From Bacteroidaceae bacterium (GTDB lineage Bacteria > Bacteroidota > Bacteroidia > Bacteroidales > Bacteroidaceae): 36,768 nt of DNA. Numbering within the stretch: the first letter of the stretch is position 1; each line of letters begins with the position of its first letter. Position numbers and translations under genes: made by a program. The notes below the pieces were generated by a model, which worked only from the letters and a program-made list of their open reading frames with translations, was not told the origin of the DNA and searched no databases. The stretch lies in contig JAFTUK010000046.1 in assembly GCA_017466325.1 (NCBI GenBank), positions 1 through 36,768 on the forward strand, given 5' to 3'. Shown piece by piece: positions 1-36,768 of this stretch.

Positions 1-1
1 A

Positions 2-91
2 ACAGACCGCTCATGCATTGCACTTATTCATTGGTATGATTCCGAAGAAGATATTACGCAATACTACATCAAGGCTGAACCTGTAAAATAA
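2..91 (+). CDS. C-terminal fragment of an unknown protein (cut by window edge)
   Basis: An open frame runs in from the left edge and stops at TAA 89-91. The visible tail reads ...HWYDSEEDITQYYIKAEPVK. A neighbouring frame is also open (to TAA 84-86), so the frame is a judgement: I prefer this one because its composition looks more protein-like. A hairpin typical of a terminator follows nine bases later, which fits the end of a rightward gene. No function can be given. Confidence 0.3.
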   Translation, partial: TDRSCIALIHWYDSEEDITQYYIKAEPVK

Positions 92-99
92 TAAACGCG

Positions 100-138
100 A
101 CCCGCCAGCAGTTCTTACGGGATGCTGACGGGTTCTGT
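100..138 (+). terminator. Rho-independent-type terminator
   Basis: The arms acccgccagca (100-110) and tgctgacgggt (123-133) pair over 11 positions with one C-A mismatch, and a T-rich stretch follows. It lies just after the stop codon of the gene that enters from the left edge. Confidence 0.6.
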
Positions 139-227
139 TATGATTCTAAGTTTCGGTACTTTGAAAGTTCTTTTTATAGGGTCATTTACAAGGTCATTTA
201 TAGGCTCATTCCTGACAAACTCGCTGT

Positions 228-1112
228 TTACCTCCAAAGTGGTTCATTCATCCAATTTGTCGGAATACCGATTTTATGAATAGGTATGATTTGGGAACTT
301 GCTTCAAATAACGCCTTTACTTTTTCTTGGATAGATTTGCTACCACTTACGGCTCTACAGAGATAAACCAAGGCACAAGCTACAGCATAAGGTTTTTTCT
401 TTTGCATTTCTGAGAATTCGTTATTCAACCAAAGGTCTCTATGTCCCTTGATATTCGAGATTTTCTTGCTGAGTGCTCTGTTCCATAGACGAGAATGGTG
501 TGCTATGATATTTCGCATTAACGAGATTATCTCTATCCAGTTGGAAAACTCTCTCGATGAGTAAAGTCCAAAATCATTTGCAATGGCAGACTTTTGAGGC
601 AATTGATTCTTCAAGTTCTTATACATCTTCGACAGTGTACCGAAAGTAGCCACCTCAATTATCATCCAAGCATCAGGGTTATCACCCTCAAAACTATCCC
701 CTTGCCAATTGGGATGGTTCTCAATGTACTTCTTAGCAAACGGTTCAGTACTTCTTTCAAACTCATATTTCAAGTTAAGTACAAACTCTTGATGTCTGTT
801 GGCATCCTCAAACAATGATGCATCAAGATACCAAAGTCCATTGCCTGCTGCTTTTGACATATGATTGATGATTTTAGCACGAAAAGCCACTTCGATCATT
901 TCTATTGTATCAAACAACACCAATCGTAGGTTATGGTCGAAATTATAGCGTTTCATGACCATATCAAAAGATGTATCAGGCAAGAAATCACCATCTGTAG
1001 AGTCATCAATCAGGTCTGTCCAAAAATACTTCAACCGGAAATAACTGATTCGAGCAAGCAAAGCTTTTGCTTCACCTAAATCTTCAAATTCCATCCCTTT
1101 TGCTCTGAGCAA
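228..1112 (-). CDS. Abi_2/AbiD-AbiF-like abortive infection protein (HEPN fold), start lost or non-canonical
   Basis: This resembles the Abi_2 family, HEPN-type proteins that can abort phage infection, probably by cutting RNA. Family marks are an early ISYFRLKYFW stretch, YNFDHNLRLVLFDTIEMIEV near residues 56-75, and the late LMRNIIAHHSRLWNR segment around residues 198-212, which carries the HEPN R-x4-H motif (Arg200, His205). The start is a problem. The listed start is a TTG (1110-1112); the first ATG is at 1092-1094. The frame stays open upstream and encodes PPPKTEEQVLL, which matches the usual Abi_2 N-terminus, yet I see no ATG, GTG or TTG in frame before a TAG near 1216. Either the start was lost when the repeat at 1211-1254 arrived, or a rare start such as ATT is used. 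It may be a recent pseudogene. Family call is confident; activity is unknown. Confidence 0.75.
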   Translation of the reverse strand: MLRAKGMEFEDLGEAKALLARISYFRLKYFWTDLIDDSTDGDFLPDTSFDMVMKRYNFDHNLRLVLFDTIEMIEVAFRAKIINHMSKAAGNGLWYLDASLFEDANRHQEFVLNLKYEFERSTEPFAKKYIENHPNWQGDSFEGDNPDAWMIIEVATFGTLSKMYKNLKNQLPQKSAIANDFGLYSSREFSNWIEIISLMRNIIAHHSRLWNRALSKKISNIKGHRDLWLNNEFSEMQKKKPYAVACALVYLCRAVSGSKSIQEKVKALFEASSQIIPIHKIGIPTNWMNEPLWR

Positions 1113-1210
1113 TAAGACCTGTTCTTCGGTCTTCGGTGGCGGTGAAATTTGCCGTCGTGGAGAACTCTCAGAGGCTACCGTATTGTTGACACAAATCTGC
1201 CAATATATTG

Positions 1211-1254
1211 TTATGCGCTAATCAAGATCATAACGCTAATGACCGCGATTTGGG
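1211..1254. repeat. Copy of dispersed CATAACGCTAATGACC repeat
   Basis: The sequence cataacgctaatgacc followed by gatttggg recurs at 29916-29965 and, less exactly, at 34520-34568. In reverse complement it gives TCATTAGCG, the core of the hairpins at 11300-11328, 29725-29761 and 30125-30159. A second, diverged CGCTAAT core lies beside it at 1216-1223. It sits where the promoter and start of the Abi_2 gene should be. Confidence 0.6.
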
Positions 1255-1267
1255 TTAATTGTTAAAC

Positions 1268-1591
1268 TCAATGCACCATCTTCAGGCCTACCACCGAGGC
1301 GATGAGGGTGAAGATGAAAATCATGCGCCACAGGGTGACGGGTTCCTTGAATACCAGTATGCCTATGAGCACTGTGTCTACTGCCCCGATGCCTGTCCAG
1401 ATGGGGTAGGCCGTGCCTATGGGAATGGCCTTGATGGCTTTGGCCAGAAATACCATGCTGAGAATGTAGAACAACACAAAGGCAGCATACCACAGCATCT
1501 GCGCTTTGCCTGCGGCAATGTTCGCCTTGCCCAGGCAGAAGGTGAAACTACATTCGAAAATGCCTGCTAAAATCAGGATAATCCAGTGCAT
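1268..1591 (-). CDS. SMR-family efflux protein, Gdx/SugE type (probable guanidinium exporter)
   Basis: This is a 107-residue membrane protein of the small multidrug resistance family, which works as an antiparallel dimer exchanging protons for small cations. Four hydrophobic segments fill the chain. The essential glutamate is Glu13 in LILAGIFECSF. The stretch IPIGTAYPIWTGIGAV and the ending VVGLKMVH resemble the SugE/Gdx branch, which exports guanidinium, more than EmrE. I placed the start at MHWIILIL because upstream in-frame residues are not SMR-like. It is the last of three leftward genes, 32 bp after the small unknown gene, so it is probably cotranscribed with the zeta-like kinase. I see no guanidine riboswitch before it. 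The subfamily call is by sequence resemblance only. Confidence 0.85.
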   Translation of the reverse strand: MHWIILILAGIFECSFTFCLGKANIAAGKAQMLWYAAFVLFYILSMVFLAKAIKAIPIGTAYPIWTGIGAVDTVLIGILVFKEPVTLWRMIFIFTLIASVVGLKMVH

Positions 1592-1623
1592 CCTTTCGAG
1601 GTACGTTTTCGGGGGAATCTGTA

Positions 1624-1869
1624 TTAAAATACTATGGTATTGGGGTTTACTTCCACAACTTCTCCGTGTGGGCATGCAATCAGCGTGAAACCTTCCTTCT
1701 TGGCTCTGCTGACAAGACGTTGCTGGGCCAGGATGATGCCGCTTTCTATTGTCATGCGCAGGCGTCGGATTTCATCCTCGTTGGGATATCCTTCAAATGC
1801 CATGCGTGCCTTTTCGCGTTCCGTGGGGGACACGAGTTCGCGAATTTCCTGTATAATATTCTTATTCAT
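1624..1869 (-). CDS. Small charged protein paired with the zeta-like kinase
   Basis: This gene codes for 81 residues, mostly helical and charged (start MNKNIIQEIRELVSPTERE), then a more beta-like end with FTLIACPHGEVVEVNPNTIVF. I do not recognise a named domain. Its ATG at 1867-1869 overlaps the end of the upstream kinase gene (stop at 1862-1864) by 8 bp, which suggests translational coupling. That close pairing and small size make it a candidate partner, perhaps an antitoxin, but the order (kinase first) and lack of a DNA-binding motif leave this open. Upstream in-frame residues are rich in Arg and Gln and are out-of-frame reading of the kinase gene. Confidence 0.7.
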   Translation of the reverse strand: MNKNIIQEIRELVSPTEREKARMAFEGYPNEDEIRRLRMTIESGIILAQQRLVSRAKKEGFTLIACPHGEVVEVNPNTIVF

Positions 1870-2479
1870 TTGTCTTCTCCTTTTTCTCCTCTGCGTCTGC
1901 GGGCGCTCCATACATTTTCTTCAATTCCTCAAATCGTAGGGCTTCGGTAACTTCCAGACGTTCGCCCTTGCGCCATCCGCTGGCTATGCGCTGGGTGGGG
2001 CATGTGTTGTTGTCGTAGAGCGACCAGAAGTCCACCACGGGCATATAGAGTTGGAAGAAGTTCTTCAGACCGGCTTCGTATCTGCGGTAGATGACGTCCA
2101 GAGGTATGTTGTGTCCTCCCTGGCTCACGCGTCGTGCCACACGCTTTACGGCCTGGTCGGGTGTGGGCAGGGAGAAGAAGAGCAGGGTAACGAAGTACCC
2201 TACGCTTTGTGCTTTCTTGATGAGTTTGATGTAGGAGCGTGTGGCCAAAGTGGTCTCGAAGGCGAAGTCCTGTCCGTCCTTCATCAGTTGCAGCACGCGC
2301 TCGATCATGAGTCGTCCGGCCTGTATGGCGGCGCCTTCGGGGTTGAAGGGTGAAAGGCCGCGTGCTATTTCGTCGGCATTGACAAATTCGCGGCATCCCA
2401 GCATTTCAGGCAGGACGGTGTAACTGGCCGTGGTTTTGCCGGCTCCGTTGCAACCGGCGATGATGTAGAGGTTTTTCAT
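1862..2479 (-). CDS. Zeta-toxin-like P-loop kinase/ATPase (COG4185 type)
   Basis: This gene codes for 205 residues with the fold of zeta toxins and related P-loop kinases. Zeta toxins phosphorylate UDP-activated amino sugars and stop wall synthesis; many chromosomal relatives have unknown substrates. Visible marks are Walker A GCNGAGKTT (residues 9-17), NADEIARGLSPF (34-45), the conserved FETTLATRSY (74-83), and an Arg-rich lid VKRVARRVSQGGHNIP (111-126). It begins a leftward group: this gene, a small protein overlapping it by 8 bp, then an SMR exporter. No epsilon-type antitoxin is recognisable beside it. The C-terminal tail is charged and variable (EEKKEKTNE). The P-loop kinase call is firm; toxin activity is an inference. 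Confidence 0.85.
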   Translation of the reverse strand: MKNLYIIAGCNGAGKTTASYTVLPEMLGCREFVNADEIARGLSPFNPEGAAIQAGRLMIERVLQLMKDGQDFAFETTLATRSYIKLIKKAQSVGYFVTLLFFSLPTPDQAVKRVARRVSQGGHNIPLDVIYRRYEAGLKNFFQLYMPVVDFWSLYDNNTCPTQRIASGWRKGERLEVTEALRFEELKKMYGAPADAEEKKEKTNE

Positions 2480-2517
2480 AGGTGGGGTGGTTTAGAACGG
2501 GGGGAGTAATGTTTAAC

Positions 2518-2561
2518 GGTGAGTGGTGAGCGGTGAGTGGTGAGCGGTGAACGTGGAGCGG
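2518..2561. repeat. 7-bp tandem repeat (ggtgagt/ggtgagc)
   Basis: Six imperfect 7-bp units, ggtgagt and ggtgagc alternating, occur upstream of the zeta-like gene. The reverse-complement version (gctcaccgctcacc) appears at about 33147-33190 before capG. No gene function is apparent. Confidence 0.7.
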
Positions 2562-2795
2562 TTAGATTTCCGTTTTTATCCGACTTGACTTAACGTCGAC
2601 CTTTGGCTCGCCGTCTTTGATCAGCTTCCGCTTGTTCTCTGTTTTTCGGACACGGCATGCCGTGTCCCTACAATGCTCTCGCTTACTCGCAGTTTTAAGC
2701 CGACTGTATCGTCTTGAATCTGCTCACGCTCGGCATAATCAAAGTAAACTTTGCTTCTGCTCTCGCTTACTCGCAGTTTTCCGTTTTCCCGTTCG
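2562..2795. other. Noncoding stretch with palindrome and duplicated 23-mer
   Basis: No gene is visible. It holds a perfect 20-bp palindrome at 2648-2667 (ggacacggcatgccgtgtcc), able to form a 10-bp stem. It also holds two exact copies of a 23-bp sequence (key part gctctcgcttactcgcag) at 2674-2696 and 2758-2780. The palindrome lies between the ends of trmD and the start of the zeta-like gene and could act as a terminator for trmD, but no T tract follows in that direction. Confidence 0.55.
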
Positions 2796-3533
2796 TTATG
2801 TATTTGATTTTGGTTGTTTGGTTTGTTGCTTTTGTTTGGTATTTGCCTTCCCGGTTATTCCCAACAGGTCGGGGCGGCGTTCTTTGGTTCGCTTGAGGGA
2901 TTGTTCCAGTTCCCATTCCTTTATCTTGGCTTCGTGGCCGGAAAGCAGGATGTCGGGCACAGCCCCCCAGTCCTTGTACTCGCGCGGTCGCGTGTAGACG
3001 GGTGCTTCCAGCAGGTTGTCCTGGAACGAGTCGGACAGGGCCGACTGCTCGTCGCCTATGACTCCGGGGATTATGCGCACTATGGCATCGGTCATTACGG
3101 CTGCCGCCAGTTCTCCGCCCGTCAGCACATAGTCGCCGATGGACACCTCGCGGGTGATGAGCCGCTCGCGTATGCGGTAGTCGATGCCCTTGTAGTGTCC
3201 GCACAGGATGATGATGTTCTCCTTCAGGGAGAGTTCGTTGGCCATGGGTTGGTCAAACTGTTCTCCGTCGGGTGCCGTGAAGATTATTTCGTCGTAGTGG
3301 CGCTCGCTCATCAGTTTGGAGATGCACAGGTCCACTGGTTCGCACTGGATGACCATGCCTGCCGAACCGCCGAAAGGGTAGTCGTCCACACGGCGCCAGC
3401 GGTTGGTGGAGTAGTCGCGCAGATTGTGGACATGGATTTCCACCAGTCCTTTCTTCTGGCCACGCCCCACGATGCTTTCCTCGGTGAAGGGAAGCACCAG
3501 TTCGGGGCATACGGTAATGATGTCTATTCTCAT
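2796..3533 (-). CDS. trmD: tRNA (guanine-37-N1)-methyltransferase TrmD
   Basis: TrmD uses SAM to methylate G37 beside the anticodon and prevents +1 frameshifting; it is essential in most bacteria. The 245-residue product starts [12 protein letters not shown] and carries the trefoil-knot SAM motifs: [12 protein letters not shown] near residue 57, [24 protein letters not shown] and IIPGVIGDE, followed by LEAPVYTRP and [13 protein letters not shown]. Length is normal except for a basic/Gln-rich tail ([10 protein letters not shown]) that looks dispensable. I chose the ATG at 3531-3533 because the motif-based start matches the family; an open extension upstream runs into the promoter. A promoter ends about 10 nt before this ATG, so the mRNA should be nearly leaderless. 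Unusually for trmD, no rimM or rplS lies beside it. Confidence 0.97.
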
Positions 3534-3542
3534 AGTTGAGGG

Positions 3543-3573
3543 CAAAGTTACGAATAAGCGAGCGAAATACAAA
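3543..3573 (-). promoter_or_regulatory. trmD promoter (Bacteroidetes -33/-7)
   Basis: Read on the minus strand this is TTTG (3573-3570), 19 nt, then TAACTTTG (3550-3543), an exact fit to the Bacteroidetes consensus TTTG-N19-TAnnTTTG. It lies at the gene-proximal end of the 86-bp tandem array, within and just beyond its first unit. Confidence 0.8.
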
Positions 3574-3889
3574 ATAAAGCTTGTTTTATTTTGGATTTCC
3601 GAGCGAAAGTAACTTAGAAACATAGTTTCAGAGTTAGGAATAAGCGAGCGAAGTACAAAATAAAGCTTGTTTTATTTTGGCTTTCCGAGCGAAAGTAACT
3701 TAGAAACATAGTTTCAGAGTTACGAATAAGCGAGCGAAGTACAAAATAAAGTCTGTTTTATTTTGGATTTCCGAGCGAAAGTAACTTAGAAACATAGTAT
3801 CAGAGTTACGAATAAGCGAGCGAAATACAAAATAAAGTCCCTTTAATTTTGAATTTCCGAGTGAAAGTAACTTAGAAACGCAGTTTCAA
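3546..3889. repeat. Four tandem 86-bp repeats, each with a hairpin and a promoter-like element
   Basis: Units begin at 3546, 3632, 3718 and 3804, exactly 86 bp apart, and a few bases of a fifth start at 3890. Each unit contains agcgagcga, an inverted repeat caaaataaa/tttattttg (3570-3578 with 3585-3593 in unit 1; the stem extends to about 15 bp with one mismatch), and cgagcgaaagtaacttag. On the minus strand every unit holds TTTG-N19-TAACT(T/C)TG. Only unit 1 has the perfect -7 box; units 2-4 have TAACTCTG. Unit 4 is the most diverged in the hairpin. There are no spacers, so this is not CRISPR. Confidence 0.95.
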
Positions 3890-3978
3890 AGTGACGCATT
3901 TATAAGGATAAAAGCAAGAAAAAGCCCTTTCTAATGACGGAAAACGGGACTTTTGCCTTGTGTCGTGCATTTTTTTGC

Positions 3979-3986
3979 TACCTTTG
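3979..3986 (+). promoter_or_regulatory. -7 element of the flavoprotein promoter
   Basis: TACCTTTG matches TAnnTTTG and lies 4 nt before the ATG at 3991, so the transcript should be leaderless or nearly so. The -33 box is weak: TTTG lies 23 nt upstream, slightly farther than usual. Confidence 0.65.
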
Positions 3987-3990
3987 CATT

Positions 3991-5160
3991 ATGCAGAAGA
4001 GTAGGATTGCCATAGTAGGAGCCGGTGCAGCGGGATGTTTTGCCGCGCAAAGGATACAGGAATTGTGCCCCGATGTGGCGGTGGTGCTTTTCGAGGCCCA
4101 GGACCGCCCGCTGAGGAAGGTTGCCATAACTGGCGGAGGCCGTTGCAACCTTACCAACTCGTTCCAGCAGGTAACAGACTTGCGCGAGGTGTACCCCAGA
4201 GGCCATCAGTTGATGAAGCGCCTCATGCACTCGTGGAACCAGTGGGATACCATGTCGTGGTTTGAGGAACGGGGCGTGCGCCTCGTCACCCAGGAGGACG
4301 AATGTGTCTTTCCCCAAAGCCAAAGGGCCATGGAGATTGTTGGAGTGCTGCGCCATGGGCTTGACATCCGTTGCAGTCACAGGGTAGGGCTGGACGACCT
4401 GCAGGGCTATGATGCCATAGTGGTCACCACGGGAGGTTCACGCAATTTCTCGTGGCTGGAGTCCGCTGGTGTCGAGATTGTGCCCCCTGTACCCTCGCTC
4501 TTCCCCCTGCGTCTGGAACCCAGCGGACTGGAGCAGTTGAGCGGAGCCTTGGTGGAGGACAGTGTGGCCGCTATTGCCGGTACAAAGTTGCGTGCCCAGG
4601 GCATAACCCTCATCACGCACAACGGCGTTTCGGGCCCGTGCATCCTTCGTCTTTCCTCCTATGCCGCGCGTCATCTGTCGGAACAATCCTATCAGGCACC
4701 CCTGGTGATGAACTGGTTGGGCGATACCACCGAGGACGAGGCTCTGGACCTTCTGCACACCATGGCCAAGGAGAACGCACAGAAACTTGTATGCAACACG
4801 CACCCCCAGCAACTTACATCCCGCCATTGGGAGTTTCTTGTATCCCGTGCAGGAATAGGCCGTGAGGTCAGATGGAGTGGGGTGGGGCGCAAGCAGATGA
4901 ACCGCCTGGCCAGTGTGCTCACTTCCGACAGGTATCAGATTACTGGCCGTGTGCCTCACAAGGAGGAGTTCGTTACGGCCGGAGGGGTAAGTCTGCGCAG
5001 TGTCGACTCCAACACCCTGGAGTGCAAGAGCCGGCCGGGACTGTACTTTGCCGGCGAGGTGCTGGATGTGGACGGCGTTACAGGCGGTTTCAACCTTCAG
5101 GCGGCATGGACAATGGCAGACGCCGTGGCGCGTGCCGTGGCAGATCGTTTCAACGGATAA
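3991..5160 (+). CDS. BaiN/HI0933-type NAD(P)/FAD-dependent oxidoreductase
   Basis: This 389-residue flavoprotein belongs to the HI0933/BaiN family (pfam03486). It binds FAD through IAIVGAGAAGCFAAQRI near residues 6-22. Other family marks are the motif TGGGRCNLTNS near residue 50, a substrate domain in the middle, and the C-terminal FAD motif GLYFAGEVLDVDGVTGGFN. Physiological substrates are mostly unknown; the BaiN name comes from a proposed role in bile-acid metabolism in clostridia, which should not be assumed here. The start at 3991 is preferred over an in-frame ATG at 3934, which would add 19 non-conserved residues across the promoter. The SpoU methyltransferase gene follows after 11 bp, so the two probably share a transcript. 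Confidence 0.93.
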   Translation: MQKSRIAIVGAGAAGCFAAQRIQELCPDVAVVLFEAQDRPLRKVAITGGGRCNLTNSFQQVTDLREVYPRGHQLMKRLMHSWNQWDTMSWFEERGVRLVTQEDECVFPQSQRAMEIVGVLRHGLDIRCSHRVGLDDLQGYDAIVVTTGGSRNFSWLESAGVEIVPPVPSLFPLRLEPSGLEQLSGALVEDSVAAIAGTKLRAQGITLITHNGVSGPCILRLSSYAARHLSEQSYQAPLVMNWLGDTTEDEALDLLHTMAKENAQKLVCNTHPQQLTSRHWEFLVSRAGIGREVRWSGVGRKQMNRLASVLTSDRYQITGRVPHKEEFVTAGGVSLRSVDSNTLECKSRPGLYFAGEVLDVDGVTGGFNLQAAWTMADAVARAVADRFNG

Positions 5161-5171
5161 AACAACTTGCT

Positions 5172-5975
5172 ATGATAACAAGGATAACAGATATGGATGA
5201 CCCAAGGGTACAGGTGTTCAGCCGCCTCACGGAGGCACAGTTGCGCAACCGCCTCGACCCTTCGCGCGGAGTGTTCATTGCCGAAAGTCCCAAGGTGATA
5301 CGTGTGGCACTGGATGCAGGCTACATGCCTTTGTCGTTGCTATGCGAAGAAAAGCACATCCATGGCGATGCCAGTGACATCGTGGCACGCTTGCAGGAAC
5401 AGGGGGCGGAGATATATACCGGTAGCCGTGAACTTCTGGCAAGCCTGACCGGCTACATCCTTACCCGAGGTGTCCTGTGTGCCATGCGCCGCCCTGCGGA
5501 ATCTCCGCTGGAACAGGTGCTTGACAAGGCGCATCGTGTGGTGGTTATAGACGGTGTGGTGGATGCCACCAACATAGGTGCCATCTTCCGTAGTGCTGCG
5601 GCCCTGGGCATGGATGCCGTGCTGGTGACGCGTTCCAGTTGCGATCCCTGGAACCGGCGTGCCATACGTGTTTCCATGGGCAGTGTGTTCCTTGTACCCT
5701 GGACATGGCTGGAGGACTACTCGCAACTGCGCGAACTGGGCTTTGCCACCTGTGCCATGGCTCTGGAAGACAGGAGCATAGGAATAGACGACCCCATCCT
5801 GCACGCCCAGGAGCGTCTGGCCATCATTATGGGTACGGAGGGGGAAGGTTTGCCAGACGAGACCATAAAGGCCGCCGATTACGTGGTGAAGATTCCCATG
5901 GCCCACGGTGTGGATTCGCTGAATGTGGCGGCCGCAGCAAGCGTGGCGTTTTGGGAACTGAGAAAGAGAGGATGA
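5172..5975 (+). CDS. SpoU/TrmH-family RNA 2'-O-ribose methyltransferase
   Basis: The 267-residue product is a SPOUT methyltransferase that methylates the 2'-OH of a nucleotide in rRNA or tRNA using SAM. The three SpoU motifs are clear: DATNIGAIFRSAAALG around residues 132-147 with the catalytic Asn/Arg pair, IIMGTEGEGLP near residue 218, and IPMAHGVDSLNVAAAASVAF near residues 241-260. The N-terminal ~100 residues match the substrate-binding domain of RlmB/TsnR-like proteins (ESPKVIRVAL). The exact RNA target cannot be read from sequence. The ATG at 5172 begins MITRITDMDDPR, 11 bp after the flavoprotein gene. Confidence 0.92.
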   Translation: MITRITDMDDPRVQVFSRLTEAQLRNRLDPSRGVFIAESPKVIRVALDAGYMPLSLLCEEKHIHGDASDIVARLQEQGAEIYTGSRELLASLTGYILTRGVLCAMRRPAESPLEQVLDKAHRVVVIDGVVDATNIGAIFRSAAALGMDAVLVTRSSCDPWNRRAIRVSMGSVFLVPWTWLEDYSQLRELGFATCAMALEDRSIGIDDPILHAQERLAIIMGTEGEGLPDETIKAADYVVKIPMAHGVDSLNVAAAASVAFWELRKRG

Positions 5976-5981
5976 ATGTTG

Positions 5982-6053
5982 AGTACTCTGGGTTCTCTGA
6001 TTACTCTGATTACTCTGAGTACTCCGAATATTCTGACTACTCCGAATACTCCG
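5982..6053. repeat. Eight tandem 9-bp repeats (attactctg/agtactccg)
   Basis: Eight 9-bp units fill the gap between the SpoU and HAD genes almost completely. Units read agtactctg, ggttctctg, attactctg (twice), agtactccg, aatattctg, actactccg, aatactccg. The period is a multiple of three, so one frame is open and reads (Tyr-Ser-x)n, but it belongs to no recognised protein. Confidence 0.9.
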
Positions 6054-6066
6054 AAAACCTTTAATT

Positions 6067-6906
6067 ATGAAGAACAGTATTCCGTTTTCACCTTTCACTT
6101 TTCCGTTTCTGCTGGCCCTTGATGTGGACGGCACCCTTACCAGGCCTGACGGAACAATATCCCTGCGCACGGTGAATGTGATAAAGGAACTCCAGCGCTC
6201 AGGGGCGGTACTGTGCATAGCCTCGGGGCGCCCTCCCTTAGGCATACGCCCCGTGGCGGAACTTCTGGGGATGGGCGAGTTCGGAGGCTATATCATAGGT
6301 TTCAACGGTGGTGTGCTGATGGACTATGCAACGGGTCAGGTGCTTTATACAGCCACCTTGCCATCGGAGGCGTTGCCTGTAATTGCAGAGTGCTCGCGTC
6401 GTCCGGGACATACGGTGTTGACATACGTGGATGATGAAATATGCACAGAAGATGCAACAGACCCCTACGTGCATATTTCGCACCAGCGCAATGGCATGCC
6501 GGTAAGAGAGGTTGCCGACATTCTCACTGACCTTTCTGCGGAAACTTTGCCCAAGTGCATCATCACCAGCGATCCATGCGAGATGCCGGCATTGCAACGG
6601 GAGGTAACCGCCCGTCTTTACGGCATGGCAGACGCTTACCTGAGCGAGGCCTATTTCCTGGAGGTGGTGCCTCGTGGTACAGACAAGGCAGATGCGCTTG
6701 TACGCTTGTTGGAACATCTTGGATTGTCGCACGGAAACCTCATTGCGGCAGGTGACGGACATAACGACATGGGGATGATTCGTCTGGCCGCCCTCGGCAT
6801 AGCAATGGGCAATGCACATCCCGATGTGCGTCAGGTGGCAGATGTCGTTGCCCCCTCCCATGCCGACGACGGACTTGCCCAAGTGCTGGAACAATGCCTC
6901 CCATAG
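6067..6906 (+). CDS. Cof-type HAD-IIB family phosphatase
   Basis: This 279-residue enzyme belongs to the HAD superfamily, Cof subtype IIB, cytosolic phosphatases that act on sugar phosphates, nucleotides or cofactor phosphates such as PLP. Motif I is LLALDVDGTLT (nucleophile Asp18, acid/base Asp20), motif II is the IASGRPP segment, a lysine of motif III lies near TDKADAL, and motif IV is AAGDGHNDMGMIRLA followed by GIAMGNA. The type IIB cap occupies about residues 90-200. The ATG at 6067 gives a slightly long N-terminus (MKNSIPFSPFTFPF) before the catalytic strand. It is third in the rightward set and is followed by small repeats and a terminator. The substrate is unknown. Confidence 0.92.
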   Translation: MKNSIPFSPFTFPFLLALDVDGTLTRPDGTISLRTVNVIKELQRSGAVLCIASGRPPLGIRPVAELLGMGEFGGYIIGFNGGVLMDYATGQVLYTATLPSEALPVIAECSRRPGHTVLTYVDDEICTEDATDPYVHISHQRNGMPVREVADILTDLSAETLPKCIITSDPCEMPALQREVTARLYGMADAYLSEAYFLEVVPRGTDKADALVRLLEHLGLSHGNLIAAGDGHNDMGMIRLAALGIAMGNAHPDVRQVADVVAPSHADDGLAQVLEQCLP

Positions 6907-6922
6907 GGCACAGATTTGTCCT

Positions 6923-6991
6923 TAGTATTGTCGCACCCTTGACAATAGTATTGTCGCGCCTTTGACGATAGTATTGTCGCGCCCTTGTCCT
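6923..6991. repeat. Three tandem 23-bp repeats, each a small hairpin
   Basis: Units begin at 6923, 6946 and 6969 with tagtattgtcgc. In the first, ATTGTC pairs with GACAAT across an 8-nt loop; the second keeps the pairing with one G-U. The layout resembles the tandem hairpins at 30015-30076, although the sequence differs. Confidence 0.85.
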
Positions 6992-7040
6992 CGTGAGGGC
7001 ATTTTTGAGTGTATATATCCTCTTTCCTTGTATAAAAAAG

Positions 7041-7077
7041 AAAAGGACCAGACTTGCATTCAAAGTCCGGTCCTTTC
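7041..7077. terminator. Bidirectional terminator between HAD and lipoprotein genes
   Basis: The arms aaaggaccagactt and aagtccggtccttt form a strong stem with one mismatch. A-rich sequence precedes it (taaaaaagaaaa) and TTTCC follows, so it can end transcripts from both converging genes. Confidence 0.85.
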
Positions 7078-7093
7078 CTATGAAAGGATGCTT

Positions 7094-7489
7094 TTATTCC
7101 TGGTTAATCCAAATTGACTTGAACGAATCACCTACAGTCATATCAAATATTGCCTGGCGCGGAGTTTCCGTGTCGTTCTTCTGCACTTGAATAACAGCGC
7201 TATTACTATATGGCTTTCGACGTATAGTTACCGTATACCATCCTCCATCAAGTTTTTCGTATGTGTGGCCATCTTCACCTTTGAAAGTCGTGAACTCTGG
7301 GTTATAGCGATCGCTAATCCACCAGCTCTTGTAGTTTAGACTGGAAATAGTTTCTTCTCCACCTTCTTTAGGGAAATACAATTTTTCCTTGTTTACTTTG
7401 ATTGGAGGCCAATCTCCATCTGCTTTTTCTTCACATGATGCCAACACAAGGGAGGTCATTAAAGCGATTATGAAATATAACTTATTCAT
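7094..7489 (-). CDS. Small lipoprotein, possible BACON-like beta domain
   Basis: The 131-residue product begins with a lipoprotein signal peptide: MNKLYFIIALMTSLVLASC, with the lipid-modified cysteine at residue 19. Acidic residues directly after the cysteine (EEKADGD) fit surface or outer-membrane lipoproteins of Bacteroidetes. The rest is rich in Trp, Tyr and alternating hydrophobic residues, such as YKSWWISDRYN and WYTVTIRRKPYSNSA, suggesting a beta-sandwich like BACON domains, which often bind carbohydrate. This is an impression and not a match. It lies 19 bp downstream of the MFS gene on the same strand and may share its transcript. Confidence 0.75.
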   Translation of the reverse strand: MNKLYFIIALMTSLVLASCEEKADGDWPPIKVNKEKLYFPKEGGEETISSLNYKSWWISDRYNPEFTTFKGEDGHTYEKLDGGWYTVTIRRKPYSNSAVIQVQKNDTETPRQAIFDMTVGDSFKSIWINQE

Positions 7490-7508
7490 GATTTATATAA
7501 TATAGGTT

Positions 7509-8900
7509 TTACTTTACGATGTTAGCCTTCTCCAGGCCGTAGCCCTTCTTGCCGTCTTCGTACTTGAGCCACAGGGCAAGACCCAGGGCAATGACACCGA
7601 ACATGGCAAAGATGAGCATGGGCAGGGTGTAGTCGTACTGGATAACCTCGTTGCCGTCGCGAACCACGGTACCAACGATGCAGTACTCGCTCAGCACATT
7701 GCCGATGAGCAGGGGCACGCTGCCAAGACCGATGTTCTGTACCCAGAAAATCAGGGCATAGGCAGAACCCAGAAGGCGCAAGGGGATAATCTTGGGCACA
7801 GAGGGCCACATGGCACTGGGCACCAGCGAGAAGGCTACGCCAAGCAACACCATAATGATGGCGGCAAACCACCAGTAGTTGAGCAGAGGCATGGCAAAGA
7901 GCAGATGCACAAGGATAAGGAGAACGGAACCTATTACCATGATGGTGGCACCCTTGCCATACTTGTCATAGATACCGCCGAAAATGGGTGTCATGAGCAG
8001 GTTGCCGAAGGGAAGTATGGAGGGCAGGAAACCAGCCAGGGTGGGGTCCACATTGTACTTGTTTATCATCAGCGAGGTGGCATACTTCAGGAAGGGGAAT
8101 ACCGCAGAATAGAAGCAGAGGCAAAGTAGGGCAATGAGCCAGAATCCCTTGCTCTTGAGGATGATGGTGAGGTCGCCCAACTTGAAGGTCTCGTCGTCGC
8201 CTTCGGAACTTACGGCCTCGCCTTCCTGCTTGTCCAGACGGCTGTCCATTACGCAGAACACGAGGTATGCCAAGAGGCCTACGACCAGAAGTACCAGTGC
8301 CAGCAACAGGGGAGTGGATACCTGGAAGTTCTTGGCAAGGATGGGACCTACCGCCAAGGCCAGGGCCGTTCCCAAACGTGCCACGGCAACCTGGATGCCC
8401 ATTGCCAGGGCTGTTTCGTAGCCACGGAACCAGCGTGCGATTACCTTGGTTACGGTGATGCCGCAGTTCTCGGTACCCACGGCAAAGATGGCATAGCCAA
8501 CACATGCGGTCAGCACCTGCTTGTTAAGGCCGAGGAAGATGGCCTCGCCGCCGGGTTCGATGAACTCTACGGCATAGTACTTGATGCAGGCACCTGCCAC
8601 CATGAACAGACAGGAGGCTATACCCGTAAGGCGTACGCCTATCTTGTCCAGGATGATGCCGCCGAAGAGGAGGGCAAAGAAGAATACGTTGAACCACATG
8701 TAGGCCCAGTTGAAGTTGCCAAAGTCGCTGGCACTCCAACCCATGCCGCCTTGTTCAATGGAAATGCCGAGCATGTCCATCAGTGGAGACATGGCATCGG
8801 TCAGGAAGTAGCCCCACATCATGGTGAAGCTTACGATTATGAGTGCCGTCCAACGGGCTGCCCAAGAATCGCGTAAAGTTTGCTTGATTGCTGTAGTCAT
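7509..8900 (-). CDS. Major facilitator superfamily transporter
   Basis: This 463-residue inner-membrane protein has about 12 hydrophobic segments in two halves, joined by a charged central loop (SRLDKQEGEAVSSEGDDE). The loop between helices 2 and 3 carries the MFS motif-A-like GGIILDKIGVRLTG, and a repeat of it (GGIYDKYGKGATI) sits in the second half, which supports the MFS fold. The substrate is not evident. It follows the S9 peptidase gene by about 58 bp, so import of peptides or amino acids released by that enzyme is plausible. It is not a POT-family peptide transporter by motif. Confidence 0.9.
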   Translation of the reverse strand: MTTAIKQTLRDSWAARWTALIIVSFTMMWGYFLTDAMSPLMDMLGISIEQGGMGWSASDFGNFNWAYMWFNVFFFALLFGGIILDKIGVRLTGIASCLFMVAGACIKYYAVEFIEPGGEAIFLGLNKQVLTACVGYAIFAVGTENCGITVTKVIARWFRGYETALAMGIQVAVARLGTALALAVGPILAKNFQVSTPLLLALVLLVVGLLAYLVFCVMDSRLDKQEGEAVSSEGDDETFKLGDLTIILKSKGFWLIALLCLCFYSAVFPFLKYATSLMINKYNVDPTLAGFLPSILPFGNLLMTPIFGGIYDKYGKGATIMVIGSVLLILVHLLFAMPLLNYWWFAAIIMVLLGVAFSLVPSAMWPSVPKIIPLRLLGSAYALIFWVQNIGLGSVPLLIGNVLSEYCIVGTVVRDGNEVIQYDYTLPMLIFAMFGVIALGLALWLKYEDGKKGYGLEKANIVK

Positions 8901-8924
8901 TTATTTGAGAATTTAGTATTTGAA

Positions 8925-8951
8925 GTCTTTAAGGTCTTTAAGGTCTTTAAG
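8925..8951. repeat. Three tandem gtctttaag units
   Basis: Three exact 9-bp units lie between the S9 peptidase stop and the MFS start. On the minus strand the unit reads cttaaagac. Like the array at 5982, the period is nine. Confidence 0.85.
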
Positions 8952-8958
8952 GAGGGGA

Positions 8959-11142
8959 TTATTTCAGCCACTTGTCTAACCAGCGGAAGAAGGTGCGCTG
9001 CCAGAGGATGCCGTTCTGGGGCTTGAGTACCCAGTGGTTCTCGTCGGGGAAGAGGAGCAGCTGGGCAGGTATGCCACGTGTGCGTGCGGCGGTGAAGGCA
9101 CTTTCTGCCTGGGTGTACTCTATGCGGAAGTCCTTCTGTCCGTGGATGCAGAGGATGGGGGTGTCCCAGCGGTCGACGTAGAGATGGGGAGAGGTCTCGA
9201 ACACCTTGGCACGCTTGCCCTGTGCGTCCTTGTACCAGGGAGCCTGGCCCATGTCCCAGTTGGGGAACCACATTTCCTCCGTTTCCACATACTGCTGCTG
9301 GGTGTTGAAGATACCGTCGTGGGCGATGAATGCCTTGAAACGCTTCTCGTGGTTGCCGGCAAGCCAGTAAACGCTGTATCCTCCGAAACTTGCACCCACG
9401 GCACCAAGTCTGTCGGCATCCACCCAGGGTTCCTTGGCAATGTCGTCTATGGCAGAAAGGTAGTCCTTCATGCACTGGCCGGAGTAGTCGCCGGAGATTT
9501 GCTCAAGCCACTCCATGCCAAAGCCGGGCAGGCCTCGGCGGTTGGGGGCGATGACCACATAGCCCTGAGATGCCATCACCTGGAAGTTCCAGCGGAAACT
9601 CCAGAACTGGCTAACGGGCGACTGGGGGCCGCCCTCGCAGAAGAGCAGGGTGGGGTATTTCTTTGTCTCGTCGAAGTTGGGGGGCAGTATTACCCATGCC
9701 AGCATGTCCTTGTTGTCGGTGGTCTTTATCCAGCGCTCGCGAACCTCGCCGAACTGGAAGTGGGCATAGAAGGGTTCGTTCTCCCTGGTAATCTGCTCGG
9801 TCTTGCCGTCCGCAATGTTTACGAAGAACACCTCGTCGGCCCGGCTCATGGAGTGACGCTTGGCCAGGAGTTTGTCTCCCTGGGGATGAACGCCAAGCAG
9901 GACATAGTCGGCCACTTCGTCGGTAATCTGCCTTACCTCGCCTGAAAGGTTGGTGGCATAGAGGTTGGTCTTGCCATGCCAAACACCAGAGAAGTACAGG
10001 GTGTTGTTGTCGCTTGCCCATGCAAACTCGTTGACACCGCTCTCAAAACTCTCGGTTACGTATGTCTTCTTGCCTGTGGCAAACTCGTAGATGCAAAGGC
10101 GTGTGCGGTCGCTCTCGTATCCGTCGCGCTCCATGCTGCTCCATGCAATGTATTTGCCGTTGGGAGAGAACTGGGGATTCTGGTCGTAGCCGGCGTTTAC
10201 GTCCTCCTGGAACTGGTTTACGGCCTGGTTCTTGAGCGAGCGTGTGGGGTCGCATACAGGGCGCACGTATCCCTCAGGCTTGCAGAGGTTCTTTGTCTCT
10301 CCGCTCTCTATGTCGTAGAGGAAAATGTCGCTATCGGTGCTGATGGCATAGCCTATGCCCGAGAGTTTGCGGCATGTGTAGGCAATCTGCTTGCCGTCGG
10401 GGCTCCATGCCAGTTGTTCGGTGCCACCGAAGGGGAGCATGGGGCTTTCGTATGGTTCTCCCTCCAGAAGGTCCTTGGCACCACTTACCTTGTTGCCGTC
10501 TAAATCGGCCACGAAGGGGTGGGGGGCAGACTTGGTGTAGTGGTCCCAATGCTTGTACATCAGGTCGTTGGCAACGATGCCTGTGGACAGGGCAAGGTCC
10601 TCGTCGTTCTTCTGGATGCTTGCTTCGTGAGCCACACTCTTGACGAGGATGACCTTGTTGCCGCAGGGCGAGAACAGATAGTCGTCCACACCTTCGGCTT
10701 CGAAGGAAACCTGCTTGCGGCCGGTACCGTCGGCATTCATGCTCCATAACTGCATTGCGCCGGAACCGTTTTCCTCGGGGGCAAGGAATACAATCTTGTC
10801 GGTGCCGGGAAGGAAGGAGGGGGCATACTCGGAAGCAGAAGATGATGTCAGCAATGCCGGTTCGCTATCTGCCGAGGGTGTGGAGGCATAGATGACTGAA
10901 CGGCTGCGGTTCTTCTCCACGCTGTAGTATGTTACTCCGTAGACGGACTTCCGGGCCTCGGGAGAAAGGTGATAGCCACCGATGCGGCCCATCTGCCACA
11001 TTACCTCGGGGGTGAACTGGTGTGAAGAGTCGGCAAACTCGGTGGTTCTGCCAATGCCGGCAGTATCCGAAGTGTTCTCTGCCGATGGTGTGCATGCCAC
11101 AAGTGAGAGCGACATAAGGGTTGAGGTTAATAGTTTGTTCAT
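8959..11142 (-). CDS. S9 family (prolyl oligopeptidase/DPP-like) peptidase lipoprotein
   Basis: This 727-residue serine peptidase has the S9 layout: an N-terminal beta-propeller of about 430 residues with WSPDGKQIAY-type repeats and a C-terminal alpha/beta-hydrolase domain. The catalytic triad is visible as Ser585 in GAVGASFGGY, Asp671 in HGQKDFR and His703 in DENHWV. It starts MNKLLTSTLMSLSLVACTPS, a lipoprotein signal with Cys17, so the enzyme is probably anchored in the envelope facing the periplasm. Such enzymes remove dipeptides or cut short peptides, fitting asaccharolytic or amino-acid-scavenging Bacteroidales. It resembles DPP5/acylaminoacyl-peptidase types, but the exact specificity is not readable. 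The MFS gene follows on the same strand. Confidence 0.93.
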   Translation of the reverse strand: MNKLLTSTLMSLSLVACTPSAENTSDTAGIGRTTEFADSSHQFTPEVMWQMGRIGGYHLSPEARKSVYGVTYYSVEKNRSRSVIYASTPSADSEPALLTSSSASEYAPSFLPGTDKIVFLAPEENGSGAMQLWSMNADGTGRKQVSFEAEGVDDYLFSPCGNKVILVKSVAHEASIQKNDEDLALSTGIVANDLMYKHWDHYTKSAPHPFVADLDGNKVSGAKDLLEGEPYESPMLPFGGTEQLAWSPDGKQIAYTCRKLSGIGYAISTDSDIFLYDIESGETKNLCKPEGYVRPVCDPTRSLKNQAVNQFQEDVNAGYDQNPQFSPNGKYIAWSSMERDGYESDRTRLCIYEFATGKKTYVTESFESGVNEFAWASDNNTLYFSGVWHGKTNLYATNLSGEVRQITDEVADYVLLGVHPQGDKLLAKRHSMSRADEVFFVNIADGKTEQITRENEPFYAHFQFGEVRERWIKTTDNKDMLAWVILPPNFDETKKYPTLLFCEGGPQSPVSQFWSFRWNFQVMASQGYVVIAPNRRGLPGFGMEWLEQISGDYSGQCMKDYLSAIDDIAKEPWVDADRLGAVGASFGGYSVYWLAGNHEKRFKAFIAHDGIFNTQQQYVETEEMWFPNWDMGQAPWYKDAQGKRAKVFETSPHLYVDRWDTPILCIHGQKDFRIEYTQAESAFTAARTRGIPAQLLLFPDENHWVLKPQNGILWQRTFFRWLDKWLK

Positions 11143-11299
11143 ATTGTTTGATTGTGTGTGGTTAGGCGCTTTTGATAAGCAGAAATCAGGAACCAGAGGC
11201 TGAAGTCCGAAGGCTTGATACTCTAATTCCCAATTTCTAAGTGTGTATGGTCGGTTCGGACGATAGTCCTATACCATAATTTATATTAGACCCCGAACA

Positions 11300-11328
11300 G
11301 GTCATTGGCGCGTAACGGTCTAATGACC
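11300..11328. repeat. GGTCATTGG hairpin, copy of dispersed palindrome; may end yidC transcript
   Basis: The arms ggtcattgg and ctaatgacc pair over nine positions (one G-U) with an 11-nt loop, cgcgtaacggt. The same loop and stem core recur at 30125-30159, and a diverged form at 29725-29761. Its place 17 bp past the yidC stop fits a terminator role, but there is no clear T tract. Confidence 0.7.
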
Positions 11329-11344
11329 TATTGGGGGCAAAGAC

Positions 11345-13204
11345 TTACTTCCTGTTCTTCTGCTGTTCCTCCATCTGCTTCTGCAGAGCCTCCAGACGGG
11401 CTGCCATGCCACCGGTCTTCTTGGGGTCGTTCTTGTGCTTGGCACGGTACTCTTCCAACTTGGCAAGAAGTTTCTTGTCGTCGGTGGTCTTGCGCAGGTA
11501 CCACATGATGAGGATGCTGGTAAGACCGGAGAGGAAATAGTAGTAGCAAAGACCGCTGGAATAGTTGTTGAACATGAAGAAGAACATCAGTGGCATGATG
11601 TACATCATGTACTGCATCATCTTCATCTGCTGTGCCTGCTCGGCAGACATCTGGTCTTTCTGCTGGCGCATGGATATCCATGTGTTGATGATGTTGGTGG
11701 CGCAGAAGAGCAGGCAGAAGATGCTCAGGTGGTCGCCGATGAGCCACAGGTCGGCATCCCAACTGAGGAGTTCGTCGTAAGCAGAAAGGTCGTCGGCCCA
11801 GAGGAACTTCTCGCCGCGCAGGGCAATGGCATTGGGCACGAAGTTGAACAAGGCAATCCAGATGGGCATCTGTATAAGCATGGGCAAGCATCCTCCCATG
11901 GGACTTACACCGTATTCGCTATAGATTTGCATCATTTCGGCCTGCTTCTTCATGGCGTCCTCGGGTTTGGGATACTTGGCATTCAGAGCATCCACCTTGG
12001 GCTTGAGGACTCGCATGCGGGCACTGCTCAGATAACTCTTCTTGGTGGTGGGGTAGACGAATATCTTCACGATGATGGTAAGCAGGAGCAGTACGATACC
12101 CATGTTCATGCCGAAACCGGAAAGGAAGTCGAACAGGGGCAGAATGATCCAACGGTTGATGATGCGGAACAGAGGCCAGCCAAGGTATACGAGGTTCTCC
12201 AGTTCAAGGTCCTTGCCAGATGCAACGATGTCGTCGTGTTCCTTCAGCAGGTGGAAGTCGTTGGGACCCAGGTAGAGGTTCAGGTTGGTACTCTGCACGC
12301 CGCTGGGGTCAAAGGCGCAATTCATGTGTGCGGAATAGTTCTTCAGGTCGCCGGACTTCTCCTGGCATGGAGAACTCTTCAGCACAGCACCGTCGAACTG
12401 GTCGGGGGCAATGAGCACGCAACTGAAGAACTGGTTCTTGAAGGCAATCCATTCAAGGGGCATTTCCATGGTTTCGTTCTCCTCGCCAGTCTCAGACAGT
12501 TTGTCGGTGTCGCCGTTCTTCTCCTTGTAGGTCAGGGAAGAGTACTGCTGCTCAAAGTCAAAGCCCTTCTCCTGCTGGGCGGCCACATCCTGCCAGTTGA
12601 TGCTCATGCTCTGGGTGCCTGGGTGCAGGACACTGCCCATGCCTGTTGCCTGCATGCTTATCTTCACCAGATAACTGTTTGCCACCAGGTGGTAGTTGAT
12701 GTCCAGATGTGAGGCCTCGTTGCCCAGACGCATGGTAACGGTGCTGTCCGTCTTGTTGATGGCCTGGAAGGTGTAGTCACGAGTGTCGATGTTGTCTTCC
12801 TTGCCTGTCAGCGTGTAACTGAGGCTGTTAAGTCCCTTGCGCAGAAGCATTATATCCTCCTTCTGCTGGTTCTTGTACTGTGTGAGGCTTGCACTCTGTA
12901 TGCTACCGCCACGTGTGTTCAGCGTAAGGTTCACAAGACCGTTGTTCAGACTGACCTCCTCGCCCTGCACGTTGCGTGCCTCGAAGAAAAGTGAGGTACT
13001 GTCCTGGTCCTTCATGGCCAGTTCCAGAGTCTTCTGCTCCTCTGCCTTTTGGGCTTCCAATGCCTGCTTTGCCTGCACGATGCTGTCCTGGCGTGCAATC
13101 TCCCTCATCTGGGCGATTTCCTCCTCGGATGGTTTGCTGTACTGCCAGAAACCAATCATCACCAAGGCAATGAGCACAAAGCCCGTAATAGTGTTCTTAT
13201 CCAT
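11345..13204 (-). CDS. yidC: Membrane protein insertase YidC
   Basis: YidC inserts and folds inner-membrane proteins, alone or with SecYEG. The 619-residue product begins MDKNTITGFVLIALVMIGFW (first membrane helix), followed by the large periplasmic beta domain to about residue 355. The conserved five-helix core starts near WIILPLFDFL and includes the cytoplasmic coiled pair (KKSYLSSARMRVLKPK, KYPKPEDAMKKQAEM), GGCLPMLIQMPIW and the late helices around FNNYSSGLCYYYFLSGL. The tail is basic (MEEQQKNRK), as in Gram-negative YidC. The start at 13202-13204 is favoured because the frame upstream crosses the promoter. It is divergent from ftsY, another membrane-targeting gene. Confidence 0.97.
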   Translation of the reverse strand: MDKNTITGFVLIALVMIGFWQYSKPSEEEIAQMREIARQDSIVQAKQALEAQKAEEQKTLELAMKDQDSTSLFFEARNVQGEEVSLNNGLVNLTLNTRGGSIQSASLTQYKNQQKEDIMLLRKGLNSLSYTLTGKEDNIDTRDYTFQAINKTDSTVTMRLGNEASHLDINYHLVANSYLVKISMQATGMGSVLHPGTQSMSINWQDVAAQQEKGFDFEQQYSSLTYKEKNGDTDKLSETGEENETMEMPLEWIAFKNQFFSCVLIAPDQFDGAVLKSSPCQEKSGDLKNYSAHMNCAFDPSGVQSTNLNLYLGPNDFHLLKEHDDIVASGKDLELENLVYLGWPLFRIINRWIILPLFDFLSGFGMNMGIVLLLLTIIVKIFVYPTTKKSYLSSARMRVLKPKVDALNAKYPKPEDAMKKQAEMMQIYSEYGVSPMGGCLPMLIQMPIWIALFNFVPNAIALRGEKFLWADDLSAYDELLSWDADLWLIGDHLSIFCLLFCATNIINTWISMRQQKDQMSAEQAQQMKMMQYMMYIMPLMFFFMFNNYSSGLCYYYFLSGLTSILIMWYLRKTTDDKKLLAKLEEYRAKHKNDPKKTGGMAARLEALQKQMEEQQKNRK

Positions 13205-13237
13205 AAGTTTTTGTTTAAATTTCACACAAAACGCGGG

Positions 13238-13269
13238 CAAAGTTACGAATAAACCGCTAATTAACCAAA
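13238..13269 (-). promoter_or_regulatory. yidC promoter
   Basis: On the minus strand: TTTG (13269-13266), 20 nt, TAACTTTG (13245-13238). This is a near-perfect Bacteroidetes promoter, with a leader of roughly 30 nt before the yidC ATG. Confidence 0.8.
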
Positions 13270-13339
13270 GTTATAGTTATTTTATTTTAAATAGGCTGCT
13301 TAACACTATATTAAATATGTAAGAATGAAAAAAAAATGC

Positions 13340-13347
13340 TATCTTTG
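13340..13347 (+). promoter_or_regulatory. -7 element of ftsY promoter
   Basis: TATCTTTG matches TAnnTTTG, 29 nt before the ftsY ATG. No good -33 TTTG is seen at 19-21 nt upstream, where the sequence is AT-rich. Confidence 0.65.
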
Positions 13348-13376
13348 CCCAGAATTTAAAGTATATAGCACAGATA

Positions 13377-14327
13377 ATGGGATTGTTTTCATTTTTCAGC
13401 AGAGAAAAGAAGGAGACTCTGGACAAAGGATTAGAAAAGACAAAGACAGGATTCTTTGACAAGATAGCGAGAGCCGTAGCGGGCCGTGATAAGGTTGACG
13501 ACGAGGTGTTGGACAATCTGGAAGAGGTGTTGGTAACAAGCGATGTTGGTGTAGACACCACACTTCGTATAATTGAGAGAATAGAGCAACGCGTTGCCCG
13601 CGACAAGTATGTCGGTACAGGCGAATTGAATCGCATACTTCGTGATGAGATTGCCCAGCTTCTGACTGAGAATAACACCGAAGATACTGAGGGTTTTACA
13701 CTTCCCGAAGGCAAGCGTCCTTATGTCATAATGGTCGTTGGTGTGAACGGTGTGGGCAAGACCACCACAATTGGTAAATTAGCATACCAGTTCAAGCAAG
13801 CAGGCCTGAAGGTTGTCCTTGGAGCCGCCGACACCTTCCGTGCGGCCGCCGTGGAGCAGATAGTCATTTGGGGAGAGAGGGTAGGAGTGCCCGTGGTAAA
13901 GCAACAGATGGGCAGTGACCCAGCGTCAGTGGCTTTCGATACCTTGCAAAGTGCCATGTCGCAGGGGGCTGATGTTGTGATAATAGATACTGCAGGTCGT
14001 CTTCATAACAAGAAGGGGTTGATGGATGAACTTTCCAAGATAAAGCGCGTGATGCAGAAACTTATGCCCGAGGCTCCGAACGACGTAATGCTTGTTTTGG
14101 ACGGAAGCACCGGACAAAATGCCTACGAACAGGCAAAGCAGTTTACTGCTGCTACCGAGGTGACAAGTATGGCTGTTACCAAGTTGGACGGCACGGCAAA
14201 GGGCGGTGTGGTTATCGGTATATCCGACCAGTTCAAGATACCTGTGCGCTATATCGGTTTGGGTGAAGGCATGGAAGACCTGCAACCCTTCAACCGTGTG
14301 GAGTTTGTTGACTCTCTGTTCAAATAA
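13377..14327 (+). CDS. ftsY: Signal recognition particle receptor FtsY
   Basis: FtsY is the SRP receptor GTPase that docks ribosome-SRP complexes at the membrane. The 316-residue protein has a short amphipathic N-terminus (MGLFSFFSREKKE), a helical N domain, and the G domain with GVNGVGKTT (residues 122-130), the DTFRAAA box (152-158), DTAGR (204-208), TKLDGTAKGG (268-277), and the closing GLGEGMEDLQPF. The long acidic A domain of enteric FtsY is absent, which is usual in Bacteroidetes. rimO follows 21 bp later, and the two probably form one operon. Confidence 0.97.
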   Translation: MGLFSFFSREKKETLDKGLEKTKTGFFDKIARAVAGRDKVDDEVLDNLEEVLVTSDVGVDTTLRIIERIEQRVARDKYVGTGELNRILRDEIAQLLTENNTEDTEGFTLPEGKRPYVIMVVGVNGVGKTTTIGKLAYQFKQAGLKVVLGAADTFRAAAVEQIVIWGERVGVPVVKQQMGSDPASVAFDTLQSAMSQGADVVIIDTAGRLHNKKGLMDELSKIKRVMQKLMPEAPNDVMLVLDGSTGQNAYEQAKQFTAATEVTSMAVTKLDGTAKGGVVIGISDQFKIPVRYIGLGEGMEDLQPFNRVEFVDSLFK

Positions 14328-14348
14328 TCCCCCAAAGTCCTGCTTGCG

Positions 14349-15641
14349 ATGAAGATAGACATTATTACTCTTGGATGCAGTAAGAACCTGGTGGATAGCG
14401 AAAGGCTCATGCGCCAGTTGGAATCCGTTGGTTACGAGGTTACACATGATGCCGAAGAACTCACCGGCGAGATAGCCATTGTGAATACCTGCGGTTTTAT
14501 TGCCGATGCCCAAGAGGAAAGCATAAACATGATTCTTGAACTTGCCCAACGCAAGACGGAAGGCGACCTGAAGAAGCTCTATGTGATGGGATGCCTTAGC
14601 GAGAGATTCATGGATGAATTAGGTACAGAGATACCGGAGGTGGATAGGTATTACGGCAAGTTCGACTGGACACGTCTGCTTGCCGACTTGGGGCATGAAT
14701 ACGATGAAAGCATCAGCAATGAGCGTCATCTTACCACGCCTTCCCACTATGCCTACCTGAAAATATCCGAGGGATGCAACCGTCGTTGTGCATATTGTGC
14801 TATCCCCATAATCACCGGTGTACACCGCTCCCGCCCTATGGATGAGATACTTGCCGAGGTACGCTATCTGGTGTCTCAGGGGGTAAAGGAGTTCCAGGTT
14901 ATAGCACAGGAACTTACATTCTATGGCATGGACCTCTACAAGGAACGACGCATTGCCCAACTGGTGCAGGCAATGGCAGATATTCCCGGGGTTGAGTGGA
15001 TACGTCTGCACTATGCCTATCCTACGGATTTCCCGATGGAATTGCTTGATGTTATGCGTGAGAACGACAATGTCTGCAAGTATCTGGATATCGCCTTGCA
15101 ACATATTTCTGACAATGTGCTTGATGCTATGCACAGACACATAACTAAGGAAGAGACGTATTTACTGATAGAGAACATCCGCAAGCGGGTGCCTGGCATA
15201 CATCTTCGTACCACGCTGATGGTTGGTTTCCCCGGAGAGACAGACGAAGACTTTAAGGAACTTTGCGACTTTGTCCGCTGGGCACGCTTCGAGCGCATGG
15301 GAGCCTTTGCTTATAGTGAGGAGCAGGGTACTCCCAGTGCCAGATTGTACGAAGATAATATTCCCGAGGACTTGAAGCAGGAGCGCCTATCCCGACTTAT
15401 GCGCCTTCAGCAGAGGATTTCCGCAGAGATTCAGGAAGAAAAGGTCGGCAAGCAAATGCGCGTAATCATTGATCGTGAGGAAGGAGAGTGGTATGTGGGA
15501 CGCACGGAATACGATTCGCCAGAGGTGGATCCTGAAGTTCTAATCCCCTCATCAGCGGATTCCTTTGCCCCAGGCATGTTCTGTCAGGTACGCATCACAA
15601 AGGCAGAAGATTTTGACCTATATGGTGAGGGATTTCAATAG
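14349..15641 (+). CDS. rimO: Ribosomal protein uS12 (Asp89) methylthiotransferase RimO
   Basis: RimO is a radical-SAM enzyme that adds a methylthio group to Asp89 of ribosomal protein S12. The 430-residue product has the N-terminal methylthiotransferase domain with cluster cysteines Cys10 (LGCSKN), Cys48 (VNTCGF) and Cys82 (GCLSE), the radical-SAM motif CNRRCAYC (Cys143, 147, 150), and a C-terminal TRAM domain. IALQHISD and TTLMVGFPGETDEDF are also typical. Length matches the family. It sits between ftsY and an HU gene, all in the same direction. Confidence 0.96.
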   Translation: MKIDIITLGCSKNLVDSERLMRQLESVGYEVTHDAEELTGEIAIVNTCGFIADAQEESINMILELAQRKTEGDLKKLYVMGCLSERFMDELGTEIPEVDRYYGKFDWTRLLADLGHEYDESISNERHLTTPSHYAYLKISEGCNRRCAYCAIPIITGVHRSRPMDEILAEVRYLVSQGVKEFQVIAQELTFYGMDLYKERRIAQLVQAMADIPGVEWIRLHYAYPTDFPMELLDVMRENDNVCKYLDIALQHISDNVLDAMHRHITKEETYLLIENIRKRVPGIHLRTTLMVGFPGETDEDFKELCDFVRWARFERMGAFAYSEEQGTPSARLYEDNIPEDLKQERLSRLMRLQQRISAEIQEEKVGKQMRVIIDREEGEWYVGRTEYDSPEVDPEVLIPSSADSFAPGMFCQVRITKAEDFDLYGEGFQ

Positions 15642-15704
15642 TTTGTATTTCCTGTGTTATAAAGAATGTCAACTTACATATAATAAGCGTATTCCAAACT
15701 AACC

Positions 15705-15977
15705 ATGAACAACAAAGAATTTATAGCGGAACTGGCACGCAGAACGAACTCCAATGCAAAAGAGACACAGCAGAAAATGAATGTTCTTGTGCAGGAGATT
15801 ACTGAGCGTTTGTGTGAGGAGGATTCAATTTCAATATCCAATTTCGGTGTGTTTGAAACTAAGAAACGTTTGGAACGTGTGCTTGTGTCTCCTACAACTG
15901 GCCAGCGTATGCTTGTGCCACCTAAGATGGTTGTCGGCTTCAAGCAAAGTGGGGTGTTGAAAAATAAAATCCAGTAA
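15705..15977 (+). CDS. HU/IHF-family DNA-binding protein
   Basis: This 90-residue protein has the HU/IHF fold: two helices (NNKEFIAELARRTN, AKETQQKMNVLVQEITERL), then beta strands with SISISNFGVFETKKR and a DNA-binding arm around SPTTGQRMLVPPK ending GFKQSGVLKNKI. The arm carries VPP where HU normally has an NPxTG-like turn with Pro at the tip, so it is diverged. It lies between rimO and a second HU-domain gene 17 bp downstream, and all are likely cotranscribed. It could form a homodimer or pair with the HU domain of its neighbour. Confidence 0.9.
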   Translation: MNNKEFIAELARRTNSNAKETQQKMNVLVQEITERLCEEDSISISNFGVFETKKRLERVLVSPTTGQRMLVPPKMVVGFKQSGVLKNKIQ

Positions 15978-15994
15978 TCATAGACGTTGGTGAT

Positions 15995-17386
15995 ATGGAC
16001 AATAAATTGGGAATCCAGGAATTGGCATTGGCTTTTGCGGAACGTTATGGATACGATACCAAGTCATCCATGGTTTTTGTAAAGACGGTATTTGAAATTG
16101 TAGAGGAATACGTATCCAAAGACAAACTGGTAAAGATAAAAGGATTCGGCACATTTAAATTGATAAGTGTCTCAGATCGTGAGAGTATAAATGTAAACAC
16201 TGGTGAACGTATAGTTATTGCCAGTCACAGCAAACTCACTTTTACGCCAGATGCAGCTTTAAGGGATGCGGTTAATCGTCCTTTTTCTGATTTTGAAACT
16301 ACTCCCTTGAGCGACTCTACTTCGCTTGAGGCAATGGAGCATATTCCTTCTGTAGAGGAGGCATCCCAAAACAATCTTCCAATTGAGAGCATCGAGTGTG
16401 AGGTACAGCCTGCAATCGTATTTGTTGAAGAGTGCGATGTACAAGAAGAATCAAGTCCTCTAAATGATACAGATGCGATTAATCAGTTTGTTGATAATGA
16501 TGAAGACAGTGCAGTAGGAAATGTGATAGAAAACACTAATGAATCAGTAGAGGTTGTTTCGGAAGATGCTAACTACAATACTGATAAGCAAGAAAAGACG
16601 GATATTGATTTAAATGAAACATCCTCAGACCCTGACAATCTTGTTCTTGTTGTAGAGGAAAGCAGTATGGTTGAGGCTACAGAGGAAGTATTGCCAAGAG
16701 AGGACGCTGTTGTGGAAGAAAGTGAGACAGTGCATGCTGATTTGGCCGGACATAATCAGCATAGGATAATCCAGAATACGTCAAATGCAGAGAACTCGCA
16801 TTATCCCATGTCGTCAGAGCCTGTTTTGTCCACAGGTTCTTCTAAATCATCCCGTATATATTGGTATGTGCTTTTAACTTTAGTATTGATGTCACTATCT
16901 TATGTCTGCGGGCACTATAAAGTTTTGGGGATGATAGATGTGAATCTGTATTCTGAAAATGAACTTAAGGATAATGTTTCCAACGTTACACAATCCGGTA
17001 ATGTATCAGAACCAACAGCTAACTCTACTGAGCCTGTTGTATCAGATGCTGTATCAGATACATTACACAATGATTCTGTAGGTACACAGGAAAATCAGGT
17101 TCCTGAAGAGTCTCCAGAAGAGATTGCCAAATACTATCCTCAGGTTCCAGGTGGAGAATATTGGATAGTTGGCAATTCTGGCAGGGTGCATTATATGGAG
17201 GTTGGTGAAACTCTTTATAGGATTGCAAGAAAGGAATTAGGTGATCAGAATTTGGTTCGTTATTTAATAGTTTTCAACAAATTTGAGGATCCGAATATAA
17301 TTCATACAGGTGATCCCATTAGAATTCCAAAACTGGTTAAGAAGGCACTGCCTAAGGTTACCGAAGTCGAGGGCGGAGAAGAGTAG
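15995..17386 (+). CDS. Membrane-anchored HU-domain protein with C-terminal LysM
   Basis: A 463-residue protein with three parts. Residues 1 to about 90 form an HU/IHF-type DNA-binding domain (KIKGFGTFKLISVSDR, then VNTGERIVIASHSKLTFTP, the usual arm). Residues ~95-280 are a low-complexity, strongly acidic linker. A hydrophobic helix at about 288-306 (YWYVLLTLVLMSLSYVCG) is preceded by Lys and Arg, which predicts the N-terminus in the cytoplasm. The C-terminus carries a LysM domain at about 397-447 (VGETLYRIARKELGD ... IIHTGDPIRIPK), which binds peptidoglycan. Topology implies that DNA binding faces the cytoplasm and wall binding faces the periplasm. It follows rimO and the smaller HU gene. 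The domain calls are by eye; the tethering role is inference. Confidence 0.85.
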   Translation: MDNKLGIQELALAFAERYGYDTKSSMVFVKTVFEIVEEYVSKDKLVKIKGFGTFKLISVSDRESINVNTGERIVIASHSKLTFTPDAALRDAVNRPFSDFETTPLSDSTSLEAMEHIPSVEEASQNNLPIESIECEVQPAIVFVEECDVQEESSPLNDTDAINQFVDNDEDSAVGNVIENTNESVEVVSEDANYNTDKQEKTDIDLNETSSDPDNLVLVVEESSMVEATEEVLPREDAVVEESETVHADLAGHNQHRIIQNTSNAENSHYPMSSEPVLSTGSSKSSRIYWYVLLTLVLMSLSYVCGHYKVLGMIDVNLYSENELKDNVSNVTQSGNVSEPTANSTEPVVSDAVSDTLHNDSVGTQENQVPEESPEEIAKYYPQVPGGEYWIVGNSGRVHYMEVGETLYRIARKELGDQNLVRYLIVFNKFEDPNIIHTGDPIRIPKLVKKALPKVTEVEGGEE

Positions 17387-17389
17387 TTT

Positions 17390-17444
17390 AGAGATTTCTT
17401 AAATCTCTGCATTAAGGACCATTGTGAACCAATTGGTCCTTAAT
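17390..17444 (+). terminator. Two tandem hairpins after the HU-LysM gene
   Basis: Agagattt (17390-17397) pairs exactly with aaatctct (17401-17408). Directly after, attaaggaccattg (17411-17424) pairs with caattggtccttaat (17430-17444) with one bulge. The second stem is strong. They separate the ftsY-rimO-HU block from the Bat block. Confidence 0.75.
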
Positions 17445-17513
17445 TCGTAAACATGTATTGTTGTGTTTTTAACACGCTTTATATAATGTATAGGACTTTT
17501 TAAACATTTAGCG

Positions 17514-17544
17514 TTGCCTATATGGCATAATCTTTCTATCTTTG
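17514..17544 (+). promoter_or_regulatory. Promoter of the moxR-bat operon
   Basis: TTGC (17514-17517), 19 nt, then TATCTTTG (17537-17544), a good -7 box with a slightly imperfect -33 box. The leader would be about 28 nt. Confidence 0.7.
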
Positions 17545-17578
17545 CATCCAAAACAATAAAAAGTACTTTTAAGACACA

Positions 17579-18571
17579 ATGAACTCTTTTGATATCCGTG
17601 CTCTGAATGAGCAGATAGAGCGTCAAAGCGCATTCGTTACCAACCTGCAGACGGGAATGGCTCAGGTTATTGTAGGCCAGAAGCATTTGGTGGAGTCACT
17701 GCTGATAGGTCTTCTTAGCGATGGTCATGTACTGCTTGAGGGTGTTCCTGGTCTGGCAAAGACACAGGCCATCAAGACGTTGGCTTCACTGGTGGATGCG
17801 CAGTTCAGCCGAATCCAGTTCACCCCCGACCTGTTGCCTGCCGACGTTATTGGTACAATGATCTATTCGCAGAAGGAGGAAGGTTTCCAGGTAGAGAAAG
17901 GTCCCGTGTTTGCCAATTTCGTTCTGGCAGATGAGATCAACCGTGCTCCGGCCAAGGTGCAGAGCGCATTGCTGGAGGCCATGCAGGAGCGCCAGGTTAC
18001 TATCGGCAAAGAAACCTTCCAGCTGCCCAAGCCTTTCCTTGTGTTAGCTACACAGAACCCCATTGAACAAGAGGGTACATATCCTCTGCCTGAAGCACAA
18101 GTGGACCGTTTCATGCTCAAGGTAATTATTGATTACCCCAAGCTGGAGGAGGAGAAACTGATTGTGCGTCAGAATATCAAGGGCGATGCTCCTGCCATAA
18201 CTCCGCTGATGAGTACACAGGAGATTATGGAGGCCCGTGCTGTGGTTCGCCAGGTTTATTTGGATGAAAAGATAGAACAGTACATTGCCGATATTGTTTT
18301 TGCTACACGTTATCCAGAGAAGTATAACCTCAAGGACATGAAGGATTACATAGAATTCGGTGCCAGCCCCCGTGCAAGTATCAACCTTGCGTTGGCGGCA
18401 AGGGCGTATGCCTTCATCAAGCGTCGCGGGTATGTCATTCCTGAAGATGTCCGTGCTGTGGCCCATGATGTCTTGCGCCATCGTATCGGTTTGTCTTATG
18501 AGGCCGAGGCCAATAATATTACTCCCGAGGAAATCGTAAGCAAGATAATCAACAAGATAGAGGTGCCTTGA
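17579..18571 (+). CDS. MoxR-family AAA+ ATPase
   Basis: MoxR ATPases act as chaperones that remodel VWA-domain partners, often loading metal ions or assembling complexes. The 330-residue protein carries Walker A GVPGLAKTQ (residues 55-63), Walker B with the AAA+ helix FVLADEINRAP (114-124), LLEAMQERQVTIG, the sensor-like LATQNPIEQEGTYPLPEAQVDRF, and the C-terminal lid with GASPRASINLALAARA. It opens the Bat gene order and is followed after 34 bp by the DUF58 gene. No other gene in the block supplies ATPase activity, so this is the likely motor. Confidence 0.95.
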   Translation: MNSFDIRALNEQIERQSAFVTNLQTGMAQVIVGQKHLVESLLIGLLSDGHVLLEGVPGLAKTQAIKTLASLVDAQFSRIQFTPDLLPADVIGTMIYSQKEEGFQVEKGPVFANFVLADEINRAPAKVQSALLEAMQERQVTIGKETFQLPKPFLVLATQNPIEQEGTYPLPEAQVDRFMLKVIIDYPKLEEEKLIVRQNIKGDAPAITPLMSTQEIMEARAVVRQVYLDEKIEQYIADIVFATRYPEKYNLKDMKDYIEFGASPRASINLALAARAYAFIKRRGYVIPEDVRAVAHDVLRHRIGLSYEAEANNITPEEIVSKIINKIEVP

Positions 18572-18605
18572 TCTGTCGTTTGGAATATCGTGCAGGTAAA
18601 AAAGC

Positions 18606-19475
18606 ATGGAAACAAGTGAATTGCTAAAGCGCGTCAGGCAGATAGAAATCAAGACGAAGGGCTTGTCCAACAATATCTTTGCCGGTGAATACCATTCTGC
18701 CTTTAAGGGTAGGGGTATGGCCTTTGCCGAGGTTCGCGAATACCAGTATGGCGATGACATCCGAGATATAGAATGGAATGTCACTGCCAGATTCAACAAA
18801 CCATTTGTCAAGGTTTTTGAGGAGGAACGTGAACTTACGGTAATGCTTTGTATAGATGTCAGCGGCAGTCTGGAGTTTGGCTCGCATGTCCAGACGAAAC
18901 GCAGGATGCTTACGGAGATATCCGCAACCCTGGCTTTTTCTGCCATTCAGAATAACGACAAGATAGGTGTGATATTCTTCTCGGACCGTATAGAGAAGTT
19001 CATTCCTCCCAAGAAGGGACGTAAGCACATTCTTTATATCATACGCGAACTGTTGGAGTTCAAACCCGAGAGCAACCGTACGGATGTGGGTTGTGCCGTG
19101 GAGTATCTGACCTCCGTCATCAAGCGCAGGTGCACAGCTTTCCTGCTTAGTGACTTCTTGGACGACAAAGACTTCCGTCAGCCTCTGACCATAGCCAACC
19201 GCAAGCACGATGTAGTGGCAGTGCAGGTGTATGACCGCCGTATTGCTGAATTGCCAGATGTCGGTCTGATGCAGATTCGCGATGCAGAGACAGGAGAGGA
19301 GATGCTCGTTGATACCAGCAGCAAGAAAGTACGCAACCAACATGCCGCATGGTGGAGGGGACAGCAGAATCGTTTGAGGGAAACCTTTACGCGTAGCGGA
19401 GTGGACAATGTAAGCGTACGTACCGATCATGATTACGTTACGGCCCTTATGGGACTGTTCAAGCAAAGGTCTTGA
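18606..19475 (+). CDS. DUF58 protein with VWA-like fold
   Basis: DUF58 proteins pair with MoxR ATPases in Bat operons. The 289-residue product holds the hallmark GDDIRDIEWNVTARFNKPFVK (split over residues 57-77) and the MIDAS-like metal site CIDVSGS near residue 87. Sequence continues with TSLIKRR-like and LLSDFLDDKDF, the usual third MIDAS region. No membrane segment is seen, so it is probably cytoplasmic and bound to the complex. It lies between moxR and the uncharacterised membrane protein gene. The precise role is not known in any species I can name. Confidence 0.93.
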   Translation: METSELLKRVRQIEIKTKGLSNNIFAGEYHSAFKGRGMAFAEVREYQYGDDIRDIEWNVTARFNKPFVKVFEEERELTVMLCIDVSGSLEFGSHVQTKRRMLTEISATLAFSAIQNNDKIGVIFFSDRIEKFIPPKKGRKHILYIIRELLEFKPESNRTDVGCAVEYLTSVIKRRCTAFLLSDFLDDKDFRQPLTIANRKHDVVAVQVYDRRIAELPDVGLMQIRDAETGEEMLVDTSSKKVRNQHAAWWRGQQNRLRETFTRSGVDNVSVRTDHDYVTALMGLFKQRS

Positions 19476-19523
19476 CATCGCTCTGGCTGATGAATGATTG
19501 GAAATTGAAAATAGGACTTTAAG

Positions 19524-20645
19524 ATGTTTTGTGTAAAACAGAATAATACCAGTAATGGCATGAGAATGGTCGGCAGAGTGGTTGCAGTACTGGCAGTTGC
19601 TTTGTTGCTTGTTTTGCCACTTCATGCACAGGTAACGGTAACTGCGCGTCTGGACAGTCTGCAGATGTTCGTAGGACAGCAGGATGGATTGGAACTGGAG
19701 GTTTCTATGCCGGCAGGCAAGAACTTGCAGTTGCCTGCACTGAAGAAGGGTATGGAGATAGTTCCTGATGTGGAGATAGTAGATGTTGGTGCTCCCGATA
19801 CTGTGCGTATGAACGACGGAAAGCAACTGCAGGTAACACAGCGCTATGTCATCACGGCTTGGGATTCATCTTTCTATTATCTGCCCCCAATGCAAGTGAT
19901 GGTGGATTCTACGGTGTATGAAAGTAAACCTTTGGCATTGAAGGTCTATACCCTTGATGTTGATACTCTTAATGCGGAGGTGTTTTTCCCTCCTCGCAAT
20001 ATTCAGGAACTGCCTTTCAGTTGGGATGATTGGAAACAGATTGCCTACAGTCTTTTGGCAATACTTCCATTGGTGGCCCTGATAGTTGCCATGAGCATGT
20101 TGATCAAGAAGGGCAAACCCATATTCCGTATAATCCGACGCAAGAAGAAGATTCCTGCACATCAGGTTGCCATAAGCGAGATAGAGCGCATAAAGGCGCA
20201 ACGCACATGGGCTCAGGAGGATAGCAAGGAGTATTATACCCTGCTTACTGATGCCCTGAGAACCTACATTCAGGAAAGGTATTCATTCTCTGCAATGGAG
20301 ATGACCAGTTCAGAAATCATAGAGCGTCTCACACAGGACGGGGACCAAAAGAGTCTTGATGAGCTGAGAGAGATTTTCCGTACTGCAGACTTGGTTAAAT
20401 TCGCAAAATGGAGTACCCAGATTAACGAAAACGATGCAAACCTTGTGGCGGCACTGCAATATGTAAATGAGACGAAAGTGGAGGAAGACGCGAATGCCAA
20501 AACTGAACCTGAGGTTGTGAAGGAAACGGACAAGCAACGCCAGTTGCAGGTCATTGTCATGCGTGTCATAATTGTAATATCCGCAATAGTCATAGCCTTC
20601 ATCCTTGGAACTGTGGTATGGCGTCTGTACGATATGTTTGCTTAA
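19524..20645 (+). CDS. Uncharacterised Bat-operon membrane protein
   Basis: The 373-residue protein has a signal peptide (hydrophobic VVAVLAVALLLVLPLHAQ, residues ~18-36), a beta-rich extracytoplasmic part, a membrane helix near residues 168-192 (AYSLLAILPLVALIVAMSM), then a basic cytoplasmic region (RIIRRKKKIPAH) with a helical domain around YYTLLTDALRTYIQERY, and a second helix near the C-terminus (RVIIVISAIVIAFILGTVV). This layout resembles BatD-like and DUF4381-like proteins found between DUF58 and BatA. The function is unknown. The first ATG is used here; an ATG 36 bp later would give a cleaner signal peptide. Confidence 0.8.
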   Translation: MFCVKQNNTSNGMRMVGRVVAVLAVALLLVLPLHAQVTVTARLDSLQMFVGQQDGLELEVSMPAGKNLQLPALKKGMEIVPDVEIVDVGAPDTVRMNDGKQLQVTQRYVITAWDSSFYYLPPMQVMVDSTVYESKPLALKVYTLDVDTLNAEVFFPPRNIQELPFSWDDWKQIAYSLLAILPLVALIVAMSMLIKKGKPIFRIIRRKKKIPAHQVAISEIERIKAQRTWAQEDSKEYYTLLTDALRTYIQERYSFSAMEMTSSEIIERLTQDGDQKSLDELREIFRTADLVKFAKWSTQINENDANLVAALQYVNETKVEEDANAKTEPEVVKETDKQRQLQVIVMRVIIVISAIVIAFILGTVVWRLYDMFA

Positions 20646-20687
20646 GCAGGCATTGGTATTAAATGCAAGAATATATTGATAGTAATT

Positions 20688-21686
20688 ATGGAATTCAATA
20701 ATCCCTTCTATTTCCTATTGCTTCTTCTACTTATACCTTATATAATATGGTATGTGCTAAATCACAGGAAGGCCACACCTTCAATAAGGATAAGTTCTAC
20801 GGCGAGTTTCCTGCGTACCAAGTCTACATGGAGAATATGGTTCACGCATGTTCCGTTTCTTCTGACCATAGTAGGATATACGGCAATGGTTTGCGCCTTG
20901 GCTCGTCCGCAAACGGCAAACTCATGGAGCAATACCAGCGTTGAGGGTATTGACATAATGCTGTGCATGGATGTTTCTACCAGTATGCTGGCTGAGGACT
21001 TGAAACCGAACCGAGTACAAGCAGCACGCAATGTTGCTATAGAGTTTATCAATGGCAGAAAGAATGACAATATCGGCCTGACAGTCTTTGCCGGTGAGGC
21101 CTATACCCAGTGTCCCATGACGATGGACCATACTGCATTGTTGAATCTGCTGAGCGGTATGGACTGTAATATGGCCATGCGTGGAATGTTGGAGGATGGT
21201 ACTGCAATCGGTATGGGTATTGCCAATGCTGTGTCCCGACTTAAGGAATCCAAGGCCAAGAGCAAGGTAGTCATTCTTCTTACCGACGGTACGAATAATC
21301 GTGGAGACATTTCGCCTGGTATGGCTGCCGATATAGCCAAGAGTTTCGGCATTCGTGTCTACACTGTTGCGGTGGGAACAAATGGAACGGCACCTTATCC
21401 CATGTATGTCAATGGGCATAAGGAATATGTCAATGTCCCTGTGGAGATTGATACCAAGACCTTGTCTATGATAGCGGAGAAGACAGATGCAAAGACGTAC
21501 AGGGCAACAAATACGGAGAAACTTTTTGAGGTCTACGAAGAGATAGATCAGTTGGAACGGACAAAGATGAATGTTCGCAAGTATTCTAAACGTTACGAGT
21601 CATTTCAGACTTTTGCGTTAATATCGTTCTTATCTCTTGCTTTGGCTCTTATGTTGAAGGTGACAATCTTGAAGAGACTCCCTTAA
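20688..21686 (+). CDS. batA: BatA, VWA-domain aerotolerance protein
   Basis: BatA is an inner-membrane protein with a von Willebrand A domain, named for a role in aerotolerance of Bacteroides fragilis. The 332-residue product has two N-terminal helices, ARPQTANSW, then the VWA domain with MIDAS motif MDVSTSM (Asp95, Ser97, Ser99) and VVILLTDGTNNRG. A further helix (TFALISFLSLALALMLKV) closes the protein. The ATG at 20688 is chosen over a TTG four codons upstream. batB begins 11 bp after its end. It is one of two tandem VWA proteins that probably act together. Confidence 0.95.
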   Translation: MEFNNPFYFLLLLLLIPYIIWYVLNHRKATPSIRISSTASFLRTKSTWRIWFTHVPFLLTIVGYTAMVCALARPQTANSWSNTSVEGIDIMLCMDVSTSMLAEDLKPNRVQAARNVAIEFINGRKNDNIGLTVFAGEAYTQCPMTMDHTALLNLLSGMDCNMAMRGMLEDGTAIGMGIANAVSRLKESKAKSKVVILLTDGTNNRGDISPGMAADIAKSFGIRVYTVAVGTNGTAPYPMYVNGHKEYVNVPVEIDTKTLSMIAEKTDAKTYRATNTEKLFEVYEEIDQLERTKMNVRKYSKRYESFQTFALISFLSLALALMLKVTILKRLP

Positions 21687-21697
21687 AACTGTGAAGT

Positions 21698-22723
21698 ATG
21701 TTTAGATTTGAAACTCCAGAATATCTGTATTTGCTCTTGTTGCTGCCAGTTTTGGCTGTCGCACACTATTTGTGGGTATATAGGAAGAAACGCAATCTCA
21801 GACGATATGGTGATCCGGTTTTGCTGAGCGCCTTTATGCGGGATGTATCCCGCCTTAGAACAGAGCTGAAGTTCTGGTTCTTGCAATTATCCCTGCTCTT
21901 CCTTATCATAGCTCTTGCACGTCCGCAGTATGGTACACGTGTTGATACGCGTAAGCGCAGTGGTATAGAGGCTATTATTGCAATGGATGTCAGCAACAGC
22001 ATGTTGGCAGAGGATGTTCGTCCCAATAGATTGGAAAAAGCTAAGATGATGGTGTCCAATCTTGTCGATAATATGACAGACGACAAGATAGGCCTGATAG
22101 TCTATGCCGGTCAGGCTTTTGTCCAGTTGCCAATTACCAGTGATTATGTTTCGGCAAAAATGTTCCTGGAAACTATCTCTCCCTCAATGATAGAGATGCA
22201 GGGTACAGACATTGCTGCTGCAATCTCATTGGCCTCCAATAGTTTTACCGCTCAGGAAGGGGTGGCGCGTGCCATATTCGTCATAACAGATGGTGAAGAC
22301 AACGAGGGTGGGGCAGTTGAGGCTGCCAAAGCCGCGGCACAAAAGGGAATCCATGTTTATATGTTAGGCGTTGGAGAACCCGCAGGTGCTCCCATCCCCA
22401 TTCCTGGTACTGGTCAGTATATCATAGACAATGAGGGCAATACCGTTATTTCGCGTCTTAATGAAGACATGTGCCGTGAGATAGCAAATGCCGGTAATGG
22501 AAATTACATATACGTTGATAACAGCAGTTCTGCACAGAAGAAATTGGACAAGTATGTAGAGAATCTTGGAAGGGTGGAGATGGAGTCTTCTATTTTCTCC
22601 GAAGATGACGAGCAGTTCCAAAGTTTTCTCCTCATGTCAATGTTCTTTTTGTTACTGGATGTCCTGTTGCTGGAGCGTAAGAACCATATTCTGCAAAGAT
22701 TTACATTCTTTACAAAGAAATAG
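21698..22723 (+). CDS. batB: BatB, VWA-domain protein
   Basis: The 341-residue product parallels BatA: N-terminal helices, RPQYGTRVDTRKRSG, then the MIDAS motif AMDVSNSM (Asp97, Ser99, Ser101), TSDYVSAKMFLETISP, and VITDGEDNEGG. A hydrophobic helix near residues 310-325 and a basic end follow. The similarity to the preceding gene reflects an old duplication. It probably forms the VWA pair remodelled by MoxR. Confidence 0.95.
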   Translation: MFRFETPEYLYLLLLLPVLAVAHYLWVYRKKRNLRRYGDPVLLSAFMRDVSRLRTELKFWFLQLSLLFLIIALARPQYGTRVDTRKRSGIEAIIAMDVSNSMLAEDVRPNRLEKAKMMVSNLVDNMTDDKIGLIVYAGQAFVQLPITSDYVSAKMFLETISPSMIEMQGTDIAAAISLASNSFTAQEGVARAIFVITDGEDNEGGAVEAAKAAAQKGIHVYMLGVGEPAGAPIPIPGTGQYIIDNEGNTVISRLNEDMCREIANAGNGNYIYVDNSSSAQKKLDKYVENLGRVEMESSIFSEDDEQFQSFLLMSMFFLLLDVLLLERKNHILQRFTFFTKK

Positions 22724-22746
22724 AGAAACTATAGAAGTTTTGTGTT

Positions 22747-23463
22747 ATGAAACGATACTTGATACTTCTCTTCATATCCATGGCATGTCTTGGAACTTTG
22801 GAAGCCCAGACATTGCGTGATTATGTGCGTAGAGGCAACCGCCTTATGCTGGATACTCTGGGAGGAAGTGACTTTTCCGAGAAGGCTATAGTGCAATACA
22901 AGAAGGCTTTGGAGAAGGACTCTACTTTCAGTATCCCCAGATATAATTTGGGTAACGCTTTGATAAGACAGGGAAAACCTCAGGATGCCATGGCCGAGTA
23001 CCTTACTGCAGCAAAGTACGAAAAGGATAAGCAGCGTCTCTCGGACATATATCATAATATGGGTGTTTTGTTGCAGGCGTCAAAAAAATATAACGAGGCA
23101 GTGGAGTGTTATAAGGAATCTCTTCGTAATGACCCCTCTAATGATGAAACCCGTTACAACTATGTCTTGGCAAAATGGCATCTGAAAAATCAGCAGGATG
23201 ACAGTCAGGACGGAGAAGACAACAAAGAGGATAAGCAAGAACAGCAAAAGCAGGAAGAGAAGAATAAAGAAGAGGGTCAGCAGAAACAAGAGCAGCCGCA
23301 ACCTCAACAGTCACAATCTCAGCAGCAGGACAAGTCGGAAATGTCAAAGGAGAATGCGGAACGCCTTCTTCAGGCAGCAATGAGAAACGAAAAGGAAACC
23401 CAGGAGAAAATACAACGTCAGCAGCAGGAATCACCTCGCAGACGTTTGCAGAAGCAGTGGTAG
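22747..23463 (+). CDS. batC: BatC, TPR protein
   Basis: The 238-residue product starts with a signal peptide (MKRYLILLFISMACLGTLEAQ), then three TPR units between about residues 35 and 145 (FSIPRYNLGNALIRQGKPQ, DIYHNMGVLLQASKKYNEA, YNYVLAKWHLKNQQD). The C-terminal third is Gln/Lys/Glu-rich low-complexity sequence, which is the known form of BatC. TPRs imply protein binding in the periplasm. It follows batB after 23 bp. Confidence 0.93.
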   Translation: MKRYLILLFISMACLGTLEAQTLRDYVRRGNRLMLDTLGGSDFSEKAIVQYKKALEKDSTFSIPRYNLGNALIRQGKPQDAMAEYLTAAKYEKDKQRLSDIYHNMGVLLQASKKYNEAVECYKESLRNDPSNDETRYNYVLAKWHLKNQQDDSQDGEDNKEDKQEQQKQEEKNKEEGQQKQEQPQPQQSQSQQQDKSEMSKENAERLLQAAMRNEKETQEKIQRQQQESPRRRLQKQW

Positions 23464-23526
23464 CCGTAGTTCATTGCGTTATAAGTAGTAATTACATATT
23501 ATAAAAGGAATAAATACAGGACAGTT

Positions 23527-25338
23527 GTGAATAGGATAAGTTATACATTATTCTTACTTTTGATGGCTGTACTTTCCACATTTGCGCAGACGGTACGCAT
23601 ACAGGCGCCAGATGTTTGTGAAGTGGGGCGCCGTATAAATGTAAGTTATGTGGTAGACACTCAGGACGTGGAAGATATCCAGGTTGGTGAGTTTCCTGGC
23701 TTTGAAATGCTTTATGGTCCATCCACCAGCAGTCAAAGTTCTTTCCAGATGATAAATGGAAAGACTACACATTCCAGCACAATAACCTTTACCTATGTGT
23801 TATTGGCTGAAAAGGAAGGTGACTACACCTTACCTGCTGCAAGTGTCAAGGTAAATGGAAAGACAATACGTAGCGGAACTGCCACTATCCAGGTGTTGCC
23901 TTCCTCCAACTCTTCTCAAGGAATGTCTTCTGCACACGGTTCTTCGTCTCAGGGTTCCCATCATTCCGACGGTACTGTCAGCGACAGGGATTTGTTCATT
24001 ACTGCTACAGCAAGTAAGAGCAGGATATTCGAGCAGGAAGCCGTGGTCTTGACCTATAAGCTTTATACATTGGTGAATCTCCGGCAGCTTGCAGGTGAGA
24101 TGCCAGAATTGGACGGATTTCATTGTCAGGAACTCAACAGTAAGGCCCAGCTTTCTTTGAAATACGAGCGTTACAATGGACGTAACTACGGTACGGCCAT
24201 TTGGCGTCAATACGTGCTCTTCCCACAGAAAAGCGGTAAGATGACAATCCCCAGTGTTTCCTTTGATGCAGAAGTGGAGGTCACAAATCACACTGCAGAC
24301 CCGTTTGATATCTTTTTCGGCGGAGGGTCACTTACCCAAATGTTCCGTAAGACCATTAGGACACCGGAGGTAGAGATAGATGTCAAACCTCTGCCGTCTC
24401 CTGTGCCCTCAAACTTTTCTGGTGCAGTGGGCAAGTTCTCGATGACAGGTACCCTGACTCCCGAGCAATTGGATGCCAACGATGCGGCATCCATGAGGAT
24501 TGTTGTTTCAGGTCAGGGCAACATGAAGCTCATGAAATCTCCTTCTGTAGATATGCCCAAGGACTTTGAAGTGTACACACCGAAGGAAACGGACAAGACA
24601 ACCAGTACAGCCGGTGGCGCAAAGGGAAATGTCATCTTTGATTATGTTATAGTTCCACGCCATGGCGGCCGGTATTCCATCCCTCCTGTTGAATTTGTGT
24701 ATTTCAATCCCGATGCAGAGAAATACGTTACTTTACGCACCGATTCATTCCATCTTGCTGTTGCCAAGGGACAACCGGTAGCAGGCGGAACGTCAGTACG
24801 CGAGAAAGAAGACCTGCGTGTCCTTTCTTCAGACATTCATTACATCAATACCCGCAAGGCAAATATTCGCAAAAGCGTTGATGGTTTCTTCGGAACAACC
24901 GTATATGTGTTAATATACATAGGAGCTTTAACACTCTTTCTGTTGCTGCTGGCCATCTTCTATCGTCAGGCCAAAGCCAATGCCGACATTGCCCGCAAGC
25001 GTGGCAAACGTGCCGGTAAGGAGGCGACAAAGCGTCTGAAGGTAGCCCGTAAGTTGCTCAAGAATCATGAGGCAGGTCCTTTCTATGAAGAGACGTTAAG
25101 GGCTTTGTTGGGTTATGTCGGTGATAAACTGAATATCCCCATGACTCATCTGGCCAAGGAAAATGTCCGTGAGGCATTGGCGGCACGAGGCGTGGACGAG
25201 GCACTGATACGTCAGTATATGGATGTCCTTGAGTCGTGCGAGTTTGCACGTTTTGCGCCAGGCGATCCAATGGCAACGATGGACAAGATATATGAGTCCG
25301 CCACTCAGGCTATTAACAACTTGAACAAGAATCTATAG
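23527..25338 (+). CDS. batD: BatD, periplasmic/membrane protein of the Bat complex
   Basis: The 603-residue product starts at a GTG (23527) with a signal peptide, MNRISYTLFLLLMAVLSTFAQ. A long beta-rich extracellular part contains the BatD repeats (RVGRRINVSYVVDTQD-type immunoglobulin-like strands). A membrane helix lies near residues 457-480 (YVLIYIGALTLFLLLLAIF), followed by a basic helical cytoplasmic tail (AKANADIARKRGKRAGKEA). The GTG start is supported by the signal peptide; no ATG gives a better one. Its role is thought to be structural. Confidence 0.92.
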   Translation: MNRISYTLFLLLMAVLSTFAQTVRIQAPDVCEVGRRINVSYVVDTQDVEDIQVGEFPGFEMLYGPSTSSQSSFQMINGKTTHSSTITFTYVLLAEKEGDYTLPAASVKVNGKTIRSGTATIQVLPSSNSSQGMSSAHGSSSQGSHHSDGTVSDRDLFITATASKSRIFEQEAVVLTYKLYTLVNLRQLAGEMPELDGFHCQELNSKAQLSLKYERYNGRNYGTAIWRQYVLFPQKSGKMTIPSVSFDAEVEVTNHTADPFDIFFGGGSLTQMFRKTIRTPEVEIDVKPLPSPVPSNFSGAVGKFSMTGTLTPEQLDANDAASMRIVVSGQGNMKLMKSPSVDMPKDFEVYTPKETDKTTSTAGGAKGNVIFDYVIVPRHGGRYSIPPVEFVYFNPDAEKYVTLRTDSFHLAVAKGQPVAGGTSVREKEDLRVLSSDIHYINTRKANIRKSVDGFFGTTVYVLIYIGALTLFLLLLAIFYRQAKANADIARKRGKRAGKEATKRLKVARKLLKNHEAGPFYEETLRALLGYVGDKLNIPMTHLAKENVREALAARGVDEALIRQYMDVLESCEFARFAPGDPMATMDKIYESATQAINNLNKNL

Positions 25339-25346
25339 TTTTGCAC

Positions 25347-26120
25347 ATGAAGCATCTGTATAAAATATTCATCCTCTTATGTTTTGCCTGTATGCCGTCT
25401 ATGGCAATGGACATGTCCAAGGATTCTGTGGACTTGCTGAAGATGCAGGCAGACTCGGCCTATGCCAATGAGGATTTTGAGAATGCGGAACGAATCTACC
25501 TCCAATTGGCAGAACAAGGTGAGAGTGCGGTAATATGCTATAATCTAGGATGTACATATTATCGTCAGGATAATATTGCCAAGGCCGTGTTGTGGTTTGA
25601 ACGTGCGGCACAGTTAGACCCTTCGGATGATGACATTCGTTTTAATCTTGCCATGGCACGCGGAAAAACCATAGACCGTATTATTCCTCGTCATGAAATG
25701 TTCTTCGTTTCGGCATGGAAGACACTTATGCACAGCCAGTCGGTAACGGAATGGGCATATTGGGCCATAGGCGCTTTTGTCATGTTCTTGTTGCTTGTGG
25801 CCTTGTACATCTATTGTTCTGCCGTGTATTTGCGTAAGGTTGGGTTCTTTGGCGCAATCATTGCTGTTCTTATGTGTGTCCTGTTCAACATACTGGCCTC
25901 CAGTCTTCGCAATTATAATAATACACACACGGCCGGAATCATAATGGAGCCTGCAGTAACGGTGAGAAGTACCCCTACAAAATCGGGTACCGATCTGTTT
26001 GTGGTCCACGAAGGCACGCGAGTGGAGATAAAGGACAACAGTATGCGTGATTGGGCTGAAATCCAGATTGCGGATGGCAAGGTAGGGTGGATCGAAAAGA
26101 GTACGTACGAGGCAATATAG
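25347..26120 (+). CDS. batE: BatE, TPR and SH3-domain membrane protein
   Basis: The 257-residue product has a signal peptide (MKHLYKIFILLCFACMPSMA), two TPR units at about 35-100 (AYANEDFENAERIYLQLAEQ, CYNLGCTYYRQDNIAKAVLW), two membrane helices around residues 128-185, and a C-terminal bacterial SH3 domain (TVRSTPTKSGTDLFVVHEG, DNSMRDWAEIQIADGKVGW). This matches BatE. The ATG at 25347 starts 8 bp after the batD stop codon; a TTG two codons earlier is less likely. Confidence 0.93.
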   Translation: MKHLYKIFILLCFACMPSMAMDMSKDSVDLLKMQADSAYANEDFENAERIYLQLAEQGESAVICYNLGCTYYRQDNIAKAVLWFERAAQLDPSDDDIRFNLAMARGKTIDRIIPRHEMFFVSAWKTLMHSQSVTEWAYWAIGAFVMFLLLVALYIYCSAVYLRKVGFFGAIIAVLMCVLFNILASSLRNYNNTHTAGIIMEPAVTVRSTPTKSGTDLFVVHEGTRVEIKDNSMRDWAEIQIADGKVGWIEKSTYEAI

Positions 26121-26128
26121 AAGTTATT

Positions 26129-26794
26129 ATGAATTTTCCATCCTTTGATACAGAACTGTTATTATATATCAATCAGTGCAATAATGTATTGATGGACACG
26201 GTCATGCTCAAGTTCAGTGATACTTGGACATGGTCTCTCTTGTTGCTGGTAGTTGTATTCGTGGTATTGCGTAACAGACCTCTGAAGGAAGCTCTTCTGA
26301 TAATACTAGGAATAGCCTTGTGCGTTTTGGTTGCAGATCAGATAAGTTCCTCACTCATAAAGCCATGGGTCGCACGTTTTCGTCCCACGCACGATCCGGA
26401 TTTGATGTTTGAAATCAGGCATATTGCCGGTAGGGCAGGGCAGTATGGATTTGTCAGTTCCCATGCTGCTAATACATTTGCCGTTGCCACATTTATGTCT
26501 CTCGTATTCCGGCATCGTCTGACTACATTATGCTTGTTTGCATGGGCTTTTGTGGTTGGATATAGCCGTATATACCTTGGTGTGCATTTTCCTCTGGATG
26601 TCTTTTGCGGAGGCATGCTTGGTATTGTGGTCGGTTATCTTGTATATATTTTGTTGCGTTTTGCAACAATCAGATTAATGCCCTCTACTCAACAGTATTA
26701 TAGCACTGCCTATACGCGCTCCGGTTTCCTGCGTGATGATATGCATATCCTGCTAACAGTAATGGCTCTGACTTTGGTGTATACCCTGTTTTAG
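26129..26794 (+). CDS. PAP2-family membrane phosphatase
   Basis: The 221-residue membrane protein is a type-2 phosphatidic acid phosphatase-like enzyme. The three signature motifs are present: KPWVARFRP (K-x6-RP), the SSHAAN segment that carries the first catalytic His, and SRIYLGVHFPLD with the second catalytic His and Asp. In Bacteroidales such enzymes dephosphorylate undecaprenyl diphosphate or lipid A. The substrate here is unknown. It lies 8 bp after batE and is probably the last gene of that operon; its stop codon directly abuts the stop codon of the AraC gene. Confidence 0.92.
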   Translation: MNFPSFDTELLLYINQCNNVLMDTVMLKFSDTWTWSLLLLVVVFVVLRNRPLKEALLIILGIALCVLVADQISSSLIKPWVARFRPTHDPDLMFEIRHIAGRAGQYGFVSSHAANTFAVATFMSLVFRHRLTTLCLFAWAFVVGYSRIYLGVHFPLDVFCGGMLGIVVGYLVYILLRFATIRLMPSTQQYYSTAYTRSGFLRDDMHILLTVMALTLVYTLF

Positions 26795-27679
26795 TTAGTT
26801 CCCTTTGCGGTATTTCAATGGTGTATATCCCGTCGCTTTGTGGAACATCCTTGTGAAGTGGTTGGGATATGCAAATCCCAGTTCCTCGGCTATTTCATTG
26901 ATAGTCATGTTGGTCTGCCTCAGCAGAACCTGGGCATGGGAAACAATCTTCCCTCGTATATATTCCTGTGCAGTAATGTGCACTTCCTTCTTTATTATAT
27001 CACCGAAGTAATTAGGGCTAAGGTCGAATTGGGCTGCACACCAGGTCACCGTGGGTTGTCCGTTTTGTGCAGGTAGTCCGCTTCCCAGATACCTGTCAAG
27101 TAATGTATCCAGTTTGCCAACCAGGGTCTCGCCTTTACGCACGCTGATGGTGTGTTGCTTCTCGAAATACCTCTTCACGTAGCTCAGCAAAGTTCCTATG
27201 CCCAAGCGTATCATTTGTCCCGACAGGTGGTCTTTGGGAGTGTTCAGTTCTGCATAAAGGTTTGCAAAGCAGTTTTTGATTACCCCATGTTCCATGTCTG
27301 TAAGGCTGATGGCCTCGGTGTAGTCCGAGTTGAAATATGAAAACATATAGAAATCGCGTCCCAATCCAGTTTTCTCCAGCAGTTCTGGTTTAAAGGCCAG
27401 CATCCATCCCTGCGGTTTTGTGGTGTAATTCATCTTCATTCCGATGCTTTGCCCCGGTCTTATCGTCACCAAAGATCCTTTTTGGTAGGGAAGTGCTTTG
27501 CCGTCTCTTATCAGTTTTCCGAAATCTTCCTCAATCATTATCAGTGCATACATATCGTATACTTTGGTGTCAAAAAGAGTAAGATCTGCACGAAACAATT
27601 CTGCCACAGCTACTTGTGGATGCAATGTCTGTGCCGAGAAGAATCGGTTGAAATCGTCGATGTTGCAGAGTTGGTACAT
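26795..27679 (-). CDS. AraC-family transcriptional regulator
   Basis: The 294-residue protein has an N-terminal ligand-binding-like region without membrane segments and a C-terminal double helix-turn-helix of the AraC type, including DLSPNYFGDIIKKEVHITAQEY and NEIAEELGFAYPNHFTRMFHK followed by GYTPLKYRKG. The N-terminal part contains a cupin-like stretch (LVTIRPGQSIGMKM). No ligand can be named. It lies 7 bp downstream of the NusG-like gene, on the same strand, so the two are likely cotranscribed. Target genes are not evident. Confidence 0.92.
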   Translation of the reverse strand: MYQLCNIDDFNRFFSAQTLHPQVAVAELFRADLTLFDTKVYDMYALIMIEEDFGKLIRDGKALPYQKGSLVTIRPGQSIGMKMNYTTKPQGWMLAFKPELLEKTGLGRDFYMFSYFNSDYTEAISLTDMEHGVIKNCFANLYAELNTPKDHLSGQMIRLGIGTLLSYVKRYFEKQHTISVRKGETLVGKLDTLLDRYLGSGLPAQNGQPTVTWCAAQFDLSPNYFGDIIKKEVHITAQEYIRGKIVSHAQVLLRQTNMTINEIAEELGFAYPNHFTRMFHKATGYTPLKYRKGN

Positions 27680-27686
27680 TGTATGC

Positions 27687-28583
27687 TTATGATTGTATGG
27701 ATAGGTACTTCTTTACAAAATCAATTGTATTGTTGCTTTTCAGATTTGATAGCAGCTGTTCAATCGCTATTTCCACATGTTCATATTCTTCTTTTGGGTG
27801 TTCTAACAATCGATGAGCCATTATCAGATATGTCAATAGCTTTGCTTTATAGTTATTTGTGTCCGGTATCAGGTTGCTGTACCTCGCAATGAATGTCCGT
27901 AAGGCTTTTATGTCTGTGTCTGTCAGTCCCAAATCTGTTTTCTTGTTGGCGATTGCAGTATCCAGTCTTTTTTGGAAGGCATCGAATTTTTTGTAAGCAT
28001 GCTTTCCCGTAGGAGCGAAATGTAATATTTCCAGGAATTCCGGGGCTATGCTCATGGTGGGAATGGCAACAATGTCGCTGATCTGTACCAAGACTCGCCC
28101 TCCGTCTTTCCCCTGTTCGGAAATCAAGGTACCTTCTATGCCACGAAATGGACCGTCAATTACTCTTACCACATCTCCTTTTGTCATATCCACTTCTTTG
28201 GGACTGAGAAAGGGAACATTGTTCTGGTACATGCTTACAGTCCTCATGAAATAGCCCATTTGTTTGTCTGGAACTACCAGATAGTGGCTATGTTCAATGG
28301 ATAGGTCCATGGAGTCCTTGTTTAAAACAGGTCTTCTCTGGTATATCGGTCGCACTCCCTTATTGCATTCACATACCCGCACCATTTCTATCTCATGGCA
28401 GTGAACGAATAGTAAATCCAGAACCAATGCCTTCTCCCTGCTTACCTTCTTTTCTTTGACGGAAGCTGTTGATTGGAATGTCGGAAAGAAGAATTCTAAC
28501 CCTTCTCTCGTCATTATCTCCCGTATTCTGCTTATGCTGGTTGACGTCTTCAGTACAAACCATTTTATCGGTGTTCCCGTCAT
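27687..28583 (-). CDS. NusG/UpxY-like transcription antiterminator with C-terminal extension
   Basis: The 298-residue protein starts MTGTPIKWFVLK, the NGN-domain opening of NusG-like proteins (normally W-Y/F-V-L-K), and carries a KOW motif at about residues 133-158 (KGDVVRVIDGPFRGIEGTL). UpxY proteins of Bacteroides prevent premature termination in capsule operons. Here the protein is about 100 residues longer than a typical UpxY; residues 196-298 form a helical region with no motif I recognise. The gene lies upstream of, and pointing away from, the capsule genes at 30360. The start at 28581-28583 gives the standard N-terminus. Role in capsule expression is inference. Confidence 0.88.
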   Translation of the reverse strand: MTGTPIKWFVLKTSTSISRIREIMTREGLEFFFPTFQSTASVKEKKVSREKALVLDLLFVHCHEIEMVRVCECNKGVRPIYQRRPVLNKDSMDLSIEHSHYLVVPDKQMGYFMRTVSMYQNNVPFLSPKEVDMTKGDVVRVIDGPFRGIEGTLISEQGKDGGRVLVQISDIVAIPTMSIAPEFLEILHFAPTGKHAYKKFDAFQKRLDTAIANKKTDLGLTDTDIKALRTFIARYSNLIPDTNNYKAKLLTYLIMAHRLLEHPKEEYEHVEIAIEQLLSNLKSNNTIDFVKKYLSIQS

Positions 28584-28604
28584 ATAGATGATGCCTTTAC
28601 ATTG

Positions 28605-28636
28605 CAAATATACGCAATAATCATCATTTTACCAAA
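28605..28636 (-). promoter_or_regulatory. Promoter of the NusG-like/AraC pair
   Basis: Minus strand: TTTG (28636-28633), 20 nt, TATATTTG (28612-28605). Both boxes match the Bacteroidetes consensus, with a ~20-nt leader to the ATG. Confidence 0.8.
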
Positions 28637-28709
28637 TTATATTCTTTAGGGAAGTAATAAGGTTGGTTAAATAACTTATCTAAAATTTCTGTAATACAAT
28701 TATTTTTGC

Positions 28710-28717
28710 TACATTTG
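28710..28717 (+). promoter_or_regulatory. -7 element before the Rpn nuclease gene
   Basis: TACATTTG matches TAnnTTTG; TTTC lies 20 nt upstream as a possible -33 box. The bases after it, tcgcgat, also follow the -7 box of the capsule promoter at 30220. Confidence 0.6.
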
Positions 28718-28767
28718 TCGCGATAAAGGTAAAGAGAAAATTGCATAACTGGTAAAAAGGAGGTAAG

Positions 28768-29643
28768 ATGGCAACATATATACGTTTTGACTGGGCAATG
28801 AAGCGTCTTTTGCGCGACAAGGCCAATTTCTCGGTTCTTGAAGGATTGCTCACTACGCTATTGAACGAGAAGATAACCATCCGGAAGTTGCTTGAAAGCG
28901 AGAGCAACCAGGAGGACGAGTTTGACAAGTATAATCGTGTGGATATCCTTGCCGAAGATTCCCAAGGACGTCTGCTCCTTTTCGAAATTCAGAACAACAA
29001 CGAGTATGCCTATTTCCAGCGTATGCTCTTTGGTGTTTCAAAACTGGTCACCGAATATATTCGTCGTGGCCAGGGTTACGAGAACATACGCAAGATTTAC
29101 AGTATCAATATCGTTTACTTTGCTTTGGGGGCAGGAAAGGATATTGTCTATCATGGAACCACCGAGTTCCGGGGTATTCATGATAACGACATTCTTCAGT
29201 TGTCTCCCTTCCAACGCGAAACCTTCAAGGTAGATACAGTGAGTCAGTTATATCCGGAATATTACATATTGCGTGTCAACGATTTCAATAAGTGGTCACG
29301 TGTTCCATTGGAACAATGGATTTATTTTCTTAATACCGGTGAAATTCCCGATGAAGCCGACGCTCCAGGACTTAGCGAGGCTCGTGAACGCCTTCAGCTG
29401 ACATCCCTTTCAAGAGCAGACTTGAATGCGTACTATAGACATTTGGACAATGTCGTGATACTTCGCGACAACATCAACACAGAGCGTGCAGAGGGTCGTG
29501 CAGAGGGTCGTGCAGAAGGTCGTGCAGAGGGTCGTGCAGAAAGCTGTGCAGAGATAGCTCGAAAGATGAAAGAGAGTGGGGTGGATTTGGTATCTATAGT
29601 CAAGTTCACTGGACTTAGCATGGAAGAAGTGGAGAATTTGTAG
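28768..29643 (+). CDS. Rpn-family PD-(D/E)XK nuclease (putative transposase-type)
   Basis: The 291-residue protein belongs to the PD-(D/E)XK 'putative transposase' or Rpn group, recombination-promoting nucleases. The N-terminal FDWAMKRLLRDKANF and the core NRVDILAEDSQGRLLLFEIQNN are the family signature, with Asp and Glu-x-Gln in place of the usual Glu-x-Lys. The C-terminus contains an Arg-Ala-Glu-Gly repeat (29485-29544). An AAAAAGGAGG sequence precedes the ATG by 7 nt, a strong ribosome binding site that is rare in this window. It is flanked by a promoter and a terminator, so it is an independent unit next to the capsule locus. Its activity and targets are unknown. Confidence 0.9.
   Translation: MATYIRFDWAMKRLLRDKANFSVLEGLLTTLLNEKITIRKLLESESNQEDEFDKYNRVDILAEDSQGRLLLFEIQNNNEYAYFQRMLFGVSKLVTEYIRRGQGYENIRKIYSINIVYFALGAGKDIVYHGTTEFRGIHDNDILQLSPFQRETFKVDTVSQLYPEYYILRVNDFNKWSRVPLEQWIYFLNTGEIPDEADAPGLSEARERLQLTSLSRADLNAYYRHLDNVVILRDNINTERAEGRAEGRAEGRAEGRAESCAEIARKMKESGVDLVSIVKFTGLSMEEVENL
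29485..29544 (+). repeat. 12-bp in-frame tandem repeat encoding Arg-Ala-Glu-Gly
   Basis: Five units of cgtgcagagggt (with small changes) begin at 29485, 29497, 29509, 29521 and 29533. Being a multiple of three, length changes would keep the frame. A sixth, diverged unit follows. Confidence 0.9.
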
Positions 29644-29665
29644 TTTTACTCTTCGACATTTATAT

Positions 29666-29695
29666 AAGGCTGGTTCCACAGGAATCGGCCTTTTT
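29666..29695 (+). terminator. Terminator of the Rpn gene
   Basis: AAGGCTGGTTCC pairs with GGAATCGGCCTT over 12 positions with two G-U pairs and a 4-nt loop (acag), followed by a T5 tract. It starts 23 nt after the stop codon. Confidence 0.9.
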
Positions 29696-29724
29696 CGCAT
29701 ATTATACACCTTTACTTGCATAAT

Positions 29725-29761
29725 CCCAAATCGCTCATTAGACTGTTATGTGCTAACGAAG
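29725..29761. repeat. Diverged copy of the TCATTAG hairpin repeat
   Basis: Contains cccaaatcgctcattag, an 11-nt loop actgttatgtg and ctaacga. It is an inverted, diverged copy of 30125-30159 (shared aaatcgct and cattag) and related to 1211-1254 and 11300-11328. Confidence 0.65.
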
Positions 29762-29800
29762 CCTTCTTTTTGTCATTTGTTTCGTCGCTTCTCGGTTACA

Positions 29801-29881
29801 ATGGTCCCCCATTGCGCCCTCAAAGTGCCAGAACACCTGTTGAATTATATCCGACCTTTTCTCGCCAAGGCTGACTTCTAA
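29801..29881 (+). other. Short open frame, possible gene remnant
   Basis: An ATG at 29801 opens 26 codons (VPHCALKVPEHLLNYIRPFL within it) to TAA at 29879. The frame is open upstream as well. The peptide looks protein-like but I cannot assign it; a degraded transposase or other gene end is possible. No ribosome binding site or promoter is visible. Confidence 0.2.
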
Positions 29882-29915
29882 CGAGTTAGAGTCCGCTCCA
29901 TTGGCTTAACGAAAA

Positions 29916-29965
29916 GGTTCAAAAATAAAGACCATTATCACCATAACGCTAATGACCGATTTGGG
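29916..29965. repeat. Copy of dispersed ggttcaaaaataaag...cataacgctaatgacc repeat
   Basis: Aligns in the same orientation with 34520-34568 over about 50 bp (ggttcaaaaataaag, ttatcaccataacg, aatgac shared) and its right half with 1225-1254. Confidence 0.8.
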
Positions 29966-30014
29966 ATTATAGGTTCTGCTGACTTTTTCTGGGCACATCC
30001 CAAGTATCCCCAAA

Positions 30015-30076
30015 GTGTTGATACGACAACACGCGAGTGTTGACGCAACAACAGAACAGTGTTGTCGGGGCAACAA
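30015..30076. repeat. Three tandem GTGTTG/CAACA mini-hairpins
   Basis: GTGTTG at 30015, 30037 and 30059 is each time followed after six bases by CAACA. The period is 22 bp. The first has a perfect 6-bp stem. The pattern mirrors the set at 6923-6991. Confidence 0.8.
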
Positions 30077-30124
30077 AGAATTGCCCTCCCATACGTCACC
30101 CATACGTCACAAGAGGGATGACGG

Positions 30125-30159
30125 TCTCATTAGCGCGTAACGGTCTAATGAAGCGATTT
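30125..30159. repeat. TCATTAG hairpin repeat
   Basis: Tcattag and ctaatga form a perfect 7-bp stem around cgcgtaacggt, the same 11-nt loop as at 11300-11328. Confidence 0.75.
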
Positions 30160-30219
30160 GTGTTTATTATATTTTTACACTTTTTTTTGCAACGTTCCTC
30201 TAATGTGGTTTTTTTTTGG

Positions 30220-30359
30220 TATCTTTGTCGCGATATATACATATTATCGTGGCAGTTTTTCCCAAGTTTGGCTGCTTGCTTTAGATAATCATCAGTAACT
30301 CAATGAATTAGTTGTTCGTTGGGGAAGATTTCTTGTGTTACATTATAATTTAGCATAAA
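30220..30359 (+). promoter_or_regulatory. Capsule operon promoter and 130-nt leader
   Basis: TATCTTTG (30220-30227) is a good -7 box following a long T run; no clear -33 TTTG is seen at the usual distance. The leader to the capE ATG at 30360 is about 125 nt, long for this window, and is where an UpxY-type antiterminator would be loaded. I see no ribosome binding site and no clear terminator hairpin in it. Confidence 0.6.
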
Positions 30360-31412
30360 ATGTCTGTCTTTAATGGTAAAACCCTGCTTATAACAGGAGG
30401 AACCGGTTCATTCGGTAATGCAGTATTAAACCGTTTTCTCAACACCGATATTGCTGAGATACGTATTTTTTCTCGTGACGAGAAGAAACAGGATGACATG
30501 CGTCATGAATATCAATTGCGTTATCCGGAAGTTGCGGCTAAGGTTAAGTTTTTCATTGGTGATGTCCGTTCTTTGGAATCATGCCGTTCAGTAATGTCTG
30601 GTGTAGATTATGTTTTTCATGCTGCTGCATTGAAACAGGTTCCCTCTTGTGAGTTTTTCCCTATGGAGGCAGTAAAGACCAATGTTATCGGTACAGACAA
30701 TGTCCTGACTGCAGCAATAGAAAACAATGTAGAGTCCGTTATATGTCTTTCTACGGATAAGGCCGCTTATCCCATTAATGCCATGGGTATCTCCAAAGCG
30801 TTGGAGGAGAAAGTGGCTGTAGCTAAAAGTAGAAATTCCCGTAATACAAGAATTTGTTGCACCCGTTATGGTAACGTGATGTGCTCTCGTGGCAGTGTCA
30901 TTCCATTGTGGATAGAACAAATCCGAAAAGGCAACCCCATTACAATAACAGAGCCCAGTATGACTCGTTTTATAATGTCTCTGGATGAAGCGGTAGATTT
31001 GGTGTTGTTTGCTTTCGAACATGGAAAAAACGGAGATATTCTTGTACAAAAAGCACCTGCTTGTACCATACAGACTCAGGCAGAGGCTGTATGTAGAATC
31101 TTTGGTGCTAATGCAGATGACATCAAAGTTATTGGTATTCGCCATGGAGAGAAAATGTATGAGACTCTCTTGACTAACGAAGAATGTGCAAAGGCTGAGG
31201 ATATGGGTAATTTCTATAGAGTGCCAGCTGACAACCGAACCCTAAACTACGACAAATATTTCACAGAGGGAGATTTGAATCGGGTCACGCTTACTGAATT
31301 TAATTCAGACAACACTGTACGTCTCGATTTGGAGCAGACAATTGCCAGGATTGTTTCTTTGGAATACATTCAGCAAGAATTGTCCTCACAGTTAAAGTCT
31401 GGTATCAAATAG
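30360..31412 (+). CDS. capE: UDP-GlcNAc 4,6-dehydratase/5-epimerase (CapE/FnlA type)
   Basis: This 350-residue SDR enzyme converts UDP-GlcNAc to a UDP-4-keto-6-deoxy-L-talo sugar, the first step to UDP-L-FucNAc. Marks are TGGTGSFG (residues 12-19) for NAD(P) binding and STDKAAYPINAMGISK (131-146), where the usual catalytic Tyr of the SDR Y-x3-K pair is Met142 with Lys146; this Met is the known hallmark of the CapE/FnlA group. Length fits the family (about 340-345). capF follows 13 bp later and capG completes the pathway, so the three genes define a UDP-FucNAc module for capsule or O-antigen. Confidence 0.93.
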   Translation: MSVFNGKTLLITGGTGSFGNAVLNRFLNTDIAEIRIFSRDEKKQDDMRHEYQLRYPEVAAKVKFFIGDVRSLESCRSVMSGVDYVFHAAALKQVPSCEFFPMEAVKTNVIGTDNVLTAAIENNVESVICLSTDKAAYPINAMGISKALEEKVAVAKSRNSRNTRICCTRYGNVMCSRGSVIPLWIEQIRKGNPITITEPSMTRFIMSLDEAVDLVLFAFEHGKNGDILVQKAPACTIQTQAEAVCRIFGANADDIKVIGIRHGEKMYETLLTNEECAKAEDMGNFYRVPADNRTLNYDKYFTEGDLNRVTLTEFNSDNTVRLDLEQTIARIVSLEYIQQELSSQLKSGIK

Positions 31413-31425
31413 TTTTAGGAAAAAC

Positions 31426-32574
31426 ATGAAGATCCTTGTGACAGGAGCAAAGGGATTTGTAGGTAAAAATCTTTGTGCTCAACTGAATAACATTCGTGAA
31501 GGGAAATGTCGTGTCTACAACTTGCCATTCAATATAGATGCGGTTTATGAGTATGATTTGGACAATGGCACAACCGATTTGGAGCAATGGTGTGCTGACT
31601 GTGATTTCGTCTTCAACCTTGCAGGAGTAAACAGACCGCAGAATCCCGAAGAATTCATGCTGGGCAATTTCGGCTTTGCTTCTCAGTTGCTTGAATTTTT
31701 GAAAAAGTCAGGCAACACATGTCCTGTCATGATTAGCTCATCCATACAGGCAGAACTGGACAATCCTTATGGTGAGAGCAAGCGGGCCGGTGAGCAGTTG
31801 ATGTTTGAATATGCAAAGGATACAGGGGCAAAAGTTCTTGTATATCGTTTTCCAAATCTATTTGGCAAATGGTGTCGCCCCAACTACAACAGTGCTGTAG
31901 CAACGTTTTGTAACAACATTGCCAATGGTTTGCCCATTCAAGTCAATGATCCCAATGTCACATTGCGCCTCTGTTATATTGACGATGTTGTTGACGAAAT
32001 GATTTCTGCATTAACGGGAACCGAGCACAGAGCAGGAAACTTCTGCTTTGTTCCTGTGGTTCATGAGGTAAAGTTGGGTGAAATCGCAGAATTGTTGTAT
32101 AAATTCAAGGAAATGCCCCAGTCATTGGGTGTTCCCACATTAAGCAACGCATTTGAAAAGGCACTTTATAGTACCTTCTTAAGTTATTTTCCCAAGGAAA
32201 AGTTCATTTATCCAGTAAAAATGAACATAGACTCAAGAGGTTCATATACAGAACTTATCCGTTCAGCACATAATGGACAGTTTGCCGTCAATATCTCCAA
32301 ACCAGGTATCACAAAGGGGCAGCATTGGCATCACACCAAGAACGAGAAGTTCATTGTAGTTCATGGTCATGGTCTTATTCAGCTACGCAAACTTGGTACC
32401 GATGAAATTATAGAGTTTGAGGTGTGTGGGGATAATATCCAGGTTGTAGAGATGATACCAGGGTACACCCATAACATTATAAACCTATCGGATACAGAGG
32501 ATCTTGTAACCGTCATGTGGGCAAATGAATGTTTTGACCCCTCTCGTCCAGACACGTACTTCGAAGAGGTGTGA
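31426..32574 (+). CDS. capF: CapF-type reductase/epimerase with C-terminal cupin
   Basis: CapF is a bifunctional enzyme: a C-terminal cupin epimerises C3 and an N-terminal SDR domain reduces the C4 keto group with NADPH, making UDP-6-deoxy-L-TalNAc. The 382-residue product begins MKILVTGAKGFVGKNL (Rossmann motif) and has NPYGESKRAGEQL with the Tyr-x3-Lys pair. The cupin from about residue 265 carries KGQHWHHTKNEKFIVVHGHG, which supplies the Zn-binding His residues. Length is close to that of Staphylococcus CapF (369). Its stop is followed by a 655-bp noncoding stretch before capG. Confidence 0.94.
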   Translation: MKILVTGAKGFVGKNLCAQLNNIREGKCRVYNLPFNIDAVYEYDLDNGTTDLEQWCADCDFVFNLAGVNRPQNPEEFMLGNFGFASQLLEFLKKSGNTCPVMISSSIQAELDNPYGESKRAGEQLMFEYAKDTGAKVLVYRFPNLFGKWCRPNYNSAVATFCNNIANGLPIQVNDPNVTLRLCYIDDVVDEMISALTGTEHRAGNFCFVPVVHEVKLGEIAELLYKFKEMPQSLGVPTLSNAFEKALYSTFLSYFPKEKFIYPVKMNIDSRGSYTELIRSAHNGQFAVNISKPGITKGQHWHHTKNEKFIVVHGHGLIQLRKLGTDEIIEFEVCGDNIQVVEMIPGYTHNIINLSDTEDLVTVMWANECFDPSRPDTYFEEV

Positions 32575-32652
32575 GGAGGGTAGAGAGAATAAGGAAAGTA
32601 GAGAAAGAAGAGTAAACGATTAACATTTAACATTTAACGTTTAGCGAAATAT

Positions 32653-32813
32653 AAATCAACCAGATTAAACAGACCTTAGACAGATATGTCCGTTTTAGAG
32701 ATTATAGTGCTTTGCACTTGGGACTATGTCCTTGATAGATTCTATTTGTAAGAAAACAAACGAGTTTGCTTTATTCCAAAGATAATCAATCAGGTAATCT
32801 CTAAATCTTCCGT
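32653..32813 (+). ncRNA. Candidate structured RNA/repeat, copy A
   Basis: Closely matches 36492-36653; two blocks of about 41 and 45 nt are identical. TTAGAGATTA (32695-32704) pairs exactly with TAATCTCTAA (32795-32804). Inside lie GTGC-ttt-GCAC, GGAC-tat-GTCC, and a stem GATAGATT/AATCAATC that encloses CAAA-cgag-TTTG. The overall shape is cloverleaf-like. Strand is a guess from the neighbouring genes. It could be an expressed RNA, a mobile DNA hairpin or a processing site. Confidence 0.5.
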
Positions 32814-33063
32814 GTCATCTTGTTGAAGTATTAAACCATCAACAACTTCTGTGTTTTCTGTGCTTTCTGTGTGCGATAAAAATCCTTCCGTTTGCATCCG
32901 TGTCATCGTGTAGATAAAACGATAAAAAGGATTCGTTCGATTCGTGTGATTCGCGTTCAAGAAAAATCATTAGTGGTGTTGTTATATAGACCGCGAATCT
33001 ACCGAATCTACCGAATGTGGGTGATAACGTAAAAACCTCACTGCCAACAGTTGACACTACGCT

Positions 33064-33095
33064 TTATTCGCGTTCGCTCATCAAGCTAAAGCAGT
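33064..33095. repeat. 32-bp inverted repeat, left arm
   Basis: Its reverse complement begins actgctttagcttgatgag and matches 36279-36310 with one mismatch in 32. The arms enclose capG, the broken AAA-ATPase gene and the four-helix-bundle gene. Confidence 0.85.
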
Positions 33096-33229
33096 CTGTG
33101 TGAGACCAAAACATCCGTAAGAATCCAATCCATCCCTTTCCATCCCGCTCATCCGCTCACCGCTCACCGCTCACCTCTCATCCTCTCACCCTCTCTTCGT
33201 TCCCCGTTCATCAGCATTAAAAATAATCC

Positions 33230-34423
33230 ATGGAAATTAGAACAGACTATTCAAAGGCACAATTTCAGAATAACGGCCGTTTGAAATTGCTCATCATCGT
33301 TGGCACCAGACCGGAAATCATCCGTCTGGCAGCAGTCATCAACAAGTGTCGTAAATACTTTGACACACTTTTGGCACATACAGGCCAGAACTATGATTAT
33401 AATCTCAATGGCGTCTTCTTCCATGACCTTAAACTCGATGCACCAGACATTTATATGGATGCAGTAGGAGAGGACTTGGGAGAAACAATGGGCAACATCA
33501 TTGCCAAAAGTTATAAGGTGATGGTTGAAACCAATCCCGATGCCGTCTTGGTTCTTGGCGACACCAATTCCTGTCTTAGTGTAATAGGGGCAAAACGCCT
33601 GCATATACCCATTTTTCACATGGAGGCTGGTAATCGTTGCAAGGACGAGTGTTTGCCGGAAGAAACAAACCGACGCATAGTGGACATCATATCCGATGTG
33701 AACCTTGCCTATAGCGAGCATGCACGTCGTTACCTTGCCGATTGTGGTTTGCCTAAGGAACGCACCTACGTAACAGGCTCTCCAATGGCAGAAGTGCTGC
33801 ATCAGAACTTGCCAGAGATTGAAAGCAGCGACATCCACCAACGTCTGGGACTCGAAAAAGGCAAATACATCCTTCTCAGTGCCCACCGTGAGGAAAACAT
33901 AGACACCGAGAAGAACTTCCGGTCGCTATTCAGTGCCATCAATGCCATGGCAGAGAAATATGATATGCCCATCCTCTACAGTTGTCATCCCCGTAGCCGT
34001 AAGCGTCTTGAATCCACAGGCTTTATCCTCGACAGACGGGTTATGCGTCAGGAACCTATGGGATTTCACGACTACAATTGTCTTCAGATGAATGCCTTTG
34101 CAGTAGTCAGCGACAGTGGAACCTTGCCCGAGGAGAGTTCTTTCTTTACCTCCGTAGGTCATCCATTCCCGGCAGTATGCATACGCACCAGCACAGAGCG
34201 TCCCGAAGCCTTGGACAAAGGATGTTTCATTATTGCAGGTATCAACGAGCACGACCTCCTGCAGGCTGTAGATACAGCCGTTGAAATGGTTAAAAACGGA
34301 GACAACGGAATACCTGTTCCAGATTACATAGAAGAAAACGTATCCACTAAAGTTGTCAAAATCATCCAGTCGTATACAGGTATTGTAAATAAAATGGTCT
34401 GGCGTAAGGAATCGAACGATTAG
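33230..34423 (+). CDS. capG: CapG-type UDP-N-acetylglucosamine 2-epimerase-like enzyme
   Basis: CapG epimerises C2 of UDP-6-deoxy-TalNAc to give UDP-L-FucNAc, the third step after CapE and CapF. The 397-residue product belongs to the WecB/MnaA fold: LLIIVGTRPEIIRLAAVI at residues 20-37, HTGQNYDYN, DTNSCLSV, HMEAGNRCKDECLPEETNR with the conserved Glu and Arg, and SAHREENID, then DSGTLPEESSFF. CapG rather than WecB is chosen because capE and capF lie just upstream. The ATG at 33230 gives about 15 extra residues before the first strand. It sits 655 bp from capF, so expression may need read-through. Confidence 0.92.
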   Translation: MEIRTDYSKAQFQNNGRLKLLIIVGTRPEIIRLAAVINKCRKYFDTLLAHTGQNYDYNLNGVFFHDLKLDAPDIYMDAVGEDLGETMGNIIAKSYKVMVETNPDAVLVLGDTNSCLSVIGAKRLHIPIFHMEAGNRCKDECLPEETNRRIVDIISDVNLAYSEHARRYLADCGLPKERTYVTGSPMAEVLHQNLPEIESSDIHQRLGLEKGKYILLSAHREENIDTEKNFRSLFSAINAMAEKYDMPILYSCHPRSRKRLESTGFILDRRVMRQEPMGFHDYNCLQMNAFAVVSDSGTLPEESSFFTSVGHPFPAVCIRTSTERPEALDKGCFIIAGINEHDLLQAVDTAVEMVKNGDNGIPVPDYIEENVSTKVVKIIQSYTGIVNKMVWRKESND

Positions 34424-34433
34424 CATTGAAAGT

Positions 34434-34519
34434 AAGGAGGGTAAGGAGAGGAGAGAAAGTAAGGATGGTAAGGAAAGTAGAGAGAGGATAGAGAGTAAGG
34501 AGAGGAGAGAAAGTAAGGA
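34434..34519. repeat. Purine-rich repeat tract
   Basis: A G/A-only-like tract of gtaagga, gagaga and ggatag motifs. The 34 nt at 34468-34501 recur exactly at 36694-36727. A relative lies at 32578-32610. No gene is seen in it. Confidence 0.8.
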
Positions 34520-34568
34520 GGTTCAAAAATAAAGGTTATTATCACCATAACGTCAATGACTGATTCGG
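34520..34568. repeat. Copy of dispersed ggttcaaaaataaag repeat
   Basis: Matches 29916-29965 in the same orientation. It lies just before the promoter region of the AAA-ATPase gene. Confidence 0.75.
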
Positions 34569-34616
34569 CTAAAAAAGGCATAATATTGTAGTTGAATATA
34601 TAACGTAAACAAGGTT

Positions 34617-35744
34617 ATGAAGTACCCTATAGGCATACAACAGTTTGAGAAATTGCGTGAAGAGGATTGGGTTTATGTAGACAAGACTATGCAAATCTAC
34701 AATTTGGTTCAGGGAGGCACATGCTATTTCCTAAGCCGTCCCCGCCGTTTCGGTAAGAGCATGCTGTTGTCTACACTGGAAGCCTATTTCCAGGGAAAGA
34801 AGCATCTGTTCCGTGGACTTGCCATAGAACAGCTGGAAACGGAATGGGCAGAGCATGCCGTGCTGCATATAGACCTGAATGCCAAGCCATTCCAAAAAAT
34901 AGAGGATTTATATGACTTGCTTAACGACCAGCTTACCATTTACGAGAAGATGTATGACAGCGCGGCTGTGGACAAAAGTCCCGAAGGTCGCCTGCGCCAG
35001 CTGATACGTGCTGCCAAGCAGAAGACCGGTCGCAATGTAGTTGTTCTTGTTGACGAATACGACAAGCCCATGCTTCAGGCCATAGGCAACGAGGAGTTGC
35101 AGACGGAGTTCCGCAATGCTCTGAAGGCCTTTTATGGTGTATTGAAGAGTGCCGACGGTGACTTGCGTTTTGCCATGCTGACGGGTGTGACCAAGTTCAG
35201 CAAGGTGAGTGTGTTCAGCGACCTGAACAACCTGAAGGACATATCTATGAGTCCGCACTTCCATGATATATGCGGTATTACGGAAGCAGAACTTCATGCA
35301 GTCTTTGACGAGGAAGTTTGCAAACTGGCAGTTGTCAATGAGCAAACCAAAGAGGAGGCATACGAAACATTGCGCCAGCGTTACGACGGTTATCATTTCT
35401 GCCCCAATTCTTCAGGACTGTATAACCCGTTCAGTGTTCTGCTGACATTGAGCGAGCGTCAGTACGGCAGTTACTGGTTCAGCACGGGTACACCAACATA
35501 TTTGGTACAGCTGATGAAGGAGGCAGACCTGAATCCCTCGGCTCTGTCTGGCTACGAGGCAAGCGCCAGCGAACTGGATAGCATACAGATCAGTGTGGAC
35601 AATCCCATAGCAGTGCTGTATCAGAGCGGTTATCTTACCATTAAAGGATATGACAAGGAGGTACAGCTATATTCCTTGGATTTTCCTAACAAGGAGGTTG
35701 AAGAAGGGTTTAAGCATTTAACGAGATATGTTAATGCTCGTTGA
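34617..35744 (+). pseudogene. AAA-ATPase-like (pfam09820) gene lacking its nuclease half
   Basis: The N-terminal 366 residues match the AAA-ATPase_like/PDDEXK_9 family, common in Bacteroidales and of unknown role. Marks are KYPIGIQQFEKLREEDWVYV, the altered P-loop SRPRRFGKSML (residues 40-50), Walker-B-like VVLVDEYDKPML, and ISMSPHFHDICGITEAEL. Full proteins are about 510-530 residues and end in a PDDEXK_9 nuclease domain; here similarity stops after FPNKEVEEGF and the frame ends in ten unrelated residues at 35744. The missing C-terminus reappears as a 21-codon remnant at 36201-36266. It may still make a stable ATPase domain, but I judge it a broken gene. Confidence 0.85.
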
Positions 35745-35750
35745 AAGTTT

Positions 35751-35769
35751 AACGTTGAAGGTTTAACGA
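35751..35769. repeat. 19-bp inverted repeat, left of four-helix-bundle gene
   Basis: AACGTTGAAGGTTTAACGA. The reverse complement matches 36162-36180 at 18 of 19 positions. Confidence 0.9.
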
Positions 35770-35786
35770 AATATTCAAATCATATA

Positions 35787-36155
35787 ATGGAGGAGTTTAC
35801 TTATCGGAAGTTGCGAGTATATCAGCAAAGTAAGAAACTTGTACTTGTTATTTATGATTTACTAAAGTATTTTCCAAAAGAAGAAAATTATGCACTTTGT
35901 GACCAATTAAGACGTGCGGTTATCTCTATTCCCTCTAATATAGCAGAAGGTATTAGTAGGGCATCTCATAAAGAGCAAGTGCATTTTCTTGAAATTTCTT
36001 TTGGTTCTTTGAATGAAGTAATGTGCCAAATAGAGATTGCTAATGAATTGGGAATAATTAGTCAAGAGAATTTGTTATTAGTTGAGGATTATTATAAATT
36101 AATTTCCCAAATGCTTTCTGGTCTAAGGCGTTCAATAATAGAGGGGCATGCCTGA
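35787..36155 (+). CDS. Four-helix-bundle protein (S23/IVP family)
   Basis: The 122-residue protein is a member of the S23/intervening-sequence family (TIGR02436), first seen in inserts within 23S rRNA genes and related to Avd proteins of diversity-generating retroelements. The signature SIPSNIAEGISRASHKEQ (residues ~52-69) and the opening FTYRKLRVYQQSKKLVL fit well. The gene is much more AT-rich than its neighbours, suggesting acquisition. It lies between 19-bp inverted repeats and occupies the place of the AAA-ATPase nuclease domain. The molecular function of these proteins is not established; nucleic-acid binding is suspected. Confidence 0.92.
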   Translation: MEEFTYRKLRVYQQSKKLVLVIYDLLKYFPKEENYALCDQLRRAVISIPSNIAEGISRASHKEQVHFLEISFGSLNEVMCQIEIANELGIISQENLLLVEDYYKLISQMLSGLRRSIIEGHA

Positions 36156-36161
36156 TTTTAA

Positions 36162-36180
36162 TCGTTCAACCTTCAACGTT
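36162..36180. repeat. 19-bp inverted repeat, right of four-helix-bundle gene
   Basis: TCGTTCAACCTTCAACGTT, reverse complement of the left arm with one mismatch. Imperfect further units (ttcatcgttcaacg) continue to 36192. Confidence 0.9.
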
Positions 36181-36200
36181 CATCGTTCAACGTTTTTATA

Positions 36201-36266
36201 ATGATAGGTGCCAACATCACCAGTGCAACACGAAACATCGACCGCTGGGTGGTGGAGAACGATTAA
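36201..36266 (+). pseudogene. Detached C-terminus of the AAA-ATPase/PDDEXK_9 gene
   Basis: Codons from 36201 read MIGANITSATRNIDRWVVEND and stop at TAA 36264. This matches the usual end of the AAA-ATPase/PDDEXK_9 family, where IGVNFS-x-ETRNI-x-x-W-like residues close the protein. The distance from the start of the truncated gene at 34617 is an exact multiple of three. It is too short to function alone. Confidence 0.65.
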
Positions 36267-36278
36267 CGTTTAACGTTT

Positions 36279-36310
36279 ACTGCTTTAGCTTGATGAGCGA
36301 AGGCGAATAA
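36279..36310. repeat. 32-bp inverted repeat, right arm
   Basis: Begins actgctttagcttgatgagc; inverted match to 33064-33095 with one mismatch. Confidence 0.85.
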
Positions 36311-36329
36311 TCCACAGAAAGCACAGATA

Positions 36330-36431
36330 ATCAGAGATTCTTGTGCTGATTCTTATAATAAATTATTCAAATAGATTTGATAATTTCTCATAATTATCAT
36401 CACAGACAAGGTCTTCGCAGGAATCTCTGAT
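36330..36431. other. Long noncoding hairpin
   Basis: ATCAGAGATTCTTG (36330-36343) pairs with CAGGAATCTCTGAT (36418-36431) at 13 of 14 Watson-Crick positions plus a wobble. GATAATT (36379-36385) and AATTATC (36392-36398) form an inner stem. No coding potential is visible here. Confidence 0.6.
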
Positions 36432-36491
36432 ACGGATAGGAATAAAGAATAGACCGCGAATCACGCGAATCTGACGAATCTGCTTTTTTTC

Positions 36492-36653
36492 AAATCAACG
36501 AGATTGAACAGACCTTAGACAGAATTTTCAGTATTAGAGATTATAGTGCTTTGCACTTGGGACTATGTCCTTGATTGGTTCTATTTGTAAGAAAACAAAC
36601 GAGTTTGCTTTATTCCAAAGATAACCAATCTCATTAATCTCTAATCCTTCCGT
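36492..36653 (+). ncRNA. Candidate structured RNA/repeat, copy B
   Basis: Second copy of 32653-32813. The outer stem is TTAGAGATTA (36534-36543) with TAATCTCTAA (36635-36644). The inner stem is GATTGGTT/AACCAATC, eight perfect pairs. Relative to copy A, one A-T pair has become G-C on both sides and a mismatch has been repaired, which supports conserved pairing. Strand is inferred. Confidence 0.5.
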
Positions 36654-36689
36654 TTGAATCAGTGTTATCGTGTTGAAGGTAATTACATC

Positions 36690-36752
36690 TATAGTAAGGA
36701 AAGTAGAGAGAGGATAGAGAGTAAGGATGGTAGAGAGATTAGAGAAAGTGGA
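36690..36752. repeat. Purine-rich repeat tract, second copy
   Basis: Contains the exact 34-nt copy (36694-36727) of 34468-34501, followed by related gagaga sequence and gattaacgtt at the window edge. Confidence 0.8.
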
Positions 36753-36768
36753 ATAAATGATTAACGTT

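Follow-up and report, generated by a model that had tools for sequence, protein, structure and literature searches.

The four-helix-bundle (S23/IVP) gene near the right end of the window (the whole stretch of DNA that was analysed, that is, all 36,768 nt of contig C41) is part of a small cassette with inverted ends, and comparable cassettes occur between the genes of operons in many other genomes. There is good support for a repeat-bounded unit that has spread. At orthologous gene junctions, the cassette is either there in full or missing altogether, similar arms accompany similar S23 genes at unrelated sites, and the two arms stay complementary while their sequence drifts. The explanation towards which we lean, if only just, is that of an IVS-type cassette, an operon-dwelling relative of the intervening sequence (IVS) of 23S rRNA with its own inverted heptamer arms as the ends of the unit. 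By analogy with that element, excision of the cassette from the transcript at the RNA level is plausible.

The S23 cassette of the window

An earlier note, made from the sequence of the window, had assigned the gene at 35787-36155 to the S23/IVP type. This assignment was borne out by a profile search, in which the ORF matches PF05635 (E 1.2e-34), and by the match to NCBIfam TIGR02436 (four helix bundle protein). The solved structural relative is 2GSC (E 7.1e-19, five chains). A match to the bAvd family (PF22296) is weak (E 6.6e-6) and its 27 bits lie under the family cut-off of 40. Of the ORFs with 60 aa or more, S23 alone lies completely inside the cassette; neither a transposase ORF nor any other second ORF of that length was found there.

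The 19-bp inverted repeats with one mismatch that had been described on both sides of the gene (35751-35769 and 36162-36180) were recovered, and they can be extended to 31 nt at 87% identity (35739-35769 and 36162-36192). The repeats are arrays of a unit of about 7 nt, and the cassette spans about 35712-36202 (Table 1). The local-alignment score of the two arms is 19. None of 2000 dinucleotide shuffles of both flanks reached this value (shuffle maximum 14), which rules out a chance event. The gene had also been called AT-rich compared with its surroundings, and rightly so: its GC content is 0.331 and that of the cassette 0.320, whereas the window as a whole has 0.469, and only 0.5% of 369-bp segments are equally AT-rich. 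The RNA of the cassette folds better than shuffled sequences (z -3.5). The Rfam search of the window gave no match, so there is no rRNA match at this site.

Table 1. Position of the cassette, its parts and the interrupted ATPase gene in the window
Feature	Position	Strand	Basis or remark
AAA-ATPase, N-terminal part (PF09820)	34617..35744	+	last homologous base 35711; ORF stops inside the left end of the cassette
Cassette (left arm, S23 gene, right arm)	35712..36202		paralog homology ends at 35711 and restarts at 36203
Left arm, degenerate tandem repeat of about 7 nt, GTTTAAC / GTTGAAG type	35739..35769	+	repeat alignment
S23/IVP four-helix-bundle gene, 122 aa	35787..36155	+	PF05635, TIGR02436, 2GSC relative
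Right arm, inverted partner, TTCAACG / TTCATCG type	36162..36192	-	repeat alignment
Relic of the last codons, same ATPase family	36203..36257	+	80% to paralog

Inverted arms at other S23 loci

Two sets of loci were compared. The genus set holds 95 loci with 98 S23 ORFs, of which 93 have long enough flanks, at PF05635 places among the matches listed; it is made up of 29 entries taken as loci, 60 chosen stretches (which favour strong PF05635 matches far from contig ends) and 6 loci of the window's own genome. The broad set consists of the best 80 of 582 relatives of the genus S23 proteins, with 83 S23 flank pairs from Bacteroidota, Verrucomicrobia, Proteobacteria, Nitrospirota, Clostridia, Chloroflexi, CPR and others. 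Gene calling simply took the longest ORF. In the arm test, the upstream flank was locally aligned with the reverse-complemented downstream flank, and flanks swapped between loci served as the null.

The median complementarity is 22 within a locus and 8 after swapping (93 genus loci). The 99% swap level (17) is exceeded at 65 of the 93 loci, compared to 9 of 275 control ORFs taken from these loci, and the same is observed in 49 of 83 flank pairs (level: 13) from many phyla among the best 80 of 582 relatives. Matches in direct orientation pass the threshold in 7/93 genus and 7/83 broad cases (the latter again among the best 80 of 582). The genus loci are not independent because many are found at shared sites; counted by site, 37 of 57 clusters have at least one locus with arms. 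An arm pair over the threshold is absent at 28/93 genus loci (about 30%) and in 20/57 site clusters. In the window's own genome, each of four S23 loci has its own short tandem repeats, which face each other in inverted order over the gene in at least three cases, while two matches under the Pfam cut-off (L005 and L006) score 10 and 8 and have no arm pair. Three of four cyanobacterial plasmid loci possess one (scores of 25, 25 and 31; the fourth scores 10). Both loci with a score of 25 belong to one strain, on two plasmids, and their surroundings are almost the same.

The median arm length is 33 nt. The best period is 7 in 39/62 genus loci with arms and in 28/46 such loci among the best 80 of 582 relatives, followed by 8. 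Left arms contain more G than C in 49/61 and 43/45 loci with a difference (genus set and best 80 of 582, respectively) and are C-poor across phyla. The earlier note had suggested a search for the 19-mer and its inverted partner around other four-helix-bundle genes. It is the inverted pair that recurs, at the frequencies given above, and not the 19-mer: the arms of unrelated S23 genes differ in their heptamer words, and a common 19-bp end sequence is thereby ruled out. Stop codons were also considered as the purpose of the heptamers and rejected. All-frame stops in left arms stand at 0.65 against 0.54 in a periodic null for the genus set (p 0.10), and at 0.39 against 0.30 for the best 80 of 582 relatives (p 0.20); a plain-shuffle null had pointed to a greater excess than the periodic one.

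Gene junctions with and without the cassette

Cassettes are found at frdA/frdB, ychF/lgt, serC/serA, gcvH/gcvPA and mlaE/ATPase, as well as at porV/ispF, etfA-like/acyl-CoA dehydrogenase-like, ClC channel/fmt and murE/mraY. They fit closely between their neighbours: where the operon arrangement is clear (42 cases), a median of 5 nt separates the preceding stop codon from the left arm, and one of 8 nt the right arm from the next start. At co-directional genus junctions, the S23 gene is on the strand of the transcript in 71 cases and on the opposite strand in 3 (p 7e-18). With one locus per site cluster, the counts are 44 and 1 (p 3e-12), and at co-directional junctions of the best 80 of 582 relatives they are 62 and 4 (L189 and L202, whose contigs match genus contigs in length, were left out of this count only). 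At a cyanobacterial locus (L359), S23 runs opposite to both of its neighbours, nrdB and nrdA. Arms are present at 15/20 loci where the neighbours are not both on the S23 strand, compared to 48/71 where they are.

Empty sites in relatives, which had been named as support for a mobile cassette, were indeed encountered in sister species. At frdA/frdB, 27 of 30 resolved junctions are empty (0-85 nt) and the other 3 hold a whole cassette of 465-535 bp. The flanks of the nearest empty junction (L121) and of a filled one (L115) are 96% identical, with a gap of 5 nt vs 535 nt, and no target duplication is evident by eye when empty and filled frdA/frdB junctions are compared. None of the 27 empty junctions contains an array of 7 or 8 nt units with a length of at least 21 nt; in three of them, a gap of 23-25 nt holds a CCTTAATCC-like stretch that is too short to call. 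Where frdA/frdB is occupied, it is by three distinct S23 groups (at most 52% identity between groups). At ychF/lgt, 6 of 28 resolved junctions are filled and 22 are without S23, four of which hold an array (L130, L139, L141 and L142). The array of L141 has the same sequence as a portion of the right arm in a filled relative and, judged by this identity, appears to be the leftover right arm of an S23 cassette. A matching inverted pair was found at none of the empty junctions examined. That the insertion is clean, with an arm on either side, and that one junction has been occupied repeatedly both argue for a unit.

Arms and S23 genes change together

For the genus set, neighbourhoods were classed by all flank ORFs. 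Between unrelated neighbourhoods, arm similarity is 7.0 at an S23 identity below 45% (n=1923). It is 9.9 at 55-65% and 12.9 at 65-75%, and reaches 24.2 among the nine pairs at 75-85%, which come from about four or five groups. The S23 proteins at porV/ispF and at etfA-like/acyl-CoA dehydrogenase-like are 80-82% identical, and those flanking a single sugar transporter, by galM and galK, are 79% identical. A moved near-identical copy of a cassette was not found among the loci compared.

Within one site, the two arms of a locus follow each other. At 55-65% S23 identity they score 26.6 within a locus vs 11.1 across loci, and this holds in 15/15 pairs; the within-locus match is also the better one in 8/10 pairs at 65-75% and in 15/16 at 75-85% identity. 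The S23 gene itself has a dN/dS of 0.03-0.07 in eight pairs and of 0.16 in one (9 of 15 pairs were computable; with one exception, dS is high). The proposal of a mobile cassette is partly supported: the unit is bounded by repeats, inverted pairs recur around S23 genes, the arms go with the gene (24.2 vs 7.0) and sister species have empty sites. At locus L092 (G005:C87:24587-30092), two S23 cassettes that are 82.6% identical flank one gene, and related genes lie downstream of both; from this arrangement, the pair is likely a tandem duplication.

Heptamer arrays and a second gene family

The cassette idea had been made to depend on whether the repeats are common without such genes. The answer differs for single arrays and inverted pairs. 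Single arrays are common: of 41 strict heptamer arrays in 816 kb of two genomes, 34 are more than 400 bp away from S23. Solo arrays without S23 are abundant in stretches of G046, G051, G014, G045 and G000, with 60 in about 390 kb of G051. The idea that they are copies of the S23 arms of their own genome gave a mixed picture, being clear in G014 and not seen in G046 and G045; for G051 and G000, the arms of another genome match equally well. Inverted pairs at cassette spacing are another matter. Blind scans of 1.60 Mb (two scans that differ in threshold, 17 and 18, and in reach, 900 and 1500 bp) yielded 31 inverted pairs, 12 of which enclose S23 and 2 a GxxExxY gene. When the enclosed length is restricted to 340-600 bp, a range fixed after the scan results were seen, 15 pairs are left: 12 with S23, 2 with GxxExxY and 1 with neither. 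The inverted pair at cassette spacing is more S23-specific than the single array. The scanned 1.60 Mb hold 22 S23-type genes, so 10 of these are without a cassette-spaced pair.

The one pair with neither lies in the window (29720-29756 and 30130-30167) and surrounds 373 bp; it has no heptamer period. Inverted heptamer arms were also observed round 229 and 200 bp without S23 at G000:C14:467-765 and G000:C19:58971-59249, respectively. These two are possibly hollow or MITE-like derivatives.

Genes of the GxxExxY family (PF13366, PDDEXK_3) lie between inverted degenerate tandem repeats as well, with a period of 9 nt in 13 of 16 scored cases (genus loci L330-L355, e.g. L349, L352 and L341). Their median flank score is 17 vs 8 after swapping, and only 5/29 exceed their own 99% level because the repeat words are shared between loci. 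Arms that are specific to S23 are ruled out by these comparable 9-nt inverted arms. Since GxxExxY genes have them too, inverted arms do not depend on S23, and GxxExxY would seem, from its flanks, to be a second gene family in a similar cassette.

RNA stem or DNA element

If the cassette is an IVS-type element, the two arms would base-pair in the operon transcript and S23 would occupy the loop of the resulting stem, much as in the 23S rRNA IVS. By analogy, RNase III would cut at this stem and the host genes would remain on separate translatable mRNAs. The S23 protein may bind the RNA or DNA ends of its own cassette and might serve its upkeep and rare spread, while the enzyme that moves the cassette may act in trans. 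An excess of G·U pairs, as proof of an RNA stem, was not found. In the sense RNA of the genus arm helices, there are 53 G·U vs 95 A·C (composition predicts 0.89), and for the best 80 of 582 relatives 65 vs 100 (composition predicts 0.93), the reverse of the trend that selection for a stem in the sense RNA would give. In view of this, and of the arms retained at loci where the two neighbours do not both share the S23 strand, a serious rival is that the arms work as DNA or that one is copied from the other. In its full form, the rival holds that the arms act as DNA only, either as the terminal inverted repeats of a transposon-like, non-autonomous unit that an enzyme mobilises in trans or as DNA hairpins, with template switching to keep the arms alike and no RNA excision. 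The G-rich left arms and the resemblance of the two short S23-less pairs to MITEs agree with it as well. Yet the bias towards the sense strand (71:3, 44:1 and 62:4) is unexpected under a DNA role unless selection removes the other orientation, and neither a transposase nor a target duplication was found. We consider this explanation unlikely overall, though it is the foremost of the rivals.

If S23 were an ordinary useful host gene, with processing or regulatory RNA elements as arms, the cassettes would be inherited and not mobile; the low dN/dS at shared sites, where dS is high, and the retention of one site over several species fit this. It is nevertheless improbable, as distinct S23 lineages occupy the same junctions (at frdA/frdB, the three groups described above), the junctions are mostly empty and similar cassettes sit at unrelated sites. 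Alternatively, heptamer arrays could be commonplace and S23 genes could land between two pre-existing inverted arrays. The many strict arrays far from S23, the arrays in four S23-less ychF/lgt junctions and the resemblance of solo arrays in G014, and less clearly in G051, to their own S23 arms can be read in this way. However, the 27 empty frdA/frdB junctions are all without an array, no empty junction has a matching inverted pair, and arms accompany the S23 gene, which fills 12 of the 15 cassette-spaced pairs in 1.6 Mb; landing between ready-made arrays is accordingly very improbable. A gene flanked by inverted repeats also calls to mind an invertible phase switch, in which recombination between the arms flips S23. 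Such switches occur in Bacteroidales, but the orientation is not mixed (71:3 and 62:4), and with this bias an inversion switch is ruled out for practical purposes.

Comparison with known systems

IVS elements with S23 genes have been known in rRNA for decades. The closest description is that of the rRNA IVS of Coxiella burnetii, which according to PMC4990558 has a sense S23 ORF, a length of ~0.43 kb, a 28-bp terminal stem and excision by RNase III, as well as a low GC content and tandem heptamers before the ORF with a strain-variable copy number. The same paper describes the S23 protein of Xanthomonas as a homopentamer. The cassettes share the S23 ORF, complementary stem-forming ends, heptamers, sense orientation and low GC content with this element, and the likeness to rRNA IVS elements that the earlier note had drawn is supported by the ORF, the ends and the heptamers. 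Unlike the 23S rRNA IVS, they lie in gaps between protein genes (in the window, in an ATPase gene), often several per genome, and their heptamer words differ among loci; cutting of the cassettes by RNase III is an analogy. An rRNA match was found at 0/80 S23 loci of the broad set (best 80 of 582 relatives, chosen as nearest to the genus S23). As none of these 80 loci lies in rRNA, the link to rRNA rests on the anatomy described in one paper (PMC4990558). By location, the cassette is not a 23S rRNA IVS and is best described as its operon-living relative. On a KSB1 contig (L244), two Acido-Lenti-1 RNA matches (2980-3025 and 3553-3598) were noticed near an S23 gene.

Heptamer repeats have been reported in other bacteria. 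The GGGAATC heptamers of Xanthomonas are intergenic, with 70 and 75 close inverted pairs in two genomes; PMC4692102 follows one word per genome and finds the repeats generally without a link to mobile elements. They resemble the arrays described here in being intergenic and, in part, inverted pairs. The term 'S23' has 0 occurrences in PMC4692102. The tandem TAACTGA heptamers of Beggiatoaceae lie mostly between genes and are also discussed for Bacteroidetes and cyanobacteria in PMC4679880; unlike the S23 inverted pairs, they form 169 sets of direct repeats and one indirect set.

With diversity-generating retroelements (DGRs), the cassette shares a four-helix protein, by the weak match to bAvd under the cut-off. 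Unlike in DGRs, there is no reverse transcriptase inside the cassette of the window, which contains no ORF besides S23. Inverted ends and presence or absence at given sites are shared with MITEs and insertion sequences (IS). These, however, differ from the cassette in its lack of a transposase, of a fixed end sequence and of a visible target duplication, and in its strong orientation bias. Instead of the fixed terminal inverted repeat of an IS or MITE, the arms differ by locus, as the score of 8 for swapped loci indicates. By the features tested, the S23 cassette is not an IS, a MITE or an invertible element.

A broader reading, which we put forward tentatively as possible but doubtful, is that S23 cassettes are a widespread minimal mobile class, consisting of one four-helix protein of ~120 aa and self-matching, changing heptamer arms, which spreads from one operon junction to another without its own transposase. 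The rRNA IVS would then be a rare landing site, and many solo heptamer arrays would be debris. S23 cassettes may also supply a source for part of the abundant intergenic heptamer repeats. In PMC4990558, the function and origin of the IVS, mobility included, are called unclear. The cassettes provide many related units, often several per genome, with empty sites, co-evolving arms and a conserved protein, and with such units available, the questions of IVS function and of IVS origin, mobility included, become testable. Among the open-licence literature matches listed, none connects inverted heptamer arms with S23 genes that lie elsewhere than in rRNA.

The truncated ATPase gene at the window site

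The cassette had been placed inside a broken AAA-ATPase gene, with the cut gene on its left and the last codons of the same family on its right. Both flanks do belong to one family, and the window does show a cassette in a protein-coding gene. This is an unusual case, the usual home being a short gap between co-directional genes, and the break is not fresh. The genome of the window contains an intact paralog of 513 aa (G000:C53:55512-57053). Homology to it ends at window position 35711 and restarts at 36203; in between, the window lacks 390 nt that the paralog has, and the 491-bp cassette stands in their place. Two other species (G086 and G084) have the identical ATPase junction, also with an S23 gene and arms, and the C-terminal part is lost at the same codon in all three (window 34617-35744; L297 and L298). 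The dN/dS of the N-terminal part is 0.08 for the window vs G086 and 0.07 for G086 vs G084 (2 of 3 pairs computable, with high dS), and at this level it does not look like a decaying pseudogene. Given the junction common to three species and the low dN/dS, the truncation is probably old and still constrained. Purine-rich tandem repeats with copies spaced 9 nt apart, in direct orientation, were observed on both sides of the ATPase/S23 region (34424-34522 and 36686-36748).
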